Positions 1 through 64,000 of a stretch of DNA of 64,000 nt are shown here, one piece after another (the stretch's first letter is position 1; every line of letters begins with the position of its first letter). The position numbers were made by a program, and so were the translations under genes. The notes beneath the pieces are model-generated. The model ran no database searches. It worked only from the letters and a program-made list of their open reading frames with translations, and was not told the origin of the DNA. The DNA comes from Henriciella algicola (GTDB lineage Bacteria > Pseudomonadota > Alphaproteobacteria > Caulobacterales > Hyphomonadaceae): assembly GCF_003576245.1 (NCBI RefSeq), contig NZ_QWGA01000003.1, positions 868,001-932,000 on the forward strand. The letters run 5' to 3'.

Positions 1-626
1 AAGACCAGATGGGTGCGATCATCCTCGACCATGACGAGCATATGCGCCCTGACGCAGACATGCAGTCGCTCGCAGGCCTCAACCCATCCTTTGCAGGCAT
101 GGGCGGAATGGGCTTCGACGAGGTCATCAAGCAGCGCTATCCAGAGCTGGAAAAGATCGACCACGTCCACCACGCCGGTAACTCCTCGGGTATCGTTGAC
201 GGTGCATCCGCGGTGCTTTTCGGCTCGAAGGAAATGGGTGAGCGTCTGGGCCTCAAGCCACGCGCACGCATCAAGTCCATGGCTTCGATCGGTTCTGAGC
301 CAGCTATCATGCTGACCGGCCCGACAGCGGTGTCCCAGAAGGCGCTGAAAAAGGCGGGCATGGAAGTCGGCGATATCGACATCTACGAGCTGAACGAAGC
401 CTTCGCCTCGGTTCCGATGCTGATGATGCACCTTCTCGGCATTCCGCACGAGAAGATGAACGTGAATGGCGGCGCCATTGCCATGGGCCACCCGCTTGGC
501 GCGACCGGCGGCATGCTGCTCGGCACCATGCTCGACGAGCTTGAGCGTTCCGACAAGGAAACCGCACTCGTCACGCTCTGTGTGGGCGCAGGCATGGGCA
601 CGGCCACGATCATCGAGCGCGTCTAA
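1..626 (+). CDS. acetyl-CoA acyltransferase (thiolase), C-terminal part
   Basis: This is the 3' part of a thiolase whose start lies left of the window; the frame is open from base 3. Thiolases cleave 3-ketoacyl-CoA with CoA in the cytoplasm, or condense acetyl-CoA in reverse. Visible motifs are NEAFA, the active-site histidine loop [15 protein letters not shown] and the C-terminal catalytic cysteine in CVGAGMGTA, so the C-terminal catalytic domain is intact. The stop codon overlaps the ATG of the next gene by one base (TAATG), and a FadJ-type enzyme follows, which points to a beta-oxidation operon. Whether it prefers long-chain ketoacyl-CoA or acetoacetyl-CoA cannot be told from this fragment. 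Confidence 0.93.
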
Positions 627-859
627 TGAACGAGGCGGCGATGCAACGGGGTTTGCCGATTGGCATTGGCTTAGGCCTGTCAATCGGTGCTGCCCTGGGC
701 GTCGCCCTCGGTGCCGCGATGGGCAACATGGCATTCATGGGGATCGGCCCGGCCATGGGCCTTGGTTTCGGTATCGCTCTGGCGCCCGCTTTCGGGAAAG
801 CCATGATCGAACAGGACAAAGCAAAGACAAAGACGGAAGACGGCCCCAACGAGGGCTGA
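626..859 (+). CDS. small glycine-rich membrane protein in beta-oxidation operon
   Basis: A 77-residue protein whose residues 10-57 are rich in Gly, Ala and Met with GxxxG-like spacing (GIGLGLSIGAALGVALGAAMG), followed by a charged lysine-rich tail. The pattern fits one or two glycine-zipper membrane segments and a cytoplasmic tail. Its ATG overlaps the thiolase stop by one base, and the fadJ-type gene begins 20 bases after its stop, so it is almost certainly co-transcribed and translationally coupled. I do not recognise a named family; a membrane anchor or scaffold for the beta-oxidation enzymes is only a guess. Base composition matches its neighbours, so this is not a chance frame. Confidence 0.75.
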   Translation: MNEAAMQRGLPIGIGLGLSIGAALGVALGAAMGNMAFMGIGPAMGLGFGIALAPAFGKAMIEQDKAKTKTEDGPNEG

Positions 860-879
860 GCTTCAAGAGGAAAGCATAG

Positions 880-3111
880 ATGGAACTCGAAACATTCAAA
901 TTCGACATTGACGGCGACGGTATTGCGCATGCCGCCTTCGACGTGCCGGGCCGCAGCATGAACACGCTGACCGGTCAGGCCGTTCAGGACATCATCGCAA
1001 TTGCCAAAGAGGTTGCCAGCAACGACAAGATCAAGGGCCTCGTCCTGTCGTCGGGCAAGCCTTCGGGCTTCTGCGCCGGTGCAGACCTTGGCGAGATGGG
1101 CAACCGTGCAGGCGCTGGCGACAGCTCCAGCAAAAGCGAAGACGAGAAGCTGAAAGAGCGCTTCAATCAGGGCTTCGCGCTGAACAAGACACTTCGTGAG
1201 CTTGAAACCTGCGGCAAGCCTGTTGCCTGCGCCCTGAATGGCCTCGCCCTCGGCGGCGGTCTCGAAGTGGCGCTGGCCTGTCACTACCGCGTTGCCGCCA
1301 ATGATAATCCGAAGCAGCAATTCGGCCTGCCGGAAGCCAAGATCGGCCTCCTGCCAGGTGCTGGTGGCACGCAGCGTCTGCCGCGCCTCGTCGGCGTTCA
1401 GGCTGCCCTGCCGCTGATCCTTCAGGGCGAAAGCTTTGACGCAGAAAAAGGCAAGGCGATGGGCGTCATCCAGGAGCTCGCACCCGGTGCAGAGGTCGTG
1501 GAGAAAGCCAAGGCCTGGGTGAAAGCGAACCCGACCGCCAAGGCGCCATGGGACGAAAAAGGCTTCAAGGTTCCAGGCGGCGTTCCGCATCGCAGCCCGG
1601 GCGCCGGTCAGGTCATGACGATGGCGAACGCCATGCTTCACGCCAAGACCTATGGCAACTTCCCGGCCCAGAAGAACATCCTGTCCTGTGTCTATGAAGG
1701 CATTCAGGTGCCGATCGATGCAGGCCTTCGGATCGAGACCCGCTACTTCATCAACACCCAGTCGCGCCCGGAAGCCAAGGCGATGATCCGCTCGCTCTTC
1801 CTGTCGACGCAGGCCCTGTCCAAGGGCGGCAACCGTCCGGAAGGCTACCCGAAGACCGAGTTCAAGAAGATCGCGGTGATCGGTGCAGGCCTGATGGGTG
1901 CAGGCGTTGCCTATGTTCAGGCGAAAGCCGGTATCCCGACCGTGCTCGTCGACGTGTCCAAGGAAAACGCCGAGAAGGGCAAGGATTACTCCCGCCGTCT
2001 CGTCGAGAAGGACGTCTCCCGCGGCAAGTCGACCAAGGAAAAGGGTGACAAGCTGCTCGACCTTATCACGACGACCGACAATTATGACGATGTGAAGGGC
2101 GCCGACCTGGTCATTGAGGCGGTCTTCGAGAACCAGGAACTGAAAGCGAAGATCACCGAGCAGGCCGAAGCTGTGCTGGGCGAAGATGCTGTGTTCGGCT
2201 CCAACACCTCCACTCTGCCGATCACGGGTCTCGCCAAGGCATCGAAGCGCCCTGAGAACTTCATCGGCATCCACTTCTTCTCCCCAGTGGAGCGGATGGG
2301 CCTGGTTGAGATCATCTCGGGCGAGGAGACGTCCGAAGCGACGCTGGCCAAGGCGGTCGATTACGTTCTTGCCATTCGCAAGACGCCAATCGCGGTCAAT
2401 GACAGCCGCGGCTTCTACACCTCGCGCTGTTTCGGCACCTATACGCGCGAAGGCATGGAAATGCTGGCCGAAGGTATCAAGCCTGCGATCATCGAGAATG
2501 TTGGCCGTCAGTCCGGTATGCCGATGGGCCCGTTGGAAGTGTCCGACTCTGTTGGCCTCGACACTGCCCTGAAAGTGACCCGCGCAACAGCAGAGGCAAT
2601 GGGCGTCGACATCCAGAAAGATGACCGCACCCAGTTCCTCGCCTGGCTCGTTGAAGACAGCGGCCGCGTTGGCCGTAAGGCTGGCAAGGGCTTCTACGAC
2701 TATAATGAGAAGGGCAAGCCAGAGCGCCTCTGGCCGGACCTCAACACCCGCATCGATGTGAAAGTCGATGAGTGCCCGCCAGAGCTGAAGAAGCACTACA
2801 TCAACCGCCTCCTGATCCGGCAGGCGATTGAGGTTGCCCGCTGCTTCGAAGAAGGCGTCATCACCGATGCTCGCGATGCTGACATCGGCTCCATCCTCGC
2901 CTGGGGCTTTGCGCCTTATACGGGCGGCTGCTGTTCCTATGTGGATCTCGTCTGGGGCATCAAAGCCTTTGTCGAGGAAGCCACGAAAATGGAAGAGAAG
3001 TATGGTGAGCGCTTCAAGGTGCCAGACCTTCTGAAAGACATGGCTGCCAAGGGTGAAGGCTTCTACGACCGCTTCCCACCGGGCGGCGTGAAGGCAAAAG
3101 TCGCCGCTTAA
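880..3111 (+). CDS. fadJ: bifunctional enoyl-CoA hydratase / 3-hydroxyacyl-CoA dehydrogenase (FadJ/FadB-type)
   Basis: A 743-residue cytoplasmic enzyme catalysing hydration of enoyl-CoA and NAD-dependent oxidation of 3-hydroxyacyl-CoA. The N-terminal crotonase domain (about 1-200) shows [16 protein letters not shown] and [18 protein letters not shown]. The NAD-binding domain starts near residue 330 with the Rossmann motif [10 protein letters not shown], has catalytic histidine in HFFSPVERM, and is followed by two C-terminal dehydrogenase helical regions. Length matches FadJ/FadB alpha subunits. A purine-rich ribosome site (AGAGGAAAG) precedes the ATG. With the upstream thiolase it completes the hydratase-dehydrogenase-thiolase set. 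An intrinsic terminator lies about 25 bases after the stop. Confidence 0.95.
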
Positions 3112-3135
3112 GCGGCGCGCCTGAATAATCTACAG

Positions 3136-3168
3136 AAAGCCGGGGCAGTTGCCCCGGCTTTTTCTTTT
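3136..3168 (+). terminator. intrinsic terminator of the beta-oxidation operon
   Basis: A perfect GC-rich stem (AAAGCCGGGGC / GCCCCGGCTTT) with loop AGTT, followed by T-rich TTTCTTTT. It lies 25 bases after the fadJ-type stop. Confidence 0.92.
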
Positions 3169-3286
3169 CGTGATTTCAGGAGCTTATTGGATTTTACCTA
3201 AGGTCGAGTTTTTCGTCCGTATTGTCCCCTATTTCCCTTTGTAGATGTTTGCGTTTATTAGAGAACACGTGTCGGGGGAATTCGGT

Positions 3287-3919
3287 ATGGCCAGACCTGC
3301 TGGTGTTAAAAATCAGGATTATAAAGAAAAGCGCCTGGCACTGTTGGACGCCATGATCGCCTATGTTGAGCGGGAAGACGTCGTACAGCCATCGCTCCGC
3401 CAACTCGCTATTGCCTCGGGTGTCTCAGACATCAATCTTCGTCACTATTTCGGCGATCGCCGCGGGGTAGTCATCGCACTTTTCAAGCACATGCGTGAAA
3501 CCAGCAAGGACGTGCGGAACGTCATGCGGGCGCCAGCCAGAACCGTAAGTGAAGCGATCGAGAGCTATGTCCAGCTCGCCTGCAGCGCGGGCACTGACAC
3601 GCCTTACATTCGGCGCCACGTCTTCGCTCTGCGCGAAGCAATTGCCGACTCTGAAGTCTATGTCCGCTATGTAGAAGAGATTCTGGATCCTGCAGCAGCA
3701 GCGGTCGGAAAGAGCCTTCTGGAGTCCTGTGATGGGGCGATGACAGAAGCTGCCGCTCATCAGGCCGGCACCCATATCGTCTTCAATTCTATGTTCCTGG
3801 CCATGCAAAGAGCGATGGACCCAGAAGATGTCGATTCAAAGATCTTTACGACCAAACTCGAAAGGTTCGGACGCTGGATCGCAGCAGGCCTCGAAGCTGA
3901 GGTCAGAAACGTCGCTTGA
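3287..3919 (+). CDS. TetR/AcrR family transcriptional regulator
   Basis: A 210-residue one-component regulator. The N-terminal helix-turn-helix covers about residues 15-60 (PSLRQLAIASGVSDINLRHYFGDR), followed by an all-helical ligand and dimer domain. The start is set at the second in-frame ATG because GGGGGA lies 7 bases upstream and the product then begins MARPAGVKNQD. The TetR at 31595-32233 begins almost identically (MARPAGVRNQD), so the two are paralogues. It lies between the beta-oxidation operon and the OmpA gene and is isolated by terminators on both sides. Its ligand is unknown; acyl-CoA-linked control is plausible only by position. Confidence 0.9.
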   Translation: MARPAGVKNQDYKEKRLALLDAMIAYVEREDVVQPSLRQLAIASGVSDINLRHYFGDRRGVVIALFKHMRETSKDVRNVMRAPARTVSEAIESYVQLACSAGTDTPYIRRHVFALREAIADSEVYVRYVEEILDPAAAAVGKSLLESCDGAMTEAAAHQAGTHIVFNSMFLAMQRAMDPEDVDSKIFTTKLERFGRWIAAGLEAEVRNVA

Positions 3920-3935
3920 GCGCTCCTCAATAAAA

Positions 3936-3965
3936 AAGGGCCGCAACATCTTTGTTGCGGCCCTT
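3936..3965. terminator. bidirectional terminator between tetR and ompA-like gene
   Basis: A 12-base-pair stem (AAGGGCCGCAAC / GTTGCGGCCCTT) with loop ATCTTT. An A-run lies on the left and T-rich sequence on the right, so it can serve both converging genes. Confidence 0.85.
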
Positions 3966-3987
3966 CTCTACGCTCTTGCCAGAGAGC

Positions 3988-4632
3988 CTAGCTGGTCGTG
4001 ACTGGCGTCAGCAGGACTTCAACGCGGCGGTTTGCTGCGCGGCCGGCCTGCGTGTCGTTGCTGGCGATTGGCTGGGTTTCACCGCGACCATAGGCCGAGA
4101 TACGGACAGCTTCGACGCCGCGGCTGACGAAGTAGTTCGCAACCGTGTTTGCACGCTGCTCGGACAGACGCATGTTGTAGTCGTCCGGGCCATCAGCACT
4201 GGCGTGACCGACAACATCAACGCGGGTCGATGGGTACTCCTGGAGCACGCCGGCGATCTCGTTCAGCGGGCCATAGGCGCTCGACTGAAGTTCTGCGCTG
4301 TTGACGGTGAAGTTCACGCTGGAGTTCGATGGCATGGTGAGTGCGATCTGGTCGCCCTGACGCTCAACCTGGATTTGGGAGTTCGCCGTGCGCTCACGAA
4401 GGGCGCGTTCCTGGCGGTCCATATAGGTACCGACTGCGCCGCCAGCGAGGGCGCCAACTGCTGCGCCGATAGCTGCGTTGCGGCCGTCATCACCGCCAGC
4501 CAGCGTACCGAGGGCTGCACCTGCGAGTGCGCCGCCACCAGCGCCGTAGGCCTGATTGGTGGAAAGGCCTGTGCCTTCACATGCGGTGAGAACGAATGCT
4601 GCTGCGGCTGCGCCGATCATGATCTTGTTCAT
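3988..4632 (-). CDS. OmpA-family lipoprotein with glycine zipper
   Basis: A 214-residue outer-membrane lipoprotein that tethers the envelope to peptidoglycan. The start at 4632 gives signal peptide MNKIMIGAAAAAFVLTAC with a lipobox cysteine; TGAGGAG lies just upstream, and longer frames would bury this signal. Residues about 30-75 form a glycine-zipper segment (GGGALAGAALGTLAGG, GAAVGALAGGAVGTYMD). The C-terminal OmpA peptidoglycan-binding domain (about 100-214) has VDVVGHASADG, RLSEQRANTV and the conserved NRRVEV. It resembles the YiaD/Pal-like group. It is monocistronic and shares a terminator with the facing tetR. Confidence 0.92.
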   Translation of the reverse strand: MNKIMIGAAAAAFVLTACEGTGLSTNQAYGAGGGALAGAALGTLAGGDDGRNAAIGAAVGALAGGAVGTYMDRQERALRERTANSQIQVERQGDQIALTMPSNSSVNFTVNSAELQSSAYGPLNEIAGVLQEYPSTRVDVVGHASADGPDDYNMRLSEQRANTVANYFVSRGVEAVRISAYGRGETQPIASNDTQAGRAANRRVEVLLTPVTTS

Positions 4633-4760
4633 ATGATATCTCCTCATGAAGCTTTGCCCCCTGCCTTTTGGAGGAGGTATTTGGTCGAGAACGTTCACTT
4701 TCTGACTTCGTTCCAATACGCTTCGATGACATTAGCGTTTCACGATGAATACAGAGCAAC

Positions 4761-5429
4761 ATGTGCGGACGATTCTTTAGACACGGTGTTACTTGGTCGG
4801 ACTTCCATGCCTGGCTGAACCTTATCCCTCCGGATGAGGTCGACCCGCCTGAAGCGACCTACAATGCGGCGCCGGGCTCTTATCAGCCTATCCTGCGCAA
4901 AGCGCATGGCGGCCATGTCGAGCTCGCCCCCGCACTGTGGGGATTGGTCCCATCTTGGTGGAAGAAGCCGCTCAAGGAAAAGACGTTCACCACGTTCAAT
5001 GCCAAGTCCGAGACAGTCGCGGAAAAGCCAGTCTTCCGCGGCGCCTATCGCCATCACCGCTGCCTGGTCCCCGTCAGCGGATATTATGAGTGGACCGGAA
5101 GGAAAGGCTCGAAAACGCCCTTCGCGATCGGGCTTCAAAACCGGCGGCATTTCTGTCTCGCAGGCCTCTACGATGTCGCCCTTATTGATGGGTCAGAGCT
5201 GCATAGCTTCACTGTCCTGACAACCGAAGCGAATGAAGCGACGTCTGGCGTGCACCACCGCATGCCCGTCATCCTGCATCAGTCGGATTTCGCACGGTGG
5301 CTGGATGTCAGCGAGAAGGTCGACGACCTTATGGTGCCGTTTCCATCAGAAGACATGACCGTCTGGCCGGTGCATCCGGATGTCGGGAATGTGCGCAACA
5401 ATCATCCGGATTTGCTCTCGGAACGATGA
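4761..5429 (+). CDS. SOS response-associated peptidase (SRAP/HMCES, YedK-like)
   Basis: A 222-residue cytoplasmic protein of the family that crosslinks to abasic sites in single-stranded DNA through its processed N-terminal cysteine. It begins MCGRF, so Cys2 is available once Met1 is removed. Other family features are FNAKSETV, the segment CLVPVSGYYEW carrying the conserved glutamate, and VHHRMPVIL with the active histidine. Length matches YedK (about 222). It is a single gene with no SOS box that I could identify, divergent from the OmpA lipoprotein. Confidence 0.93.
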   Translation: MCGRFFRHGVTWSDFHAWLNLIPPDEVDPPEATYNAAPGSYQPILRKAHGGHVELAPALWGLVPSWWKKPLKEKTFTTFNAKSETVAEKPVFRGAYRHHRCLVPVSGYYEWTGRKGSKTPFAIGLQNRRHFCLAGLYDVALIDGSELHSFTVLTTEANEATSGVHHRMPVILHQSDFARWLDVSEKVDDLMVPFPSEDMTVWPVHPDVGNVRNNHPDLLSER

Positions 5430-5486
5430 GCCGCTAGAACCGTCAGTGTGACAGTTTATTAAAGCTTTTCGGACACTAGTGTAACG

Positions 5487-5546
5487 ATGCGCACCATTTA
5501 TTTCATCTTCGTCAGCCTGCTCACCATCGCTGCTATTGCAGCCTGA
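5487..5546 (+). CDS. possible 19-residue hydrophobic micropeptide
   Basis: An ATG-to-TGA frame encodes MRTIYFIFVSLLTIAAIAA, a single hydrophobic segment with one N-terminal arginine, in the 150-base gap between the SRAP gene and the convergent hydrolase. There is no clear ribosome site, so translation is uncertain. It is listed because the composition is that of a bacterial one-helix micropeptide rather than random GC-rich sequence. Confidence 0.25.
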   Translation: MRTIYFIFVSLLTIAAIAA

Positions 5547-5581
5547 TTTGAGCGCCTGACTGAACTGGGCCGTTATCCGGC

Positions 5582-6631
5582 TCAGTCTTCGTCGATCTCG
5601 AACGATTTATAGGCTTCGGCGACCTGCGAAGCGATCTCCTCGCATGCCCGCCGCGCGGCCGGAACCACGCCCGTGAACGCGGTGAACCCGTGGGCGAGGC
5701 TGTCATAGCATTTGTAGCTGACCTTCACCCCGGCCTTGCGGAGAAGCTGGGCATAGGCTGCGCCATCATCGACAAGCGGATCGAAGCCGGCGGTCGCGAT
5801 GATCGCCTGTGGCAGCTTCTCGAGATAGGCCTCGCGGGCCGGTGACAGGCGCACATCGGCGCGGTCCTGCCCCTCTGGAATGTACTGCTCCATGAACCAG
5901 CGCATCGTGTCGGCATCGAGCGGATAGGTCTCGCCATAGGTCTGGTAGGACGGGAACTCGCGGTCGATATCGGTCGCAGGATAGATCAGAAGCTGAAGGA
6001 GCGGCACAGGTTTGCGCTCACGCACCATTTCCTGCGCGACAATCGCGGAGAAATTGCCGCCCATGCTGTCGCCGCCAATCGTCGCGACACCGGCGGGTGC
6101 CCCATACTTGCGTGCATTGCGCAGCGCCCAGTCATAAGCGTCGAGACAGTCTTCCAGGCCAGCGGGGAATTTGTGTTCCGGCGCAAGACGGTAGTCGACG
6201 GACAGGACCGGACACTTTGCGGCCCTGGAAAGCATCGTGCAGAAGACGTGGCTTGTCTCGAGGTCGCCGATCACGCCGCCGCCAAAGTGGTAGTAGACCA
6301 TAATTGGCGCGGCAGCGTCCTGATCGTCCGGGCGGTAGATGCGCACCGGAATCTGGTGGCCGTCGCCGCCCTTGATTGCAGCGTCTTCCCAGCTGACGCC
6401 GGGCTCTGGTTTGTCCGCAAACATGGCGAGACCGCTAGCGGACGCCGCGCGGGCTTCCTGCGGTGACAGGCTCGACATTGCTGGCTGGCTCTTTGCGCCG
6501 GTCATCATGAACTGGAAGCGCGGGTCAAGCGTGCGCCCACCGAGTTCGAGCGGCTTGCCACCCGCCATCTTGACCAGAAAACCGTCGGGAAGTTTCAGAA
6601 GCAGTTTGGCGATCGTGGCCTGCAAGCTCAT
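5582..6631 (-). CDS. alpha/beta hydrolase, hormone-sensitive-lipase (HSL) family
   Basis: A 349-residue carboxylesterase or lipase-like enzyme, probably cytoplasmic, since no signal peptide is seen. The oxyanion motif reads YYHFGGGVIGD, the nucleophile elbow GGDSMGG, the acid FDPLVDDG and the histidine LAHGFTAF, so the triad is complete. The start at 6631 (MSLQATIAK) is preferred over an upstream in-frame start that would run into the preceding gene. It begins 13 bases after the stop of a TetR gene on the same strand, suggesting the regulator controls it. The HFGGG form replaces the classic HGGG. Substrate unknown. Confidence 0.9.
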   Translation of the reverse strand: MSLQATIAKLLLKLPDGFLVKMAGGKPLELGGRTLDPRFQFMMTGAKSQPAMSSLSPQEARAASASGLAMFADKPEPGVSWEDAAIKGGDGHQIPVRIYRPDDQDAAAPIMVYYHFGGGVIGDLETSHVFCTMLSRAAKCPVLSVDYRLAPEHKFPAGLEDCLDAYDWALRNARKYGAPAGVATIGGDSMGGNFSAIVAQEMVRERKPVPLLQLLIYPATDIDREFPSYQTYGETYPLDADTMRWFMEQYIPEGQDRADVRLSPAREAYLEKLPQAIIATAGFDPLVDDGAAYAQLLRKAGVKVSYKCYDSLAHGFTAFTGVVPAARRACEEIASQVAEAYKSFEIDED

Positions 6632-6644
6632 GGGTAGAGTACCT

Positions 6645-7277
6645 TCAGCTGTTGCTTTTGGACGCCAACGCCCCTGCCCCGTGCAGGAAAAGCTGGGTCG
6701 CAAACTCAGTTGCCCCGCGCGTATCAACCGGGCGGCGCATCAGCATATGGTCACCAACTTCACGCGCAATACCAATTGCGGCAGCCGTCAGGAAACCGGA
6801 GTCAGCGAGAGAAAGACCCGTGGACTTTGCGACCTGCTCAAGGTCAGCCCGAATCTCCTCAAACACCGCCTGCATTTCAGGCGTGTCGACCCGAACGCCA
6901 ATCATCGCTGCGTGTGGGGCGCCTTGGCGAATGGCTTCTTCGTTTTCCTCATTCAGGAAGTCGAAATAGGCGCTGTATGCTTCGAGAAGATATGCTTGGA
7001 GAGAGGTCGCGCTCTCCCTGATCGAGGCGAGACGCGGCCGGAAGCGGCGAACGCCCTCATCGGCCAACGCCTCAAAGACTTCTTCCTTGGACTTGAAGTA
7101 ATTGTAGAAGGTGCCCGCCGCGAGATCTGTTTCGCGGATGATATCGCGGACGGTCGTCGCCTCGGCGCCAAGTCGGGCAAATACCTGACGGGCGGCTTCC
7201 AGTATGGCCTGACGGTTTGCCGCCTTGGTTCTGGCCCGCTTGCCCTGCCCCTGTGCCGACTGCACCGCTGCCACCAT
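6645..7277 (-). CDS. TetR family regulator of the adjacent hydrolase
   Basis: A 210-residue one-component repressor. After a basic N-terminus (GKRARTKAANRQAILEAA) comes the helix-turn-helix, TTVRDIIRETDLAAGTFYNY, about residues 38-58, then a helical ligand domain. It forms a two-gene unit with the HSL hydrolase 13 bases downstream. A 6-base inverted repeat CTGATC/GATCAG lies just before its start and could be an autoregulatory operator. It is unrelated to the MARPAGV-type TetR pair elsewhere in the window. Confidence 0.92.
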   Translation of the reverse strand: MVAAVQSAQGQGKRARTKAANRQAILEAARQVFARLGAEATTVRDIIRETDLAAGTFYNYFKSKEEVFEALADEGVRRFRPRLASIRESATSLQAYLLEAYSAYFDFLNEENEEAIRQGAPHAAMIGVRVDTPEMQAVFEEIRADLEQVAKSTGLSLADSGFLTAAAIGIAREVGDHMLMRRPVDTRGATEFATQLFLHGAGALASKSNS

Positions 7278-7286
7278 GAAAAGCCC

Positions 7287-7316
7287 CTGATCTGTAACAG
7301 TTTTAGCAGTGATCAG
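7287..7316. promoter_or_regulatory. candidate operator (inverted repeat) upstream of tetR
   Basis: Arms CTGATC (7287-7292) and GATCAG (7311-7316) are separated by 18 bases, starting 10 bases before the tetR ATG at 7277. The spacing fits a TetR-dimer operator, but the arms are short, so this is an inference. Confidence 0.3.
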
Positions 7317-8008
7317 ATTGGTGACGCTTCGTCAACTTTGGGTCCATGCGGGGCTGTGATTTCCTGTCGGCGGCGAACCGATTGGAGTGCGCCCCACGCA
7401 GCCCTGAGCAGAATCAGGGCAAGGACACCAAGAAGCGGCTCCCCTAGGAAGACGAGCAGGCCGAAACCTGCAAACAGCGCCACATGCAGGACGATGATGC
7501 GGCCGTAAGGCTTTCCCATTTCGGAGATCAGGTCAGTTTCGCGGTACTCAGCCCGAACGATAAAGTCGCGCACGAATAGGAAGAGTTGAAGTGCCAGAAT
7601 TGCGCCAATGAACAAGGCCATCCCGTCTCCAGTCCACATCGCATACCGGATGAGCCCCAGCAGGCTGATTTCAAATACGCCGGTCGTCGCATCTGACATC
7701 TCTGCGAAGGCCATCAGGAAGATGCCGTGAACGAAACAGAACATGCCGTAGTGAAAGGCAAAGAAGCCGCCGAACACGATCGCTCCAACGATAGCTGATG
7801 CGCCATTGCCTGCAGCGGCTGCAAATATGCGAAGCAGCGTGACGAGGCCTATCACAAGGTTCTCAAGCCAGTAGAGCATAACGAGCGCGGCTGCGCCCCA
7901 GCCGAACTGGAAGATGGCGACAATGGGGAATAGATCGACGGCAAGGACGATCCAGGAGACAGGATCGCGGTATGCCTGCGCAAGCGCGGCAGGTGTCAGT
8001 CTTTGCAT
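7313..8008 (-). CDS. multi-pass membrane protein, DUF6498-like
   Basis: A 231-residue inner-membrane protein with about five hydrophobic segments. The stretch MLYWLENLVIGLVTLLRI near residue 45 and HYGMFCFVHGIF near residue 105 are typical of the uncharacterised DUF6498 group, which I assign from memory. It lies 35 bases upstream of tetR on the same strand and 22 bases after the M23 lipoprotein gene, so it may be part of a leftward run. Function unknown. Confidence 0.75.
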   Translation of the reverse strand: MQRLTPAALAQAYRDPVSWIVLAVDLFPIVAIFQFGWGAAALVMLYWLENLVIGLVTLLRIFAAAAGNGASAIVGAIVFGGFFAFHYGMFCFVHGIFLMAFAEMSDATTGVFEISLLGLIRYAMWTGDGMALFIGAILALQLFLFVRDFIVRAEYRETDLISEMGKPYGRIIVLHVALFAGFGLLVFLGEPLLGVLALILLRAAWGALQSVRRRQEITAPHGPKVDEASPI

Positions 8009-8030
8009 TGTCGGGGCCCCCGTCCCTTGA

Positions 8031-8726
8031 TCAGTATGACGCGCTTTGCGTCAAATAGGCCGGGAAGGAAAGCGGATTGTGCGCGGTCAGGCTACTTGGA
8101 TAGCTGCCGGTCAGGACTTCGAAGTGAAGATGGATGCCCGTGCTGCGGCCCGTTGTGCCCATAATACCGAGCGGCTGACCAAAGCCGATGACCGCTCCGA
8201 CTTCGACACCATTTTCGATGTTCGCGAGGTGCGCGTAGCGGGTGAAGACTCCCTGCCCATGATCAATCAGGATCGTATTGCCAAAGCTTGGGCTGCGCTT
8301 GGCTTCGCGGATCGTACCGGGCGCGGCTGAGTAGACCATGCCTGCAGGCCGCGAACGCACATCGAGCCCCTTATGCGTGCGCCCCATACGGTGACCGAAG
8401 CCGGACGTCATACAGGCGTTGTTGGTCGGCACCGACGCAATGACGACCTTTCCGTCGACCAGCACAATTGGATTGAAGTTCAGAACGCGCAGGCTTGCGT
8501 CATATTCGAACGCATTGGTGATGGTGCTATTGGGACACAGGAAAAGGTCAGCATCGGGCTGGAATGGCCCCTGCTCTGCACTGACACTCGCGGTGGTCGT
8601 AATCGCGCTGGGTGGCTCGACACGCCCGTCCATAGGGTAGGAAACAGGCGCAGGCGTGGTGCTACAGGCTGCCGCCAGCACCGATCCTGTAAGGCATGCG
8701 AGCACATTGCGCAGCATGAGAGCCAT
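8031..8726 (-). CDS. M23 (LytM-type) peptidase lipoprotein
   Basis: A 231-residue predicted lipoprotein; signal peptide and lipobox end in LAAAC near residue 21. The C-terminal M23 domain carries the zinc ligands in HKGLDV and the IHLHFEV motif, with FGNTILIDHGQG between them as in peptidoglycan endopeptidases or murein-hydrolase activators. All metal ligands I expect are present, suggesting an active enzyme rather than a degenerate EnvC-like activator. It acts in the periplasm. Two starts four residues apart are possible. Confidence 0.9.
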   Translation of the reverse strand: MALMLRNVLACLTGSVLAAACSTTPAPVSYPMDGRVEPPSAITTTASVSAEQGPFQPDADLFLCPNSTITNAFEYDASLRVLNFNPIVLVDGKVVIASVPTNNACMTSGFGHRMGRTHKGLDVRSRPAGMVYSAAPGTIREAKRSPSFGNTILIDHGQGVFTRYAHLANIENGVEVGAVIGFGQPLGIMGTTGRSTGIHLHFEVLTGSYPSSLTAHNPLSFPAYLTQSASY

Positions 8727-8747
8727 CCATCAGGTCAGTAACCCAGA

Positions 8748-10079
8748 TCAGGCGGTGGCTTTTGCGCGCTTCCGCCCACGCTCTATCTCTTTCATGAGAT
8801 CCTTTACGTAAGCGTTAAAATCGACCTGCATGGTGTGCCGCGGCGCATCGTAGAAGTGGCCGAGATGGAATTGCTCATCCTCTGTGATGATCTCCTTCAT
8901 CTCGTCCTCTGGCGGGTACTCATACTCACCGGCGATCTTCGCCGCGCAGAGCTTCGACTGCTGTTCAGCGAAGTTCACCAGCGTCGGCAGGGGCTGCGCA
9001 AGACCAAGGAAGAAGAGGTTATCGAGGCCCGGCTTCACCATGCGCTTGAACAGCGGGAACTTGTTTTCAACCGGCTTCAGGCGGTCATCGTCGAAGAAAG
9101 GGAAGGTCACATTGTAGCCCGTTGCCCAGACGATGGCGTCGATCTTTTCGCGCGAGCCATCCTTGAAGACTACGCCGTCACCGTCGAGCTTTTCGATCGC
9201 ACCCTTGGGCGTGATGTCGCCGCAGCCAACGCGCGTCAGGAACTCACCCGAGACAGATGGGTGTCCGTCGAGCGGCTCATGGTCCGGCTTTGGCAGGCCA
9301 TAGTCTTCCATATTGCCAACCCGCTTCTTGATCGCCTTGCGGGCCATTTTCCGCCCAAGCTTGGTCGGCATCCATGAGGGCAGCACCGCTTTATCAGCTG
9401 GCTGGCCATTCATGTATTTTGGCAGCACCCAGACGCCCCGGCGCATGGAGATAAACAGCTTCTCAGAAATCGGGCGCTGGGACAGCTCCGACGAGATGTC
9501 CATGGCCGAGTTGCCGCCGCCAACGACCATGACGCGCTTACCGCGGAAGTCATAAGGCTCAAACGGGTCGCGGTAGTGGTGTGAGTGGACCTGATGGCCG
9601 TTGAACTCACCCGGATATTCAGGCGTGCGGGCGTCCCAGTGGTGGCCATTGGCTACGAAGAGCCACTGATAGGTCCGGGTCTCACCGGTCGAGAGCGTGA
9701 CGTCCCAGTCGCCGTCAGAGCGCCGCTTTGCCTTCTCTACTGCGGTGTTGAAAGTGATCGTCTCGCGCAGGCCGAAATGGTCGACATAGTCGTGGAAGTA
9801 CTGGAGCAGCTGGCCGTGATGCGGAAAGTCCGGCCAGTCTTCCGGCACGGGATAGTCCTCAAAAGCGAGGCGCCATTTTGACGTGTCGATATGGAGGCTC
9901 TGATAGCAGGACGAAAGCCCGTTCGGATTACGGTAGTACCAGTTGCCGCCAATATTGTCCGACATCTCGAAACAGTCATAGGCAATGCCATAATCTTTCA
10001 GGCGCTTTGCCATGGTGAAGCCTGAGCAGCCCGCTCCGATGATACAGGCCTTGCCGCTTGAACGTCCGTCGAATGCCAT
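8748..10079 (-). CDS. flavin-containing monooxygenase (FMO family)
   Basis: A 443-residue FAD and NADPH-dependent monooxygenase. The FAD Rossmann motif is CIIGAGCSGF at the N-terminus. Next comes the FMO fingerprint region GEFNGHQVHSHHYRD, then a second dinucleotide motif MVVGGGNSAMDIS and the ATG motif IVWATGYNVTFPF. The ribosome site GGGAGGAAAA precedes the ATG. It diverges from two thioesterase genes across a 103-base gap. Substrate unknown; Baeyer-Villiger oxidation or N/S-oxygenation are both possible. Confidence 0.92.
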   Translation of the reverse strand: MAFDGRSSGKACIIGAGCSGFTMAKRLKDYGIAYDCFEMSDNIGGNWYYRNPNGLSSCYQSLHIDTSKWRLAFEDYPVPEDWPDFPHHGQLLQYFHDYVDHFGLRETITFNTAVEKAKRRSDGDWDVTLSTGETRTYQWLFVANGHHWDARTPEYPGEFNGHQVHSHHYRDPFEPYDFRGKRVMVVGGGNSAMDISSELSQRPISEKLFISMRRGVWVLPKYMNGQPADKAVLPSWMPTKLGRKMARKAIKKRVGNMEDYGLPKPDHEPLDGHPSVSGEFLTRVGCGDITPKGAIEKLDGDGVVFKDGSREKIDAIVWATGYNVTFPFFDDDRLKPVENKFPLFKRMVKPGLDNLFFLGLAQPLPTLVNFAEQQSKLCAAKIAGEYEYPPEDEMKEIITEDEQFHLGHFYDAPRHTMQVDFNAYVKDLMKEIERGRKRAKATA

Positions 10080-10182
10080 GTTTTTCCTCCCGCAGCGTCA
10101 CTCATTTGTGTTCGCTTTTCGTGATGGTATCGACCTAGGATGCAGCGTCAATTTCACGTCGCGGCAACAGCGAGGGGCCGGT

Positions 10183-10698
10183 ATGAGCGAAGAGAAGCAG
10201 CGTCAGGACATGATGCTCAAGCTGATGCAGCAGAATGCCCGCCGGATCATGTCGACGGTCCCTTGGGCACAGGCGCTCGGTTTTGAGCTGACCGGCATCG
10301 AAAAGGGCCGTGCCTTTGCCAAAGTGGGCTGGCGCGAAGACCTCGTCGGCGACCCCGATACGGGCGTTATTTATGGCGGCGTGCTGACCGCCCTGCTCGA
10401 TAATCTGAGTGGTGTTTGCATCAACACCGCACTCAACAAGCCGATGTCCATGGCGACGCTAGACCTTCGGATCGACTATATGCGCCCGGCCGACAAGGGC
10501 CGCGATATTCTGGCTGAAGCCGAGTGCTATCACGTCACCCGCAATGTCGCCTTCACACATGCATGGGCCTACCATGAAAGCCGCGACAAGGTGATCGCGA
10601 CCGCCGCCGGCACATTCGCGCTCAACGACATCAGCCGCTGGGCGAGCGGCAATGAGGCAATGGACATCGCGAACAAGGTTCTGGGAGGCGAGAAATGA
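10183..10698 (+). CDS. PaaI-family hotdog thioesterase (first of a pair)
   Basis: A 171-residue hotdog-fold acyl-CoA thioesterase-like protein. The start at 10183 is chosen for CGAGGGG just upstream; an open extension to the left crosses the divergent FMO promoter region. The hotdog helix with TGVIYGGVLTALLDNLSGV carries the acidic residue typical of PaaI enzymes, and the strands follow as ATLDLRIDYMRPA. It overlaps the next gene by four bases (ATGA), so the two are translationally coupled and may form a heteromer. Confidence 0.9.
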   Translation: MSEEKQRQDMMLKLMQQNARRIMSTVPWAQALGFELTGIEKGRAFAKVGWREDLVGDPDTGVIYGGVLTALLDNLSGVCINTALNKPMSMATLDLRIDYMRPADKGRDILAEAECYHVTRNVAFTHAWAYHESRDKVIATAAGTFALNDISRWASGNEAMDIANKVLGGEK

Positions 10699-11114
10699 GC
10701 TCACGCGCTGACCAGCTGCAGGCCTTTCTAGACCGCACGCCCTTTGCCCGCTTCATCGGCATGGAGTTCGAGGCGGACGGCGACACGCTGATCGCCAGAC
10801 TGCCATTTCAGGACAAGTTCATTGGCAACCGCGCCATCAATGCCCTGCATGGCGGCGCGACGGGTGCCTTTCTGGAACTGACTGCCGTTGCACAGGTCTA
10901 TCTGCAGTCAGACCTGCAGCGCCCGCCAAAGCCCATCAATCTGACAATCGACTATCTGCGCAGCGCGAAGGGGGAAGATCTCTACGCCCGGGCCATTGTG
11001 GACAAGCTGGGCCGGCGCATGGCAAGTGTCCGTGCCGAGGCCTGGCAAGGCGACGATCCCGATAAGATCGTCACTGCCCTACAGGCGCATTTCCTGGTCG
11101 CTGAGGACGGTTGA
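10695..11114 (+). CDS. PaaI-family hotdog thioesterase (second of a pair)
   Basis: A 139-residue hotdog protein starting four bases inside the end of the preceding thioesterase gene. ALHGGATGAFLELTAVAQVY is the catalytic helix and LTIDYLRSAKGEDLYARA the following strands. The acidic position is Glu in this copy (AFLELT) rather than Asp, so the two proteins are not simple duplicates. Its last 36 bases overlap the end of the convergent MFS gene. Acyl-CoA substrate unknown. Confidence 0.9.
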   Translation: MSSRADQLQAFLDRTPFARFIGMEFEADGDTLIARLPFQDKFIGNRAINALHGGATGAFLELTAVAQVYLQSDLQRPPKPINLTIDYLRSAKGEDLYARAIVDKLGRRMASVRAEAWQGDDPDKIVTALQAHFLVAEDG

Positions 11115-12383
11115 GGTCTCCAGAGCGCGGCTGAGGCGGACCGAGAGTGCGTAAAAGCCCAGCGCAATCGCGCTGAGGGCGGCGCAGGCCGCGAATGCTG
11201 CCTCATAGCCACCGACATCGCGGAGCCAGCCAAGCTGCCCAGCGCCGATGCTGGTTCCGAAATTCAACAGCGCCATGAAGATCGAGAATTGCGTCGCCGC
11301 CACGCTGCCGCGCGACTGGCCCATCGCGATGGCGTAGGTGCAGACAGACATCAGCACGAACAGGACGCTGTAGAGAAGCAGATAGGCAAAATAGAAGCCT
11401 TCGGTCTGCCACATCGCAGTCGCTGCCGCGTTTAGCACCGCCATGCCGATAAGCGCCCCGCCGAGCGCGCGAAGCGGCCCCACCTTGTCGGCCAGCCAGC
11501 CCGACACGAAGATGCCGAACAAACCGCCGAGAAGGTCCGCGGTCGCGTCCCTGTCAGTGAAGAGGCCCCGGTCCCACTGAAGCTCCTGCACGGCGAGCGT
11601 CGGCGAGAAAGCCGTCTTCAGGCCGTAGGCCAGAAACGCGACCAGAATGCCCGCGGCGAGGGCGAGACTGGCGGGCCGCATCATCGCCTTGGATACGCCC
11701 GTCACGAGTGGCCACCAGCGCTGGACCTGAACAGATTGCGTGTGTGTTGAGGCCTGCCCATCGCTCCACGGCATCAGTTTTTCACCGGCGCGCTCTCTTA
11801 GAAGCAGGGGCAGCAGCATCACGACCGCGACAAAGGCCGCCGTGACGATCGCGGCGAGTGCATGGCCTTCATCGCTGATGAGACGCCCCGTCAGAAACCC
11901 AAAGCCCGCCGTGCCGAGTGTCTTGCCACCCCACATCAGGCCATTGGCCGTGGCGCGTTCTTCCTCACCCAGTATGTCAATGGCCATCCCGTCGATGGCG
12001 ACGTCCTGAAAGGCTCCTGCGAAATTTACCGCAAAGCCTGCAGCCGCAAACCAGAGGAGCGCTTCAGTTGGCTCACCGAGGCCCGCAAACCAGACAAGAC
12101 TGCCGATCAGGATGAGTTGAGCCAGGATCAGCCAGGGCCGCTTACGGCCCATGGGCGCCCATGCATAGCGGTCCATCAGAATACCGTTGAAGAGCTTGAA
12201 GCTCCACGGCAACAGGATGATCGCGATATAGCCTGCGATGGCATCGGCCCCGACGCCCTGCGCCGCAAACCATGCGGGGATCGCGATGTAGAGCAGTCCT
12301 TCAGGCGCGCCTTGGGCGGCATAGAGCAGCATCAGGCTGCCAAGCCTGAGCGGTTTGTTCTCGCTCAGTGCTGGAAGCTTCAA
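11079..12383 (-). CDS. AmpG-like MFS transporter
   Basis: A 434-residue inner-membrane protein with about 12 hydrophobic segments. The N-terminus (LLYAAQGAPEGLLYIAIPAW) and the loop MDRYAWAPMGRKRPWLILAQ match the AmpG/PAT branch of MFS, which includes muropeptide permeases and acetyl-CoA transporters. Its ATG overlaps the TGA of the upstream GNAT-nitrilase gene by four bases, so they are translationally coupled. The 3' end overlaps the convergent thioesterase gene by 36 bases. Whether it carries muropeptides or a product of the amidohydrolase is not decidable here. Confidence 0.85.
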   Translation of the reverse strand: MKLPALSENKPLRLGSLMLLYAAQGAPEGLLYIAIPAWFAAQGVGADAIAGYIAIILLPWSFKLFNGILMDRYAWAPMGRKRPWLILAQLILIGSLVWFAGLGEPTEALLWFAAAGFAVNFAGAFQDVAIDGMAIDILGEEERATANGLMWGGKTLGTAGFGFLTGRLISDEGHALAAIVTAAFVAVVMLLPLLLRERAGEKLMPWSDGQASTHTQSVQVQRWWPLVTGVSKAMMRPASLALAAGILVAFLAYGLKTAFSPTLAVQELQWDRGLFTDRDATADLLGGLFGIFVSGWLADKVGPLRALGGALIGMAVLNAAATAMWQTEGFYFAYLLLYSVLFVLMSVCTYAIAMGQSRGSVAATQFSIFMALLNFGTSIGAGQLGWLRDVGGYEAAFAACAALSAIALGFYALSVRLSRALETSTVLSDQEMRL

Positions 12384-13933
12384 CCGCCATCCTTCCAGGC
12401 TACGCGATAGAGATCGAACCGGCGGTCGCGAAGGTTGCGCACGACGCCCTCCGAGCGGGCGAAATTGAGATCCGTGAGATCGAGATCAGCCATGACAACC
12501 GCTTCGACATTCTCCGCAATTTCAGCTGCGATGCCTTCGCGCGCGAATGGATAGTCGCACGGCGTCAGGATCGCAGACTGGGCATAGTTGATGTCCATAT
12601 TCTCCACGTTCGGGAGATTGCCTGTGCAGCCGGAAGTAACAACGTAGAGCTGGTTCTCAATGCAGCGCGCGTGGCAGCAATAGCGGACGCGAAGATAGCC
12701 CTGGCGGCTGTCGGTGCAGAACGGTGTGAACAGGATGCGCGCGCCTTCATCGGTCAGGCGGCGTGCAAGCTCTGGAAACTCTGAATCGTAGCAGATGAGC
12801 ACGCCGATCGGGCCGCAATCGGTCGGGATGACATCGACACTGTCACCGCCCTTGATGTTCCACCAGTGGCGCTCATCCGGCGTCGGATGGATCTTCTCCT
12901 GCGCGTGGACCGAGCCGTTGCGGAGAAAGACATAGGCGACGTTCTGGATGTCACCATCATCGGTCCGGGTCGGGTGCGATCCGCCGATGATGTTGATGTT
13001 GTAGGAGATTGCAAGCTCTCGCATCTCCTCGATAAAACGCGGTGTGTAGCGGGTCAGCGCTTCGATGGATTCTGCCGGGCTGAGCTTGCGCTTTTCAAAG
13101 GCGAGAAGCTGCAGGGTGAACAGTTCCGGGAACACGACGAAATCGGCGCGCCGGTCAGAGCAGACATCGACGAAATATTCGACATTGCTCATGAACTCTT
13201 CAAAGCTTTTGACCGCCCGCATCTGCACCTGAACGGTCGCGACGCGCACCCTCTCCTTCACGGAATAGGAGACCTTGTTGGCAGGCTTCACTTCCACCGC
13301 ATAAGGGTTGCGCCAGACCATATGCGTGGCGTGGCCGCCGCTATCGGTGTCTTCCTCAAGGTAGTTGTGAAGGACGCCAATCGGCTCAAAGCCCGCGCGT
13401 AGATGATAGCGGATGACCGGGTCGGTGATCTTCTGCGCCTTGACCGCTTCGACATAGTCTTCCGGGTTTGGATACTGTTTGCGCTTGCGCTTCCAGCCCG
13501 GCATGCGCCCGCCAAAGACGATGCCTTTCAGCTCCCAGTCCTCGCAAAGCTGCTGGCGCGCATTGTAGAGGCGCTGGCCGATGCGGGTCCTGCGGATCTC
13601 GGGATCGACGCAGACTTCCATACCATAGAGCCAGTCGCCTTCCGGATCGTGTCGGGCGGCATAGCCATTGCCGGTAATCTCGATCCAGTCATGCGGCTTC
13701 AGCGCCAGGTCTTCAGAAACGAGAAAGCTCGCGGCATAGCCGACGATCTCACCGTCATACTCAACGAGGAACTGGCCGTCAGGAAAGGAGGATATCTGCC
13801 CGCGCAGCATGCCCGGCGTGTAGCCATCGGCCGGTCGGCCATACACTTTCAGGACGAGCGCGGCGATCGCCTGCACATCGTCGAGCGTTGCATTCCTGAC
13901 GACAACAGACGCCTTGGTTCTTTCGCTGGGCAT
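12380..13933 (-). CDS. GNAT acetyltransferase / carbon-nitrogen hydrolase fusion
   Basis: A 517-residue two-domain protein. Residues about 10-200 form a GNAT domain (PEIRRTRIGQRLYNARQQ is the acetyl-CoA loop region). From about 235 to the end is a nitrilase-superfamily amidohydrolase with the triad Glu in VVFPELF, Lys in HAQEKIHPTP and Cys in LICYDSEFPE. The same architecture is known in YhcX-type proteins of Bacillus. The start at 13933 has AGGGGGA nearby. It is coupled by a four-base overlap to an AmpG-like permease, suggesting import or export of an amide or nitrile-containing substrate. Confidence 0.92.
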   Translation of the reverse strand: MPSERTKASVVVRNATLDDVQAIAALVLKVYGRPADGYTPGMLRGQISSFPDGQFLVEYDGEIVGYAASFLVSEDLALKPHDWIEITGNGYAARHDPEGDWLYGMEVCVDPEIRRTRIGQRLYNARQQLCEDWELKGIVFGGRMPGWKRKRKQYPNPEDYVEAVKAQKITDPVIRYHLRAGFEPIGVLHNYLEEDTDSGGHATHMVWRNPYAVEVKPANKVSYSVKERVRVATVQVQMRAVKSFEEFMSNVEYFVDVCSDRRADFVVFPELFTLQLLAFEKRKLSPAESIEALTRYTPRFIEEMRELAISYNINIIGGSHPTRTDDGDIQNVAYVFLRNGSVHAQEKIHPTPDERHWWNIKGGDSVDVIPTDCGPIGVLICYDSEFPELARRLTDEGARILFTPFCTDSRQGYLRVRYCCHARCIENQLYVVTSGCTGNLPNVENMDINYAQSAILTPCDYPFAREGIAAEIAENVEAVVMADLDLTDLNFARSEGVVRNLRDRRFDLYRVAWKDGG

Positions 13934-14016
13934 TCGTCCCCCTGATAGAATTGGATGCCCCAAACCTAAGCAGCGCAGGCGAAGCGGCAAGAGATGGATG
14001 GCGGCAAACGCCGGTA

Positions 14017-15858
14017 CTAGGCGGCTTCAGCCACAATCCGAGCGATATCATCGGCGTAGCGGCCAGCCTTCTTTTCCCCAACGCCGCTGATATTGCGAAG
14101 TTCATCGCCTGATGCAGGCCGCTCTGCCGCGATCGCGGCCAAAGTCCGGTCATGGAAGATCACGTAAGGGGGCACGCCCTTGGCCTTCGCAGTTTCCAGA
14201 CGCCAGTTGCGCAGCGCCTCGAAGAGGGACTGGTCTCGCTCCGAAAGATCATGAACTGCCGCAGCCGCCATGCCAGAGCGCTTGCGTGTGGTCTTGCGCT
14301 GGCTGGGATCCGTGCGCAGCCAGACTTCGCGGTCACCCTTGAAGAGCGCGCGGGCCGCTTCCTGGTCCGGCACGGCAAGGACCGGCCGCATCGCATCACC
14401 CGTTTCTGCGAGCAGGCCTGAGAAAAGAAGCTCGTCGAAGACGGCGTTCCAGCCCTGTTTCGACAGGTCCGTTCCAATTCCGTACGTAGACAGCTGCGCC
14501 AGGTCTTCATCGAAGCCGTCACGGGCAGAACCCGTAAGGTGAATGATGAGGCGGCCACGTCCAATGCGCTGGCCGCAGCGGATGACGGCAGAGACCGCCA
14601 TCTGTGCAAAGCGCGTCGCGTCAAACCCCTCGCCCGGCTCACGCTGGCAGTTATCGCACTCCCCGCACGGGGCGACATTCTCTTCGCCGAAATAGCGTCG
14701 CACTGCGCCGCGCCGGCACTCCGTTCCGTTTAGGAATGCGAACAGTTGCCGCGTCTTCGTCAGCTGGACGCGCTTCACCTCTTCGGCAGCATCGCTTTCG
14801 ACCGTCCAGCTGATCGAGCGGCGCATATCAGCCGGGCCAAACAGCGCAAACGCCTCGGCAGGCTTTCCATCACGCCCCGCGCGGCCAACCTCCTGCCAGT
14901 AGGCTTCCAGCGTCTTTGGTGGATCAGCATGGATGACAAAGCGCACATCTGGCTTGTCGACGCCCATGCCGAAGGCGACCGTGGCGCACATGACGATGCC
15001 GTCCTCCAGCAGGAAGCGGCGCTGACGCTCTGCTCGCACTTCCGGGTCGAGGCCGGCATGATAAGCCAACGCCGACAGGCCTGCCCGCTCCAGGCTTTCA
15101 GCCAGCGTCTCTGTTGCATCACGCGTGGCCGCATAGACGATACCGCTCTCGCCAGAATGGGCTTTTACAAGAGATGCCACGCGGTCGGCGCGCTTTCCGG
15201 CTTTCGGCTCTGCGCCCAGCGTCAGGTTCGGACGGTCGAAGCTCGCGACATGGACCTGCGGCGAGGTGAGGTCGAGTTCATGCAGGATATCATCGCGCGT
15301 GCGCTCATCGGCCGTGGCTGTCACGGCGATACGCGGCACACCGGGGAAAAGCTGTTTCAAGCGGCTGAGGGCCCGGTAATCCGGGCGGAAGTCGTGGCCC
15401 CACTGGCTGACGCAGTGCGCCTCATCAATGGCAATCACCGAAACGCCGAGCCGTGTGAGAACACCAGCGAGCCCGGTGCCAAGTGCCTCGGGTGAGACGT
15501 AGAGCATATCCATCTCACCGCGGCGCGCCGCTTCGAGCGCAGCCTGCTTGTCTTCAGGCGCCATCGAAGAGTCCAGCCGCTCTGCGCGCACACCGAGCGC
15601 TTTTAGCGCATCGACCTGATCCGCCATCAGCGCAATGAGTGGCGAGACGACGAGCCCAACGCCGCCCCGCAGGATGGCGGGGATCTGGTAGCAGAGCGAC
15701 TTGCCGCCGCCTGTTGGCAGCACGGCCAGCGTATCACGGCCCGCCATCACATCGTCGATGACGTCAGCCTGCAGACCCCGAAAAGCGTCATAGCCGTAGA
15801 CGCGCTTCAACAGGGAAAGCGGCGTCTCTGATACGATTTCGGAGTTTGTGACGGACAT
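14017..15858 (-). CDS. recQ: ATP-dependent DNA helicase RecQ
   Basis: A 613-residue 3'-5' helicase for recombination and replication-fork repair. Walker A is LPTGGGKSLCYQ, the Walker B box IDEAHCVSQWGHDFR includes the RecQ aromatic loop, and motif VI is QEVGRAGRDG. The RQC zinc site is seen in CRRGAVRRYFGE with CGECDNC, and an HRDC domain fills the last 80 residues (SGDELRNISGVGEKKAGRYA). Full length for the family. It sits in a leftward gene run, 69 bases after the VWA lipoprotein gene. Confidence 0.96.
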   Translation of the reverse strand: MSVTNSEIVSETPLSLLKRVYGYDAFRGLQADVIDDVMAGRDTLAVLPTGGGKSLCYQIPAILRGGVGLVVSPLIALMADQVDALKALGVRAERLDSSMAPEDKQAALEAARRGEMDMLYVSPEALGTGLAGVLTRLGVSVIAIDEAHCVSQWGHDFRPDYRALSRLKQLFPGVPRIAVTATADERTRDDILHELDLTSPQVHVASFDRPNLTLGAEPKAGKRADRVASLVKAHSGESGIVYAATRDATETLAESLERAGLSALAYHAGLDPEVRAERQRRFLLEDGIVMCATVAFGMGVDKPDVRFVIHADPPKTLEAYWQEVGRAGRDGKPAEAFALFGPADMRRSISWTVESDAAEEVKRVQLTKTRQLFAFLNGTECRRGAVRRYFGEENVAPCGECDNCQREPGEGFDATRFAQMAVSAVIRCGQRIGRGRLIIHLTGSARDGFDEDLAQLSTYGIGTDLSKQGWNAVFDELLFSGLLAETGDAMRPVLAVPDQEAARALFKGDREVWLRTDPSQRKTTRKRSGMAAAAVHDLSERDQSLFEALRNWRLETAKAKGVPPYVIFHDRTLAAIAAERPASGDELRNISGVGEKKAGRYADDIARIVAEAA

Positions 15859-15927
15859 GCCCTATCCTTCGCGGGAGTCGGGGCCATTCATCAATATGGA
15901 TCGTCAGCCAGCGGCGCTTTGCGGCGT

Positions 15928-16584
15928 CTAGAACATGTATTCCAGCAGCCGGTCGCGAGAGTTCGCGTGCACCCATGTACCACCGGCGTCCTCAACCAGC
16001 GCTTCCCAGGCTTCGAGGCGCTCGAAATAGGCGTTCGGATCGGATGCGTCCCGGTCAGAGCGCGTGACGTTCGTGACGATCACCGTGATGCCTTCGAGGT
16101 CGAGCTCAAGACCACTCGTGTCGCACTCGGGCGAAACATCCTCAACGAGGTCGGAGACGACGACGATGTAGCGGCTTGCCTGTTCAGACTGTTCGAGTTC
16201 GGCCGCCGCATAGCGAAGACCGCCCTTGATATCGGTCCAGCCCGTCGGCTGCACACTTTCCGCATAGAATTCCAGGCTTTCGAAGACATCTTGCTTGGCA
16301 TAGGCCGCCTCGCTCGGCGTGCCGGGCAGGGTACGGCGCACGACAAGGCTATTGTCCGTGAAGCTACAGGAGCCGATCTCACCGAAAGCGAACATGTCGT
16401 TGGAGTTGAGCTTCGAGGTCAGGAGCTTCGCCGTCACGACCGCATCCGGCACTTCACGCACATAGGTGCCTGACGCGTCCACCAGCATGAAAACAGCCTT
16501 GGAATTGGATGTGACAGCCCCGCAGGCCGAAATGCCCGCAAGGACTAGTCCAGCCGTCAGCGTCTTGAGTGTCTTGGTAATCAT
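15928..16584 (-). CDS. VWA-domain lipoprotein (uncharacterised)
   Basis: A 218-residue predicted lipoprotein: signal sequence ending LVLAGISAC, then a von Willebrand A-like domain. The metal-binding MIDAS elements are visible as VDASGT (DxSxT) near residue 37, a threonine in GWTDIKGG and an aspartate in VVVSDLVED. The start at 16584 overlaps the stop of the upstream membrane-protein gene by four bases (ATGA). Mature protein would face the periplasm. I do not recognise a named family. Coupling with a coiled-coil inner-membrane protein suggests a physical complex. Confidence 0.8.
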   Translation of the reverse strand: MITKTLKTLTAGLVLAGISACGAVTSNSKAVFMLVDASGTYVREVPDAVVTAKLLTSKLNSNDMFAFGEIGSCSFTDNSLVVRRTLPGTPSEAAYAKQDVFESLEFYAESVQPTGWTDIKGGLRYAAAELEQSEQASRYIVVVSDLVEDVSPECDTSGLELDLEGITVIVTNVTRSDRDASDPNAYFERLEAWEALVEDAGGTWVHANSRDRLLEYMF

Positions 16585-17969
16585 GATGCTCCAGAAGCTT
16601 GTTTCTTGCGCGCGGGCGCGCGGATCCGCCTGAACATCTTTTCCACCGTAAGGGGCAGGAAGATCAAGAGATCGTAGACCCTCAGCACGAACAGACCGAG
16701 CGCCTTCAGCACGGTTGCGAGGATCGCAAAGATGAAGGCGAGGAACATGGTGATCTGGTGCATGACCAGGCGCAGGATCAGGATGAAGTTCTGCACGACC
16801 GTCTCCAGCGGAATGGCCGCCACAGCGAGCAGCCACGGGATCAGGATGGCCAGTATCATCTGTCCGATCATGGTGAGCGAAATGCCGCCTGTCTCGCCAG
16901 CCTCCTCGGCAGGCAGCTCACCAAGCGCCCTGCGGGTCGTTTCCTGATCGATACCGATCAGGACTTCGCGCTGGATAGCAAGGATGGCTTCGAAGAAAGA
17001 AAACGCCGCAAGAAAGGTGAAGGCCGCATAGAGCAGCACGCGCTTGTGGATGCGCGGCAGGGTCGAGATGAGCGTGATCTTTGTGATGCCAGCCGCATCC
17101 ATGAGGACAATACCGGCGACAGCCTCAAGGAAGATGACGACGAGGGCGGCGGCCGTCGGCAGGCCAATCCCCATTACCTGAAGGTCGTCGCCTACAATCT
17201 CTGCCATAGGGCGCTGGATAAGGAAGAAGTTCAGGAAAACGCCAGTCAGTGCCACCGTCATGACGAGCAGCGAAAGCAGCCACGGGATCAGAATGGACTG
17301 ACGCTGGGCCGCTTCGCGGCGATGCTCATAGTCAGGATGGATGCATTCTTCGAACGTCGTAAGATCCTTGTTGATCTGCTTCGAAGACCGGCTGAGCTCG
17401 TTCGAGATGGACCGCAGGCGAGTGATATTCTCTGCCATCGGTTTGAGTTCAGAGCGCAGGGCATTGATCTGCGGGCGGAGCGGCGAAAGCTCTTCCTTCA
17501 CGGCGCGCCGCACATCGGAAGCCGCGCTGGCGAGCTTGGCGCGGCTTTGCCCATTGCCGTTTGCCTCGATGCGATTGCGCACCGTTTCCAGCGTGCGCTC
17601 ATCGAGGTCTACAGCGCGAAATGCCTCAAGCGTTTCGGACAGATCGGACTGGTTGGTGTCCAGCTTGTCGACAATGCCGCTAATGCGCCGGTCGATTTCC
17701 GGCGCGCGCTTTTCCAGCTTCATTTCCTGGCTGACGAGCCGCTGTTCGAGCGTTTCGGCTGTGTGCGAAGCTACGAGCTCAATGTACTGGCGATAGATGT
17801 TATTGCTGGCATTCTCGAGGCGTCTTGCAACATCACGCAGGACATAGGCGAGACCGAAGAAGATCCCGCGAAACAGTCCGTGCAGATAAGGTCGTCCGAC
17901 GTAGAGGAGCAGGATAACACCCGCCACCACGAGCCAGAGTTGCCAGTCAGTCCATGCCAGCCCAAACAT
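16581..17969 (-). CDS. multi-pass membrane protein with long coiled coil (uncharacterised)
   Basis: A 462-residue protein. One membrane helix at about residues 9-28 is followed by a charged, heptad-like helical region (about 45-215, with LEQRLVSQEMKLEKRAPEID). Four or five further hydrophobic segments lie between 225 and 440 (PWLLSLLVMTVALTGVFLNF, LPTAAALVVIFLEAVAGI, YAAFTFLAAFSFFEAILA). The C-terminus is basic (ARKKQASGAS). GGAG precedes the ATG. It overlaps the VWA lipoprotein gene by four bases. The topology recalls mechanosensing or envelope-scaffold proteins, but I cannot assign a family. Confidence 0.78.
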   Translation of the reverse strand: MFGLAWTDWQLWLVVAGVILLLYVGRPYLHGLFRGIFFGLAYVLRDVARRLENASNNIYRQYIELVASHTAETLEQRLVSQEMKLEKRAPEIDRRISGIVDKLDTNQSDLSETLEAFRAVDLDERTLETVRNRIEANGNGQSRAKLASAASDVRRAVKEELSPLRPQINALRSELKPMAENITRLRSISNELSRSSKQINKDLTTFEECIHPDYEHRREAAQRQSILIPWLLSLLVMTVALTGVFLNFFLIQRPMAEIVGDDLQVMGIGLPTAAALVVIFLEAVAGIVLMDAAGITKITLISTLPRIHKRVLLYAAFTFLAAFSFFEAILAIQREVLIGIDQETTRRALGELPAEEAGETGGISLTMIGQMILAILIPWLLAVAAIPLETVVQNFILILRLVMHQITMFLAFIFAILATVLKALGLFVLRVYDLLIFLPLTVEKMFRRIRAPARKKQASGAS

Positions 17970-18027
17970 CCCGCAGGTGCTCCAGTCTGATTGCTTAGCA
18001 GTATTGCCGGTTAACAGTCGTTAAGGA

Positions 18028-18957
18028 TTATTGAGGCGAAGAAAAGGCACTTCGCCCTTCAGGCGCAGTTGCAGCTGCAAGTGCATCCACCATGAAACTG
18101 TGCCTGCGCGCGACGGCAGCGGCGTCTTTTTCATAGCCGCCGCCGAGCACACCAACGGTTGGAATGCCGCGTCTGGCGCAGGCTTCGGCCACCTTGCGGT
18201 CACGCTCTCGAAGGCCATCATCGCTCAGCGAGAGAAGCCCCAACCGGTCATTCTGATGAGGGTCGACGCCCGCATTGTAGAAAACGAGATCCGGCTTTGC
18301 GCGGCTAAAGATAGTGGTCAAAAAGCCATCCAGCGCGTCGAGATAGTCGCTGTCCCCTGCCCCGCGCGGGAGGCCAATGTCGAGGTCGGATGGTGGCTTG
18401 ATGCGCGGCCAGTTGTCCTCGCAATGCATGGACGCGGTGAAGACGCGGTCGTCCTCGGCGAAGATGCTGGCGGTGCCATCGCCATGGTGCACATCGCAAT
18501 CGATGACCGCGACCTTGCGGCAAAGTCCTTCCTCCAGAGCGACCCGCGCGGCGACGGCGACATCGTTGAAAACGCAGAAGCCTGCCCCGCCTTCATAGCT
18601 TGCATGATGGCTGCCGCCCGCCAGACTGACAGCGGCGCCATGCTGGACGGCCAGCCGGGCGGCAAGGCACGTACCTCCGACTGAGGCGCGCGTTCTTGCG
18701 GCGATGGCCGGCGTCATGTCGAAGCCGATCTTGCGCGCCGTTTTTGCGTCCACAGAGGAGGTTAGCACTGCCGTCACATAGGACGGGTCGTGCGCAAGGT
18801 GCAGCCAGCGTTCGGGGGCATGTGCGGGCACGGCAAATGTCTCTCCTCTCGCGCGCAAGCGGTCGGCAAGCAGCGAGTATTTGCGCATGGGAAAGCGATG
18901 GCTGTCCGGCACGCTCTCGGCGTCATAGTCAGGGTGATGAACGATCGGCAGCGCCAT
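18028..18957 (-). CDS. histone deacetylase-family (HDAC-like) amidohydrolase
   Basis: A 309-residue zinc hydrolase of the arginase-deacetylase fold. The active site shows GGSHHASYEGG (general-base histidines), DCDVHHGDGTA (zinc Asp and His) and YNAGVDPHQNDRLG (second zinc Asp). It resembles the HDAC11-like bacterial group. The start at 18957 (MALPIVHHPDYD) fits the fold's beginning; a longer frame would overlap the divergent MATE gene. Natural substrate, such as acetylpolyamine or an acyl-lysine, is unknown. Confidence 0.92.
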   Translation of the reverse strand: MALPIVHHPDYDAESVPDSHRFPMRKYSLLADRLRARGETFAVPAHAPERWLHLAHDPSYVTAVLTSSVDAKTARKIGFDMTPAIAARTRASVGGTCLAARLAVQHGAAVSLAGGSHHASYEGGAGFCVFNDVAVAARVALEEGLCRKVAVIDCDVHHGDGTASIFAEDDRVFTASMHCEDNWPRIKPPSDLDIGLPRGAGDSDYLDALDGFLTTIFSRAKPDLVFYNAGVDPHQNDRLGLLSLSDDGLRERDRKVAEACARRGIPTVGVLGGGYEKDAAAVARRHSFMVDALAAATAPEGRSAFSSPQ

Positions 18958-19021
18958 GACGGGTGAGATGTCGGCAGGCGGCTGATTGTCAAGCAGCGGC
19001 CAGCGCCATAAGCCGCTTGCC

Positions 19022-20350
19022 ATGTCAGATGCCGTCCTCACCCGCTCAAAGGTCGTTGCGCTTGCCGTGCCGGTGATGCTGGCACAGGCGGCGACCGCAT
19101 CAACCGGTATCGTCGACACGGCAGTCATGGGTCTCTACGGCACCAAGTTTGACCTCGGCGCCGTTGGTGTGGCCGCCGTGGTAATGAACTTCCTCTACTG
19201 GGCGTTCGGATTCCTGCGCATGTCGACGACAGGCCTGACCGCGCAGGCGGCAGGTGGCGGTGACCGGCTGGAAGCACAGACGGTGTTGCAACGCGCCCTC
19301 CTGCTCGGCGGGGCGCTCGGTCTTGCCATCCTCATCCTGTCGCCGCTCCTCAAACTCGCCGTCTTCCAGCCCTTCGAGGCAAGCCCTGAGGTGAAGTCGC
19401 TCGCCCGGGACTATTTCGACGCGCGCGTCTGGGGCGCACCTGCCGTCCTGATGGGGTATGCGATTACAGGCTGGCTGCTCGGCACAGGAAAGACCGGGCA
19501 ATTGCTGGCCTTTCAGATTGTCATGAATGGCACGAATGCTGCGCTCGATATCTGGTTCGTCGCAGGCCTTGGCTGGGGGCCTGCCGGGATAGGTGCAGGC
19601 ACAGCCATCGCCGAATGGGTCGCGCTCGCTTTCGGGCTGGTCCTCGTTCGCAAGGGCTTCTCGCGCTCTGGCAAGCTGTTTGACAGGGAGCGGCTGGCCG
19701 CCCTCATCAATGCCAACCGCGATATCCTTATCCGGACGCTGGCGCTGCTCTTCTGCTTTGCCTGGTTCGTGAATTCAGGCGCGAGCCTCGGCACCGCGAC
19801 GCTTGCTGGCAATGAAGTCCTTCTCCAGTTCGTGTCGGTATCGGCCTTTGTGCTCGATGGCTTTGCCTTCGTCGCCGAGAAGGAGATTGGCGAAGCCTAT
19901 GGCGCCAGAAGCCGCGCGCGCCTGATGCGCGCCATGCGACTGACGAGCGAAATCGCGCTTGCCTGCGCCATTGTTATCACGCTCGCCTATTTTATTGGTG
20001 GCGGCTGGATCATCGAGAACTTTGTGGCGGATGCAGATGCGCGCGCCGTCGCGCTGGACTATCTGCCCTATTGCGCTGCGGTGCCGCTCATCGGTCTGGC
20101 CTGCTGGCAACTGGATGGCTTCTTCCTTGGCGCTACGCAGGGCAAGGCGCTGCGAAACGCGGGCGTTGTCGCCGCCGTTCTCTATGTCGGGACAGACGTG
20201 CTTCTGAAGGATGCCTTCGCCAATACGGGCGTCTGGATCGCTTTTCTGACCATGTATGTCTGGCGGGCAGGCGCGCTCGGCGTCTACCTGCCGTCGATGA
20301 TCGCCAAGGTCAGCGAAAGTCAGCCCCCACAGCCTGCTCGACAGACGTGA
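19022..20350 (+). CDS. MATE family efflux transporter (DinF-like)
   Basis: A 442-residue inner-membrane cation-coupled exporter with about 12 hydrophobic segments. The N-terminal repeat begins ALAVPVMLAQAATASTGIVD and includes MGLYGT, and the second half has ALLFCFAWFVNSGASLGTAT. The pattern is closest to the DinF/eukaryotic-like MATE branch. The start is the ATG at 19022; a TTG 36 bases upstream is possible. It diverges from the HDAC-like gene (64-base gap) and its last 41 bases overlap the convergent pyrD. Confidence 0.9.
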   Translation: MSDAVLTRSKVVALAVPVMLAQAATASTGIVDTAVMGLYGTKFDLGAVGVAAVVMNFLYWAFGFLRMSTTGLTAQAAGGGDRLEAQTVLQRALLLGGALGLAILILSPLLKLAVFQPFEASPEVKSLARDYFDARVWGAPAVLMGYAITGWLLGTGKTGQLLAFQIVMNGTNAALDIWFVAGLGWGPAGIGAGTAIAEWVALAFGLVLVRKGFSRSGKLFDRERLAALINANRDILIRTLALLFCFAWFVNSGASLGTATLAGNEVLLQFVSVSAFVLDGFAFVAEKEIGEAYGARSRARLMRAMRLTSEIALACAIVITLAYFIGGGWIIENFVADADARAVALDYLPYCAAVPLIGLACWQLDGFFLGATQGKALRNAGVVAAVLYVGTDVLLKDAFANTGVWIAFLTMYVWRAGALGVYLPSMIAKVSESQPPQPARQT

Positions 20351-21401
20351 AGCCGTCTGCATAGAGCCTTGCCGCGAGGTCCTTGTTGATCTGCGCCACC
20401 AGCGATGGGCCCTTGTAGACCAGCGCCGAATAGAGCTGCACGGCATGCGCACCGGCCCGGATTTTCTGGTAGGCCTCGGCACCGCTTGAGATGCCGCCAG
20501 CGCCGATCAGGTCGAACTCACCGAGAAGCTCCCGCGCGAAGGCGCGCAGCACCTGCGTCGACGGCGTGAAAAGCGGCGCACCGGACAGGCCGCCACTTTC
20601 GGCCTTGTGCTCGCTCTGCAGGGCCTCCGGGCGCTCCAGCGTCGTGTTGGAGATGATCAGCCCTGACAGCCAGCTTCCCGGCCCACGGACAACCGCGATA
20701 ATGTCATTAATGGCGCGCTCATCGAGGTCTGGCGCGAGTTTAAGGAAGACCGGCTTTCGCGGCGTTTGGCCTGCGTCGTCCAGTTCAGCATGCGCTATGG
20801 CGACAGCTTCGCCGCAACGCGTCAGCAAGGCTTCCAGCGCGCCCTTGTCCTGCAGCCCGCGAAGCCCCGGCGTGTTCGGGGAAGAGATGTTGATCGTGAT
20901 GTAGCCCGCCAGCGGATAGACGGCCGCGATACCGGCTTCGTAATCAGCGATGCGATCTTCGCTGTCCTTGTTTGCCCCAACATTCGCGCCGACCGGGCAA
21001 GACGCGCGGTCTGCATGGCGCAGGCGCGCAATGAAGGCGTCAAGCCCCTCATTGTTGAAGCCCATCCGGTTGATGACCGCCTTGTCCTCTCTCAGCCTGA
21101 AGAGGCGTGGCTTCGGATTGCCTTCCTGCGGGCGCGGGGTCACCGTTCCGCATTCGACAAAGCCAAACCCGAAATGCGACATGGCCGTGAAGACTTCGGC
21201 GTTCTTGTCAAAGCCAGCGGCCAGCCCGACCGGATTGCCGAGGCGAAGGCCTGATTTCGGCAGGGTTACCGGCGTGTTCCAGCGCTTTGGATTGATGCGC
21301 GGTACGCCGACACCGGTCTTTAGCGCCCGGATTGTAGCCGTGTGCGCTGCCTCAGGCGGCATCGTGCGGAAGAAGCGGGCGCCAATCGATGAGAGTGCCA
21401 T
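20310..21401 (-). CDS. pyrD: dihydroorotate dehydrogenase (quinone), class 2
   Basis: A 363-residue membrane-associated FMN enzyme of pyrimidine synthesis that passes electrons to ubiquinone. The class-2 N-terminal extension is present. FMN-site motifs are GLAAGFDKNAE, GTVTPRPQEGNPKPRLFRL and NRMGFNNEG; the catalytic serine lies in NISSPNTPGLRGLQ. The start codon follows directly on the TAG of the DUF952 gene, so the two form an operon. Its 3' end overlaps the convergent MATE gene by 41 bases. Confidence 0.96.
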   Translation of the reverse strand: MALSSIGARFFRTMPPEAAHTATIRALKTGVGVPRINPKRWNTPVTLPKSGLRLGNPVGLAAGFDKNAEVFTAMSHFGFGFVECGTVTPRPQEGNPKPRLFRLREDKAVINRMGFNNEGLDAFIARLRHADRASCPVGANVGANKDSEDRIADYEAGIAAVYPLAGYITINISSPNTPGLRGLQDKGALEALLTRCGEAVAIAHAELDDAGQTPRKPVFLKLAPDLDERAINDIIAVVRGPGSWLSGLIISNTTLERPEALQSEHKAESGGLSGAPLFTPSTQVLRAFARELLGEFDLIGAGGISSGAEAYQKIRAGAHAVQLYSALVYKGPSLVAQINKDLAARLYADGFTSVEQAVGADFR

Positions 21402-21752
21402 CTAGCGTACCTCTTCTGGCAGAACAGGATCGCCCTGGTCGTCTGTTTCGAGCGTCCAGCGGCGCTGTGCATCTGACAGGCGCAGCGTGCCGTAGAGGTG
21501 CGGGAAGAGGTCTCCGCCGCGAGACGCTTCCCATTTCACATCGCCGCCGAGGCGCTCTGCAATGAACTCATAGAGACTGACTCCATGCTGACCGGCATAG
21601 TGCAGCCGCAGCGTTTCGGCGACCTGGTCCTTCGAGGACAGGTGCACATAGCCGTCTCGTGCATCGAGATCAGTATCGGTATGGCCAAGCTCACGGGCAC
21701 GTTCATCGTCCGCGGCACTCAGGATTTTGTAGACGGGTGTATCGAGCATCAT
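21402..21752 (-). CDS. DUF952 family protein
   Basis: A roughly 116-residue small cytoplasmic protein with the DUF952 signature YVHLSSKDQVAETLRLHYAG and a C-terminal LFPHLYG. Members are often found beside pyrD in alphaproteobacteria. The start is placed at MMLDTPVYKI because homologues begin near the VYKI strand; an in-frame ATG 42 bases upstream exists. The stop abuts the pyrD start with no gap. Biochemical role unknown. Confidence 0.85.
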   Translation of the reverse strand: MMLDTPVYKILSAADDERARELGHTDTDLDARDGYVHLSSKDQVAETLRLHYAGQHGVSLYEFIAERLGGDVKWEASRGGDLFPHLYGTLRLSDAQRRWTLETDDQGDPVLPEEVR

Positions 21753-21853
21753 AAGAGCGGTCTTACAGGCTTCCTCAGACGCGGCAAGCATCAAGCTTGC
21801 TAGGTATTTATTCCCATGATAGGAGATCAGGGAGAGAACGGAGACGAGAGATC

Positions 21854-22471
21854 ATGCGCCACGGCGACGTCTGGAAGGGCATAGATCTTCTGGCAAAGAA
21901 GAATGGCCTTAGCGCCTCTGGCCTGGCCCGTCAGGCGGGTCTCGACCCGACAAGCTTCAACCCATCCAAACGTCAGGCCAAGGATGGACGCCTGCGTTGG
22001 CCATCGACCGAAAGCATTGCCCGGGCTCTGGAAGCAGTTGGCGCGGGCATGGATGATTTTGCAGCCCTTATCGAAGGCCATCGCGGCGCGACGGCGCCTC
22101 TCATTGGTCTTGCCCAAGCTGGTGCCGACGGCTTCTTCGATGATAGCGGCTTTCCGACTGGCGGCGGCTGGGACGAGGTCCGGTTTCCCGGCCTTGGCGG
22201 CGATCCTGTCTATGCGCTGGAGATTACCGGCGACAGTATGGAGCCCGCCTATCGCGAAGGCGACCGCATCATCGTCGCCCCCGGTGCACAGGTGCGCAAG
22301 GGCGACCGTGTCGTGGTCAAGACCGAAGACGGAGAGGTGATGGCAAAGGTTCTGGGCCGTCAGACCGAAACGCAGGTCGAGCTGGTCTCGCTCAATCCCG
22401 ACCATCCGATGCGCACCTTCAAACCATCGCAAATCAACTGGATCGCGCGCATCCTCTGGGTGAGCCAGTAA
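21854..22471 (+). CDS. LexA-like S24 peptidase regulator with N-terminal HTH
   Basis: A 205-residue protein. The N-terminal half is a short helix-turn-helix (GLSASGLARQAGLDPTSFN), and the C-terminal S24 domain has the nucleophile serine in ITGDSMEPAYREGD and the catalytic lysine in EVMAKVLGR. A Ala-Gly pair near residue 87 (LAQAGADG) could be the self-cleavage site. This is the stand-alone CI/LexA-like form, not LexA itself, whose winged helix looks different. It diverges from the DUF952-pyrD unit. The start at 21854 was taken for the purine-rich GGAGACGAGAG upstream. Confidence 0.88.
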   Translation: MRHGDVWKGIDLLAKKNGLSASGLARQAGLDPTSFNPSKRQAKDGRLRWPSTESIARALEAVGAGMDDFAALIEGHRGATAPLIGLAQAGADGFFDDSGFPTGGGWDEVRFPGLGGDPVYALEITGDSMEPAYREGDRIIVAPGAQVRKGDRVVVKTEDGEVMAKVLGRQTETQVELVSLNPDHPMRTFKPSQINWIARILWVSQ

Positions 22472-22547
22472 GCACCTGCAGCGTTCGCATGCGCAGCACA
22501 TAATCCGCTTGCCCTGACATCCTTGCACGTGTCATCCAAAAGACCTC

Positions 22548-23462
22548 ATGGACTGGGACAAGCTCAAATCCTTCCACGCTGCAGCAGAAGCTGGCAGCCT
22601 GACGGCCGCGGGTGAACGCCTCGGCATCTCGCAGTCGGCTGTGTCGCGCCAGATTTCAGCGCTGGAAGAACAGCTGGGCGTATCGCTCTTTCAGCGGCAT
22701 GCGCGCGGGCTAGTGCTGACCGACGCTGGCCACACACTCCACCGCTCGACCATGGACATGGCATCGGCAGCGCAGTCGGCCAATGCGGCCCTTCGCGACC
22801 AGCAGGATGTGGCCCAGGGCGACCTCGTGGTTACAGCCCCTGTAGCTTTCGGATCGACCTGGCTGGTGCCGCGGCTGGGCAACTTCCTGACCGCCAATTC
22901 GGGGATGCGGATCGACCTGCGCCTCGACGATGGCGAGACCTATGACCTTCTCAAGCTGGAAGCAGAATGCGCTATTCGCCTCTGGGCGGCCGACAAGTCT
23001 GACCTGATCCAGCGCAAACTCGGTACGGTTGCGACGAACCTCTATGCGTCACCAGAATACCTTAAGGCACATGGCACGCCGCGCACGCCGCAGGATCTCG
23101 ATAATCACCGGATCATTGGCTACGGCACGGAGAACACGCCGCTGGACGCGATGAGCTGGGCGCAGCGGGTTGGCCGCGATGATACGCTACCGCGCAAGGC
23201 AACGCTGCAGGTGCGAAACGTGCCAGCCATGCTGCGCGCCGTCGAAGCCGGTATCGGGATCGCAGACCTCCCAGACTATATGGTGAGTGCGGTGCCGAAG
23301 CTGGTGCGCGTGCTGCCAGACCATACAGGACCGACCTTCGACCTGTTCTTTATCTATCCAAGCGACCTCAAGCGATCCAAGCGAATCGCGGTGTTCAGGG
23401 ACTTCCTGACGGCCGAAGTGGATGCGATCAAACGCGAAAACCTGCAACTTCGTGCCAGCTGA
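22548..23462 (+). CDS. LysR family transcriptional regulator
   Basis: A 304-residue LTTR. The winged helix-turn-helix covers residues 1-60 (SLTAAGERLGISQSAVSRQ, ALEEQLGVSLFQRH), then a periplasmic-binding-like effector domain from about 90 (GDLVVTAPVAFGSTWLVPRL). It most resembles LTTRs that regulate a divergent or unlinked target; no enzyme gene is adjacent. It is preceded by a 76-base gap after the S24 gene and followed by a candidate small RNA. Confidence 0.93.
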   Translation: MDWDKLKSFHAAAEAGSLTAAGERLGISQSAVSRQISALEEQLGVSLFQRHARGLVLTDAGHTLHRSTMDMASAAQSANAALRDQQDVAQGDLVVTAPVAFGSTWLVPRLGNFLTANSGMRIDLRLDDGETYDLLKLEAECAIRLWAADKSDLIQRKLGTVATNLYASPEYLKAHGTPRTPQDLDNHRIIGYGTENTPLDAMSWAQRVGRDDTLPRKATLQVRNVPAMLRAVEAGIGIADLPDYMVSAVPKLVRVLPDHTGPTFDLFFIYPSDLKRSKRIAVFRDFLTAEVDAIKRENLQLRAS

Positions 23463-23544
23463 CCTTAGGTAACATGCAGAAATGCATGGCTTCAATACTG
23501 AAACGGGTGTTTTCTTTCGCACGCGCAGCATCTACTTGGCGCGC

Positions 23545-23654
23545 ATGCCTTGGTTCCGGCTTCAGCCAATCTCCTCCGATTGTGCGTTTCCTCCCTCCAA
23601 GTAGGAACCAATACTTAGAGCCCGGCGCGATCACTCGCAGCCGGGCTTTTTTTC
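23545..23654 (+). ncRNA. candidate trans-acting sRNA with anti-Shine-Dalgarno loops
   Basis: The gap between the LysR gene and dps can fold into a defined RNA. An 8-bp stem TTGGTTCC (23550-23557) with GGAACCAA (23604-23611) encloses a hairpin CAATC-TCCTCC-GATTG (23567-23582) whose whole loop is an anti-SD hexamer. A second C-rich run, TTTCCTCCCTCC (23587-23598), stays unpaired. An intrinsic terminator follows. This is the architecture of CCUCC-loop sRNAs known in alphaproteobacteria (for example alpha-r15 or CcsR types, and the C-rich loop of GsrN). The 5' end and promoter are not resolved. It shares GCGTTTCCTCCCT with the candidate at 36454-36540. Confidence 0.55.
23619..23654 (+). terminator. 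intrinsic terminator of candidate sRNA
   Basis: Stem AGCCCGGC (23619-23626) with GCCGGGCT (23640-23647), a 13-base loop, then a run of seven T. It works on the + strand only; the minus-strand side has no T-run. Confidence 0.85.
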
Positions 23655-23673
23655 TGTTTCGATGTTAAGAAAT

Positions 23674-24120
23674 CTAGATGCTGGCGCGCAGCATCCAGGC
23701 GGCCTTTTCGGAGATTGCCGCACGTTGTGTGAGCAAGTCGGCCGTCACGACATCGCCATCGCTATCGGCCGCTTCGACGCCTTTGCGCGCAACCTCCGCA
23801 AGCATCTCGTGACCACGAACCAGATTGTTGATCATGTCCTCAGAGTCCGGCACGCCATTGTCTGGCTTAATGGTTGCGTTAGACAGAATTTCCTCGGTTG
23901 AGCCGGGCGCGAATTTTCCAAGCGCCCGTAACCGCTCTGCAAGCTCATCGAGCGCCGTCCAGAGCTCCGTGTACTGCTGCATGAAAAGCTCGTGCAGCGA
24001 CTTGAAGCGCGGCCCGGTGACGTTCCAGTGATAGCCGTGCGTTTTCACATAAAGCGCATAGGTGTCGCCCAGCACATTTCGCAGGGCGTCAATCGATGCA
24101 TTTCGATCTGTATTACTCAT
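23674..24120 (-). CDS. dps: Dps family DNA-protecting ferritin-like protein
   Basis: A 148-residue protein that oxidises and stores iron in a dodecamer and shields DNA in starvation or oxidative stress. The inter-subunit ferroxidase ligands are visible in KTHGYHWNVTGPRFKSLHEL and the following YTELWTALDELAERLR. Typical Dps length. It is monocistronic, facing the candidate sRNA across a 20-base gap. Expression under the general stress response would be expected, but I found no clear EcfG-type promoter in the 140 bases upstream. Confidence 0.94.
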   Translation of the reverse strand: MSNTDRNASIDALRNVLGDTYALYVKTHGYHWNVTGPRFKSLHELFMQQYTELWTALDELAERLRALGKFAPGSTEEILSNATIKPDNGVPDSEDMINNLVRGHEMLAEVARKGVEAADSDGDVVTADLLTQRAAISEKAAWMLRASI

Positions 24121-24216
24121 TTCGATACCTCCAGACGTATCTCATCGTCTTCAGTGACCATAGATGGCACTGAAATGGGGACACGCCGGAGCGCAAACAA
24201 ATTGGATTTAGGCGCC

Positions 24217-24243
24217 CCAGCTATAGAACCTGCCTATAGCTGG
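24217..24243. repeat. perfect 10-bp inverted repeat downstream of aminotransferase gene
   Basis: CCAGCTATAG (24217-24226) and CTATAGCTGG (24234-24243) with a 7-base loop, 18 bases beyond the aminotransferase stop. There is no T-run on either side, so it may be a 3' mRNA-stabilising stem, a factor-assisted terminator or a protein-binding site in the dps upstream region. Confidence 0.6.
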
Positions 24244-24260
24244 AGCTTGAAAGCGCGGGT

Positions 24261-25550
<1,290 letters not shown>

Positions 25551-25670
25551 TCAAAGAATTGGTCCCGCACGGGCTGATTGCAAATCTGGCCGCAGCGCAT
25601 GCAGCCCGCAGCACGCCTGGCAGCTGGCCAACTAGGCGGCGGGCGCGGCTGCCATTAGGTTAGCGCCAGC

Positions 25671-27560
25671 ATGTCAGAAACCTCATCCAACAGACCAGCC
25701 CGGCGGGGCGTCGATGTCATCAAGGACAATCTGAAACGCCTGCCCGCAAAGCCGGGCGTCTATCGCATGTTCGGGACCAAGGATGAGGTCTTGTACGTCG
25801 GCAAGGCCCGCAACCTGAAGGCGCGCGTCTCTAATTATGCCCGGCTGGGTGGCCACACACAGCGTATCGCCGCGATGATCGCGCTGACTGCGCGTATGGA
25901 ATTCGTCGTCACCGAAACAGAGACTGAGGCGCTGCTGCTGGAAGCAAGCCTTATCAAGTCGCTGAAGCCGCGCTTCAACATCCTGCTGCGCGATGACAAA
26001 TCCTTCCCCTACATCCTGATCCGCCGCGACCACGACTATCCGCAGATCCTGAAATATCGCGGCTCCAAGCAGGAACGGGGCGACTATTTCGGCCCCTTCG
26101 CCAGCGCCAATGCGGTGACCCGCACCCTCGACACGCTGCAGAAGGCCTTCCTGCTGCGCACATGCGAGGACAGCGTTTTCTCGCAACGCACGCGGCCCTG
26201 CATGCTGCACCAGATCAAGCGCTGCTCTGCCCCATGCGTCGACCTTGTCAGCGAGGAGGCCTACACAAAGCTCGCCGATCAGGCAGCCGACTTCCTGAAA
26301 GGCAAGGCCACTGACCTTCAGGCAGACCTTGCCAGCGAGATGGAAGCGGCCGCCGAGAATATGGAGTTCGAGCGCGCCGCGAGCCTGCGCGACCGAATCC
26401 GCGCGCTGGCTGTTGTCCGCGCGCAGCAGGACATCAATCCGGACGGGATCGAGGAAGCAGACATCTTCTCCATCGCTATGGAAGGCGGCCAGTCCGCCGT
26501 GCAGGTCTTCTTCATCCGCGCCGGGCAGAACTGGGGCGCGACCATCCACTTCCCGCGCCACGAGAAGGAAGAGACCGCGCCGGAAATCCTGTCGGCCTTC
26601 CTCGTCCAGTTCTATGACAAGCGGCCGCCGCCAAAGCTGGTCCTGACCAATCAGGCGCCTGATCAGGGCGAGCTTATTGCCGAAGCGCTTGAGCTGAAAT
26701 CCAACCGGAAAGTCGAGATCCGCACCCCGCAGCGCGGCGACAAGCGCGAGCTCGTTGCGCAAGCGACGCGCAACGCGGCCGAAGCGCTGTCACGCAAGCT
26801 GGCAGAAACGGCGAGCCAGCAGCGCCTGCTGAAAGACCTGGCGAAAGCTTTCGACCTGCAGGGGGAGCCAAAGCGGGTGGAGGTTTACGACAACAGCCAC
26901 ATCCAGGGCTCAAATGCCGTCGGCGGTATGGTGGTCGCCGGGCCTGAAGGCTTCATCAAGGGCCAGTATCGCAAGTTCAACATCAAGGACACGACGCTCG
27001 AGCCTGGCGATGACTATGGCATGATGCGCGAAGTCATGCGGCGCCGGTTCAAGCGCCTCCTCAAGGAAGCCGATGAGCAGAAGGTCGCGATTTCAGAGCT
27101 GGAGACCTACCCAGACCTCGTCCTCATTGATGGCGGACTCGGCCAGCTGAGCGCCGTGACCGAGACGCTGACAGAGCTTGGCCTCAGCGCTGACGATGTC
27201 ACGCTTGTGTCCATCGCGAAGGGGCCTGACCGAAATGCCGGGCGTGAGAAATTCTTCCGCCCCGGCAAGGCGCCATTCCAGCTGCCGCCAGACACGCCCG
27301 TGCTCTATTATCTTCAGCGCCTGCGCGACGAGGCGCACCGCTGGGCCATTGGCGCACACCGCGCCAAGCGCTCCGCCGATATCAAATCATCTCCGCTGGA
27401 TGAGATTGAGGGCATCGGCCCGTCACGCAAAAAAGCACTTTTGCATCACTTCGGGTCGGCAAAAGGCGTGTCACGTGCCAAGCTGGTTGACCTTGAGAGC
27501 GTTGAGGGAATCAATCGCTCACTCGCCGAACGTATCTATGGCCATTTCAATGGCGGTTAG
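25671..27560 (+). CDS. uvrC: excinuclease ABC subunit C
   Basis: A 629-residue nuclease making both incisions in nucleotide excision repair. The GIY-YIG domain starts at residue about 26 (GVYRMFGTKDEVLYVGKA), followed by a cysteine-rich linker (CMLHQIKRCSAPC), the UVR UvrB-binding helix pair (MEFERAASLRDRI), the RNase-H-like domain with EVYDNSHIQG, and a C-terminal helix-hairpin-helix (EIEGIGPSRKKALLHHFGS). All catalytic regions are intact. pgsA follows after 6 bases, a pairing common in Proteobacteria. Confidence 0.97.
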   Translation: MSETSSNRPARRGVDVIKDNLKRLPAKPGVYRMFGTKDEVLYVGKARNLKARVSNYARLGGHTQRIAAMIALTARMEFVVTETETEALLLEASLIKSLKPRFNILLRDDKSFPYILIRRDHDYPQILKYRGSKQERGDYFGPFASANAVTRTLDTLQKAFLLRTCEDSVFSQRTRPCMLHQIKRCSAPCVDLVSEEAYTKLADQAADFLKGKATDLQADLASEMEAAAENMEFERAASLRDRIRALAVVRAQQDINPDGIEEADIFSIAMEGGQSAVQVFFIRAGQNWGATIHFPRHEKEETAPEILSAFLVQFYDKRPPPKLVLTNQAPDQGELIAEALELKSNRKVEIRTPQRGDKRELVAQATRNAAEALSRKLAETASQQRLLKDLAKAFDLQGEPKRVEVYDNSHIQGSNAVGGMVVAGPEGFIKGQYRKFNIKDTTLEPGDDYGMMREVMRRRFKRLLKEADEQKVAISELETYPDLVLIDGGLGQLSAVTETLTELGLSADDVTLVSIAKGPDRNAGREKFFRPGKAPFQLPPDTPVLYYLQRLRDEAHRWAIGAHRAKRSADIKSSPLDEIEGIGPSRKKALLHHFGSAKGVSRAKLVDLESVEGINRSLAERIYGHFNGG

Positions 27561-27566
27561 GACACC

Positions 27567-28199
27567 ATGACTTTGAAATGGCTGCCAAATGCCCTGACGA
27601 TCGGACGCTGCATTCTGGCGATCGTTGTTGGCTATACCATTCTGGATTTCGACAGGGATCAGCGCGCAGGCGATGGCGCGACGCTGATGGCGTTTCTGCC
27701 CTTCGCGCTCTTCTCCTTCGTGGCATTGACTGACTGGCTCGATGGCTGGCTTGCAAGGAAGCTGAACGCAGAGTCGGCCTTTGGCGCCCGGCTTGATCCG
27801 ATCGGTGACAAGTTGCTGTCGGCGTCCAGCCTGCTGGCGCTCGCCTTTATCGACAAATGGTCGTGGTACATCACCCTGCCGACGCTCGCTATTGTCAGCC
27901 GTGACGTGCTCATCACCGCCATGCGCGAGGCGATGGGCAATCCGGGAACGATGAAAGTGTCCAACAGTGCCAAGATGAAGACCGCGCTGGTCCTTGGCGG
28001 CATCGCACTCGTCCTTCTGGGCATGGCGATCAGTGCAGTTACGACAGGTGCAGACACTTATTCGCCGAACTGGGTCCTGTCGCGCGGCACGCTTCTGGCC
28101 GGCCTTGTCATGGTCTGGGTCGCAGCCGTTCTCGCGGTGATGACGGCCATCGACTATGTGAAGGGCCTGACCGCGTCAGACGACGACCCTCACCAATAG
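27567..28199 (+). CDS. pgsA: CDP-diacylglycerol-glycerol-3-phosphate 3-phosphatidyltransferase
   Basis: A 210-residue inner-membrane enzyme making phosphatidylglycerol phosphate. The CDP-alcohol phosphotransferase motif is visible as DWLDGWLAR, then GARLDPIGDK. About four to six hydrophobic segments are present. It lies 6 bases after uvrC and its last 10 bases overlap the end of the convergent NUDIX gene. Confidence 0.95.
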   Translation: MTLKWLPNALTIGRCILAIVVGYTILDFDRDQRAGDGATLMAFLPFALFSFVALTDWLDGWLARKLNAESAFGARLDPIGDKLLSASSLLALAFIDKWSWYITLPTLAIVSRDVLITAMREAMGNPGTMKVSNSAKMKTALVLGGIALVLLGMAISAVTTGADTYSPNWVLSRGTLLAGLVMVWVAAVLAVMTAIDYVKGLTASDDDPHQ

Positions 28200-28648
28200 C
28201 CGTCATTCGGCCCGCCCGCGAAGATTTCAGCGACGCGCCGCTGCGTCGCTGGCGTCGTATCTTCCGGCAGGGCGTGCGGATCGGCCCAGACAGTCTCTGA
28301 TATCTCGCCCACACTGGTTGCCTCGCCGCCCACCCAGTCGCCGGGCCGCACGTGATAGAAGACGACGTGATCGTTCGGAAAGACTGCCTCGTTCGAATAG
28401 ATGCCGACAAGACGCGGCGTGCCGGTCAGCTCGACGCCGCCCTCTTCCTTCAGCTCGCGGAGCAGCGAAACGCTGGCAATCTCGCCTTTCTCGACGCCGC
28501 CGCCGGGAAGGTAGAGCCCCTTGGTATAGGTATGGCGCACCAGCAGGACCTTACCGTCAGACCGCTCCACCAGAGCGCGCACGCCGAGCGTCATTGGCCG
28601 CCTGAAGCGGAACCATGCCTGAAAGATTCGCTGCCTGATGCGGGCCAT
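28190..28648 (-). CDS. NUDIX hydrolase
   Basis: A 152-residue pyrophosphohydrolase. The Nudix box spans GGGVEKGEIASVSLL then RELKEEGGVE, with the expected Gly, Glu, Arg-Glu and Glu-Glu positions. The start at 28648 is the first ATG; a TTG four codons upstream is possible. A basic N-terminus (ARIRQRIFQAWFRFRR) precedes the domain and may be a short membrane-facing helix. Nucleotide substrate unknown. Confidence 0.92.
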   Translation of the reverse strand: MARIRQRIFQAWFRFRRPMTLGVRALVERSDGKVLLVRHTYTKGLYLPGGGVEKGEIASVSLLRELKEEGGVELTGTPRLVGIYSNEAVFPNDHVVFYHVRPGDWVGGEATSVGEISETVWADPHALPEDTTPATQRRVAEIFAGGPNDGYW

Positions 28649-28738
28649 AACTCTACCCAATCTGTGAAAACGCCCCTCGCCAAACGGGCTAACACAGTCT
28701 AGTTAGCGCAGCGAACGACGAATTCGGAGCTAAAGACC

Positions 28739-28819
28739 ATGTTTGCACTTATCGCAATCGGCGTGACTGTCGCCATTTTCGGCATCCTGAACCTGATCGA
28801 CTATCGCCGTCTCGACTAG
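28739..28819 (+). CDS. 26-residue single-helix membrane miniprotein
   Basis: ATG to TAG, encoding MFALIAIGVTVAIFGILNLI plus the polar tail DYRRLD. GGAG lies about 9 bases before the ATG. The layout, a hydrophobic helix with a positively charged C-terminal tail, is that of genuine bacterial one-pass small proteins. It lies 18 bases before the TTG of the antiporter gene, so it may be translated from the same mRNA. No family known to me. Confidence 0.5.
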   Translation: MFALIAIGVTVAIFGILNLIDYRRLD

Positions 28820-28837
28820 GTTACCTGAAAAGTACCC

Positions 28838-29830
28838 TTGCCTGACCTGACGCTTCTTGCAGCCCTTGTCGGCGGCCTCGTCATTCTCGCCGTTGCGGGC
28901 GACTTCCTTGTAAATGGGGCCGTGGCACTCGCACGCCGGATTGGCGTGTCTCCGCTCGTGGCCGGTATATTGATTGTCGGCTTCGGCACATCCGCGCCAG
29001 AAATGGTCGTCGCGGTTGATGCCTCCAGCCAGGGGCAGCCCGGCATCGCCATCGGCAACATCGTCGGCTCGAACATCGCCAATATCTGGCTGGTGCTCGC
29101 CGTCCCCGCATTCCTCATCCCACTCGCCACACGCCAGTTCGGCCTTCGCCGGTCCTACTGGATCATGATTGCTGTGACGGCCGTCTGGATCGGCTGGACC
29201 GCTTTCATGCCGCTGACGCCGGTCTTCGGCTTCGTGCTGCTCGGCAGTCTCATCCTCTACTCGATCCTGATGCTGGTATGGACGTCCCAAGGCATCCGCA
29301 AAGGCATTGATGTCGGCCTCGAAGACGAAGGCGAGTCGCTTGGCACGACGGCCATGTGGTTCAATCTTCTGATCGGCCTGGTCGGCCTGCCGCTTGGCGC
29401 ACATCTCATCGTCGAAGGCGGCGCTGGTATTGCCCGTATCTATGCCGTGCCTGAGGAAGTGATCGGCCTCACCCTGCTCGCCATTGGCACCTCGCTGCCG
29501 GAACTCGGCGCGGGTATTGCGGCCGGGCTTCGTCGCCGCGGCGAAGTCGTGATCGGCAACGTCATTGGCTCCAACATCTTCAACCTTGCAGGCTCTGGCG
29601 CCATCATTGCCTTCTTCGGTCCAACAGATCTTGCCCCGACCTTTCTTCAGTTCGACCACTGGGCACTGGCGGGCGCCGCCATAATTCTCGGCCTGTTCGT
29701 CCTGCCACGCAGCCGTGTGACGCGGCTTGCAGCGCTCGCAATGCTGCTCGTCTATGCCGTCTACATCTACGGGCTGATCCATGGCTGGGACGTCACTGGC
29801 GAAGTGGAGAGCTGGATTGGCAGATCATAG
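28838..29830 (+). CDS. calcium/sodium antiporter (YrbG/CaCA family)
   Basis: A 330-residue inner-membrane cation exchanger with two inverted repeats. The alpha-1 motif is GFGTSAPEMVVA with GNIVGSNIANIWLVL, and the alpha-2 motif is AIGTSLPELGAGIA with GNVIGSNIFNLAGS. About ten hydrophobic segments. It starts at TTG: an in-frame stop lies four codons upstream, and no ATG appears before the first alpha repeat. It runs into the SDR gene with a short overlap. Confidence 0.92.
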   Translation: MPDLTLLAALVGGLVILAVAGDFLVNGAVALARRIGVSPLVAGILIVGFGTSAPEMVVAVDASSQGQPGIAIGNIVGSNIANIWLVLAVPAFLIPLATRQFGLRRSYWIMIAVTAVWIGWTAFMPLTPVFGFVLLGSLILYSILMLVWTSQGIRKGIDVGLEDEGESLGTTAMWFNLLIGLVGLPLGAHLIVEGGAGIARIYAVPEEVIGLTLLAIGTSLPELGAGIAAGLRRRGEVVIGNVIGSNIFNLAGSGAIIAFFGPTDLAPTFLQFDHWALAGAAIILGLFVLPRSRVTRLAALAMLLVYAVYIYGLIHGWDVTGEVESWIGRS

Positions 29831-30584
29831 GCTGACCCCGAAACGCGCTTTGATTACAGGCGCCGGCAAACGCATCGGCCGCGCGCTCGCTGAAGCGCTA
29901 GGCGAAGATGGCTGGAGCGTTGCGGTACACTACCGCTCATCTGCCGAAGGTGCGCAGGAAACTGCAGATGCGATCAGCAAAGCTGGCGGCATGGGCGTCA
30001 TCGTGCAGGGCGACCTCACCGAAGAGAAAGATTTGAAGGCCCTGATCCCGTCTGCGCAGGAAAAACTGGGCGGCCCGCTCAGGCTGCTCGTCAACTCTGC
30101 CTCAGCCTTTGAGGACGACACAGCCCTCGACCATGACCGTCAGGGCTGGGACCTTCATTTCGATGCCAATCTGCGCGCACCGATCGCGCTGTCGCAGGCA
30201 TTTGCCAAGGCGCTCCCTGGCGACGAGAAAGGCCTGATCATCAATGTGATCGACCAGCGCGTCTGGAAGCTCAATCCGCAATTCTTCACTTACACCCTGT
30301 CCAAAGCGGCGCTCCTGACAGCGACAAAAACACTTGCGCAGGCGCTGGCACCACACATTCGGGTCAACGGCATCGGCCCCGGCCCGACGCTCGCCAGCGT
30401 TCATCAGAGCGACGAAGAGTTCGAAGCTGAAAGACAGGCAACGCTGACGCAGGAAGGCTCCCGGCCTGAAGAAATCGTTCGCGCGATGCGCTATCTCATC
30501 GACGCCGACAGCGTCACGGGCCAGATGATTGCAACCGATGGCGGCCAACATCTCATGTGGCAAACACCCGATACGCAGGTCTGA
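29817..30584 (+). CDS. SDR oxidoreductase, FolM/pteridine-reductase-like
   Basis: A roughly 255-residue NADPH-dependent short-chain reductase. The N-terminal motif TGAGKRIGRALA with the Arg typical of pteridine reductases, NSAS in place of NNAG, and the catalytic YTLSK motif support a FolM-like role in dihydrofolate or dihydromonapterin reduction. The start is uncertain: TTG at 29817 with GGAGAG just upstream, or ATG at 29781 inside the antiporter gene. The stop overlaps the next ATG by one base. Confidence 0.85.
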   Translation: MADHRLTPKRALITGAGKRIGRALAEALGEDGWSVAVHYRSSAEGAQETADAISKAGGMGVIVQGDLTEEKDLKALIPSAQEKLGGPLRLLVNSASAFEDDTALDHDRQGWDLHFDANLRAPIALSQAFAKALPGDEKGLIINVIDQRVWKLNPQFFTYTLSKAALLTATKTLAQALAPHIRVNGIGPGPTLASVHQSDEEFEAERQATLTQEGSRPEEIVRAMRYLIDADSVTGQMIATDGGQHLMWQTPDTQV

Positions 30585-31606
30585 TGAACTTCTCTTCTGA
30601 TACGTCCGCGCCAGCGCATCCCGCCGTGCTTGAAGCCCTTGCGGGGGTGAACAATGGCATGCAGCCGAGCTATGGCGCCGATGAGGTGACCACGCGCCTG
30701 CGCGATGAGCTGACGCGTGTTCTGGAAACCGACGACTTCGATTTCTGGCTCTGCGCTTCGGGCACTGCGGCGAATGCGCTGGCCCTGTCCTGTTTCTGCC
30801 CGCCCATGGGCGCGATCCTCTGCCACGAGGAAGCCCACATCGCGCGCGACGAACGCTCCGCACCTGAATTCTTTACCGGCGGCGGCAAGCTTCAGCTTCT
30901 GCCTGGCGAGGGCGCGCAGATTGATGAAACCGCGCTTCGCGAGGCGATCGCAGGCATCAAGCCGGATTTTGTACATGAGACGCCGGCGCACGTCCTGTCG
31001 CTAACCAACCTCACCGAGTCTGGGACCGCCTACCCAGCCGCTCAGGTGAAGCATTTCAGCGCGCTTGCGAAGGATGCTGGCCTGACGGTCCACCTCGATG
31101 GCGCACGCTTTGCCAATGCGCTTGTCTCAACCGGGGCATCACCTGCGGAGATCAGCTGGAAGGCAGGCATCGACGTTCTCACGCTCGGCCTCACCAAGAC
31201 GGGGGCGATGGGGTGCGAGATCATTATCCTGTTCGGCAGTGCCCGGCAGAAATTCAATGAGCTGAAAGCCCGCGCCAAGCGCGCAGGCCATATGCCGCCC
31301 AAGATGCGCTATCTTGCAGCTCAGGCGATTGCCATGTTCGCAGATGATCGCTGGCTCTCCCTCGCCACCACTGCAAACCAGCGCGCACGCGAAGTCTCAA
31401 ACCTCCTTTGCCGGGACGGCGAGACCGAACTCGTCCACCCAGTACATGGCAATGAGATCTTTGTCCGCCTCAGCGATATCAATCTGCGTGCGCTGACGGA
31501 GGCGGGCGCGACCTTCTATCCATGGATCGGCGGGTCCCACCGCCTGGTGACGAGTTGGTGCACACCGCAAGAGACGATCGACCGCTTGTCTGAGCTACTC
31601 GCCTGA
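30584..31606 (+). CDS. low-specificity threonine aldolase (beta-eliminating lyase family)
   Basis: A 340-residue PLP enzyme splitting threonine or allo-threonine to glycine and acetaldehyde. Its ATG overlaps the SDR stop by one base (TGATG). Motifs are FSSDTSAPAHPAV, the cofactor-contact HLDGARFANAL and the PLP lysine in LGLTKTGAMGCE. The expected threonine-aldolase glycine-rich start is present. It forms the end of the rightward antiporter-SDR-aldolase run and overlaps the facing tetR by 12 bases. Confidence 0.9.
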   Translation: MNFSSDTSAPAHPAVLEALAGVNNGMQPSYGADEVTTRLRDELTRVLETDDFDFWLCASGTAANALALSCFCPPMGAILCHEEAHIARDERSAPEFFTGGGKLQLLPGEGAQIDETALREAIAGIKPDFVHETPAHVLSLTNLTESGTAYPAAQVKHFSALAKDAGLTVHLDGARFANALVSTGASPAEISWKAGIDVLTLGLTKTGAMGCEIIILFGSARQKFNELKARAKRAGHMPPKMRYLAAQAIAMFADDRWLSLATTANQRAREVSNLLCRDGETELVHPVHGNEIFVRLSDINLRALTEAGATFYPWIGGSHRLVTSWCTPQETIDRLSELLA

Positions 31607-32233
31607 AGAAGATTTGGAAGGCCGTAAGCCGTCCAACAGCCACTCACCAACGCGCTCGAAATACACGTCTTCATCAAGCGGCTTGTGGACCTTGCCCCTC
31701 AACACCTCCTGGTGGACAACACGGAGGAGCGAGGCCGACACGATGAGGATTGCCGCATGGCGCGCTTCATCGAAGGATTTGGGCCCGCCTTTTGACCGGA
31801 TCAGCCGCTCGGCCACAGCATCTATGCCGGACGAAAGATATTTCTGCAGGTAGAATTTCTGGATCTCTTCGTCACCCATGGCCTCCCGGATGCCAAAGGC
31901 GTGCACCTTTACATAAGACTCCGTGCGCGTGAGCGCGGCCATTTGCCGAAAATAACCTTTTACCGCATCGTCGAGATTGTCCTGCGGCTGACGGAGAATA
32001 TCCCTCATAGGCTCAGACCGTTCGTTGATCTGGTTGAGCAGATGGACGATCAGGCCGGTCCTGTCCTTGAAATAGTGGCGGAGGGTCGGTTCAGAGGTTT
32101 CGGCCGCAATCGCCAGCTGTCTGAAGGACGGCCTGTCGACGCCATCGCTCAGCACAAAGGTCAGCAGTTTATCAGTGAGCGCCTGCTTTTTCTTTTCAAA
32201 GTCTTGATTTCGGACGCCTGCCGGCCGGGCCAT
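31595..32233 (-). CDS. TetR family regulator, paralogue of the one at 3287
   Basis: A 212-residue protein that starts MARPAGVRNQD and shares the same layout with the TetR at 3287-3919. Its helix-turn-helix is PSFRQLAIAAETSEPTLRHY. The ligand-binding domain differs more. The gene faces the aldolase gene with a 12-base overlap. Two abutting AT-rich palindromes lie 56-80 bases upstream and could be its operator. Target genes are unknown; the divergent region leads only to the end of the tadG-like gene, so it likely acts in trans. Confidence 0.9.
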   Translation of the reverse strand: MARPAGVRNQDFEKKKQALTDKLLTFVLSDGVDRPSFRQLAIAAETSEPTLRHYFKDRTGLIVHLLNQINERSEPMRDILRQPQDNLDDAVKGYFRQMAALTRTESYVKVHAFGIREAMGDEEIQKFYLQKYLSSGIDAVAERLIRSKGGPKSFDEARHAAILIVSASLLRVVHQEVLRGKVHKPLDEDVYFERVGEWLLDGLRPSKSSSGE

Positions 32234-32288
32234 TCTCGCTCCCCAACTAATCTATCAGGTGGCTCAATTTCTATCGAACACCCAATAT

Positions 32289-32313
32289 AAAACTATAGTT
32301 TTCAATATATTGA
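32289..32313. promoter_or_regulatory. two abutting AT-rich palindromes upstream of tetR
   Basis: AAAACTATAGTTTT (32289-32302) and TCAATATATTGA (32302-32313) are perfect palindromes sharing one base. They are strongly AT-rich against a GC-rich background. Position suggests an operator overlapping the tetR promoter. Confidence 0.5.
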
Positions 32314-32350
32314 GAACGTAGTCAGTTTGTTACGATGGTCAAAGTAATTC

Positions 32351-34057
32351 TCACTGAACCAGCACAGGCGCGTTGCAGGAGGCGGTGTGAACCCAGACGT
32401 CCGCCTCACCAAGGCCTAGCCCCAATGCGGACGTCAGGCTGAAGACAAGCGTGTCGAGGGGCTGAGCAAGTTCTTCGAAGAGTCCTGACAAAATGGACGC
32501 GATATAAGCGTCGCTGAGCAACTGAATACCAATCACATCGATTTCATAGTCGAGCTCCGAGATCGCTGACGTGAGCAGTCCCTCCAGAGCCCGGCTCGTG
32601 CCAGCCGTCTTCGGATCACCGCCAATTTCATGGCGCATATAGCGCAGTTGCGCGTCGTCAGGATTGGCGGCCTGAACATCGGCGAACGCGTCAATCTGGA
32701 TCAGTCGACCATTCAGAATATGCGCCGGCTCAACGCGCGCTGATGCCCCCGAACCCTCAATGTCCGCGATACGCAGGCGTGCGAGAGATGGGCGCACAGC
32801 TACGTTGACCCGCTGAGGATCCCTCTCACCGGGCTCGCAGACGATATCTGTTATCCGCGCATCAGCTGCGGCCAGATCGATGTGGATTGGCAGGCTGATC
32901 AACGCATCAGACAGATGCCTGCCCCCGCCGATTTCTGCGATGACCGAAAGGCGCATCTGTGCGGTTGAAACTGTCTCCCCGGGAAGGCCTGACAGAGCGA
33001 ACCAAGATTGACCCTGAGGCCGCTCACCGATCACCAGAGACGCATCGACGTTTACCAGACGGCCCGCATGCGCAGACAGACCAAGATCAATCTGATTGTT
33101 GCCATTTGCGGTGATAGCGCTGGCCATCAGAAGCGGCAGCGCATCCAGTCTGACGCCTGTTCCGGCAGGTACATCGCCGAGCGCGCGCGGAGCAATTCGG
33201 CCCAGCTCGATCAGATCACCAACCTTTAAGGTGCGAGGGTCGCGCCCTGCGTCCTGAGAGAGTGAGCGAAGGGCCTGGCGTGCGAGGGCGCTATCGCCCA
33301 CCGTCTCGGCCATGGCCGACAGAAGATCTTCCAGTCCTATGTTTGTTTCGAGGACGTCCTCATAGGTCACGGCGGTCAACTCAAGGTCTTCAGCGAGCCA
33401 CTCAAGACAATCGATCATATCGATCTCTACATCGAGCAAGGCGTCATACGACATCGCGGAGAGGCCAATTTCGGCCCCAAGAAGCTCGGACAGGAGACTG
33501 TTCAGAATGCCATCTTCAAGCCGTGCGAGGCGAGACCCGACGGATATACCCGCTTCCGCGGACACCACTGCGACACCCGACACTTCCAGCCGCTTGGGCG
33601 ATCGCCCAAGAAATTCGAATAGTCTGTGCTGAGGTTCGGACAATGAGACACGGGCCGCGTTCACAGGCCCCTGCCCCACGACAAATCTTTCAGAAACGGG
33701 AAGGTCCTTGTCCGCCGTATATCGACCCGTCTCCACCTCGACCGTCATGCCGGTGGTTGAGCGAACCTCCTCGGCCTCCTCATCGTGCTCCAGATCAATA
33801 CCGGTACGGCCGTTGTCAGAGAGATAGGCTCTAGCAACGCTCTCAGCATTCAGAAGGTCGGAAGCAGCGACGAGGGCGGCCACATCAGCATGTCCCTGCA
33901 AGGCCCGCTTCTGGGTTGCAACTGCCCCGGTATCGATTGCGAGAGCTGCCATCATCGCGGCAATTGGCGCGAATGTGGCCGTGATGACAGCCACATTCCC
34001 TGCCCGCTCGCGCCCCAGAGCCGTTAGGCGTTCGAAGTAATTGAAGAGCGAGGGCAT
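32351..34057 (-). CDS. TadG-like pilus-assembly-type protein
   Basis: A 568-residue protein with one N-terminal membrane helix in the Tad-type segment (GNVAVITATFAPIAAMMAALAI), followed by a large extracytoplasmic region. That region has many acidic helices and no motif I recognise. TadG N-terminal regions of this kind anchor pseudopilin-like or pilus-stabilising proteins. The start at 34057 follows GGGAGG and overlaps the stop of the TadE-like gene by one base, so the two are coupled. Neither ATPase, prepilin peptidase nor Flp pilin is in the window. Confidence 0.78.
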   Translation of the reverse strand: MPSLFNYFERLTALGRERAGNVAVITATFAPIAAMMAALAIDTGAVATQKRALQGHADVAALVAASDLLNAESVARAYLSDNGRTGIDLEHDEEAEEVRSTTGMTVEVETGRYTADKDLPVSERFVVGQGPVNAARVSLSEPQHRLFEFLGRSPKRLEVSGVAVVSAEAGISVGSRLARLEDGILNSLLSELLGAEIGLSAMSYDALLDVEIDMIDCLEWLAEDLELTAVTYEDVLETNIGLEDLLSAMAETVGDSALARQALRSLSQDAGRDPRTLKVGDLIELGRIAPRALGDVPAGTGVRLDALPLLMASAITANGNNQIDLGLSAHAGRLVNVDASLVIGERPQGQSWFALSGLPGETVSTAQMRLSVIAEIGGGRHLSDALISLPIHIDLAAADARITDIVCEPGERDPQRVNVAVRPSLARLRIADIEGSGASARVEPAHILNGRLIQIDAFADVQAANPDDAQLRYMRHEIGGDPKTAGTSRALEGLLTSAISELDYEIDVIGIQLLSDAYIASILSGLFEELAQPLDTLVFSLTSALGLGLGEADVWVHTASCNAPVLVQ

Positions 34058-34494
34058 TAGTAGCCTCCCGCCCTGATAACGGCCTCCCGGCGAATATTCT
34101 TCTCCGGCAGCGGCAAGCCATTGTACAAATTCCACACAGGCAGGTGGCTCGCGTCAAAATCGACAACGACACGAAGATAGGTCGAGTCTTCTCCGAGGGC
34201 CTCTACACTCACATTGAGCGCCTCAAGGCTCAAAAGGCCACCCTCGCTGACCGTAGCAGCGACGTGTTGGTCAACGAGCGATTGGCGCTCAACGAGGTCG
34301 AGTCCACCCACCGCGGCGCGCGCGCTATTTGCTGCCAGCTGCTGAACTGAATGAACCGCCCCGAAGAAGACCCCATAAGCGATGATGCCGAACAGAAGGA
34401 ATAGGAGCACCGGCGCCACGATCGCAAACTCGACCGCTGACGAGCCTCCACTGCATCTTGATAACCGGCTTTTCTGCACTCCAGCACGCAACAT
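34057..34494 (-). CDS. TadE-like pseudopilin family protein
   Basis: A 145-residue protein with the TadE signature SSAVEFAIVAPVLLFLLFGI near residue 20: the conserved Glu just before the hydrophobic helix, then a periplasmic domain. The start at 34494 has GGAGG upstream; a longer frame is possible. It overlaps the TadG-like gene by one base. As a pair these are orphan parts of a Flp/Tad secretion system whose other components lie elsewhere or are absent. Confidence 0.85.
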   Translation of the reverse strand: MLRAGVQKSRLSRCSGGSSAVEFAIVAPVLLFLLFGIIAYGVFFGAVHSVQQLAANSARAAVGGLDLVERQSLVDQHVAATVSEGGLLSLEALNVSVEALGEDSTYLRVVVDFDASHLPVWNLYNGLPLPEKNIRREAVIRAGGY

Positions 34495-34942
34495 TGTCCC
34501 TCCTTGCGGACGCACATCCCCAGGTAGAGATGGCGGTGTTTTTTCCCGCTTTGAGGGGATTAGGCGGATCATTAATTAATGAAACATTCTGCCGTCTTGA
34601 AGAATTAGTAACTTATACTTAGCCGCCTATACGTTAACCTTGAATGGCGCTGTATTCATGAGATTTTTTGTATTTGCAGCATCGAAGATCGGCGAAGAAA
34701 CTTTTGTTTTATTTGATATTGTCTATGCTATAGGGAAATTGGATCTGCTTGCTCTGCACCCATGCGCAAATGAATATTTTCGATGATTATTCAATGCATT
34801 GGCGACGCACGAGCATCCATCTACACGCTATACGTGCTCTCCGGAAATCCCGAACAAGCTTGCGCCTGATAAAAATATAAAGTTAGGCGTCAGAACAACG
34901 GACTCACCCCCTCGGGGCGTGCGCGCTTTAATGTCGGGGAAA
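34495..34942. other. AT-rich non-coding stretch between tadE-like gene and tRNA-Val
   Basis: About 450 bases with no convincing coding frame on either strand. The part from 34570 to 34890 is much more AT-rich than the surroundings. It contains the upstream region of the tadE-tadG pair and the 3' flank of tRNA-Val. I see no clear terminator, attachment-site repeat or promoter hexamer pair that I would defend. Confidence 0.6.
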
Positions 34943-35017
34943 TGGTGGGCGGTACAAGGATCGAACTTGTGACCCCTACAATGTCAATGTAGTGCTCTAC
35001 CGCTGAGCTAACCGCCC
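34943..35017 (-). tRNA. tRNA-Val (anticodon GAC)
   Basis: A complete 75-base cloverleaf including the encoded CCA. Acceptor GGGCGGT pairs with ACCGCCC, the D arm is GCTCAGCGGTAGAGC, the anticodon stem CTACA/TGTAG holds loop TTGACAT (anticodon GAC), and the T arm contains the usual GTTCGATCC. Confidence 0.97.
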
Positions 35018-35035
35018 ATCCGTTTCGAAGCGGCC

Positions 35036-35064
35036 CTAATCGGACGTCGGAGCGTCCAAGTCAA
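35036..35064 (-). promoter_or_regulatory. sigma-70-type promoter of tRNA-Val
   Basis: On the minus strand, -35 TTGACT (35059-35064), a 17-base spacer and -10 GATTAG (35036-35041). It lies 18 bases before the mature tRNA end. Confidence 0.7.
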
Positions 35065-35084
35065 GCCTGTTTCAGCTGCAAATG

Positions 35085-35444
35085 TCAGGCAGCGATGACG
35101 CGGTCAACTTCCTCGACCAGCTCACGCAGATGGAAAGGCTTCGACAGGATCTTTGCACCTGCGGGCGTCGGCGTGCCGGAAGCCAGTGCGACGGCTGCAA
35201 ACCCGGTAATAAAGACGATCTTCATGGCCGGGTCGAGCTCTGCGCCGCGTCTGGCGAGTTCGATGCCATCGATGCCAGGCATGACGATGTCCGTCAGCAG
35301 CAGGTCGAACACCTCACGCTCAAGCGCGTTCAGCGCCGTCTCGCCATCCTCGAAGTCCTGAACGTCGTGTCCGGCCCGTTTCAGCGACGCAGCCAGAAAG
35401 GTGCGCATCATTTCATCGTCTTCGGCGAGAAGTATCTTGCTCAT
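35085..35444 (-). CDS. cpdR: response regulator CpdR
   Basis: A 119-residue single-domain receiver. It starts MSKILLAEDDEMMRTFLA, has the phospho-acceptor Asp in LLLTDIVMPGIDGIELARR, the ITGFAAVAL segment and the lysine motif LSKPFHLRELV. These match CpdR, the alphaproteobacterial adaptor switch that, when unphosphorylated, takes ClpXP to the cell pole and primes destruction of cell-cycle substrates such as CtrA-pathway proteins. The start at 35444 is set by this family beginning. It diverges from the N-formylglutamate amidohydrolase gene, as in Caulobacter relatives. Confidence 0.93.
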   Translation of the reverse strand: MSKILLAEDDEMMRTFLAASLKRAGHDVQDFEDGETALNALEREVFDLLLTDIVMPGIDGIELARRGAELDPAMKIVFITGFAAVALASGTPTPAGAKILSKPFHLRELVEEVDRVIAA

Positions 35445-35564
35445 GGGGACTGCGTTCCGGCTATCTGACTGTCGTTTGATCGCACAAAGCACGGTTCGGG
35501 TAAATCGACGGTGAACGTGGGAGTAAAGCTTGACCCGGAAAGCCAATGACCGACCTATGGCACG

Positions 35565-36455
35565 ATGACAGTCACGGCGACAGAAGAGCAGAGCCCCGTG
35601 CCGGGGAGCGGACTACGGTTGCCGGCGTTTACGCTGGACGTGCCGCAGTCCGATGAGCGCCCGCTAATCTTTGCGTCGCCCCATAGTGGCCGGGAATATC
35701 CAGACTATTTCCGCAGTGCGCTGCGCGTGCCGCTACTGGACCTGAAGCGGACAGAAGACGCGTTTGTCGATGAGCTGTTCGCGAACGCGCCTCTTTATGG
35801 TGCACGGCTGCTGAAAGCGACTTATGCGCGCTCCTTTGTCGATCTCAACCGCGACCCCCGTGAGATTGACGCCTCCATGTTTCATGGTGACCCGCCAGGC
35901 CCTGTCGCTGTGCCGACAGTCCGGGTCGAAGCGGGACTGGGCTGCTTTCCACGCATCGGTGCGCGCGGTGAGTTTATTTATGCAAAAAAGCTGGACCCAG
36001 CTGACGGACGCGCTCGCCTCGACTTCGTTCATACACCGTATCACGCCGCATTATCGGGCGAGATTGCTGCACTGCGTCAGAAGTATGGATGCGCCATCCT
36101 GATCGACTGCCACTCCATGCCGTCGACCCAGCCCGGCCGTCCAGACTTGCCGGATTTCGTGCTTGGTGACCGCTTTGGGTCGAGCTGCACAGGCCAGCTG
36201 ACCGGTCTTGTGGAGCGAACATTACGTAAGGCAGGATTCAGCGTTGTGAGGAATGCGCCATATGCTGGCGGCTTTACCACGCGGAAGTATGGCCGGCCGA
36301 AACAGCACGTCCACGCCTTGCAAATAGAGATAAACCGGCGGCTTTATCTTGATGAAGCCCAGGTCACAGCGATTGACGCGATGGCCGCACTGTCGCATCA
36401 GCTAGATGGGCTGATGGAAAATATCTCTGAATTGAGCGAGCGCTTGCGCCCATAA
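35565..36455 (+). CDS. N-formylglutamate amidohydrolase family protein
   Basis: A 296-residue hydrolase releasing formate from N-formyl-glutamate, or acting on related N-acyl substrates. Recognisable blocks are IFASPHSGREYPDYF, SFVDLNRDPREID, CAILIDCHSMPS and the C-terminal LQIEINRRLYLDE, with the metal-binding His and Asp residues of the family. No hut operon surrounds it, so a histidine-degradation role is not supported; the pairing with cpdR is a conserved alphaproteobacterial neighbourhood. Confidence 0.9.
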   Translation: MTVTATEEQSPVPGSGLRLPAFTLDVPQSDERPLIFASPHSGREYPDYFRSALRVPLLDLKRTEDAFVDELFANAPLYGARLLKATYARSFVDLNRDPREIDASMFHGDPPGPVAVPTVRVEAGLGCFPRIGARGEFIYAKKLDPADGRARLDFVHTPYHAALSGEIAALRQKYGCAILIDCHSMPSTQPGRPDLPDFVLGDRFGSSCTGQLTGLVERTLRKAGFSVVRNAPYAGGFTTRKYGRPKQHVHALQIEINRRLYLDEAQVTAIDAMAALSHQLDGLMENISELSERLRP

Positions 36456-36540
36456 AAAAAGGGCCGCGCCAAGGCTGGCGCGGCCGAATAAGGTAAAGGG
36501 AGGAAACGCCAGAAGGCGTTAGCACCGCAGTGCTGAGACC
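36454..36540 (-). ncRNA. candidate trans-acting sRNA with anti-Shine-Dalgarno segment
   Basis: Read on the minus strand, the gap holds hairpin AGCAC-TGCG-GTGCT (36521-36534), hairpin AACGCC-TTCT-GGCGTT (36505-36520), an unpaired TCCTCCC (36498-36504), and an intrinsic terminator: 10-bp stem GGCCGCGCCA/TGGCGCGGCC (36462-36485) followed by seven T (36454-36460). There is no minus-strand gene nearby for this terminator to serve. The exact 13-mer GCGTTTCCTCCCT also occurs in the candidate at 23545-23654. A weak promoter (TTGGTC, 17 bases, CACAAT) lies upstream. The 5' end is uncertain. Confidence 0.6.
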
Positions 36541-36704
36541 AACTTATTGTGCGGCGCACAAAATGCAAGACCAAAAAACTGCATCGATGCGTTTTTGCAT
36601 GAAATCAGACTGAGACAACCGGACGGCATGAAGTTTGCTCTCCATCTCTGCGACGCTCAAACCGGGACGATCCCGGGCTTAAGGATGATCAAGGGGAGCC
36701 GGGC

Positions 36705-37097
36705 ATGACTGACAATACCGACCTTCACGTAGGAAAGAGACTACGCCGCCGCCGCAGGCTGCTCGGCCTGACCCAGCAGGAGCTGGCATCCCAGGTAGGG
36801 GTCCGCTTCCAGCAGATCCAGAAATATGAGTGCGGCGCCAACCGCATGACCTCTTCGCGGCTCTTCGATCTCTCGAAAGCGCTGAACGTATCAGTCCAGT
36901 ACTTCTTCGACGGCATTGAGCAGGATGACCTTCTTGCCGCGAATGACGCCGACACGATGGACGGCGACATCCTGAGCCAGAAAGAGACCCTCGAACTGGT
37001 GCGGGCATACTACCGCCTGGGTGAACGCCCACGCCGCCGCCTGCTCGAGCTCGCCAAAGCCCTGGAATCCGACCAGAGCGGCACAGGCGCAGCTTGA
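36705..37097 (+). CDS. XRE family regulator, PraR-like
   Basis: A 130-residue repressor. After a short leader the helix-turn-helix follows (HVGKRLRRRRRLLGLTQQEL, FQQIQKYECGANRMTSSRL), then a helical tail. FQQIQKYE with GANR and the basic start are typical of the alphaproteobacterial PraR/PhrR branch. A GGGGAGCCGG element precedes the ATG. It is monocistronic or leads into hisN, 32 bases downstream. Confidence 0.92.
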   Translation: MTDNTDLHVGKRLRRRRRLLGLTQQELASQVGVRFQQIQKYECGANRMTSSRLFDLSKALNVSVQYFFDGIEQDDLLAANDADTMDGDILSQKETLELVRAYYRLGERPRRRLLELAKALESDQSGTGAA

Positions 37098-37129
37098 CCT
37101 TCCTGTCTCGCGCGCCATAAGCGCGAGAC

Positions 37130-37939
37130 ATGACCCTCCCTGCATCGCAGTCTGACCTTGTAGACCTCGCCTGCCGGCTCGCTGACGTGGCCTGGCAGGC
37201 GATTTCGCCTCATTTTCGCGCCGGCATTGATGCCGAGAACAAGGCAGGCGGCGCCGCTTACGACCCCGTCACAGTTGCAGATCGGGCCGGCGAAGAAGCC
37301 ATCCGGGCCATTCTGTCAGTCGAACGCCCGGATGACAGCATCGACGGCGAGGAGTTTGGCAGGCATGAAGGCAGCTCCGGCTGGACCTGGCTGCTCGATC
37401 CGATCGACGGCACGCGTGCATTTCTCGCAGGCCTGCCCGTCTGGACGACGCTGATCGCGCTGGCGGACCCGGACGGAAACCCTGTCATTGGCATCATTGA
37501 TCAGCCCGTCCTCGGAGAGCGATATATCGGCGCACCGGGCGAGGCCTGGCTAGAGACGCCAAAAGGCCGCACGGCGCTGCGCGTGTCTTCCTGCAATGAC
37601 CTGCGACAGGCAATCATCGCCACAACCGATCCGTTCATCATGAACCCGGCCGAACAGGGGGCATGGACGCATATCCGGCACACGGCACGCATCTGCCGCT
37701 ATGGCCTTGATGCCTATGCCTATGGACGTCTTGCCGCTGGCAGCATCGACCTGGTGTGTGAAACAGGCCTGCAGCCACATGATGTCGCAGCGCTGATCCC
37801 GGTTGTGCGGGGCGCAGGCGGCATTGCGAGAGACTGGCGGGGGCGCGAAGCCAAACAGGGCCCCCAGATCGTCTGCGCGTCCTCGGAAGCCGTCTTCGAG
37901 CAGGCTTTCATCTCCCTGCGCCGGTCTGCTGGCGATTAA
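37130..37939 (+). CDS. hisN: histidinol-phosphatase, inositol-monophosphatase type
   Basis: A 269-residue metal-dependent phosphatase. The metal-site motifs are DGEEFG, LLDPIDGTRAF and the C-terminal PHDVAALIPVVRGAGG. FLAGLPVWTTLIAL and the overall length place it with HisN-type histidinol-phosphatases of alphaproteobacteria rather than SuhB. No other histidine gene is adjacent, as is usual for hisN. The start gives MTLPASQSDLVDLA. Confidence 0.88.
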   Translation: MTLPASQSDLVDLACRLADVAWQAISPHFRAGIDAENKAGGAAYDPVTVADRAGEEAIRAILSVERPDDSIDGEEFGRHEGSSGWTWLLDPIDGTRAFLAGLPVWTTLIALADPDGNPVIGIIDQPVLGERYIGAPGEAWLETPKGRTALRVSSCNDLRQAIIATTDPFIMNPAEQGAWTHIRHTARICRYGLDAYAYGRLAAGSIDLVCETGLQPHDVAALIPVVRGAGGIARDWRGREAKQGPQIVCASSEAVFEQAFISLRRSAGD

Positions 37940-37992
37940 TCAATTACAGCGATGCTGGTCACCTGCCCGACTTGTGCGCTAGGTTCTGTTGC

Positions 37993-40818
37993 ATGAGCGA
38001 ACAGAGCGAATCCCTCGTCCACCGCAAGCTGCCGACCCGTCGCTGGCCGAGCAAGTGGAACATCTCCAACATCATCGATGGGCGCGCGCTTCGCGTGAAG
38101 CTCACTTCGGACTTCCTCGACAATCTGTCTGATGAGGCAAAGGCGCGCAAACAGGTGCTCGACCACCTTCACGGCGCGCTCTTCCGCGGCCGGATGATCG
38201 CGCAGGAACGCCTGCAACAAGGCGCAGGCGGTCTCGATACGGCACGGCTCCTTTCTGCTGTCATGGATGAGACGCTGCACGCGCTCTACGATTATATTAC
38301 CGTCCATGTGCACCGCGCCCGCAACCCCACAGAGGGGGAGCGTCTCGCCGTGTTTGCGACCGGCGGCTATGGCCGCAACGTCCTTGCGCCTTCCAGCGAT
38401 GTCGATCTGCTCTTTATCCGTCCTTACAAGGCGTCGGCCCATGCAGAGAGCGTCATCGAATACATGCTCTACGCCCTCTGGGATGTCGGCATTAAGGTGG
38501 GACACGCCTTCCGCACGCCCGAAGAGTGCATCCGGCTGTCCAAACAGGATGTGACGATCAAAACGTCGCTTCTCGACGCGCGCTTCCTGTTCGGGGACGA
38601 GGATCTTGCCGCAGAAACCAAAGAGAAATTTCGCAAGGAAGCGGTCGACGGTTTCGATACCCAGTTCATCGCCGACAAGCTGGCAGAGCGCGATGGGCGC
38701 CACGCCAAGCAGGGCAATACGCGCTATGTCGTTGAACCCAATGTGAAAGAAGGCAAGGGCGGCCTGCGTGACCTGCAGACGCTCTACTGGATCACCAAGC
38801 ACATGTATGACGGCGTCTCGCTTGAAGACGTCATGAAGTCAGGCCCCTTCACCAAGCATGAGTACAGCGTCTTCATCCGCGCTGCGCGCTTCTTCTGGAC
38901 GGTGCGCTGCCATCTTCACTATCTCACAGGCCGCGCCGAAGAGCGGCTGAGCTTCGATCTTCAGCCGGAGATCGCGTCCCGTATGGGCTACCGCGACCGG
39001 TCCGGACAGCTCGGGGTCGAGCGGTTCATGAAACACTATTTCCTTGTCGCAAAGGATGTCGGCAATCTGACCCGCATTCTCGCGGCGAAGCTCGAAGCCG
39101 ATCAGATCAAGAAGCCTGAAGGCTGGCGCCGTTTCATCCGTACTGGCACGCCGAAACCGATGGCGCACGAGGGCTTCATCCTTGATGGGGAACGCGTCAG
39201 CGTCACCGATGAGGACGTCTTCAAGAAGTCACCGGAAAACCTGATCCGGCTTTTCCAGCTGGCTGATGAGACCGAACACGACATCCACCCCGATGCCATG
39301 ACGATCGCGGCCCGTAATGCCCGCGTCATCAATTCGCGCACCCGCTCCAAGCCAGAGATGAGCAAGATCTTCATCGACCTTCTGGTAAACGGCAAAAACC
39401 CCGGACTGGCCCTGCACCGCATGAACGAGGCTGACGTGCTTGGCCGCTTCATTCCCGAGTTCGGCGGCATCGTCGCGCAGACCCAGTTCAACATGTATCA
39501 CCACTTCACCGTGGATGAGCATACGATCCGCGCCGTCGACTATATGGCGCAGATCGACCGGGAAGGCGGCGAAGGCTTTGAACTGCCCCACCGCCTTTTC
39601 CAGAAGATCGATAACAAGCACATTCTCTATCTGGCGATGCTGCTGCATGACACAGGCAAGGGCCATGGCGACCAGCAGATTGAAGGCACGAAGACCGCGA
39701 CGGCTGCAGGCAAACGCCTCGGCCTGTCTGATGCCGAGACAGACCTCGTTGCATGGCTGGTCGGTCACCACCTCGAAATGAGTGAGACCGCCCAGAAGCG
39801 TGATATCGCAGACCCGCAGACCATCGTCCGCTTCGCCTCTATGGTCGGGTCGATCGAACGCCTGCGGTTGCTCTACATCCTCACCATTGCAGACATTCGC
39901 GCCGTGGGGCCCGGCATCTGGAACGCCTGGAAGGGCCAGCTTCTGGAAGACCTCTATCAGAACACCGAAGCCGCCCTGCGCGGGGGCCGTACTGACGCCA
40001 TCAGCGTCTCGCGTGAGCTTGAAGGCCGCGCCGCGCTGAACCGCGAACAGCTCGTCGAGCGCGTCGGCACCATTCCCGAAGTGATGTCCGACATGGACCC
40101 GGCCTACTGGACTGGCTTTGACCTCGACGCGCTGGAGCAGCATGCCCGCACGATCCGGGCAGGCGACCCGCCAATCGTCTCTGCGCATGTTCGCGAGGAT
40201 GGCGGCGGTGTCTCACTGCTTGTCGCAGGACAGGACAGGCTCGGCCTATTCTCGCGCCTTGCCGGGACGATCGCCTCGCAGAGCGCAAATGTCGTCTCCG
40301 CTCAGGTCTTCACCGCGCCATCCGGGTTCATCGTCGATGTTTTCATCCTTCAGGATGGCAAGGGCGGCGTGTTCGCTGCGGGTGACGAGGGCCGGTTGAG
40401 ACGCCTTGAGAATGAGGTTCGCCGCGCCTTTGCCACCAATGAACCCGTGGCCAACATCCCGGCCAAGTCCTACCGGCGCGAGGCGGCCTTCAGGGTCATC
40501 CCGCAGGTCAAGATCGATGACACGCTGTCTGACGGCTACACTGTCATCGATGTGGCAGGCCGCGACAGGCCGGGCCTGCTGCACGATGTCGCCCGCCTTC
40601 TGGCAGACGAGAACATCTCCATCCATTCCGCCCATGTCGGCAGTTATGGTGAGCGGGTATTCGACGCTTTCTACGTGCAGCTCCCGGCGAGTTACACTGA
40701 TGTGAAGCTTGCTGCGCTCAAGGAGAAACTGCTGGAAGTGCTCCAGCGCGAGGAGCCCGACGCGCCGCGCACGCCTGCCCGCAGCCTGAAGCAGGCAAAT
40801 GCGGCAGACAGCTTCTGA
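37993..40818 (+). CDS. glnD: bifunctional uridylyltransferase/uridylyl-removing enzyme
   Basis: A 941-residue nitrogen-status sensor that adds or removes UMP on PII proteins according to glutamine level. Domains in order: nucleotidyltransferase (GGYGRNVLAPSSDVDLLF, about 110-130), an HD domain (HHFTVDEHTIRAVD, LLHDTGKGHGDQ), and two C-terminal ACT domains (from about 730 and 840; VIDVAGRDRPGLLHDVARLL). The start at 37993 (MSEQSESL) is preferred over an upstream TTG. murJ follows after 31 bases and trpS after that, a conserved alphaproteobacterial order. Confidence 0.96.
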   Translation: MSEQSESLVHRKLPTRRWPSKWNISNIIDGRALRVKLTSDFLDNLSDEAKARKQVLDHLHGALFRGRMIAQERLQQGAGGLDTARLLSAVMDETLHALYDYITVHVHRARNPTEGERLAVFATGGYGRNVLAPSSDVDLLFIRPYKASAHAESVIEYMLYALWDVGIKVGHAFRTPEECIRLSKQDVTIKTSLLDARFLFGDEDLAAETKEKFRKEAVDGFDTQFIADKLAERDGRHAKQGNTRYVVEPNVKEGKGGLRDLQTLYWITKHMYDGVSLEDVMKSGPFTKHEYSVFIRAARFFWTVRCHLHYLTGRAEERLSFDLQPEIASRMGYRDRSGQLGVERFMKHYFLVAKDVGNLTRILAAKLEADQIKKPEGWRRFIRTGTPKPMAHEGFILDGERVSVTDEDVFKKSPENLIRLFQLADETEHDIHPDAMTIAARNARVINSRTRSKPEMSKIFIDLLVNGKNPGLALHRMNEADVLGRFIPEFGGIVAQTQFNMYHHFTVDEHTIRAVDYMAQIDREGGEGFELPHRLFQKIDNKHILYLAMLLHDTGKGHGDQQIEGTKTATAAGKRLGLSDAETDLVAWLVGHHLEMSETAQKRDIADPQTIVRFASMVGSIERLRLLYILTIADIRAVGPGIWNAWKGQLLEDLYQNTEAALRGGRTDAISVSRELEGRAALNREQLVERVGTIPEVMSDMDPAYWTGFDLDALEQHARTIRAGDPPIVSAHVREDGGGVSLLVAGQDRLGLFSRLAGTIASQSANVVSAQVFTAPSGFIVDVFILQDGKGGVFAAGDEGRLRRLENEVRRAFATNEPVANIPAKSYRREAAFRVIPQVKIDDTLSDGYTVIDVAGRDRPGLLHDVARLLADENISIHSAHVGSYGERVFDAFYVQLPASYTDVKLAALKEKLLEVLQREEPDAPRTPARSLKQANAADSF

Positions 40819-40849
40819 TTGTTAACCTTGGCGGTATAGCGCACCCAGC

Positions 40850-42403
40850 ATGAGCGTCCTTCGCAACACGTTGACCCAGTCGAGCTGGACGTTTGGCAGC
40901 CGCATCCTCGGCTTCGCCCGCGACCTTGTCATTCTCGCAAAATTAGGCGCAGGCCCGGTGGCTGACGCCTTCTTCACCGCCCTGATGTTCCCGAACCTGT
41001 TCCGGCGCGTCTTTGCTGAAGGCGCCTTCGCGCAGGCCTTTGTCCCCGCCTATGCGCGCACCATGGAAGCCGAAGGCGAGGAAGCCGCCCGCAAGCTCGC
41101 CGAGGAGACGCTGAGGGGGCTTCTGGCGGTAACGGTGGGGCTCGTCATCGTCGCGCAGGTGGCGATGCCGTGGATCATGCTGTTGCTGCACGGCGGCTAT
41201 CGCAATGACCCGGTCCACTTCCCGCTGGCGATCCTGCTGACGCAGATCACCATGCCGTATCTCGCCTTCATGGCGCTTGCGGCGCTTTTGTCGGGTGTCC
41301 TGAACTCGGCCGGGCGCTTTGGCATGTCGGCAGGCGCGCCAACCCTGCTTAATCTCTGCCTGCTCGCAGCGGCTTTCATGGGGTCGGACAATTACGCGGT
41401 CGCGCAGTCACTCGCCATCGCTGTCACTGTAGCAGGGGCCCTTCAGGTAGCACTGCTCTGGTACGGCGTCTCCCGCCAGAAAGTTCGCCTGAGCATCGGC
41501 CTTCCCAAGATCACGCCCGGCGTGAAACGCGTCGCGGCCCTCGCCATTCCCGGAACGATTGCGGCATCCGGCATGCAGATCAACATCGTCGTCAGCCAGG
41601 CGCTCGCAAGCTTTGAGGCGGGCGCAAAGTCATGGCTCTATTCGGCCGACCGGCTGTACCAGCTGCCCCTCGGCCTTGTCGGAGTCGCCGTAGGTCTTGC
41701 GATCCTGCCGCGCCTCGCCCGCGCGGCCCGCGCCAGCGATGAGGGCGACAGCCGCGATATCATGGACAATGGCATCGGCCTCGCCATGGCGCTGACGGTC
41801 CCGGCCGCTGCGGCGCTCATGGCCGCGCCCTTCCTCTTCGTCGACAGCTTCTTCACGCGCGGCGACTTCACCAGCGACGACGCGGCGCTCACGGCGCAGG
41901 CCCTCTTTCACTTTGGCTGGGGCGTGCCTGCCTTTGTGCTCATCAAGGTGCTCGCGCCGGGCTTCTTCGCCCGCGAAGACACGCGCACCCCGATGAACTT
42001 CTCGCTCATCTCTGTCGTAGTGAACACGGTGCTGGGCGCTGGCCTCTTCTTTTTTCTGAAGTCGCAGGGCGTCTATGGCTTCCCCGGCCTTGCCATTGCG
42101 ACCAGCACAGCGGCCTGGATCAACGTCATCCTGCTCTTTGCGACCTTGAAACGCCGCGACTGGTACAATCCGGGACCAGAGCTCCTCAAACGCCTCGTCT
42201 CCGTCATTCTCGCCTCATCGGCCCTCGGCGCCCTGCTCTGGTATCTCGCCAGCATCAGCGGCCAGATCTCCGAGGTCGCGCTCGACTCCAAATTCGTCGG
42301 CGCCATCGTGATCTCGCTCGCAGGGGCCGCAGCCTATCTGGTTTTCGCAGTCCTGTTTGGCGCTATTCGTCTCAGTGACATGAAGGGGGCTTTGCGCCGC
42401 TAG
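40850..42403 (+). CDS. murJ: lipid II flippase MurJ
   Basis: A 517-residue inner-membrane protein with about 14 hydrophobic segments that moves lipid II outward for peptidoglycan synthesis. Family blocks are [19 protein letters not shown] near the N-terminus, [20 protein letters not shown], and [17 protein letters not shown] near residue 365. No good ribosome site is visible, suggesting coupling to glnD or a weak start. trpS begins 23 bases after its stop. Confidence 0.95.
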
Positions 42404-42426
42404 AGGCATGCGCTATTTGCGGCGCC

Positions 42427-43467
42427 ATGAGCGAGCAAGACACACCGACCTATACCGGGCCCAAGCGGGTCTTTTCCGGTATCCAGCCCACCGGCAATCT
42501 CCACCTTGGAAATTACCTCGGTGCCCTGAAGAAATTCACCACGCTGCAGAATGATGGTTGGGACTGCGTCTTCTGTGTCGTTGACCTTCACGCGATCACC
42601 ATGCCGTTTGACCAGTCGCAGCTGGCCAACCAGACCCGCCAGATCGCAGCCGCGATGATGGCAAGCGGCGTTGATCCCGACAAATCTGTCCTGTTCGCAC
42701 AGTCCTCTGTCCGTGTGCACACCGAACTCACTTGGATTTTCGATAGCGTCGCCCGCATGGGCTGGCTGGAGAAGATGATCCAGTTCAAGGAAAAGTCCGG
42801 CAAGGACGCTGAGCGCTCTTCGGTTGGCCTCTTCAACTATCCTGTGCTGCAGGCCGCGGACATCCTTGCCTACAAGGCGACGCACGTGCCGGTCGGCGAA
42901 GACCAGCGCCAGCATCTTGAGCTCTCGCGTGACATCGCGGACCGTTTCAACCGCGACTATGGCGCGCCGGGTTTCTTCCCGCTGCCGGAAGCCCTCACCG
43001 AAGGCCCTGGCGCCCGGATCATGAGCCTCAAGGACGGCACGAAGAAGATGTCGAAGTCTGATCCGGCCGAGAATTCGCGCATCAACCTTATCGACGATGC
43101 CGACACTATCTCGCGCAAGATCAAGAAATCGAAGACCGACACGCTTGGCGATGTGCCATCGGAAATCGCTGGCCTCGAAGGACGCCCCGAAGTCGCAAAC
43201 CTTGTCGGCATCTATGGCGCGCTTGCAGGCATGACCGACGAACAGGTCCTCGCCGAATATGGCGGCAAAGGCTTTGGCGTGTTCAAGCCAGCGCTTGCAG
43301 ACCTCGCCGTCGATCACCTCGCCCCGATCACTACCCGCATGCGCGAGCTGATGGATAATCCACACGAAATCGACGCGGCCCTGCGCATCGGTGCCGAGCG
43401 CGCGAACGCAATCGCAGAGCCGATCATGGAAGAAGTCCGCCAGACGGTCGGCTTCTGGCGCCCATAA
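42427..43467 (+). CDS. trpS: tryptophanyl-tRNA synthetase
   Basis: A 346-residue class I synthetase. The HIGH-like motif is [14 protein letters not shown] and the KMSKS loop is [10 protein letters not shown]. Intermediate motifs [10 protein letters not shown] and [20 protein letters not shown] match TrpS. Full length. It ends the glnD-murJ-trpS run, and a copper-chaperone lipoprotein gene follows 48 bases later. Confidence 0.97.
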
Positions 43468-43515
43468 GCCACCTCAACTCTCTCCACCCCTCCTCCTCTC
43501 GTGAAAGTCATTTCC

Positions 43516-43968
43516 ATGAAACGCCTGTCTGCCCTGCTTCTCGCCCCTGCCCTCATCGCAGCCTGCAGCCAGTCGGCTGAGACCGATGGCCCGGTGCTTT
43601 CCTATGAAGACGCTTTCGTCATGGCCCCGATTGCTGGCCGCGATGTCACCATGGGCGGGATCGAAATTTCGGTCGAAGGCGGCAATGTCACGCTGACGGG
43701 CGCGATCTCTGACATCGCTGGCACGGTCGAGATGCACACGATGGAAATGAATGACGGCTCGATGCAGATGCGTCCTGTCGAGAGTTTCGAGATCGCCGAT
43801 GGCGAGACGCTGACGCTCGAGCGCGGCGGCAATCATCTCATGTTCTTCAGCCTGGTCGAGGATCTCTCGGCCGGTGAAGTCGCAAATATCTCTTTCAGCT
43901 TCGAGACCGAAACCGGTGAGACGCTGACACTGGAAGCAGAAGCCGAAGTCCGCGCGCAAGGCGAATAG
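43516..43968 (+). CDS. PCu(A)C copper chaperone lipoprotein
   Basis: A 150-residue periplasmic copper-binding protein. The signal peptide ends LIAACSQ with a lipobox. The PCuAC Cu(I)-site residues are the His and Met pair in EMHTMEMNDGSMQM and the distal GGNHLMFF. Members deliver copper to the CuA site of cytochrome oxidase, usually with an SCO protein; one is encoded 1.3 kb away. The start at 43516 gives a normal signal peptide; a GTG 15 bases upstream is possible. Confidence 0.9.
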   Translation: MKRLSALLLAPALIAACSQSAETDGPVLSYEDAFVMAPIAGRDVTMGGIEISVEGGNVTLTGAISDIAGTVEMHTMEMNDGSMQMRPVESFEIADGETLTLERGGNHLMFFSLVEDLSAGEVANISFSFETETGETLTLEAEAEVRAQGE

Positions 43969-43999
43969 GCAAGGCCGTGGCGGGGCGCGCTAGCGGAAA

Positions 44000-45232
44000 C
44001 TAGCGCGTCTTGGTCACGTGTCTCTGGAACTTGATCACGCGCGGCACGATCTGCTCGCGGAATTTCGAGCCATTGAACACGCCGTAATGGCCGACACCCG
44101 GCTGCACATAGTCTTCTTTCAGCGTGTCCGGAATGTTGGCACAGAGGTCATGGGCGGCTTGCGTCTGACCGATACCGGAAATGTCATCGAGCTCACCCTC
44201 GACCGTCATCAGGCCGACAGATGAGATCGCCTCTGGTTTGACGAGGCGCTGGTCGCGGTAGCGGTATTCGCCCTTGGCCAGAAGCGCCTTCTGGAAAACG
44301 CGCTCGATCGTCTGGATGTAGAACTCTTCGGTCAGGTCCAGCACGGACAGGTATTCGTCATAAAATGCCTGATGCTTCTCAGCGCCGTCTTCATCACCCT
44401 CGATCAGATGCTCGAAGAAGCGGTGCTGGGCGTCGACGTGACGCTCCCAGTTCATATGCATGAAGGAACTGAGCTGGATGAAGCCCGGATAGACCCGGCG
44501 GCCAGCCCCTGCCCATGGCAGTGGCACGGTGTGGATCATCTTGGAGCGGAACCAGTCGAGGCTGCGCTCTTCAGCAAGAAGGTTCGGCACAGTCGGAGAG
44601 CGACGCACATCGATGGGTGAGCCCATGAACGTCATCGTCGCTGGAAGCGCATCCGACCCGTCCTCTGCCATCATCGAAATCGCAGCGAGGACCGGCGGGC
44701 CGGGCTGGCAAACAGCCAGCACGTGCGCGCCTGCGCCGAGGAATGCCAGCATGTCCTGGATGTGGTCGATATAGTCGTCGAGATCGAAACGGCCGAACCA
44801 GATCGGCGCCATGCGCGCATCAGTCCAGTCCGTGATGTAGACATTATGGGTTGGCAGGAAGGCTTCGACCGTGCCGCGCAGCAGCGTTGCGTAGTGGCCG
44901 GACAGCGGCGCGACGATGATCAGGTCGGGCCGGTTTGCCGGTGCGCCTGCCGTTTCAAAATGGATGAGCTGGCACCATGGCGACGACCAGGCCGTGACAG
45001 GCATGACCGCATGCGACTTGCCATTAATCTCAGTCGACTCGATCTGCCACTCAGGCTTGCCGTAATAGCGGGTGGCGCGTTCGAACACATTCGCGGCGGC
45101 CGCAATGGCCCGGCCCGCTTCACTGTCGCGCGCAGGATTGATCGGTGAGCTCCAGAAGGACGCAGTTGCCTTGGCCTGCAGGCGCAGCGGCGCCATGGCC
45201 GCGCGGTTCATTTCAACAAGAGCGTAAAGCAA
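44000..45232 (-). CDS. phaZ: intracellular polyhydroxyalkanoate depolymerase
   Basis: A 410-residue cytoplasmic enzyme that degrades native PHA granules. The lipase box carries cysteine as nucleophile (LAVCQPGPPVLA), as in intracellular PhaZ, and the catalytic His is in QPGVGHYGVFNGSKFRE. The family start MLYALVEMNR maps to a TTG codon at 45232 with GGAAGG 8 bases upstream; an internal ATG lies 21 bases later. No phaC, phaP or phaR gene is in the window. Confidence 0.93.
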   Translation of the reverse strand: MLYALVEMNRAAMAPLRLQAKATASFWSSPINPARDSEAGRAIAAAANVFERATRYYGKPEWQIESTEINGKSHAVMPVTAWSSPWCQLIHFETAGAPANRPDLIIVAPLSGHYATLLRGTVEAFLPTHNVYITDWTDARMAPIWFGRFDLDDYIDHIQDMLAFLGAGAHVLAVCQPGPPVLAAISMMAEDGSDALPATMTFMGSPIDVRRSPTVPNLLAEERSLDWFRSKMIHTVPLPWAGAGRRVYPGFIQLSSFMHMNWERHVDAQHRFFEHLIEGDEDGAEKHQAFYDEYLSVLDLTEEFYIQTIERVFQKALLAKGEYRYRDQRLVKPEAISSVGLMTVEGELDDISGIGQTQAAHDLCANIPDTLKEDYVQPGVGHYGVFNGSKFREQIVPRVIKFQRHVTKTR

Positions 45233-45298
45233 AGCGTCACCTTCCGTATGCTGCAGCGCAACATAGGCGGGGAAACGGCCTTTTGCAATCAGCCAGTT

Positions 45299-45937
45299 CT
45301 AGCCGAAGATGGTTTCCAGACAGGTCGCCATCTCTTCAGGATTGGTAATCGTCTCGGAGAAGAAGGTTTTCAGCTTCCAGTCGGGGCCCATCACATAGAT
45401 GAGCGATGTGTGGTCCATCGTATATTCGGCCACGCTTTCAGGGGTCTCAACGCGTGAGAAGGCGGCGCTGAACTCATTCGCCACCGCTTCGATCTCTTCC
45501 GGCGCACCCGTCAGGCCGACGAGGCCGTCGGGAAACGCATTGCTTTGCACATAGTCAGCCAGCGCTTCTGGCGTATCGCGCTCCGGGTCGACACTGATCA
45601 GCAGCGTTTGCGGGCGCTCCATGTCTTCTGGCAGGCGGCTATAGGCATTGTTGATCGCCACCAGCGTCCCCGGGCACACATCAGGGCAATAGGTGAAGCC
45701 GAAATAGACCAGCGACGGCTTGCCCATGAAGTTTTCCTGGGTGACGCGCTCGCCTGTGTGCATGGTCAACTCAAACGGACCGCCAATCTCTTCATAGGCG
45801 CGCGATGTACACCCCGCGACTGGCCCGCCAGACCTTGCCGTTTCGCCAGAGGCTGCGGTCTCATTCCCCTCATTCGCGCCGCTACAGGCTGCCGCGAGAA
45901 GGAATGATGCTAAGAGAATTGTCGATCTGATACGCAT
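45299..45937 (-). CDS. SCO1/SenC family copper protein
   Basis: A 212-residue lipoprotein (signal ending LLAAAC) with a thioredoxin fold. The copper ligands are the CPDVC pair in FGFTYCPDVCPGTL and the histidine in YTMDHTSLIYVM. SCO proteins help assemble the CuA centre of cytochrome c oxidase. The start at 45937 (MRIRSTILL) gives the signal peptide. It diverges from regB, the same gene association as the regB-senC-regA loci of Rhodobacter. Confidence 0.93.
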   Translation of the reverse strand: MRIRSTILLASFLLAAACSGANEGNETAASGETARSGGPVAGCTSRAYEEIGGPFELTMHTGERVTQENFMGKPSLVYFGFTYCPDVCPGTLVAINNAYSRLPEDMERPQTLLISVDPERDTPEALADYVQSNAFPDGLVGLTGAPEEIEAVANEFSAAFSRVETPESVAEYTMDHTSLIYVMGPDWKLKTFFSETITNPEEMATCLETIFG

Positions 45938-46029
45938 GCGGCTACGTATGCGTTGGGCAGGTGCTTCGATCAAGGTGGCGCCGCGCCGCTACAGTGTCGC
46001 ATGCTGCGGCACAGCTGAAAGAGGCAAGG

Positions 46030-47427
46030 ATGGACGACGCCCACGCGTCCCGCGAAGGAATAGAACAGGCACTCTACAGCCTGCTGCCGACCGGCCTCGC
46101 CGGTGTGGACGCAGCGCGTGGCCGCGCCCGCCTTCGCACATTGACGACGCTGCGCTGGCTCGCCGTTGGCGGGCAGACGGCGGCTGTGCTCTTCGTCAAT
46201 TTCGTCCTCGGCTTCGATGTGCCGCTCGGACCCTGCCTGACAGTCATTGCCGCCTCAGCCTGGCTTAACGTCTTCCTATCCTTCGCCATGCGCGATCAGG
46301 TCCTTCTGAAAGGCTGGGAAGCTGCGCTCCAGCTCTGCTTCGATACGCTGCAGCTGGCGCTTCTGCTGGGTCTCACGGGTGGGCTTTCCAACCCCTTCCT
46401 CCTCTTCCTGCTGGCACCCGTCACGGTGGCCGCGAGCAGCCTTCGCCCGCGCTATTCTGCGATCATTGCAGGCATGGCCATCGCGCTTGCGGCCTTGATG
46501 CCGGCCTTCGCGCTCGACCTTCCGTGGTATGCAGGCAGCAGTCTCTATCTGCCAGCCCTGTTCGAGTGGGGGCATTTCGCCGCCTTCTTCCTCGCTATCG
46601 TCTTCTTTGCGGTCTCGTCCGTCCGCCTGAGTGAGGACGAAGCCCGGCTAGTGCGCGCCATGGATGCAGCGTCTGTCGTCATGGCGCGTGAGCAGAAGCT
46701 CTCAGCCCTCGGCGCCATGGCCGCGATGACCGCGCATGAGCTTGGCACGCCACTGGCCACCATTCACCTCGTTGCCAAGGAGCTCGCCGGAGACCTGAAG
46801 CCCGATGACCCGCATCACGACGACGTGCGACTGATTGCGGAGCAGGCTGACAGATGCCGCGACATCCTTCGCCAGCTCAGCCGCTCACGCGAAGCCGAAG
46901 ACATCGTCCACGCCAATATGCCGCTCTCCAGCCTGGTGGAGGAAGCGGCTGCGCCATTCAAGGGCCTCGGGGTCAGCCTCAACGTGACCTGGTCGGCTGG
47001 GGAGGATGGAGAGCCCCGCATCCCGACCATCCGCAGGAGCCCTGAAGTCCTGCACGCCCTCGGGGCCTTCGTCGAGAACGCCGTCAGCTTTGCCGACAGC
47101 CACGTCAAGGCGGCTGCCAGCTGGACCGACAAGCAGTTCATGGTCACCATCAGTGACGATGGGCCGGGCTTTGCGCCCGACGTCATGCCCAAGCTCGGCG
47201 AGCCCTATGTTTCCCAGCGCGGCGAGGCCCATCTCCATGGCGGTGACATGGGCCTTGGCTTTTTCATCGCGAAAACACTGATTGAACGAACGGGCGGGCG
47301 GATTGCGACGCGTAATCGCACCCCACCGCGTAAAGGCGCAATTGTGCAGGCGGTGTGGCCACGAAGCGCACTGGAAAGCTTGGAATCCGAGCGAATGCAA
47401 ATAAATGGTCCCACAGTGGAGACTTGA
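46030..47427 (+). CDS. regB: redox sensor histidine kinase RegB/PrrB/ActS
   Basis: A 465-residue membrane kinase. About six N-terminal hydrophobic segments include GGLSNPFLLFLLAPVTVAA, the quinone-site region of RegB. The H-box is AMTAHELGTPLATIHLVAKE. The redox-active cysteine of RegB corresponds to DRCRDILRQL, and the ATPase domain has DDGPGFAPDV with a GDMGLGFFIAK glycine box. GAGGCAAGG precedes the ATG at 46030. regA follows after two bases. Confidence 0.93.
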   Translation: MDDAHASREGIEQALYSLLPTGLAGVDAARGRARLRTLTTLRWLAVGGQTAAVLFVNFVLGFDVPLGPCLTVIAASAWLNVFLSFAMRDQVLLKGWEAALQLCFDTLQLALLLGLTGGLSNPFLLFLLAPVTVAASSLRPRYSAIIAGMAIALAALMPAFALDLPWYAGSSLYLPALFEWGHFAAFFLAIVFFAVSSVRLSEDEARLVRAMDAASVVMAREQKLSALGAMAAMTAHELGTPLATIHLVAKELAGDLKPDDPHHDDVRLIAEQADRCRDILRQLSRSREAEDIVHANMPLSSLVEEAAAPFKGLGVSLNVTWSAGEDGEPRIPTIRRSPEVLHALGAFVENAVSFADSHVKAAASWTDKQFMVTISDDGPGFAPDVMPKLGEPYVSQRGEAHLHGGDMGLGFFIAKTLIERTGGRIATRNRTPPRKGAIVQAVWPRSALESLESERMQINGPTVET

Positions 47428-47429
47428 TC

Positions 47430-48002
47430 ATGGACTATAACGTTACCGTCAAAATTCATGAGGCCCTCAAGGATGTAGAGGACCGCACTTGCCTGATACT
47501 TGACGATGATGGCCCATTTCTGCAGCGACTTGCCCGGGCGCTGACGCAGCGGGGCTTTCTCGTGTCTGCCGTCTCAAGCGCCAATGAAGCCAAAGACATC
47601 GCCCGCATGAACCCGCCTGCCTTCGCGGTGCTGGATCTTCGTCTTGAGGACGGCTCGGGTCTCGACGTCGTTGAAACGCTGCAGCAGTACCGCCCGGATG
47701 CGCGCGCGGTGATCCTCACCGGCTATGGCGCGATCGCGACCGCAGTTGCTGCGGTGAAGGCTGGCGCCGTCGACTATCTCGCCAAGCCCGCCGAAGTCGA
47801 AGACATCATCCGCGCCCTCGTCAACAAGGGCGACAGCCTGCCAGAGCCGCCAGAGAATCCGATGTCTGCAGACCGCGTCCGCTGGGAACACATCCAGCGC
47901 GTCTATGAGCTCTGCAATCACAATGTCTCGGAAACGGCGCGCCGCCTGAACATGCACCGCCGCACCCTGCAGCGCATCCTGGCGAAACGCGCGCCGCGTT
48001 AG
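47430..48002 (+). CDS. regA: response regulator RegA/PrrA/ActR
   Basis: A 190-residue regulator. The receiver has LILDDDGPFLQRL, phospho-Asp in FAVLDLRLEDGSGLDV and the lysine motif DYLAKPAEV; the C-terminal Fis-type helix-turn-helix (NVSETARRLNMHRRTLQRIL) is nearly invariant in this family. It partners RegB, which starts the operon, to control respiratory, carbon and redox genes. GTGGAGA lies before the ATG at 47430. Confidence 0.95.
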   Translation: MDYNVTVKIHEALKDVEDRTCLILDDDGPFLQRLARALTQRGFLVSAVSSANEAKDIARMNPPAFAVLDLRLEDGSGLDVVETLQQYRPDARAVILTGYGAIATAVAAVKAGAVDYLAKPAEVEDIIRALVNKGDSLPEPPENPMSADRVRWEHIQRVYELCNHNVSETARRLNMHRRTLQRILAKRAPR

Positions 48003-48031
48003 TTCTACTAATCTTGCGTATGCGGCTTCAT

Positions 48032-48104
48032 CCTTCGACAGGCTCAGGATGAGGGTACGCTTGTGGCCCGCACCCCGTAGACCTCACCCTGAGCCTGTCG
48101 AAGG
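48032..48104. repeat. intergenic REP-like inverted repeat
   Basis: Arms of 23 bases (48032-48054 and 48082-48104), core CCTTCGACAGGCTCAGG and its complement, differ at one position and are separated by 27 bases. This CTTCGACAGGCTCAGG palindrome is common between genes in alphaproteobacteria. It lies between regA and the convergent nth. Confidence 0.85.
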
Positions 48105-48132
48105 GCGAGGTCCATCTCTCGATTTTGAACTA

Positions 48133-48852
48133 CTACCCCTTCGGCCCCAAGTCTGACTCCTTCCGCGCCGGGTCAGGCGTCTTGTCCTTGAACTTGCAGA
48201 TGTCGCTGATGGTACACAGCCAGCATTTCGGTTTTCGCGCCACGCAGACATAGCGCCCGTGCAGGATCAGCCAGTGATGGGCGCCCTTCTTGAATTCGTC
48301 CGGTGTCACGCGTTCGAGCTGGTCTTCCACCTCATCCGGATTTTTACCGGGCGCGAGGCCCGTTCGGTTTGAAACGCGGAAGATGTGCGTATCGACGGCG
48401 ATGGTCGGCTGACCGAAGGCCTCGTTCAGCACAACATTCGCCGTCTTGCGCCCGACGCCCGGCAGCCGTGTCAGCTCATCGCGGGTTTGTGGCACCTCGC
48501 CGCCAAACTCCTCGATCAGAAGCTCGCAAAGCGCGATCACATTCTTCGCCTTGTTGCGCCAAAGGCCGATCGTCTTGATGTGATCGGCGACGCCCTCCTC
48601 ACCCAGCGCCAGCATCGCCTCTGGCGTATCGGCGATCTCGAACAGCCTCTTGGTCGCCTTGTTCACGCCGACATCTGTCGCCTGCGCCGACAGGGCGACA
48701 GCCACGACGAGGGTGAAAGGGTTGTGATAGTTCAGCTCTGTCTCAGGGGCGGGCCTGTCCTCGGCGAGCGCCGCATAGAGCTGCGCCGTCTTCTCTGGGC
48801 CGAGCGTCGGGGAGCGGCGTTTCCTGCGTGTCTTGGTCGGGGTCTTTGCCAT
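48133..48852 (-). CDS. nth: endonuclease III
   Basis: A 239-residue bifunctional base-excision glycosylase/AP lyase for oxidised pyrimidines. The helix-hairpin-helix LPGVGRKTANVVLNEAF includes the catalytic lysine, and the catalytic Asp is in TIAVDTHIFRVSNR. The 4Fe-4S cluster cysteines appear as CVARKPKCWLCTISDIC. The start at 48852 is followed by a basic N-terminus (AKTPTKTRRKRR). It diverges from the DUF2244 gene across 82 bases. Confidence 0.95.
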   Translation of the reverse strand: MAKTPTKTRRKRRSPTLGPEKTAQLYAALAEDRPAPETELNYHNPFTLVVAVALSAQATDVGVNKATKRLFEIADTPEAMLALGEEGVADHIKTIGLWRNKAKNVIALCELLIEEFGGEVPQTRDELTRLPGVGRKTANVVLNEAFGQPTIAVDTHIFRVSNRTGLAPGKNPDEVEDQLERVTPDEFKKGAHHWLILHGRYVCVARKPKCWLCTISDICKFKDKTPDPARKESDLGPKG

Positions 48853-48934
48853 GGGTGCGAGGTGTAAATGCCGCGGCGCTGCGATCAAGCGTCAACTTGC
48901 CTGCGTGGCAGACAGCAATATTTTCCGCTTCGCC

Positions 48935-49420
48935 ATGACAAACAGCCAATCCACTGTTTATTTCGACGCCACGCTGACCCCGCACACAGCGCTCAGCCCG
49001 CGTGCGTTTCTCGTTGTCATGGGCCTCGTCGGCTTCATGAGCTTTGTCGGCGGAATGATGTTCCTGTCGATGGGCGCCGTGCCCGTCATTGCCTGGTTTG
49101 GCCTCGACGCGCTCGCCATCTGGCTCGCCTTTCGCGCCAGCTTCCACAGCCTGCGCCAGGAAACGCGTATCGAAGTGACTGCCGAACGGATCGCCCTCTC
49201 GCACACCGCGCCGGGCAGTGAGCCGCGCCGTGTCGAACTACCAACCGGCTTTGCCCGGCTCAGCCTCGACTTTCCAGAGCGCCGGCCAAGCGAGCTGAAA
49301 CTCGCTCATGGCCAGCAGGCCTATGTGATCGGCCGCTTTCTGACGCCCGGCGAGCGCAAGTCCCTCCACACCGCGCTGAAATCCGCCATCGAAAAAGCCC
49401 GCGCCGAACGTTACGCATAA
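48935..49420 (+). CDS. DUF2244 family membrane protein
   Basis: A 161-residue protein with two hydrophobic segments (about residues 22-65: AFLVVMGLVGFMSFVGGMMF and VIAWFGLDALAIWLAF) followed by a soluble C-terminal domain (VELPTGFARLSLDFPERR, FLTPGERKSL). This is the layout of alphaproteobacterial DUF2244, often encoded beside nth as here. Start taken at 48935 (MTNSQSTVYFD). Function unknown. Confidence 0.85.
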   Translation: MTNSQSTVYFDATLTPHTALSPRAFLVVMGLVGFMSFVGGMMFLSMGAVPVIAWFGLDALAIWLAFRASFHSLRQETRIEVTAERIALSHTAPGSEPRRVELPTGFARLSLDFPERRPSELKLAHGQQAYVIGRFLTPGERKSLHTALKSAIEKARAERYA

Positions 49421-49424
49421 AAAA

Positions 49425-49448
49425 ATGACGCCTGCGTCATAGTTTTTT
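49425..49448 (+). terminator. intrinsic terminator after DUF2244 gene
   Basis: ATGACGC / GCGTCAT stem with a tight loop followed by six T (49443-49448). An A-run on the left side means it could also work on the minus strand. Confidence 0.8.
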
Positions 49449-49523
49449 CATTTGCCCTGTGTTACCTTTGGTCAGGTACACGAAAAAGCTCACCGGAATA
49501 CCGGGAGATCAGGAGGCAAAGAA

Positions 49524-50855
49524 ATGGCTGATACAGCAACGAAGATCGCCCACAATCTTGAGCGGCCAAAGACGACCGCACGCGAAAAGCTGATGGAATT
49601 CCATCTCGACCGCGGTGCGCCAATCCCGTCGCCGGAAGACGTCGACATGAAGACGTTTGACATCCTGGATCCGGAGCTCTGGCGCCGCGACGCCCATTGG
49701 GATTTCTTCAAATGGATGCGCGACAATGATCCGGTCCACTACACACCGGACAGCTTTGCCGGCCCTTACTGGTCCGTGACGCTCTATGACGACGTCCGCG
49801 ACGTCGATATCGACCACAAGCGCTTCTCATCGTCCTGGGAATATGGCGGCATCACGCTCGGTGAGCCGTTCGAAGACTTCGAACTGCCAATGTTCATCGC
49901 CATGGATGAGCCCCGCCACTCTGAGCAGCGCAAGACCGTCCAGCCGGCGGTTGCACCAAACATGCTCAAGGAATTCGAGCCGCTGATCCGCTCGCGGACC
50001 CAAGGCCTGCTCGACTCCCTGCCGGTCAATGAGCCATTCGACTGGGTCGACACGGTTTCGATCGAGCTCACCACCATGATGCTCGCGACCCTGTTCGACT
50101 TCCCGTTCGAAGATCGCCGCAAGCTGACCCATTGGTCGGACGTCGCGACCAACCCGCACAATCCGGACATCTGCCCGGGTGGCCTCGACCAGTGGAAGCA
50201 GGAACTCATGGAGTGCCTGACCACATTCATGGGCATTTATCAGGACCGCCAGTCCAAGCCGGTCAAGAATGACCTGATGAGCCTTCTCGCCCACGGCGAA
50301 AAGACCAAGAACATGACCCCGATGGAGCTTCTCGGGAACGTGATCCTGCTTATCGTTGGCGGCAATGACACGACGCGCAACTCCATGACGGCGTCGGTCC
50401 ATGCCCTCAACAAGTGGCCGGATCAGTTCGAAAAGCTGAAAGCCGATCCATCTCTGATCCCGAATATGGTGTCAGAAGTCATCCGCTGGCAGACGCCGCT
50501 CGCCTATATGCGTCGCACCGCGCTCGAGGACGTCGAAATTCGCGGCAAGACCATCAAGAAAGGCGAACAGGTCGCCATGTGGTATGTGTCAGCCAACCGC
50601 GACGAGCGGTTCTGGGACGAAGATCCATATCGCCTCCACATCGACCGCAAGCAGGCCCGCAACCACATCGCGTTCGGTTTCGGCATCCACCGCTGCGTCG
50701 GCAACCGCCTGGCTGAACTTCAGCTCCGCATCCTTTGGGAAGAGCTGCTGGAACGCTTCGACCATATCGAAGTGCTGGAAGAGCCAGAGCGCAACGCACA
50801 TTCCTTCGTGAAGGGCTACACCTGGATGCCGGTCATCCTGCACCCGAAGAAGTAG
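49524..50855 (+). CDS. cytochrome P450, CYP153-like
   Basis: A 443-residue class I bacterial P450. The I-helix oxygen motif is LIVGGNDTTRNSM, ExxR occurs in EVIRW, and the haem cysteine lies in FGFGIHRCVGNRLAELQLRI. The I-helix and haem-loop wording are close to CYP153 terminal alkane or fatty-acid hydroxylases, so that assignment is probable but from memory. AGGAGG lies 8 bases before the ATG. No ferredoxin or reductase gene is adjacent. A strong terminator follows. Confidence 0.9.
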   Translation: MADTATKIAHNLERPKTTAREKLMEFHLDRGAPIPSPEDVDMKTFDILDPELWRRDAHWDFFKWMRDNDPVHYTPDSFAGPYWSVTLYDDVRDVDIDHKRFSSSWEYGGITLGEPFEDFELPMFIAMDEPRHSEQRKTVQPAVAPNMLKEFEPLIRSRTQGLLDSLPVNEPFDWVDTVSIELTTMMLATLFDFPFEDRRKLTHWSDVATNPHNPDICPGGLDQWKQELMECLTTFMGIYQDRQSKPVKNDLMSLLAHGEKTKNMTPMELLGNVILLIVGGNDTTRNSMTASVHALNKWPDQFEKLKADPSLIPNMVSEVIRWQTPLAYMRRTALEDVEIRGKTIKKGEQVAMWYVSANRDERFWDEDPYRLHIDRKQARNHIAFGFGIHRCVGNRLAELQLRILWEELLERFDHIEVLEEPERNAHSFVKGYTWMPVILHPKK

Positions 50856-50880
50856 ACTTAATACCCTCCCAGAAACTTGA

Positions 50881-50918
50881 AGCCCCGCGGCCTGTCAGGC
50901 TTGCGGGGCTTTTTTTTC
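50881..50918 (+). terminator. intrinsic terminator after P450 gene
   Basis: AGCCCCGC (50881-50888) pairs with GCGGGGCT (50903-50910), followed by eight T. It also separates the P450 from the convergent SDR gene. Confidence 0.92.
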
Positions 50919-50937
50919 GGCGCATATCGCGGTGCGA

Positions 50938-51708
50938 CTAGTCCTCGAAGTCGTCGATAATACCGCTGAGGCGAGAGCGCCCGCCATCCATGATAAGCGT
51001 CTCGCCCGTTATGATCGCTGACTTTGGCGAGGACAGGTACAGCGCGGCCTCTGCGATCTCGTCGGCAAGGCTGGCGCGGCCCAGCGGGGTACGCTTGCGC
51101 AGCGACGGGTCCTCGCTTTCGGCACGCGGGCGAAGGGCGCATATCGCGTTCACACGGATACCCTTGGACGCCAGATCAACTGCGCCCGATCGCACCACAC
51201 CCAGAATGGCGTGTTGCATCACCGCGTCGGCGAAGTCGCCTTCGCTGACCTGCTGGGCCGAGAGTGAAAGCACGAATGTCACCGACCCTAACTGCTTCTT
51301 CCGGCCGAGCGTCTCCCCGGCCTCATCGACGCGTTTGGCGACGTGGCGTTCAAACATTCTAAGAGTCAGAATAGCGGTGCGCAGCGCTTTCATGTGCGCT
51401 TTTTCGAACTCCGCCACATTGATTTCGGTGAAAGCCGTCTTGGGCGGAATTGGCGGGACCGCCACAATGTGATCGACCCGGCCATAAGCTTCCAGGGCCG
51501 CGGCCAGCGCATTCTTCACGCCGATCTGCGTGTCGAGATCTTCCTGATGGACAATCGCCCGGTCACGCAAACTATCGGCAAATTTCTCAACCCGCTTCTG
51601 ACTCTGGTCACAGGCGACAACCGCATGACCCTCTTCAGCGAAGCGGCGAGCCACGGCTTCGCCAGTCATCTGGCCAAGTCCGAGAATAAGGGTAACTGGC
51701 TGGTCCAT
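50938..51708 (-). CDS. SDR-family protein lacking the catalytic Tyr-Lys pair
   Basis: A 256-residue Rossmann protein related to short-chain dehydrogenases. The N-terminal nucleotide loop is GLGQMTGEAVARRF rather than TGxxxGIG. At the active site, where YxxxK is expected, the sequence reads DFADAVMQHAILG, with no tyrosine or lysine at the usual places. The C-terminus (ALYLSSPKSAIITGETLIMDG) is ordinary SDR. It may be a pseudo-enzyme or bind another ligand. It faces the P450 gene. Confidence 0.82.
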   Translation of the reverse strand: MDQPVTLILGLGQMTGEAVARRFAEEGHAVVACDQSQKRVEKFADSLRDRAIVHQEDLDTQIGVKNALAAALEAYGRVDHIVAVPPIPPKTAFTEINVAEFEKAHMKALRTAILTLRMFERHVAKRVDEAGETLGRKKQLGSVTFVLSLSAQQVSEGDFADAVMQHAILGVVRSGAVDLASKGIRVNAICALRPRAESEDPSLRKRTPLGRASLADEIAEAALYLSSPKSAIITGETLIMDGGRSRLSGIIDDFED

Positions 51709-51767
51709 CTGGGCTCCTGATCCGGCAGCAAGCGCCCCACCGGATCAGGTAACGCCAGACTGCCAGA

Positions 51768-51935
51768 CTAGTTCGGTTTAAGGTGGTGAAGCTCTTCCTT
51801 GATCTTGAGCTTGCGGCGTTTGAGATCATGAAGCCGGGTTTCGTCGGCTGCGGGCCTCTTCTGCTCCTGCTCAATCTCCTCATCAAGACGCTGATGGCGG
51901 CTAGAGAGTTCGGCGATACGTCCTTGTAGTGACAT
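51768..51935 (-). CDS. YdcH family (DUF465) small protein
   Basis: A 55-residue, highly charged helical protein: MSLQGRIAELSSRHQRLDEE then a KRRKLKIKEELHHL tail. This is the DUF465/YdcH pattern of about 60-70 residues. GGAG lies upstream of the ATG at 51935. It may precede the degenerate SDR gene in one transcript (59-base gap). Function unknown. Confidence 0.85.
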   Translation of the reverse strand: MSLQGRIAELSSRHQRLDEEIEQEQKRPAADETRLHDLKRRKLKIKEELHHLKPN

Positions 51936-52051
51936 TGTATCATGCTCCTTTCTTGCTGATGAGAAAACTGTGCTTTTGAGGTCACAGTAAATCACATCAG
52001 AAAAAGGCGGTCACGCAGAATCGACGAAAAATCGTCGGCATGAAGAGGATT

Positions 52052-52753
52052 TCATTTAGGCGTCTGGCGGCGCACAGTTTTTGAGCGGTACATCGCCTCA
52101 TCAGCAGCCGCGATCAGGGCGTCCGCGCCCATGCGCCCATCCCATTGAACGATCCCGCATGAGGCACCGAGAGACACGGGTTCACCGGTCCGCCCATCCG
52201 GCGCGGTAATGACCATGTCGCCGATCAGCTTCGTCAGCTCGGCAGTTTTCGCCTCACCATCGCTTCGCAGGGCGTGGGAAAGAATGACCCCGAACTCGTC
52301 ACCGCCGAGACGCCCAACGATGTCCGTCTCGCGAATGTTGGAATTGATGAGTTTGCAAACCGATTTGAGCGCCTTGTCGCCCGTCGCGTGGCCAAAGCGG
52401 TCATTGACCAGCTTGAAACGATCCAGGTCGATATAGACGAGGCAAAGCGAACTTCCGTGGCGGCGTGAAAGGGCCATCTCCCGCGAAATTTCCCGCACAA
52501 AGGCGCGGCGATTGAAGACGGGACAAAGCGCATCACGGTCCGCAAGCGCTTCGGAGAGAGAAAGCGCCCTGTGCAGACGCGCTTCCTGACCGCGAAGATA
52601 GAGAACTTCCTCGGCCAGTGCGCGCATGCCTGCGTCTACCTTTACGTCACCGCACGCAAGGGGCAGGTCCAATGCTTCCAGCATTTTCTCGGCGGGCGTC
52701 GTTGCCCGTCTGATCCTGCCGCTTCGGGCCTGTTGCTCACTTGGTCTGTCCAT
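52052..52753 (-). CDS. diguanylate cyclase (GGDEF), DgcB-like
   Basis: A 233-residue soluble protein making cyclic di-GMP. A short N-terminal helical region (about 1-75) ends in LSEALADRDALCPVFNRRAF, then the GGDEF domain with VYIDLDRFKLVNDRFGHATG and an intact RLGGDEFGVIL. An inhibitory-site RETD lies five residues before GGDEF. The arrangement resembles Caulobacter DgcB, from memory. The start at 52753 (MDRPSEQQ) is preferred over a long extension that would overlap purE on the other strand. Confidence 0.88.
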   Translation of the reverse strand: MDRPSEQQARSGRIRRATTPAEKMLEALDLPLACGDVKVDAGMRALAEEVLYLRGQEARLHRALSLSEALADRDALCPVFNRRAFVREISREMALSRRHGSSLCLVYIDLDRFKLVNDRFGHATGDKALKSVCKLINSNIRETDIVGRLGGDEFGVILSHALRSDGEAKTAELTKLIGDMVITAPDGRTGEPVSLGASCGIVQWDGRMGADALIAAADEAMYRSKTVRRQTPK

Positions 52754-52862
52754 GCGCCAACTATAGGCTGGAATACCCGCAGGGACCAGCAGAACAGCAC
52801 GTCTTGACGCAACAGGGCCGACCTCTATGTTCTGCCGCTTCCTGAAAGAGGGGCGCCAGCAA

Positions 52863-53354
52863 ATGAGTGCATCCCAACCAAGCGTCGGCGTGATCATGGG
52901 CAGCCAGTCGGACTGGCCTGTCATGAAGCTCGCCTGCGAAACACTCCAGCAGCTTGACGTTGCCCATGAGGCGCGCATCGTATCTGCACATCGTACGCCT
53001 GACCGCCTGACCGAATACGCCAAGAGCGCGCGGGACCGCGGCCTCAAGGTCATAATCGCGGGCGCGGGCGGCGCCGCCCACCTGCCAGGCATGACCGCCG
53101 CCATGACACCGCTTCCTGTGCTGGGCGTGCCCGTGAAATCACGAGCGCTGAAAGGCATGGATAGCCTTCTTTCCATCGTTCAGATGCCAAAAGGTGTCCC
53201 TGTCGGCACTCTGGCCATTGGCGAAGCAGGCGCGGTCAACGCTGCCCTCCTCGCCGCGTCCATCATCGCGCTCAATGATGGCGACGTCGCAGCCAAGCTC
53301 GACGCCTATCGCCAGGCCCAGACCGACAGCGTCGGCGAGGCGCCAGAGGGATGA
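52863..53354 (+). CDS. purE: 5-(carboxyamino)imidazole ribonucleotide mutase
   Basis: A 163-residue class I PurE of purine biosynthesis, moving the carboxyl group of N5-CAIR to C4. Motifs are [26 protein letters not shown] and [15 protein letters not shown]. The start at 52863 fits the family start; an in-frame ATG lies 36 bases upstream. The stop overlaps the purK start by four bases (ATGA), the classic purEK pair. Confidence 0.96.
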
Positions 53355-54424
53355 GCCCGCTTCCAGCTGGATCAGTGATCGGCATCCTCGGCGGCGGCCA
53401 GCTTGGCCGCATGCTGGCGGCGGCCGCTGCCCAGCTTGGTTTTGATGTGAACATCTTCTGCCCGGGCGAAAGCCCACCTGCTGCCCGCGTCGCCGCCGGT
53501 CACTGGGACGCGGACTATGATGACGAAACCGCCCTCAGCGACTTTGCTGAGAATTGCGATGTCATCACCTATGAGTTCGAGAACATTCCCGTCGCATCGG
53601 TCGCTTACCTCGTTTCAAAAGGTACGGCCGTCCGGCCCGGTGTAAAATCGCTGGAAGTCTCGCAGGACCGCCTGTCGGAGAAGCAGTTCCTCAACGCCAT
53701 TGGGATTGAAACGGGCAAGTTTGCGCCCGTTGATAGCGTCGACGAGCTAAAAGCCGCGCTTGGGGCGCTCGGCGGCGAAGGCCTCCTGAAGACCCGCCGC
53801 GACGGATATGATGGCAAGGGTCAGGTCCGCGTGAAGTCCGGCGACGACCTTGCCGCCGCGTACAATGAGATCGGGCAAGCACCTGCGATCCTCGAAGCGC
53901 TTGTCCCTTTTGAGCGCGAGATCTCTGTCGTCATTGCCCGCGCCGTCGATGGCTCCATGACCGCATTCGACCCCAGCAAGAACGACCATGAAAGCGGCAT
54001 CCTGAAGCGCTCGACCGTGCCTTGCGGGCTTTCCGATGAGGTCATTGCGCGCGGCCGCAAGCTTGCCGAAACACTAGCGACAGAGACCGGCCATGTCGGC
54101 GTCTTGGCACTGGAGCTGTTCGTCCTGAAAGACGGCACGCTGCTCGCCAATGAGATGGCGCCGCGCGTCCATAATTCCGGTCACTGGACCCCGGAAGCCT
54201 GTGCCACCGGCCAGTTTGAACAGCACATCCGCGCTGTCGCCGGCTGGCCCCTCGCGCCCGTTACCCGTCACTTCGATGCCGAGATGGAAAACCTGCTCGG
54301 CGACGAGGCGCTCGCCCCGCCATCCTCCTATCCGGAAGGCACAGTGCTCACCCTCTATGGAAAGCGTGACGCCAAGCCCGGCCGCAAGATGGGCCACATT
54401 GTCAGGCGGACTGGGCGCGCTTAG
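53351..54424 (+). CDS. purK: 5-(carboxyamino)imidazole ribonucleotide synthase
   Basis: A 357-residue ATP-grasp enzyme that makes N5-CAIR from AIR, bicarbonate and ATP. The N-terminal loop is [12 protein letters not shown]. The ATP-grasp core shows [32 protein letters not shown] and [13 protein letters not shown] near residue 262. It is translated from a start inside the end of purE. Confidence 0.96.
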
Positions 54425-54453
54425 TCCCCCAAGCTCGAGACCAAGCCGTCCCT

Positions 54454-54909
54454 CTAGGCTGGCCCCTGCTGCTTCTCATAGTGACCGACAAGCGCGACAA
54501 TCAGGACGGCGAGAGCATGTCCTGCGAGACCGACAGTCCACCACATCGCCGGGACGGCCATGGCAAACAGGCTTTGCTTGGTAACGCCGATCGCCAGGAA
54601 GACCAGCATGCCAAGCGCCCAACTTCCGAGGTGAATCCAGAAGGAGAGTTTCAGCGCGGCGAGCCCCTCCGCATGAGTCTGCACGGCGGCCTTTGCCGCT
54701 TCCGATTTCGCATCTACCGTCAGCGCCATGGCATCGACGTTGAATGCAGCCGCCAGCGCCTTGATCGACTCACCAGAGGCCTGCTCACCCTTCTCGATGC
54801 GCTGGACGGTGCGCAGACCTATCCCGGCAAGCTCGGCAAGGTGTTCCTGCGACCAGTGACGCTCCTCGCGCCAGCGCTTTATTTTCTCTGCATCGGCCCT
54901 GAATTGCAT
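54454..54909 (-). CDS. XRE regulator with C-terminal two-helix membrane domain
   Basis: A 151-residue protein. The N-terminal helix-turn-helix (RHWSQEHLAELAGIGLRTVQ, RIEKGEQASGESIKAL) is followed from residue about 90 by two hydrophobic segments (WALGMLVFLAIGV and MWWTVGLAGHALAVLIVALV) as in 2TM-domain transcription factors. The DNA-binding part would face the cytoplasm beneath the membrane. It is convergent with purK and monocistronic. Signal sensed unknown. Confidence 0.88.
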   Translation of the reverse strand: MQFRADAEKIKRWREERHWSQEHLAELAGIGLRTVQRIEKGEQASGESIKALAAAFNVDAMALTVDAKSEAAKAAVQTHAEGLAALKLSFWIHLGSWALGMLVFLAIGVTKQSLFAMAVPAMWWTVGLAGHALAVLIVALVGHYEKQQGPA

Positions 54910-55056
54910 GACCCTCTTCCTTTCGGTTGGCTGTGTTTAAACTGAGCCACAAGAAAGCCCAAACCCGCCCCGTCAGGCCACGCCACGCACCCGCCAGCAG
55001 CCCGCCACACGCATGACACTCCCATGCCAGCGCGCCGCCAGCCTGCCCGGTCCGGC

Positions 55057-55995
55057 CTAATATTTGTATTTCACATTGAACCGCAGGATCCTGTCGAGGC
55101 TTTCGCTCTTCAGTGGCGGATTGGACTCGTAACGCACATCATAGGAGACGCCTGCCTGCACATGATCGGAGACGTCCGCATTCATGCGCAGCGTCGGGTG
55201 CACGGTAGAGGTCGGCCCTGAGAAGTTGACCTTCGTGTCCAGCTCCAGCGTCCAGTCCTCATCGATCAGCCAGTCGAACTCAGCGGCGCCATAAAGACCG
55301 ATGGAGCCGACCGTGCCTTCCTTCTTGGCGATATCGAGAAAGCGATAGCCCGGCCCAAATTCGCTGCGCAGCGTCATCGCCGCACCTTGAATGAGATACG
55401 CACCCGCGCCGACGCCTGCAAAGGCATCCGTCTCGAACCCCGCGAAATCATCGCGCGCGAAAGACCCGCGCACATAGCCGAAATACGCATCGGTCCAGAG
55501 CGTATCGAGCTGATAGGACGCGCCCCAATTGTTCTGGCTGTCCACCCCATTGGCCTCAGCCATGTTCGCATAGGTCTCCAGACGGTGGATCTGCGAACGC
55601 CGCTTCAGGTTCAGCTTGCCATGCAGGCCAAGAAACAGCGTGTCGGTGTTGCCCTTGGTTTCCGCCGCACTCAGCGAGATCTCACCATTGCGATCTTCCC
55701 AATAGTGCGCACCGCCGAACCGTGCAGGCTTCGGGGCGGGCACCACCAGAGGCTGGATGCGCAGTGGCTCTACGGGCAGGCTCAGATCTTCGACAACGGC
55801 GTCAATCTTCGCAGCGTGCTGCGGATAGGCCATCTTCGCCGCTGCGATGACCGCATCCACCTGAGCCGGATCATGCGTGTTCATCGCCGCCGATATCATC
55901 CGGTGAACGGCGCGGGGCAGCTCTTCAACATCTGGGGTGATAATGGCAGGGGCTGCGCCACCAGCGATTGCTGGCGCAAGTAAAAGGTCGAACAT
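55057..55995 (-). CDS. DUF481 outer-membrane beta-barrel protein (YdiY-like)
   Basis: A 312-residue protein. After a small N-terminal region (about 1-90) comes a DUF481 barrel: ISLSAAETKGNTDTLFLGLH, then alternating amphipathic strands, ending in aromatic FNVKYKY as expected for BamA recognition. The N-terminus (LLLAPAIAGGAAP) is a weak signal peptide candidate; a better start upstream was not seen. Members are salt-induced in some bacteria. Function here unknown. Confidence 0.82.
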   Translation of the reverse strand: MFDLLLAPAIAGGAAPAIITPDVEELPRAVHRMISAAMNTHDPAQVDAVIAAAKMAYPQHAAKIDAVVEDLSLPVEPLRIQPLVVPAPKPARFGGAHYWEDRNGEISLSAAETKGNTDTLFLGLHGKLNLKRRSQIHRLETYANMAEANGVDSQNNWGASYQLDTLWTDAYFGYVRGSFARDDFAGFETDAFAGVGAGAYLIQGAAMTLRSEFGPGYRFLDIAKKEGTVGSIGLYGAAEFDWLIDEDWTLELDTKVNFSGPTSTVHPTLRMNADVSDHVQAGVSYDVRYESNPPLKSESLDRILRFNVKYKY

Positions 55996-56043
55996 GCCTT
56001 CAATCCGGTCTGATTGGGTAGTGCGGCCCTCTTACCCGGCGTC

Positions 56044-56667
56044 TCACCGCCCGCGCAACCTGTCCAGCAGCTCAAGACCGGGCTTGGCTATCTTTGAGCC
56101 CCACTTGCCGAAGGTCATCGCATTCTCAAGGCGCTTCTCGATGAAGGCATCAAGGTCAGCTTCCTCCGGCTCATTCTGCCAATAGAGCACGATAGGCGGC
56201 AGCACCGCGGACAGAAGGCCGCGCTTGGTTTCCCGGTTATAGTCCGTCGCCGTATCGCCCGCAGCCGTCCAGATCGCATCGGCTGTCTTCCAGGTCCGCT
56301 GCGCGGCATCTGGCGTATTCCACGGCAGGAAGCCGCGCGCAGAGGCCCGCTTCACCGCCTCGCGGTGCGGCTCCAGCGCACCAAGCCAGGCCTTCACGCC
56401 TGCAGCCACTTTCTCATGTGTGCGCAGGTCCGATAGATCACTCTCTGCCAGCGCCGCCAGCATGTCTTCCTCGGCTCTATCGAAGAACCGCTCGACAAGA
56501 TCGCCGATGCCATTTGGCGCCGCGAGTGCAGCTTCATCGGAACTTATCCCGGCCTCGCGCATTGATGTCGTATAGGCTTGGTCCGTCCAGCCCATGTCAG
56601 CGACATGCGGCAGCAGGCTTTCCAGCCATTTATCCTGTAGTCGTACCGACGGGCGTTCTGCTGTCAT
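56044..56667 (-). CDS. COQ9 family protein
   Basis: A 207-residue helical, TetR-fold lipid-binding protein that supports ubiquinone biosynthesis. The block WTAAGDTATDYNRETKRGLL with VLPPIVLYWQ is the COQ9 signature, with a C-terminal IEKRLENAMTFGK helix. It diverges from rpsU, an order conserved in alphaproteobacteria. Confidence 0.92.
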   Translation of the reverse strand: MTAERPSVRLQDKWLESLLPHVADMGWTDQAYTTSMREAGISSDEAALAAPNGIGDLVERFFDRAEEDMLAALAESDLSDLRTHEKVAAGVKAWLGALEPHREAVKRASARGFLPWNTPDAAQRTWKTADAIWTAAGDTATDYNRETKRGLLSAVLPPIVLYWQNEPEEADLDAFIEKRLENAMTFGKWGSKIAKPGLELLDRLRGR

Positions 56668-56717
56668 TGCTGGCTCCGGGAGTAGGCAAGCTCAAAAATT
56701 GGTGTTATAGGCGCGCC

Positions 56718-56746
56718 TTCACAAGTATCTGATCACGCCAGACTAT
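56718..56746 (+). promoter_or_regulatory. rpsU promoter
   Basis: -35 TTCACA (56718-56723), a 17-base spacer and -10 GACTAT (56741-56746). The only in-frame ATG (56745) overlaps the -10, so transcription should begin downstream of it. Confidence 0.6.
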
Positions 56747-56786
56747 GTCCCAGTTGGCTCTACCGGCTGGGAAAACAAATGGAGAT

Positions 56787-57002
56787 TTGACCATCGTACA
56801 GATCGTCGTCCGCGACAACAATGTCGAACAAGCCCTTCGCGCACTGAAGAAAAAGATGCAGCGTGAGGGTCTCTTCCGGGAAATGAAATCCCGCACGCAT
56901 TTTGAAAAGCCTTCCGAAAAGAAGGCCCGCCAGAAGGCGGAAGCTGTGCGCCGCGCTCGCAAACTTGCTCGTAAGCGCGCCCAGCGCGAGGGTCTGGCCT
57001 AG
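56787..57002 (+). CDS. rpsU: 30S ribosomal protein S21, non-ATG start
   Basis: A roughly 70-residue ribosomal protein: [20 protein letters not shown], then the basic C-terminus [20 protein letters not shown]. Homologues begin (from memory) MVQ directly before the VRDNN strand; here that position is an ATC codon at 56793, with GGAG (56781-56784) 8 bases before it. A TTG at 56787 is the other candidate and is used for the coordinate, though its spacing from GGAG is only 2 bases. The ATG at 56745 lies in the -10 element. Terminator follows. Confidence 0.92.
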
Positions 57003-57030
57003 AACCAGACCGCCAATCTGGCGTGAAATC

Positions 57031-57063
57031 AGCCCCTTCGGCCCTGGCCGGAGGGGCTTTTTC
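57031..57063 (+). terminator. intrinsic terminator of rpsU
   Basis: AGCCCCTTCGGCC / GGCCGGAGGGGCT stem followed by TTTTTC, 29 bases after the rpsU stop. Confidence 0.9.
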
Positions 57064-57074
57064 ATGTCTGGAGC

Positions 57075-57196
57075 TGCCCCTTCGACCGCTTCGCGGCCAC
57101 TTCCCCCGCTCGCGGGGGGAGGTAGAACCCAATATTGATGCTGTATGTCCTCCCCCGTTCACGGGGAAGGTGCCGGCAGGCGGAGGGGGCGAAGCA
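57075..57196. repeat. compound intergenic palindromic element
   Basis: Two GC-rich hairpins, CCCCCGC/GCGGGGG (57103-57118) and CCCCGTTCACGGGG (about 57154-57167), flanked by CCCCTTCG and GGGGGCGAAGC. It resembles the CCCCCGTTCACGGGG repeats scattered between genes in alphaproteobacteria. It fills the gap before the ABC permease stop. Confidence 0.7.
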
Positions 57197-57199
57197 GAC

Positions 57200-58657
57200 C
57201 TAAGCCTTTGACTTCTTCCCCGGCACCAGCTTGCCGAACCATTTGCCGACATCGCCAACGCCTGCGCCATGTACCGCGCCCGCGCGGTAGACGCGTGAGG
57301 CGAGCCACAGCACCAGAAGCGAGGCTGCGATCATCAGGATGAGCAGTCCTGCAATCTCCCAGAACGGCATCACCGTCGGAATACGCAGGATCAGCAGGAA
57401 CGGCGTAAACACCGGCACCCAGCTCATCACGGCGATCAGCGGTGATTCCGGATCGGAAATGGCAACGGTGATCATGAACATCGGCACCATCAGCATCACG
57501 ATCAGCGGCGTCATCAGCGTCTGGGCTTCCTGGATCGTGTCACAGAGTGAACCGAGCGCGAGGAAGATCGCGCCATACATCAGATAGCCAAGCACGAAGC
57601 TCAGCAGCGCCGGCAGCAGAAGCTGGACGTCCCCCACAGAGCCAAGCACCGTAAAGATTGGCCCGCGAATGCCCGGATCAATCATGTTGGCAAACGCTGT
57701 GGCAAGGATCGTCGTACCAATCGCCCAGACCGCCATCAGCGTCAGCGCCACGGCTAGAACGGCCAGCAGCTTACCCGCCAGCATATGCGGCAGCTTCACA
57801 GACGTCAGAAGGCTGTCGAAAATCTTGTTGGAGCGCTCCTCGATCGTCCCCATCAGAAGGTAGTTCACGACCGAGAAGATCAGGAACCACAGCATGAACG
57901 CCATCAGGATGGACGCGTAGAAAGGCGCCCTGTCGGCCATGGTCACCTGTGAGCCACCTTCAGACGAAGCCGGGCGGGCCCGGCGTTCGGTCACGGGCCG
58001 CGTTTCCTGGCTGGCGCGGTTCAGGAGCGCAGGGTCAACGCCGGCACTCTCAAAGATACGCCGCTCGGCCAGCGTCCGCTCCGCGGCTTTTGCTCGCCGC
58101 AGCAGCGTGTCGGCGGTGACGTTCTCGCTCCAGTATTCAATCTCGCCATCGCCGTCCGGCACGAAGATCGCGGCAAAGAGCGGCAGCGGCCCTTCAGGCG
58201 TGTCGATCAGCTGCTCACCAAGAAGGTAAGGCGTGATCGCGTCCTGCGTGGTGGCCGGCGCTGGGACCTGCACAAAGCCCGCCTGTGGTAGTTCGAATGC
58301 AGGCTTACCTGCGCGATCCAGCGCGTCTTCTACAGATGCACCATCAGCGAGCGCCGTATCAAACGTCACAAGCGCCTCATTGGGCTCAGCAGTGCCCATG
58401 ACGCTTGCCGGGTCCAGGGACAGCCTCGCCGCCTCCACGCGGTTCTCATTGATCTCGGCATCAAGCACGGTCGAGAAGGCATCGCCGCTCTCGATAACCG
58501 CGAAGTAGCGTGTCGGCTGTGAGTTCTCCGCCCATGTCGGCGCCATCATGGCGACGGCCAGCAGGAGCGGCGTCAACAACAGGCCGAGCCAGAAGCCCCA
58601 GGCCTGCACATAACCAAGATAGTCGCGGCGGGCGACGAGATAGATGGAACGGATCAT
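57200..58657 (-). CDS. ABC transporter permease (NatB/ABC-2 type)
   Basis: A 485-residue inner-membrane protein. One N-terminal helix (FWLGLLLTPLLLAVAMM) is followed by a large periplasmic region (about 45-245) and five or six C-terminal helices (ASILMAFMLWFLIFSVVNYL, VALTLMAVWAIGTTILATAF, LLIVMLMVPMFMITVAI-like stretches). The layout is that of Na+/ABC-2 exporters such as NatB. It overlaps the ATPase gene by four bases, so the pair is translationally coupled. Confidence 0.88.
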   Translation of the reverse strand: MIRSIYLVARRDYLGYVQAWGFWLGLLLTPLLLAVAMMAPTWAENSQPTRYFAVIESGDAFSTVLDAEINENRVEAARLSLDPASVMGTAEPNEALVTFDTALADGASVEDALDRAGKPAFELPQAGFVQVPAPATTQDAITPYLLGEQLIDTPEGPLPLFAAIFVPDGDGEIEYWSENVTADTLLRRAKAAERTLAERRIFESAGVDPALLNRASQETRPVTERRARPASSEGGSQVTMADRAPFYASILMAFMLWFLIFSVVNYLLMGTIEERSNKIFDSLLTSVKLPHMLAGKLLAVLAVALTLMAVWAIGTTILATAFANMIDPGIRGPIFTVLGSVGDVQLLLPALLSFVLGYLMYGAIFLALGSLCDTIQEAQTLMTPLIVMLMVPMFMITVAISDPESPLIAVMSWVPVFTPFLLILRIPTVMPFWEIAGLLILMIAASLLVLWLASRVYRAGAVHGAGVGDVGKWFGKLVPGKKSKA

Positions 58658-59616
58658 GCGACTTTCCTCGCAGCATCACCAGCAAGCGACTGGCGAAGGT
58701 CTTCAGCTTCGGCTTCGGAAACGAGCGATACGAAGACGTCCCGCAGACGCGCTTCTTCCGGCCTGAAACTCGTAATCGGCGCACCGGCATCGATCGCGGC
58801 GCGCAGGGCATCCTGCGCATCGACACCAGCAGGCAGCTTCACCCGCCAGACATCGCCGCTGCGCTCACTAATCTCAAAGCCCTTCGGCTTCAGCGCCGCA
58901 TCAAGGTAGAACCCTTCTGACACGCCGATCAGCACGGCGCGGCCAAGCGCACCAAACGCCTCGTCCAGCGTACCGTCGAACACCTTGCGCCCGCGCGCCA
59001 TCATCACGATGGAGTCGCACAGCCGTTCGGCATGCTCCATCACATGGGTTGAAAACAGGATCGTCGCACCGCGCTTGTGCTCCTCGATTATCATGTCTTC
59101 CAGCCCTTGCTGGTTGACCGGGTCGAGGCCGGAGAATGGCTCATCGAGGATCAGGAAGTCCGGCTGATGCGCCAGCGATGACAGGATCTGCACCTTTTGC
59201 GACATGCCCTTTGAGAGCTTCGACACGCGCGAGCGGGCAAACTCTCCAAGACCCATACGCTCAAGCAACTCATCGGCACGCTTGCGGCTTTCGCTCGCAC
59301 TCATGCCCTTCAGCCGCGCGAAATAGGAGATGGTCGCCCGCGCCGTCATCTTCTTGTAGAGGCCGCGCTCCTCGGGAAGGAAGCCGACATGACGCAGGCT
59401 CTCAATATTAGGCGACGCACCGAAAAGACTGACCTTCCCCTCATCCGGGCTCAGCACACCGAGCGCCATGCGCAGGCTGGTCGACTTGCCCGCACCGTTC
59501 GGACCAAGAAAGCCGACAATGCTGCCCTTCGGCACACTCATGCTCAGGTCGCGGACCGCCGTGAAAGCGCCAAAGCGCTTCGTTACGGCGTTCAGTTCGA
59601 GTGGCGCAGGCCCCAT
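58654..59616 (-). CDS. ABC transporter ATP-binding protein (NatA type)
   Basis: A 320-residue ATPase. Walker A is GPNGAGKSTS, the Q-loop region FLPEERGLYKKM, the signature LSKGMSQKVQIL and Walker B LILDEPFSGLDP, followed by the H-loop in FSTHVME. The last 80 residues form a C-terminal DUF4162-like extension. It starts the two-gene NatAB-type exporter unit; substrate unknown. Confidence 0.92.
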   Translation of the reverse strand: MGPAPLELNAVTKRFGAFTAVRDLSMSVPKGSIVGFLGPNGAGKSTSLRMALGVLSPDEGKVSLFGASPNIESLRHVGFLPEERGLYKKMTARATISYFARLKGMSASESRKRADELLERMGLGEFARSRVSKLSKGMSQKVQILSSLAHQPDFLILDEPFSGLDPVNQQGLEDMIIEEHKRGATILFSTHVMEHAERLCDSIVMMARGRKVFDGTLDEAFGALGRAVLIGVSEGFYLDAALKPKGFEISERSGDVWRVKLPAGVDAQDALRAAIDAGAPITSFRPEEARLRDVFVSLVSEAEAEDLRQSLAGDAARKVA

Positions 59617-59719
59617 ATTCCCTCCGGGAAGACTAAAACTTCTCGACTATCGATAAACCAAACTGAGGTTTCCTGGCTAGCCCTTGCCAAGACTTAAAAC
59701 AGCGCGCAGGCTCCATCCC

Positions 59720-59974
59720 ATGAAGCCTCGTATGGGTCAGGGAATGGGACGTGCCGGACCGCCTCACAGCGCTGGCACCGACATGGACGAGACGCACACG
59801 ATCGGCGCAACCAGTATCGACAGGGACGAAGAACTCCAGCGCGTAGAGGCCGCATTAAAGCGCCTTGATCGCGGGCAGTTCGGCCACTGCCTCTATTGCG
59901 GCGACCGGATCGACCTTGAGCGCTTACAGCATGACCCCACTGTCGAAAGCTGCGATACCTGCCGGGAAGACTAG
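59720..59974 (+). CDS. small TraR/DksA-type zinc-finger protein
   Basis: An 84-residue protein. After a Met/Gly-rich N-terminus comes an acidic helix (SIDRDEELQRVEAALKRLDR) and a C4 zinc finger (CLYCGDRIDLERL then CDTC). That is the C-terminal half of DksA/TraR, which binds the RNA-polymerase secondary channel, but the usual N-terminal coiled-coil is shortened. ATG at 59720; an upstream TTG would add 12 residues. Confidence 0.85.
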   Translation: MKPRMGQGMGRAGPPHSAGTDMDETHTIGATSIDRDEELQRVEAALKRLDRGQFGHCLYCGDRIDLERLQHDPTVESCDTCRED

Positions 59975-60015
59975 GCCCGCCTCCTTCAGGCAGACTTCAA
60001 TCAGGATAGAACATC

Positions 60016-60435
60016 ATGACAGCCAACTGCCTCTGCGGCTCCGTCAGCGTGACCATCGACGCAAAGCCGGACTTCATCTTCGACTGTAATTGCAGCCTCT
60101 GCCGCAAGACGGGCAGCGCCTGGGGCTATTTCAAGCCTGAAGCGGTGACTACCGACGGCGAGACCGTCGGATATGCGCGCAGCGACAAGACGCTCGCCGC
60201 CGTAGACGTTCATTCCTGCAAATCCTGCGGGGCGACAACGCACTGGGTCCGCACCGACGCCTTCAGGGACACGCACAAGGTCAACGACATGGTGGGCGTC
60301 AACATGCGCCTCTTCGACCCTGACCTTCTGGACGGCGTGCCGGTCCAGTTCCCGGACGGAAAGAACTGGACCGGTGAAGGCGCATTCGGCTTCAGGCGCC
60401 ACGGCTTCACGATCAGCGAAACCGCCCGCTGGTAA
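60016..60435 (+). CDS. GFA/CENP-V family zinc protein
   Basis: A 139-residue protein of the glutathione-dependent formaldehyde-activating family. Zinc ligands appear as CLCGSV near the N-terminus, CNCSLCRKTGSA, and CKSCGATTHWV. Whether it binds S-hydroxymethyl-glutathione or has another role cannot be told; the fold is used for several functions. Confidence 0.9.
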   Translation: MTANCLCGSVSVTIDAKPDFIFDCNCSLCRKTGSAWGYFKPEAVTTDGETVGYARSDKTLAAVDVHSCKSCGATTHWVRTDAFRDTHKVNDMVGVNMRLFDPDLLDGVPVQFPDGKNWTGEGAFGFRRHGFTISETARW

Positions 60436-60646
60436 GCCGGACCAGCTCGCTGCCGACAACTTCACTTTCGCGACCATCTAAACCACCCGAAGTGTGTTGC
60501 CGGGGCGTTGCAAGCGCGGTTATCTGCATATGGGGACAGAATCCAGTGCCGCGAAAGGTAATCAGCCCTGAATGCTTGCTGATCGTCTGACGCAAAAGCG
60601 ATCAGAGCTTCAACGATCTGGCACGGATAAAAATTGCGGGGACAAA

Positions 60647-61990
60647 ATGCGTTTTCATTTCCTTCTGGTCGCAGCCTTAGGCTTTCTATTGTCGGCAGTA
60701 CCGGCTGCCATGGCGCAGTCGGACAATAGCGGTGTGAATGCGTGGGACTTGGACGAGGCCGGTGAATATCAGCAAGCCTTGCCGGCCTTCGAGAACGCGT
60801 GCGAGATTGGCAACGCACAAGCCTGTGCCATGGCTGCGACCTACTATATTCGCGGCGAAAAGGTTGCCCAGAATGTGCTCAATGCGAAACCTTACGCTGA
60901 GAAGGCATGTGATGGCGGCATAGCGCCACTCTGCGACTTCCTCGGCTGGGAGTATATTCGAGGCGGCAATTGGGAGAAGGACGGCCAACGTGGTGTCGAT
61001 CTGATTGAACAGGCCTGCCGTTTGGATGACGGTCATTCTTGCAAAACAATGGCTATTTCCTACGACGATGGTGGTGGCGATCTGATCGCAAGAGACCCGA
61101 ACCTCTCTTACATCTACGCTCTGAAGACCTGCGCGCTGGCGTGGCAGGATGAAGAATTCCTGAGCGAATATTGTGAGAAGGCTGATGCGTTGGCGTCATC
61201 AGGTGAAGTGACTATCACGCAGTCACGAAGCGCGCTTGAACGTGCGCTCTGCGACATCAATCTCGCCTCCAACTGTTTTACACTCGCCAGTTTCCATCAG
61301 CATGGAAAGCAAGGCCTGCCGGTCGATGCTGCACTGTCTGCTGAACTCTATGAAAAGGCCTGTGAGTGGGGAGACACTAGAGGATGCGCAAATCTCGGCT
61401 GGGCGCACGAGAACGGCGAACTTGGCCTGGAGACAGATTTTGCGAAGGCTATGACGTTTTACTCCAAGGCGTGCTCTCTGGATGGCTCCGTGGGCTGCGA
61501 AAACTTGGCCATAATTCATGAAACCGGCCCGGAGGAATATCGTGATGTCGATTTGGCTGTCGCTTACCATGACAAGGCCTGCGAACTCGGCGGCGCACGC
61601 GGCTGCTATTTGCTCGGGTCGGCGTACCTGACCAGCAAACTCGGCCGGCAGCAGAATGACGAGAAAGCGCTGGCTTATGGTCAGCGAGGCTGCGAGTTAG
61701 GAGGGTCCGACGCCTGCCGCCTCGTGGAAACAGTGCAAGAAATACGATCAATCGACGAGCGCAATGCGCGCAGAGTGGTCGAGGCACAACGTGAGGCCCG
61801 CCGCCGGGATGAAGCAGAACGCAACCGGTTGGCTGAGAGTCGCGGCCGATCTCAAACTTTCATCAATGGCCTGTACGATAGGCCGACAGAGCCCTCCCAG
61901 AAGCGGGTCTGCGGAATGATCTATCAAGGCGGCCGCGCCACCTATGAATGCATGACCGAACAGCACTACGACCGATACTACAGACCGTAG
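60647..61990 (+). CDS. exported Sel1-like repeat protein, cysteine-rich
   Basis: A 447-residue secreted protein. Signal peptide with cleavage near VPAAMA-QSD. At least seven Sel1-like helical repeats follow, many with paired cysteines (CEIGNAQACAMAATYY, CEWGDTRGCANLGWAHENG, CELGGARGCYLLGSAY), like Helicobacter Hcp proteins. The C-terminal tail has a basic stretch (RRVVEAQREARRRDEAERNR). The start at 60647 follows GGGGACAAA. Periplasmic scaffold role inferred from the fold. A spliced-in origin is possible: its codon use looks less GC-rich than the neighbours. Confidence 0.88.
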   Translation: MRFHFLLVAALGFLLSAVPAAMAQSDNSGVNAWDLDEAGEYQQALPAFENACEIGNAQACAMAATYYIRGEKVAQNVLNAKPYAEKACDGGIAPLCDFLGWEYIRGGNWEKDGQRGVDLIEQACRLDDGHSCKTMAISYDDGGGDLIARDPNLSYIYALKTCALAWQDEEFLSEYCEKADALASSGEVTITQSRSALERALCDINLASNCFTLASFHQHGKQGLPVDAALSAELYEKACEWGDTRGCANLGWAHENGELGLETDFAKAMTFYSKACSLDGSVGCENLAIIHETGPEEYRDVDLAVAYHDKACELGGARGCYLLGSAYLTSKLGRQQNDEKALAYGQRGCELGGSDACRLVETVQEIRSIDERNARRVVEAQREARRRDEAERNRLAESRGRSQTFINGLYDRPTEPSQKRVCGMIYQGGRATYECMTEQHYDRYYRP

Positions 61991-62028
61991 CGACGCAATA
62001 TCGATGCCAGCCTTCGCAGCAGGCCCAT

Positions 62029-62349
62029 TCAGCTCGCTGCCGAGAGGCGCATCAACACCAGCCCTGACAGGATCAGAACTGCTGCGGCGATGCGCATGGG
62101 GCTGATGCTTTCGCCCAGGAAGACGATGCCGAGGACAAAGGCGCCGACCGCGCCAATACCGGTCCAGACCGTATAGGCTGTGCCCAGCGGCAGGACGCGC
62201 ATTGACCATGACAGCAGCGCAAAGCTGCCAATCATCGCCGTCAGCGTGATCACGCTCGGCCAGAGCCGGGTGAAACCGGCCGACTGCTTCATGAAATAGG
62301 CCCAGACGACTTCAAGCAGTCCGGCCACGAAAAGAATGATCCACGCCAT
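62029..62349 (-). CDS. SMR family exporter, SugE/Gdx type
   Basis: A 106-residue four-helix inner-membrane transporter. [11 protein letters not shown] and the following [19 protein letters not shown] are Gdx/SugE landmarks, and the membrane glutamate is in [11 protein letters not shown]. Gdx members export guanidinium; EmrE-type members differ in these loops. A GAGG ribosome site lies 7 bases before the ATG, and a hairpin with an ACGG loop lies just upstream of it. Confidence 0.9.
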
Positions 62350-62364
62350 CGCATGACCTCATCG

Positions 62365-62421
62365 GAAAAGCGCCGGGCCGTCCCGGACTTTTCTCCCATG
62401 AGGGCGAGGACGTGGCCTGCC
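62365..62421 (-). promoter_or_regulatory. candidate guanidine-II-like riboswitch upstream of gdx
   Basis: On the minus strand, hairpin 62365-62393 has lower stem GAAAAG/CTTTTC, upper stem CCGGG/CCCGG and loop ACGG, matching the ACGR loop of guanidine-II hairpins. It sits just before the ribosome site, as P2 does. A second weaker hairpin (about 62403-62421) has CCACGT in its loop, where the last base is not a purine. So one half is canonical and the other is not. Confidence 0.4.
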
Positions 62422-62492
62422 TTTTCTTACACTGAGGCCCACGTGGTGACCAAAGTCGAACCATAAGGGCTATAGACGCTGACTTCTGAAGC

Positions 62493-63455
62493 TTAGTTCA
62501 GACCCTCGCGCCCAATCGCATAGAACCGCTCGCGGCGCTGGCGTTTCAGTTCGGCTGGGGACAGGCCTTCCAGTTGGCTGAGCGCCTTCTCGATGGCCTT
62601 GCCTGCCTGGCTGACGGCGCGCTGCGGGTCGCGGTGGGCGCCGCCAATCGGCTCCTTCACGACATCGTCGATGACTTTCAGCTTCAGAAGGTCTTCAGAG
62701 GTGATCTTCATCGCTTCTGCCGCATCGCGCGCCTTGGCCGAGTCGCGGTAAAGGATCGAGGCGCAGCCTTCCGGTGAGATAACGGAATAGATGGAGTGCT
62801 CCATCATCAGGACGCGGTTGGCCGCTGCGATGGCAATCGCGCCGCCGGAGCCGCCTTCACCGATAATCAGGGACACCATCGGCACTGTCAGCGTCAAGCA
62901 GCGCTCGGTCGAGCGCGCAATCGCTTCGGCCTGGCCGCGCTCTTCGCCCGCCTTGCCGGGGAACGCGCCAGCCGTATCCACAAAGGACAGCACAGGCAGG
63001 TTGAACTTATCGGCCAGATCCATGAGGCGCACGGCCTTACGGTAGCCTTCAGGGTGCGCCATGCCGAAATTGTGGCGCAGACGGCTTTCAGTGTTGCGGC
63101 CCTTTTCATGGCCCATGACAACGACGCTCTGGCCCCGGAAGGTCGCAAGGCCACCAATCACGGCTTCGTCATTGCCGAACACACGGTCGCCTGCCAACTC
63201 CTGAAAGTCTTCGAATAGCTGCTCGATATAGTCGCTGAAGTGCGGGCGCTCCGGGTGGCGGGCAACCTGCGTCTTGCGCCACGGCGTCAGCGAGGAATAC
63301 GTGTCCTTCAGCTGCTTGGCAGCCTTGTCCTTGAGCTTCTTCAGCTCATCGGAAATCGACGGGCCTTCACCCTGCTGGGACACGGCTTCCAGCTCGGCAA
63401 TCTTTGTCTCGAGCTCTGCGATCGGCTTTTCAAAATCGAGATAGGTCGTTGGCAT
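62493..63455 (-). CDS. accA: acetyl-CoA carboxylase carboxyltransferase subunit alpha
   Basis: A 320-residue subunit of the enzyme that makes malonyl-CoA. The N-terminus (YLDFEKPIAELETKIAELE) and the core AVIGGLATFRGQSVVVMGHE and GEGGSGGAIAIAAANRVLM are AccA-typical, with oxyanion glycine-rich loops. Full length. accD and accB/C are not in the window. Confidence 0.96.
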   Translation of the reverse strand: MPTTYLDFEKPIAELETKIAELEAVSQQGEGPSISDELKKLKDKAAKQLKDTYSSLTPWRKTQVARHPERPHFSDYIEQLFEDFQELAGDRVFGNDEAVIGGLATFRGQSVVVMGHEKGRNTESRLRHNFGMAHPEGYRKAVRLMDLADKFNLPVLSFVDTAGAFPGKAGEERGQAEAIARSTERCLTLTVPMVSLIIGEGGSGGAIAIAAANRVLMMEHSIYSVISPEGCASILYRDSAKARDAAEAMKITSEDLLKLKVIDDVVKEPIGGAHRDPQRAVSQAGKAIEKALSQLEGLSPAELKRQRRERFYAIGREGLN

Positions 63456-63488
63456 AATGATGAACCTAGTGCTGCTTTTGGGCGATTC

Positions 63489-64000
63489 CTAGGCGCTCTG
63501 CCCGCCCTTGGCACGCTCAAAATACATCACATCCTCTTCGTTGAAGCGCACCGTGCCGTGTTGGACGTAGCCAATCTTCTCCGCAATCCGGATCGAAGGC
63601 GCGTTTTCAGCGTCGATGATGCAGCAGCATTTGACGTGTTCGGTCTCGCTATCCAGCCAGTCGTGAATGGCTTTGACGGCCTCGCTCGCATAGCCCTGCC
63701 CGAACCTGTCGGGCGAAATCACCCAGCCGCATTCCGGCACGCCCCAGAAGCCCGGCTCGGTGTCGCGGTGAAAGTCGGCAAAGCCGACCTCGCCGACAAA
63801 CGCCCCGCCCTTGCGCTCCTCAACTAGCCAGTATCCATAACCCAGAACTTCCCAGAGCCCGCGGTTGCGCAGGACATTCCTGTTCCAGACATCATGCGGG
63901 GAACGGGCCGACCCACCAATGAAACGGATCGTTTCCGGATGGCTCCAATGGGCAGCGAGCGCGTCAAAATCTGACGCTTCATGCGCACGCAGTTTCAGCC
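63489..64000 (-). CDS. GNAT family N-acetyltransferase, 5' truncated by the window
   Basis: The frame is open from the stop at 63489 to the right edge (170 codons visible), so the N-terminus lies outside. The visible part reads through HWSHPETIRFIGG to WGVPECGWVISPDRFGQGYA, the acetyl-CoA loop (FGQGYASEAVKAIHDW), and ends VMYFERAKGGQSA. This is the RimJ/RimL-like branch of GNAT. A shorter in-frame ATG at 63740 would cut off half the domain, so it is not the start. Confidence 0.9.
   Translation of the reverse strand, partial: LKLRAHEASDFDALAAHWSHPETIRFIGGSARSPHDVWNRNVLRNRGLWEVLGYGYWLVEERKGGAFVGEVGFADFHRDTEPGFWGVPECGWVISPDRFGQGYASEAVKAIHDWLDSETEHVKCCCIIDAENAPSIRIAEKIGYVQHGTVRFNEEDVMYFERAKGGQSA

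Follow-up and report, generated by a model that had tools for sequence, protein, structure and literature searches.

A predicted alpha-r8 (MmgR/SisA-type) small RNA opposite the N-formylglutamate amidohydrolase gene of Henriciella algicola, with a probable PhaR operator and two sibling candidates

Within the 64,000-nucleotide stretch of the Henriciella algicola genome analyzed here (the window; contig NZ_QWGA01000003.1, positions 868,001 to 932,000), a strong terminator hairpin followed by seven T is found on the minus strand near 36.5 kb, and the question raised by this locus is what such a terminator is for. A sequence-only reading of the window had held that no minus-strand gene is there for it to serve and had proposed a small RNA (sRNA) with an exposed anti-Shine-Dalgarno (anti-SD) tract, one member of a multi-copy family with a second copy at 23.6 kb. 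The first of these statements holds: the Pfam-matched frames on both sides, that of N-formylglutamate amidohydrolase (FGase, 35565–36455; PF05013, E 1.5e-71) and that of an HTH gene (36705–37097), both lie on the plus strand, the latter being overlapped by a mechanical minus-strand ORF at 36679–37131.

Scanning the whole window against Rfam returned two matches above cut-off, a tRNA at 34946–35017 and RF00519 (suhB) at 36447–36524 on the minus strand, the latter covering model positions 1–77 of 77 with 47.4 bits against a gathering score of 41. RF00519 corresponds to the alpha-r8 sRNAs, which according to PMC12559287 are missing among the Alphaproteobacteria only from Rickettsiales, sit in most species as a single copy beside an FGase gene, and consist of a weak hairpin, then the 10-mer UUUCCUCCCU, then a terminator. 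The same anatomy is found here. A weak hairpin, AACGCC-UUCU-GGCGUU (36520–36505, minus strand), seen both in the fold and in the RF00519 match, adjoins the family seed UUUCCUCCCU at 36506–36497, an anti-SD 10-mer as defined in the same source and recovered in our alignment A1 (see below), the first two U of which are paired within the weak hairpin in the window copy. A Rho-independent terminator (36485–36454, minus strand; 10-bp hairpin at 36485–36462 and seven T at 36460–36454) lies 3′ of this core, and the FGase gene is the convergent neighbor that marks the main alpha-r8 locus. RF02344 (alpha-r14) gave no match in 36300–36720 at E ≤ 1. Based on these comparisons we assign the 36.5-kb feature, with high confidence, as the predicted Hyphomonadaceae copy of the known alphaproteobacterial sRNA of the MmgR/SisA type.

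The predicted transcript, RNA A, comprises about 84 nt (36455–36538, minus strand), its 5′ end being placed from the promoter. Folding of 36538–36455 gives −39 kcal/mol, with a z score of −5.9 that none of 200 shuffles attains, and reproduces what had been read from the letters, that is, two hairpins at 36534–36521 and 36520–36505, an unpaired UCCUCCC, and the terminator with its seven T; the letters of the 5′ hairpin, AGCACUGCGGUGCU (36534–36521), are identical in the nearest aligned relatives. With the longer stretch 36545–36447 the z score is −3.6, and the CCC of the seed pairs 3′ of the terminator. The terminator overlaps the FGase stop codon. The seven T are confined to the minus strand; read on the plus strand, the hairpin lacks a T-run, and the FGase mRNA (35565–36485, plus strand) may therefore run on antisense to the sRNA.

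Conservation was assessed with RF00519 in 61 genomes (our own and 60 relatives) and in 14 control genomes. Matches at E ≤ 1e-3 were obtained in 54 of the 61, with 47 above the cut-off and 7 genomes having none at this threshold, and in two controls, Caulobacter vibrioides and the distant Thermus composti, of which one exceeds the cut-off while that of Thermus composti stays below it. The 30 best matches, at most one per genome, were retrieved with 1.5-kb flanks, and an FGase gene is present in the flanks of 28; the other two, from order-level relatives (L015 and L024), score above the cut-off in flanks devoid of FGase and are perhaps siblings at other sites. In alignment A1, 98.3% of lettered cells are paired and two-sided change is seen in 8 of 13 pairs, neither value being attained in 500 shuffles. 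The terminator stem contributes two-sided changes in 7 of its 9 pairs, and the seed is present in all 31 sequences and invariant at every base except the last. The upstream hairpin shows a single two-sided change, the rows of the nearest relatives being gapped there, and RNAalifold did not predict it and proposed a different small pairing at this place. A covariance model, R1, was built from 31 RF00519 sequences including that of the window, which itself scores 68 bits as one of the 31. FGase protein searching gave 80 loci from named genomes, out of 106 genomes encoding a relative, the closest being from Henriciella (92, 90, and 89% identity). For 62 of them R1 places the sRNA 3′ of FGase on the opposite strand, with E ≤ 5e-8 in 61 and 5e-4 in the remaining one, and 18 have no match; the distance to FGase is mostly short and reaches several hundred bases in a few (L069, L095, L117).

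Upstream of RNA A, the window and 19 relatives, when aligned, show a conserved block, CTTG...TGC-N3-GCA...TA, within which we place the promoter (36569–36544, minus strand) with presumed −35 box CTTGCA at 36569–36564 and −10 region CACAATAA at 36551–36544. Together with the RF00519 score above gathering, the covariation, and the synteny, this block bears out at the level of sequence comparison the minus-strand anti-SD sRNA that had been proposed. Between the presumed boxes stands the palindrome TTGTGC-GCC-GCACAA (36547–36561). For Sinorhizobium meliloti mmgR, a dyad between the promoter boxes is reported, with induction by NtrC, repression by AniA (PhaR), and limitation of PHB by MmgR (PMC7143759 and PMC8401924), and PMC12542648 reports gel shifts of PhaR with the mmgR promoter and a core motif YGCRNYGCR. 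The exact palindrome TTGTGC-N3-GCACAA occurs at two places in the H. algicola genome, the sRNA promoter and C5:93592–93606 (L179:1501–1515), 5′ of a phasin ORF (Phasin_2, PF09361), and since the sole other exact copy precedes a phasin gene, 36547–36561 probably corresponds to the PhaR operator known from mmgR. The genome contains a PhaR gene (PF07879, C5:791514–791696) beside a reductase gene, here taken for phaB by its sequence, and both hallmarks of mmgR-type control, the YGC-N3-GCR promoter palindrome and a gene for PhaR, are thus present. The looser dyad pattern TTGTGCNNNGCRNMA is hardly enriched over its reversed control (15 matches at 13 places versus 9), and a degenerate copy lies 5′ of a 3-hydroxyacyl-CoA dehydrogenase gene. 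We then considered 93 alpha-r8 loci, namely the window, the 30 RF00519 loci, and the 62 FGase loci, a set in which at least two contigs appear twice and the relatives are not independent. The 100 nt upstream contain TGC-N3-GCA in 64 of the 93 versus 2.2% in mononucleotide shuffles, and the looser YGC-N3-GCR in 78 versus 9.0%. Of the 93, 29 have no dyad or a degenerate one, and not all of the 64 have it inside the presumed box interval. A PhaR-type palindrome, bound by PhaR upstream of mmgR in S. meliloti (PMC12542648), thus also precedes many alpha-r8 genes of this sample.

The 13-base core GCGTTTCCTCCCT, which had been put forward as the mark of the family, was indeed found at 36497–36509 (minus strand) and 23584–23596 (plus strand). 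In the 3.2-Mb genome it has three exact places, versus none for the reversed control, being RNA A, the element at 23584 (element B), and C5:1272063. The last falls inside a long coding frame and was rejected as an sRNA copy, so that the bare 13-mer is no safe sRNA marker; scatter in coding sequence, named beforehand as what would speak against the proposal, thus applies to one of three copies. The best sibling of RNA A (element C, below) has 12 of the 13 bases. Up to two mismatches being allowed, the window contains 5 copies against 1.88 expected, an excess reached by 3 of 100 shuffles, and therefore only the exact copies say much. RF00519 has 47 matches at E ≤ 10 in the own genome; six weak ones were inspected (L006–L011), none contains the exact 13-mer, and judged by eye they look like gene-end terminators.

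Element B (23546–23656, plus strand) has an outer stem GGUUCC/GGAACC, a hairpin with a CCUCC loop, an unpaired CGUUUCCUCCC, and a terminator. It scores 18.3 bits with RF00519 (gathering score 41) and, over 23557–23653, 19.7 bits with RF02344 (cut-off 58.8), and of 18 B loci run against Rfam, out of 21 in all, none attains any gathering score. R1 gives 14.8–25.7 bits over these 21 loci and 16.1 bits in the window, where three other weak matches score higher (19.9, 18.0, and 17.1 bits). At least two B loci are among the weak RF00519 matches of the genome survey (30.1 and 29.1 bits). The RF00519 and R1 scores do not support B as an ordinary RF00519 member. By BLAST, B is found in 21 of the 25 genomes from the genus and in none of the 16 at order level, and by a model of its own, R2, in 76 of 101 family genomes and 5 of 10 genera, G006 being the sole genome without B by R2 among the genus genomes searched by BLAST. 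In the B alignment, from which a 33-nt second match in one genome (L143, in G021) was excluded, 100% of outer-stem cells are paired with three compensated pairs. Taken over the entire structure, pairing amounts to 92.3% of cells and two-sided change is seen in 6 of 12 pairs, values that none of 500 shuffles matches; further pair types, in contrast, are no more numerous than in shuffles (384/500). A LysR gene adjoins B in all of 41 loci (20 chosen from the R2 search and 21 from the BLAST search), and Dps does so in 26, within short flanks. The motif GGGCGUUUCCUCCC is common to B and alpha-r8 in many relatives, so that the two may share a common descent. These sequence data make B a separate conserved sRNA candidate with two anti-SD tracts and possibly, though not necessarily, a diverged alpha-r8 sibling.

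The second-best RF00519 match in the genome, element C (C5:1233733–1233808, plus strand; L005:1501–1576), scores 34.8 bits, and 37.2 bits with R1, and starts 6 nt 3′ of the stop codon of amtB (ammonium transporter, PF00909). Its anatomy fits alpha-r8, and its RF00519 score remains below the gathering score of 41 both here and in relatives (40.3 at best). Among 30 amtB loci fetched, the core TTTCCTCC follows amtB in 21 of 23 from the same genus and in 0 of 7 belonging to other families within the order. R1 detects the same 21 at 25–39 bits and a further one of the 23 weakly (18.0 bits), with again 0 of 7 from other families. L157 and L162, which lack the core, were excluded from the C alignment. 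One simple pattern for a sigma-54-type site found none near amtB in the 7 loci scanned. The dyad TGC-N3-GCA is absent from the 100-nt windows before C (0/21) and before B (0/21). Element C is likely the second alpha-r8 copy of this genome, judged by its sequence, and it is possibly a 3′-UTR-derived sRNA coupled to ammonium transport. The multi-copy family proposed from the window alone stands in outline, but it is the known family alpha-r8, and the copy at 23584, with its 18.3 bits, is a different element. Among the open-access matches listed, no title concerned B or C; the alpha-r8 phylogeny of Lagares et al. (2016) may cover them.

Candidate targets were sought through the exact seed complement AGGGAGGAAA, which occurs 8 times in the genome versus 2 for the reversed control. 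Three of these occurrences lie opposite the three 13-mers. Three of the remaining five lie at ribosome-binding positions just 5′ of ORF starts, those of a TonB-receptor plug protein (PF07715; leader at C8:213853), a NUDIX-like protein (by eye), and one unnamed protein, and the other two are antisense within frames. The seed is anti-SD by nature, so matches at ribosome-binding sites (RBSs) are expected and RBS complementarity is weak evidence. Prediction against ribosome sites, as had been suggested, gave a mixed outcome: two of the three candidates pair at −24.1 and −25.8 kcal/mol, stronger than each of the 52 mechanically called window ORFs taken for comparison, while the TonB receptor duplex (−18.2 kcal/mol) ranks behind 6 of them. 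Phasin is not supported as a direct target of RNA A, its pairing amounting to only −9.2 kcal/mol. No sponge with the exact 10-mer was recognized among the 8 genome complements.

Could the hairpin and T-run be a mere terminator of stray minus-strand transcription, without any sRNA? It abuts the FGase stop codon, and other window sites, at 3096–3174 (+), 3904–3977 (+), 3924–3994 (−), and 50845–50925 (+), score 15.8–19.9 bits with R1 and are not called sRNAs. The T-run is confined to the minus strand, however, and 47.4 bits exceeds the RF00519 cut-off; we reject this reading, which we hold to be very improbable, because the promoter block and the seed, and the hairpins with them, are conserved besides the terminator. 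Much the same little credence is due to a new two-copy anti-SD family at 36.5 and 23.6 kb, unrelated to known families, in spite of the exact 13-mer common to both elements and of the covarying stems in both, as the 36.5-kb copy is placed in alpha-r8 by its RF00519 match above cut-off and its synteny, and the 23.6-kb copy differs in fold and neighbors.

Alternatively, the RNA might act mainly in cis on FGase, through convergent transcription or antisense pairing. It does overlap the stop codon and is antisense to the FGase 3′ end, the convergent arrangement recurs in 62 of 80 FGase loci, and FGase may lack a terminator of its own there, the plus strand being without T-run. Yet the invariant part is the seed, FGase is missing beside the amtB copy and in two of 30 RF00519 loci, and SisA works in trans on many mRNAs (PMC12559287), and we thus consider action in cis unlikely. 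The reading we prefer, to which as a whole we assign a probability of about 0.88, is that RNA A is the main alpha-r8 sRNA, the predicted orthologue of SisA and MmgR, blocking RBSs with the aid of Hfq and controlled by PhaR.

For the mechanism of RNA A our confidence is moderate. By analogy with its relatives, the RNA would work with Hfq, the gene of which is present in the genome, and its seed would pair with the Shine-Dalgarno regions of a set of mRNAs such that ribosome entry is blocked. The TonB-dependent receptor, the RBS of which is complementary to all 10 bases of the seed, is a candidate target and matches in class one proven for SisA, which in Caulobacter crescentus represses a TonB receptor by direct pairing of the 10-mer, as tested in E. 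coli making Caulobacter Hfq. SisA also has in common with RNA A the family anatomy, the 10-mer, and the site downstream of FGase; Caulobacter, in contrast, possesses four siblings, SisA–D, with CrfA as their sponge (all from PMC12559287), where we find one likely (amtB) and one doubtful sibling. As to regulation, the operator suggests that PhaR would repress the sRNA gene when PHB granules are absent, and that granules would titrate PhaR and thereby derepress sRNA and phasin together, a joint response through which carbon surplus would be linked to the repression of uptake proteins. MmgR of S. meliloti resembles RNA A as an alpha-r8 sRNA with a PhaR (AniA) palindrome between the promoter boxes, PhaR and phasin genes being present in Henriciella too, and differs in being a single copy there; phasin, moreover, is not a predicted direct target in Henriciella.

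With RNA A settled as a known, conserved sRNA in another species, interest lies mostly in the siblings. Tentatively, and with the odds rather against it, we propose that in Hyphomonadaceae three differently wired seed RNAs converge on one set of RBSs and so sum carbon, nitrogen, and stress: RNA A through its PhaR operator (carbon surplus), C through the 3′ end of the amtB mRNA (nitrogen limitation), possibly as a processed 3′-UTR sRNA, and B, a diverged, uncatalogued sibling next to a LysR gene and frequently Dps, its two anti-SD tracts enclosed by an outer stem that covaries. The elements linked to amtB and to LysR/Dps offer a way to ask why alphaproteobacteria keep several one-seed RNAs, each of which may answer a different nutrient signal. 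Two further alphaproteobacterial sRNAs share single traits with these elements. GsrN of Caulobacter has a C-rich exposed loop and, outside C. crescentus, is mostly located near ecfG/nepR/phyR, unlike the RNAs discussed here (PMC5869019). Alpha-r14/NfeR1 (RF02344), from which both the 36.5-kb RNA and the 23.6-kb element are set apart by score, likewise bears CCUCC-rich anti-SD tracts before its terminator.
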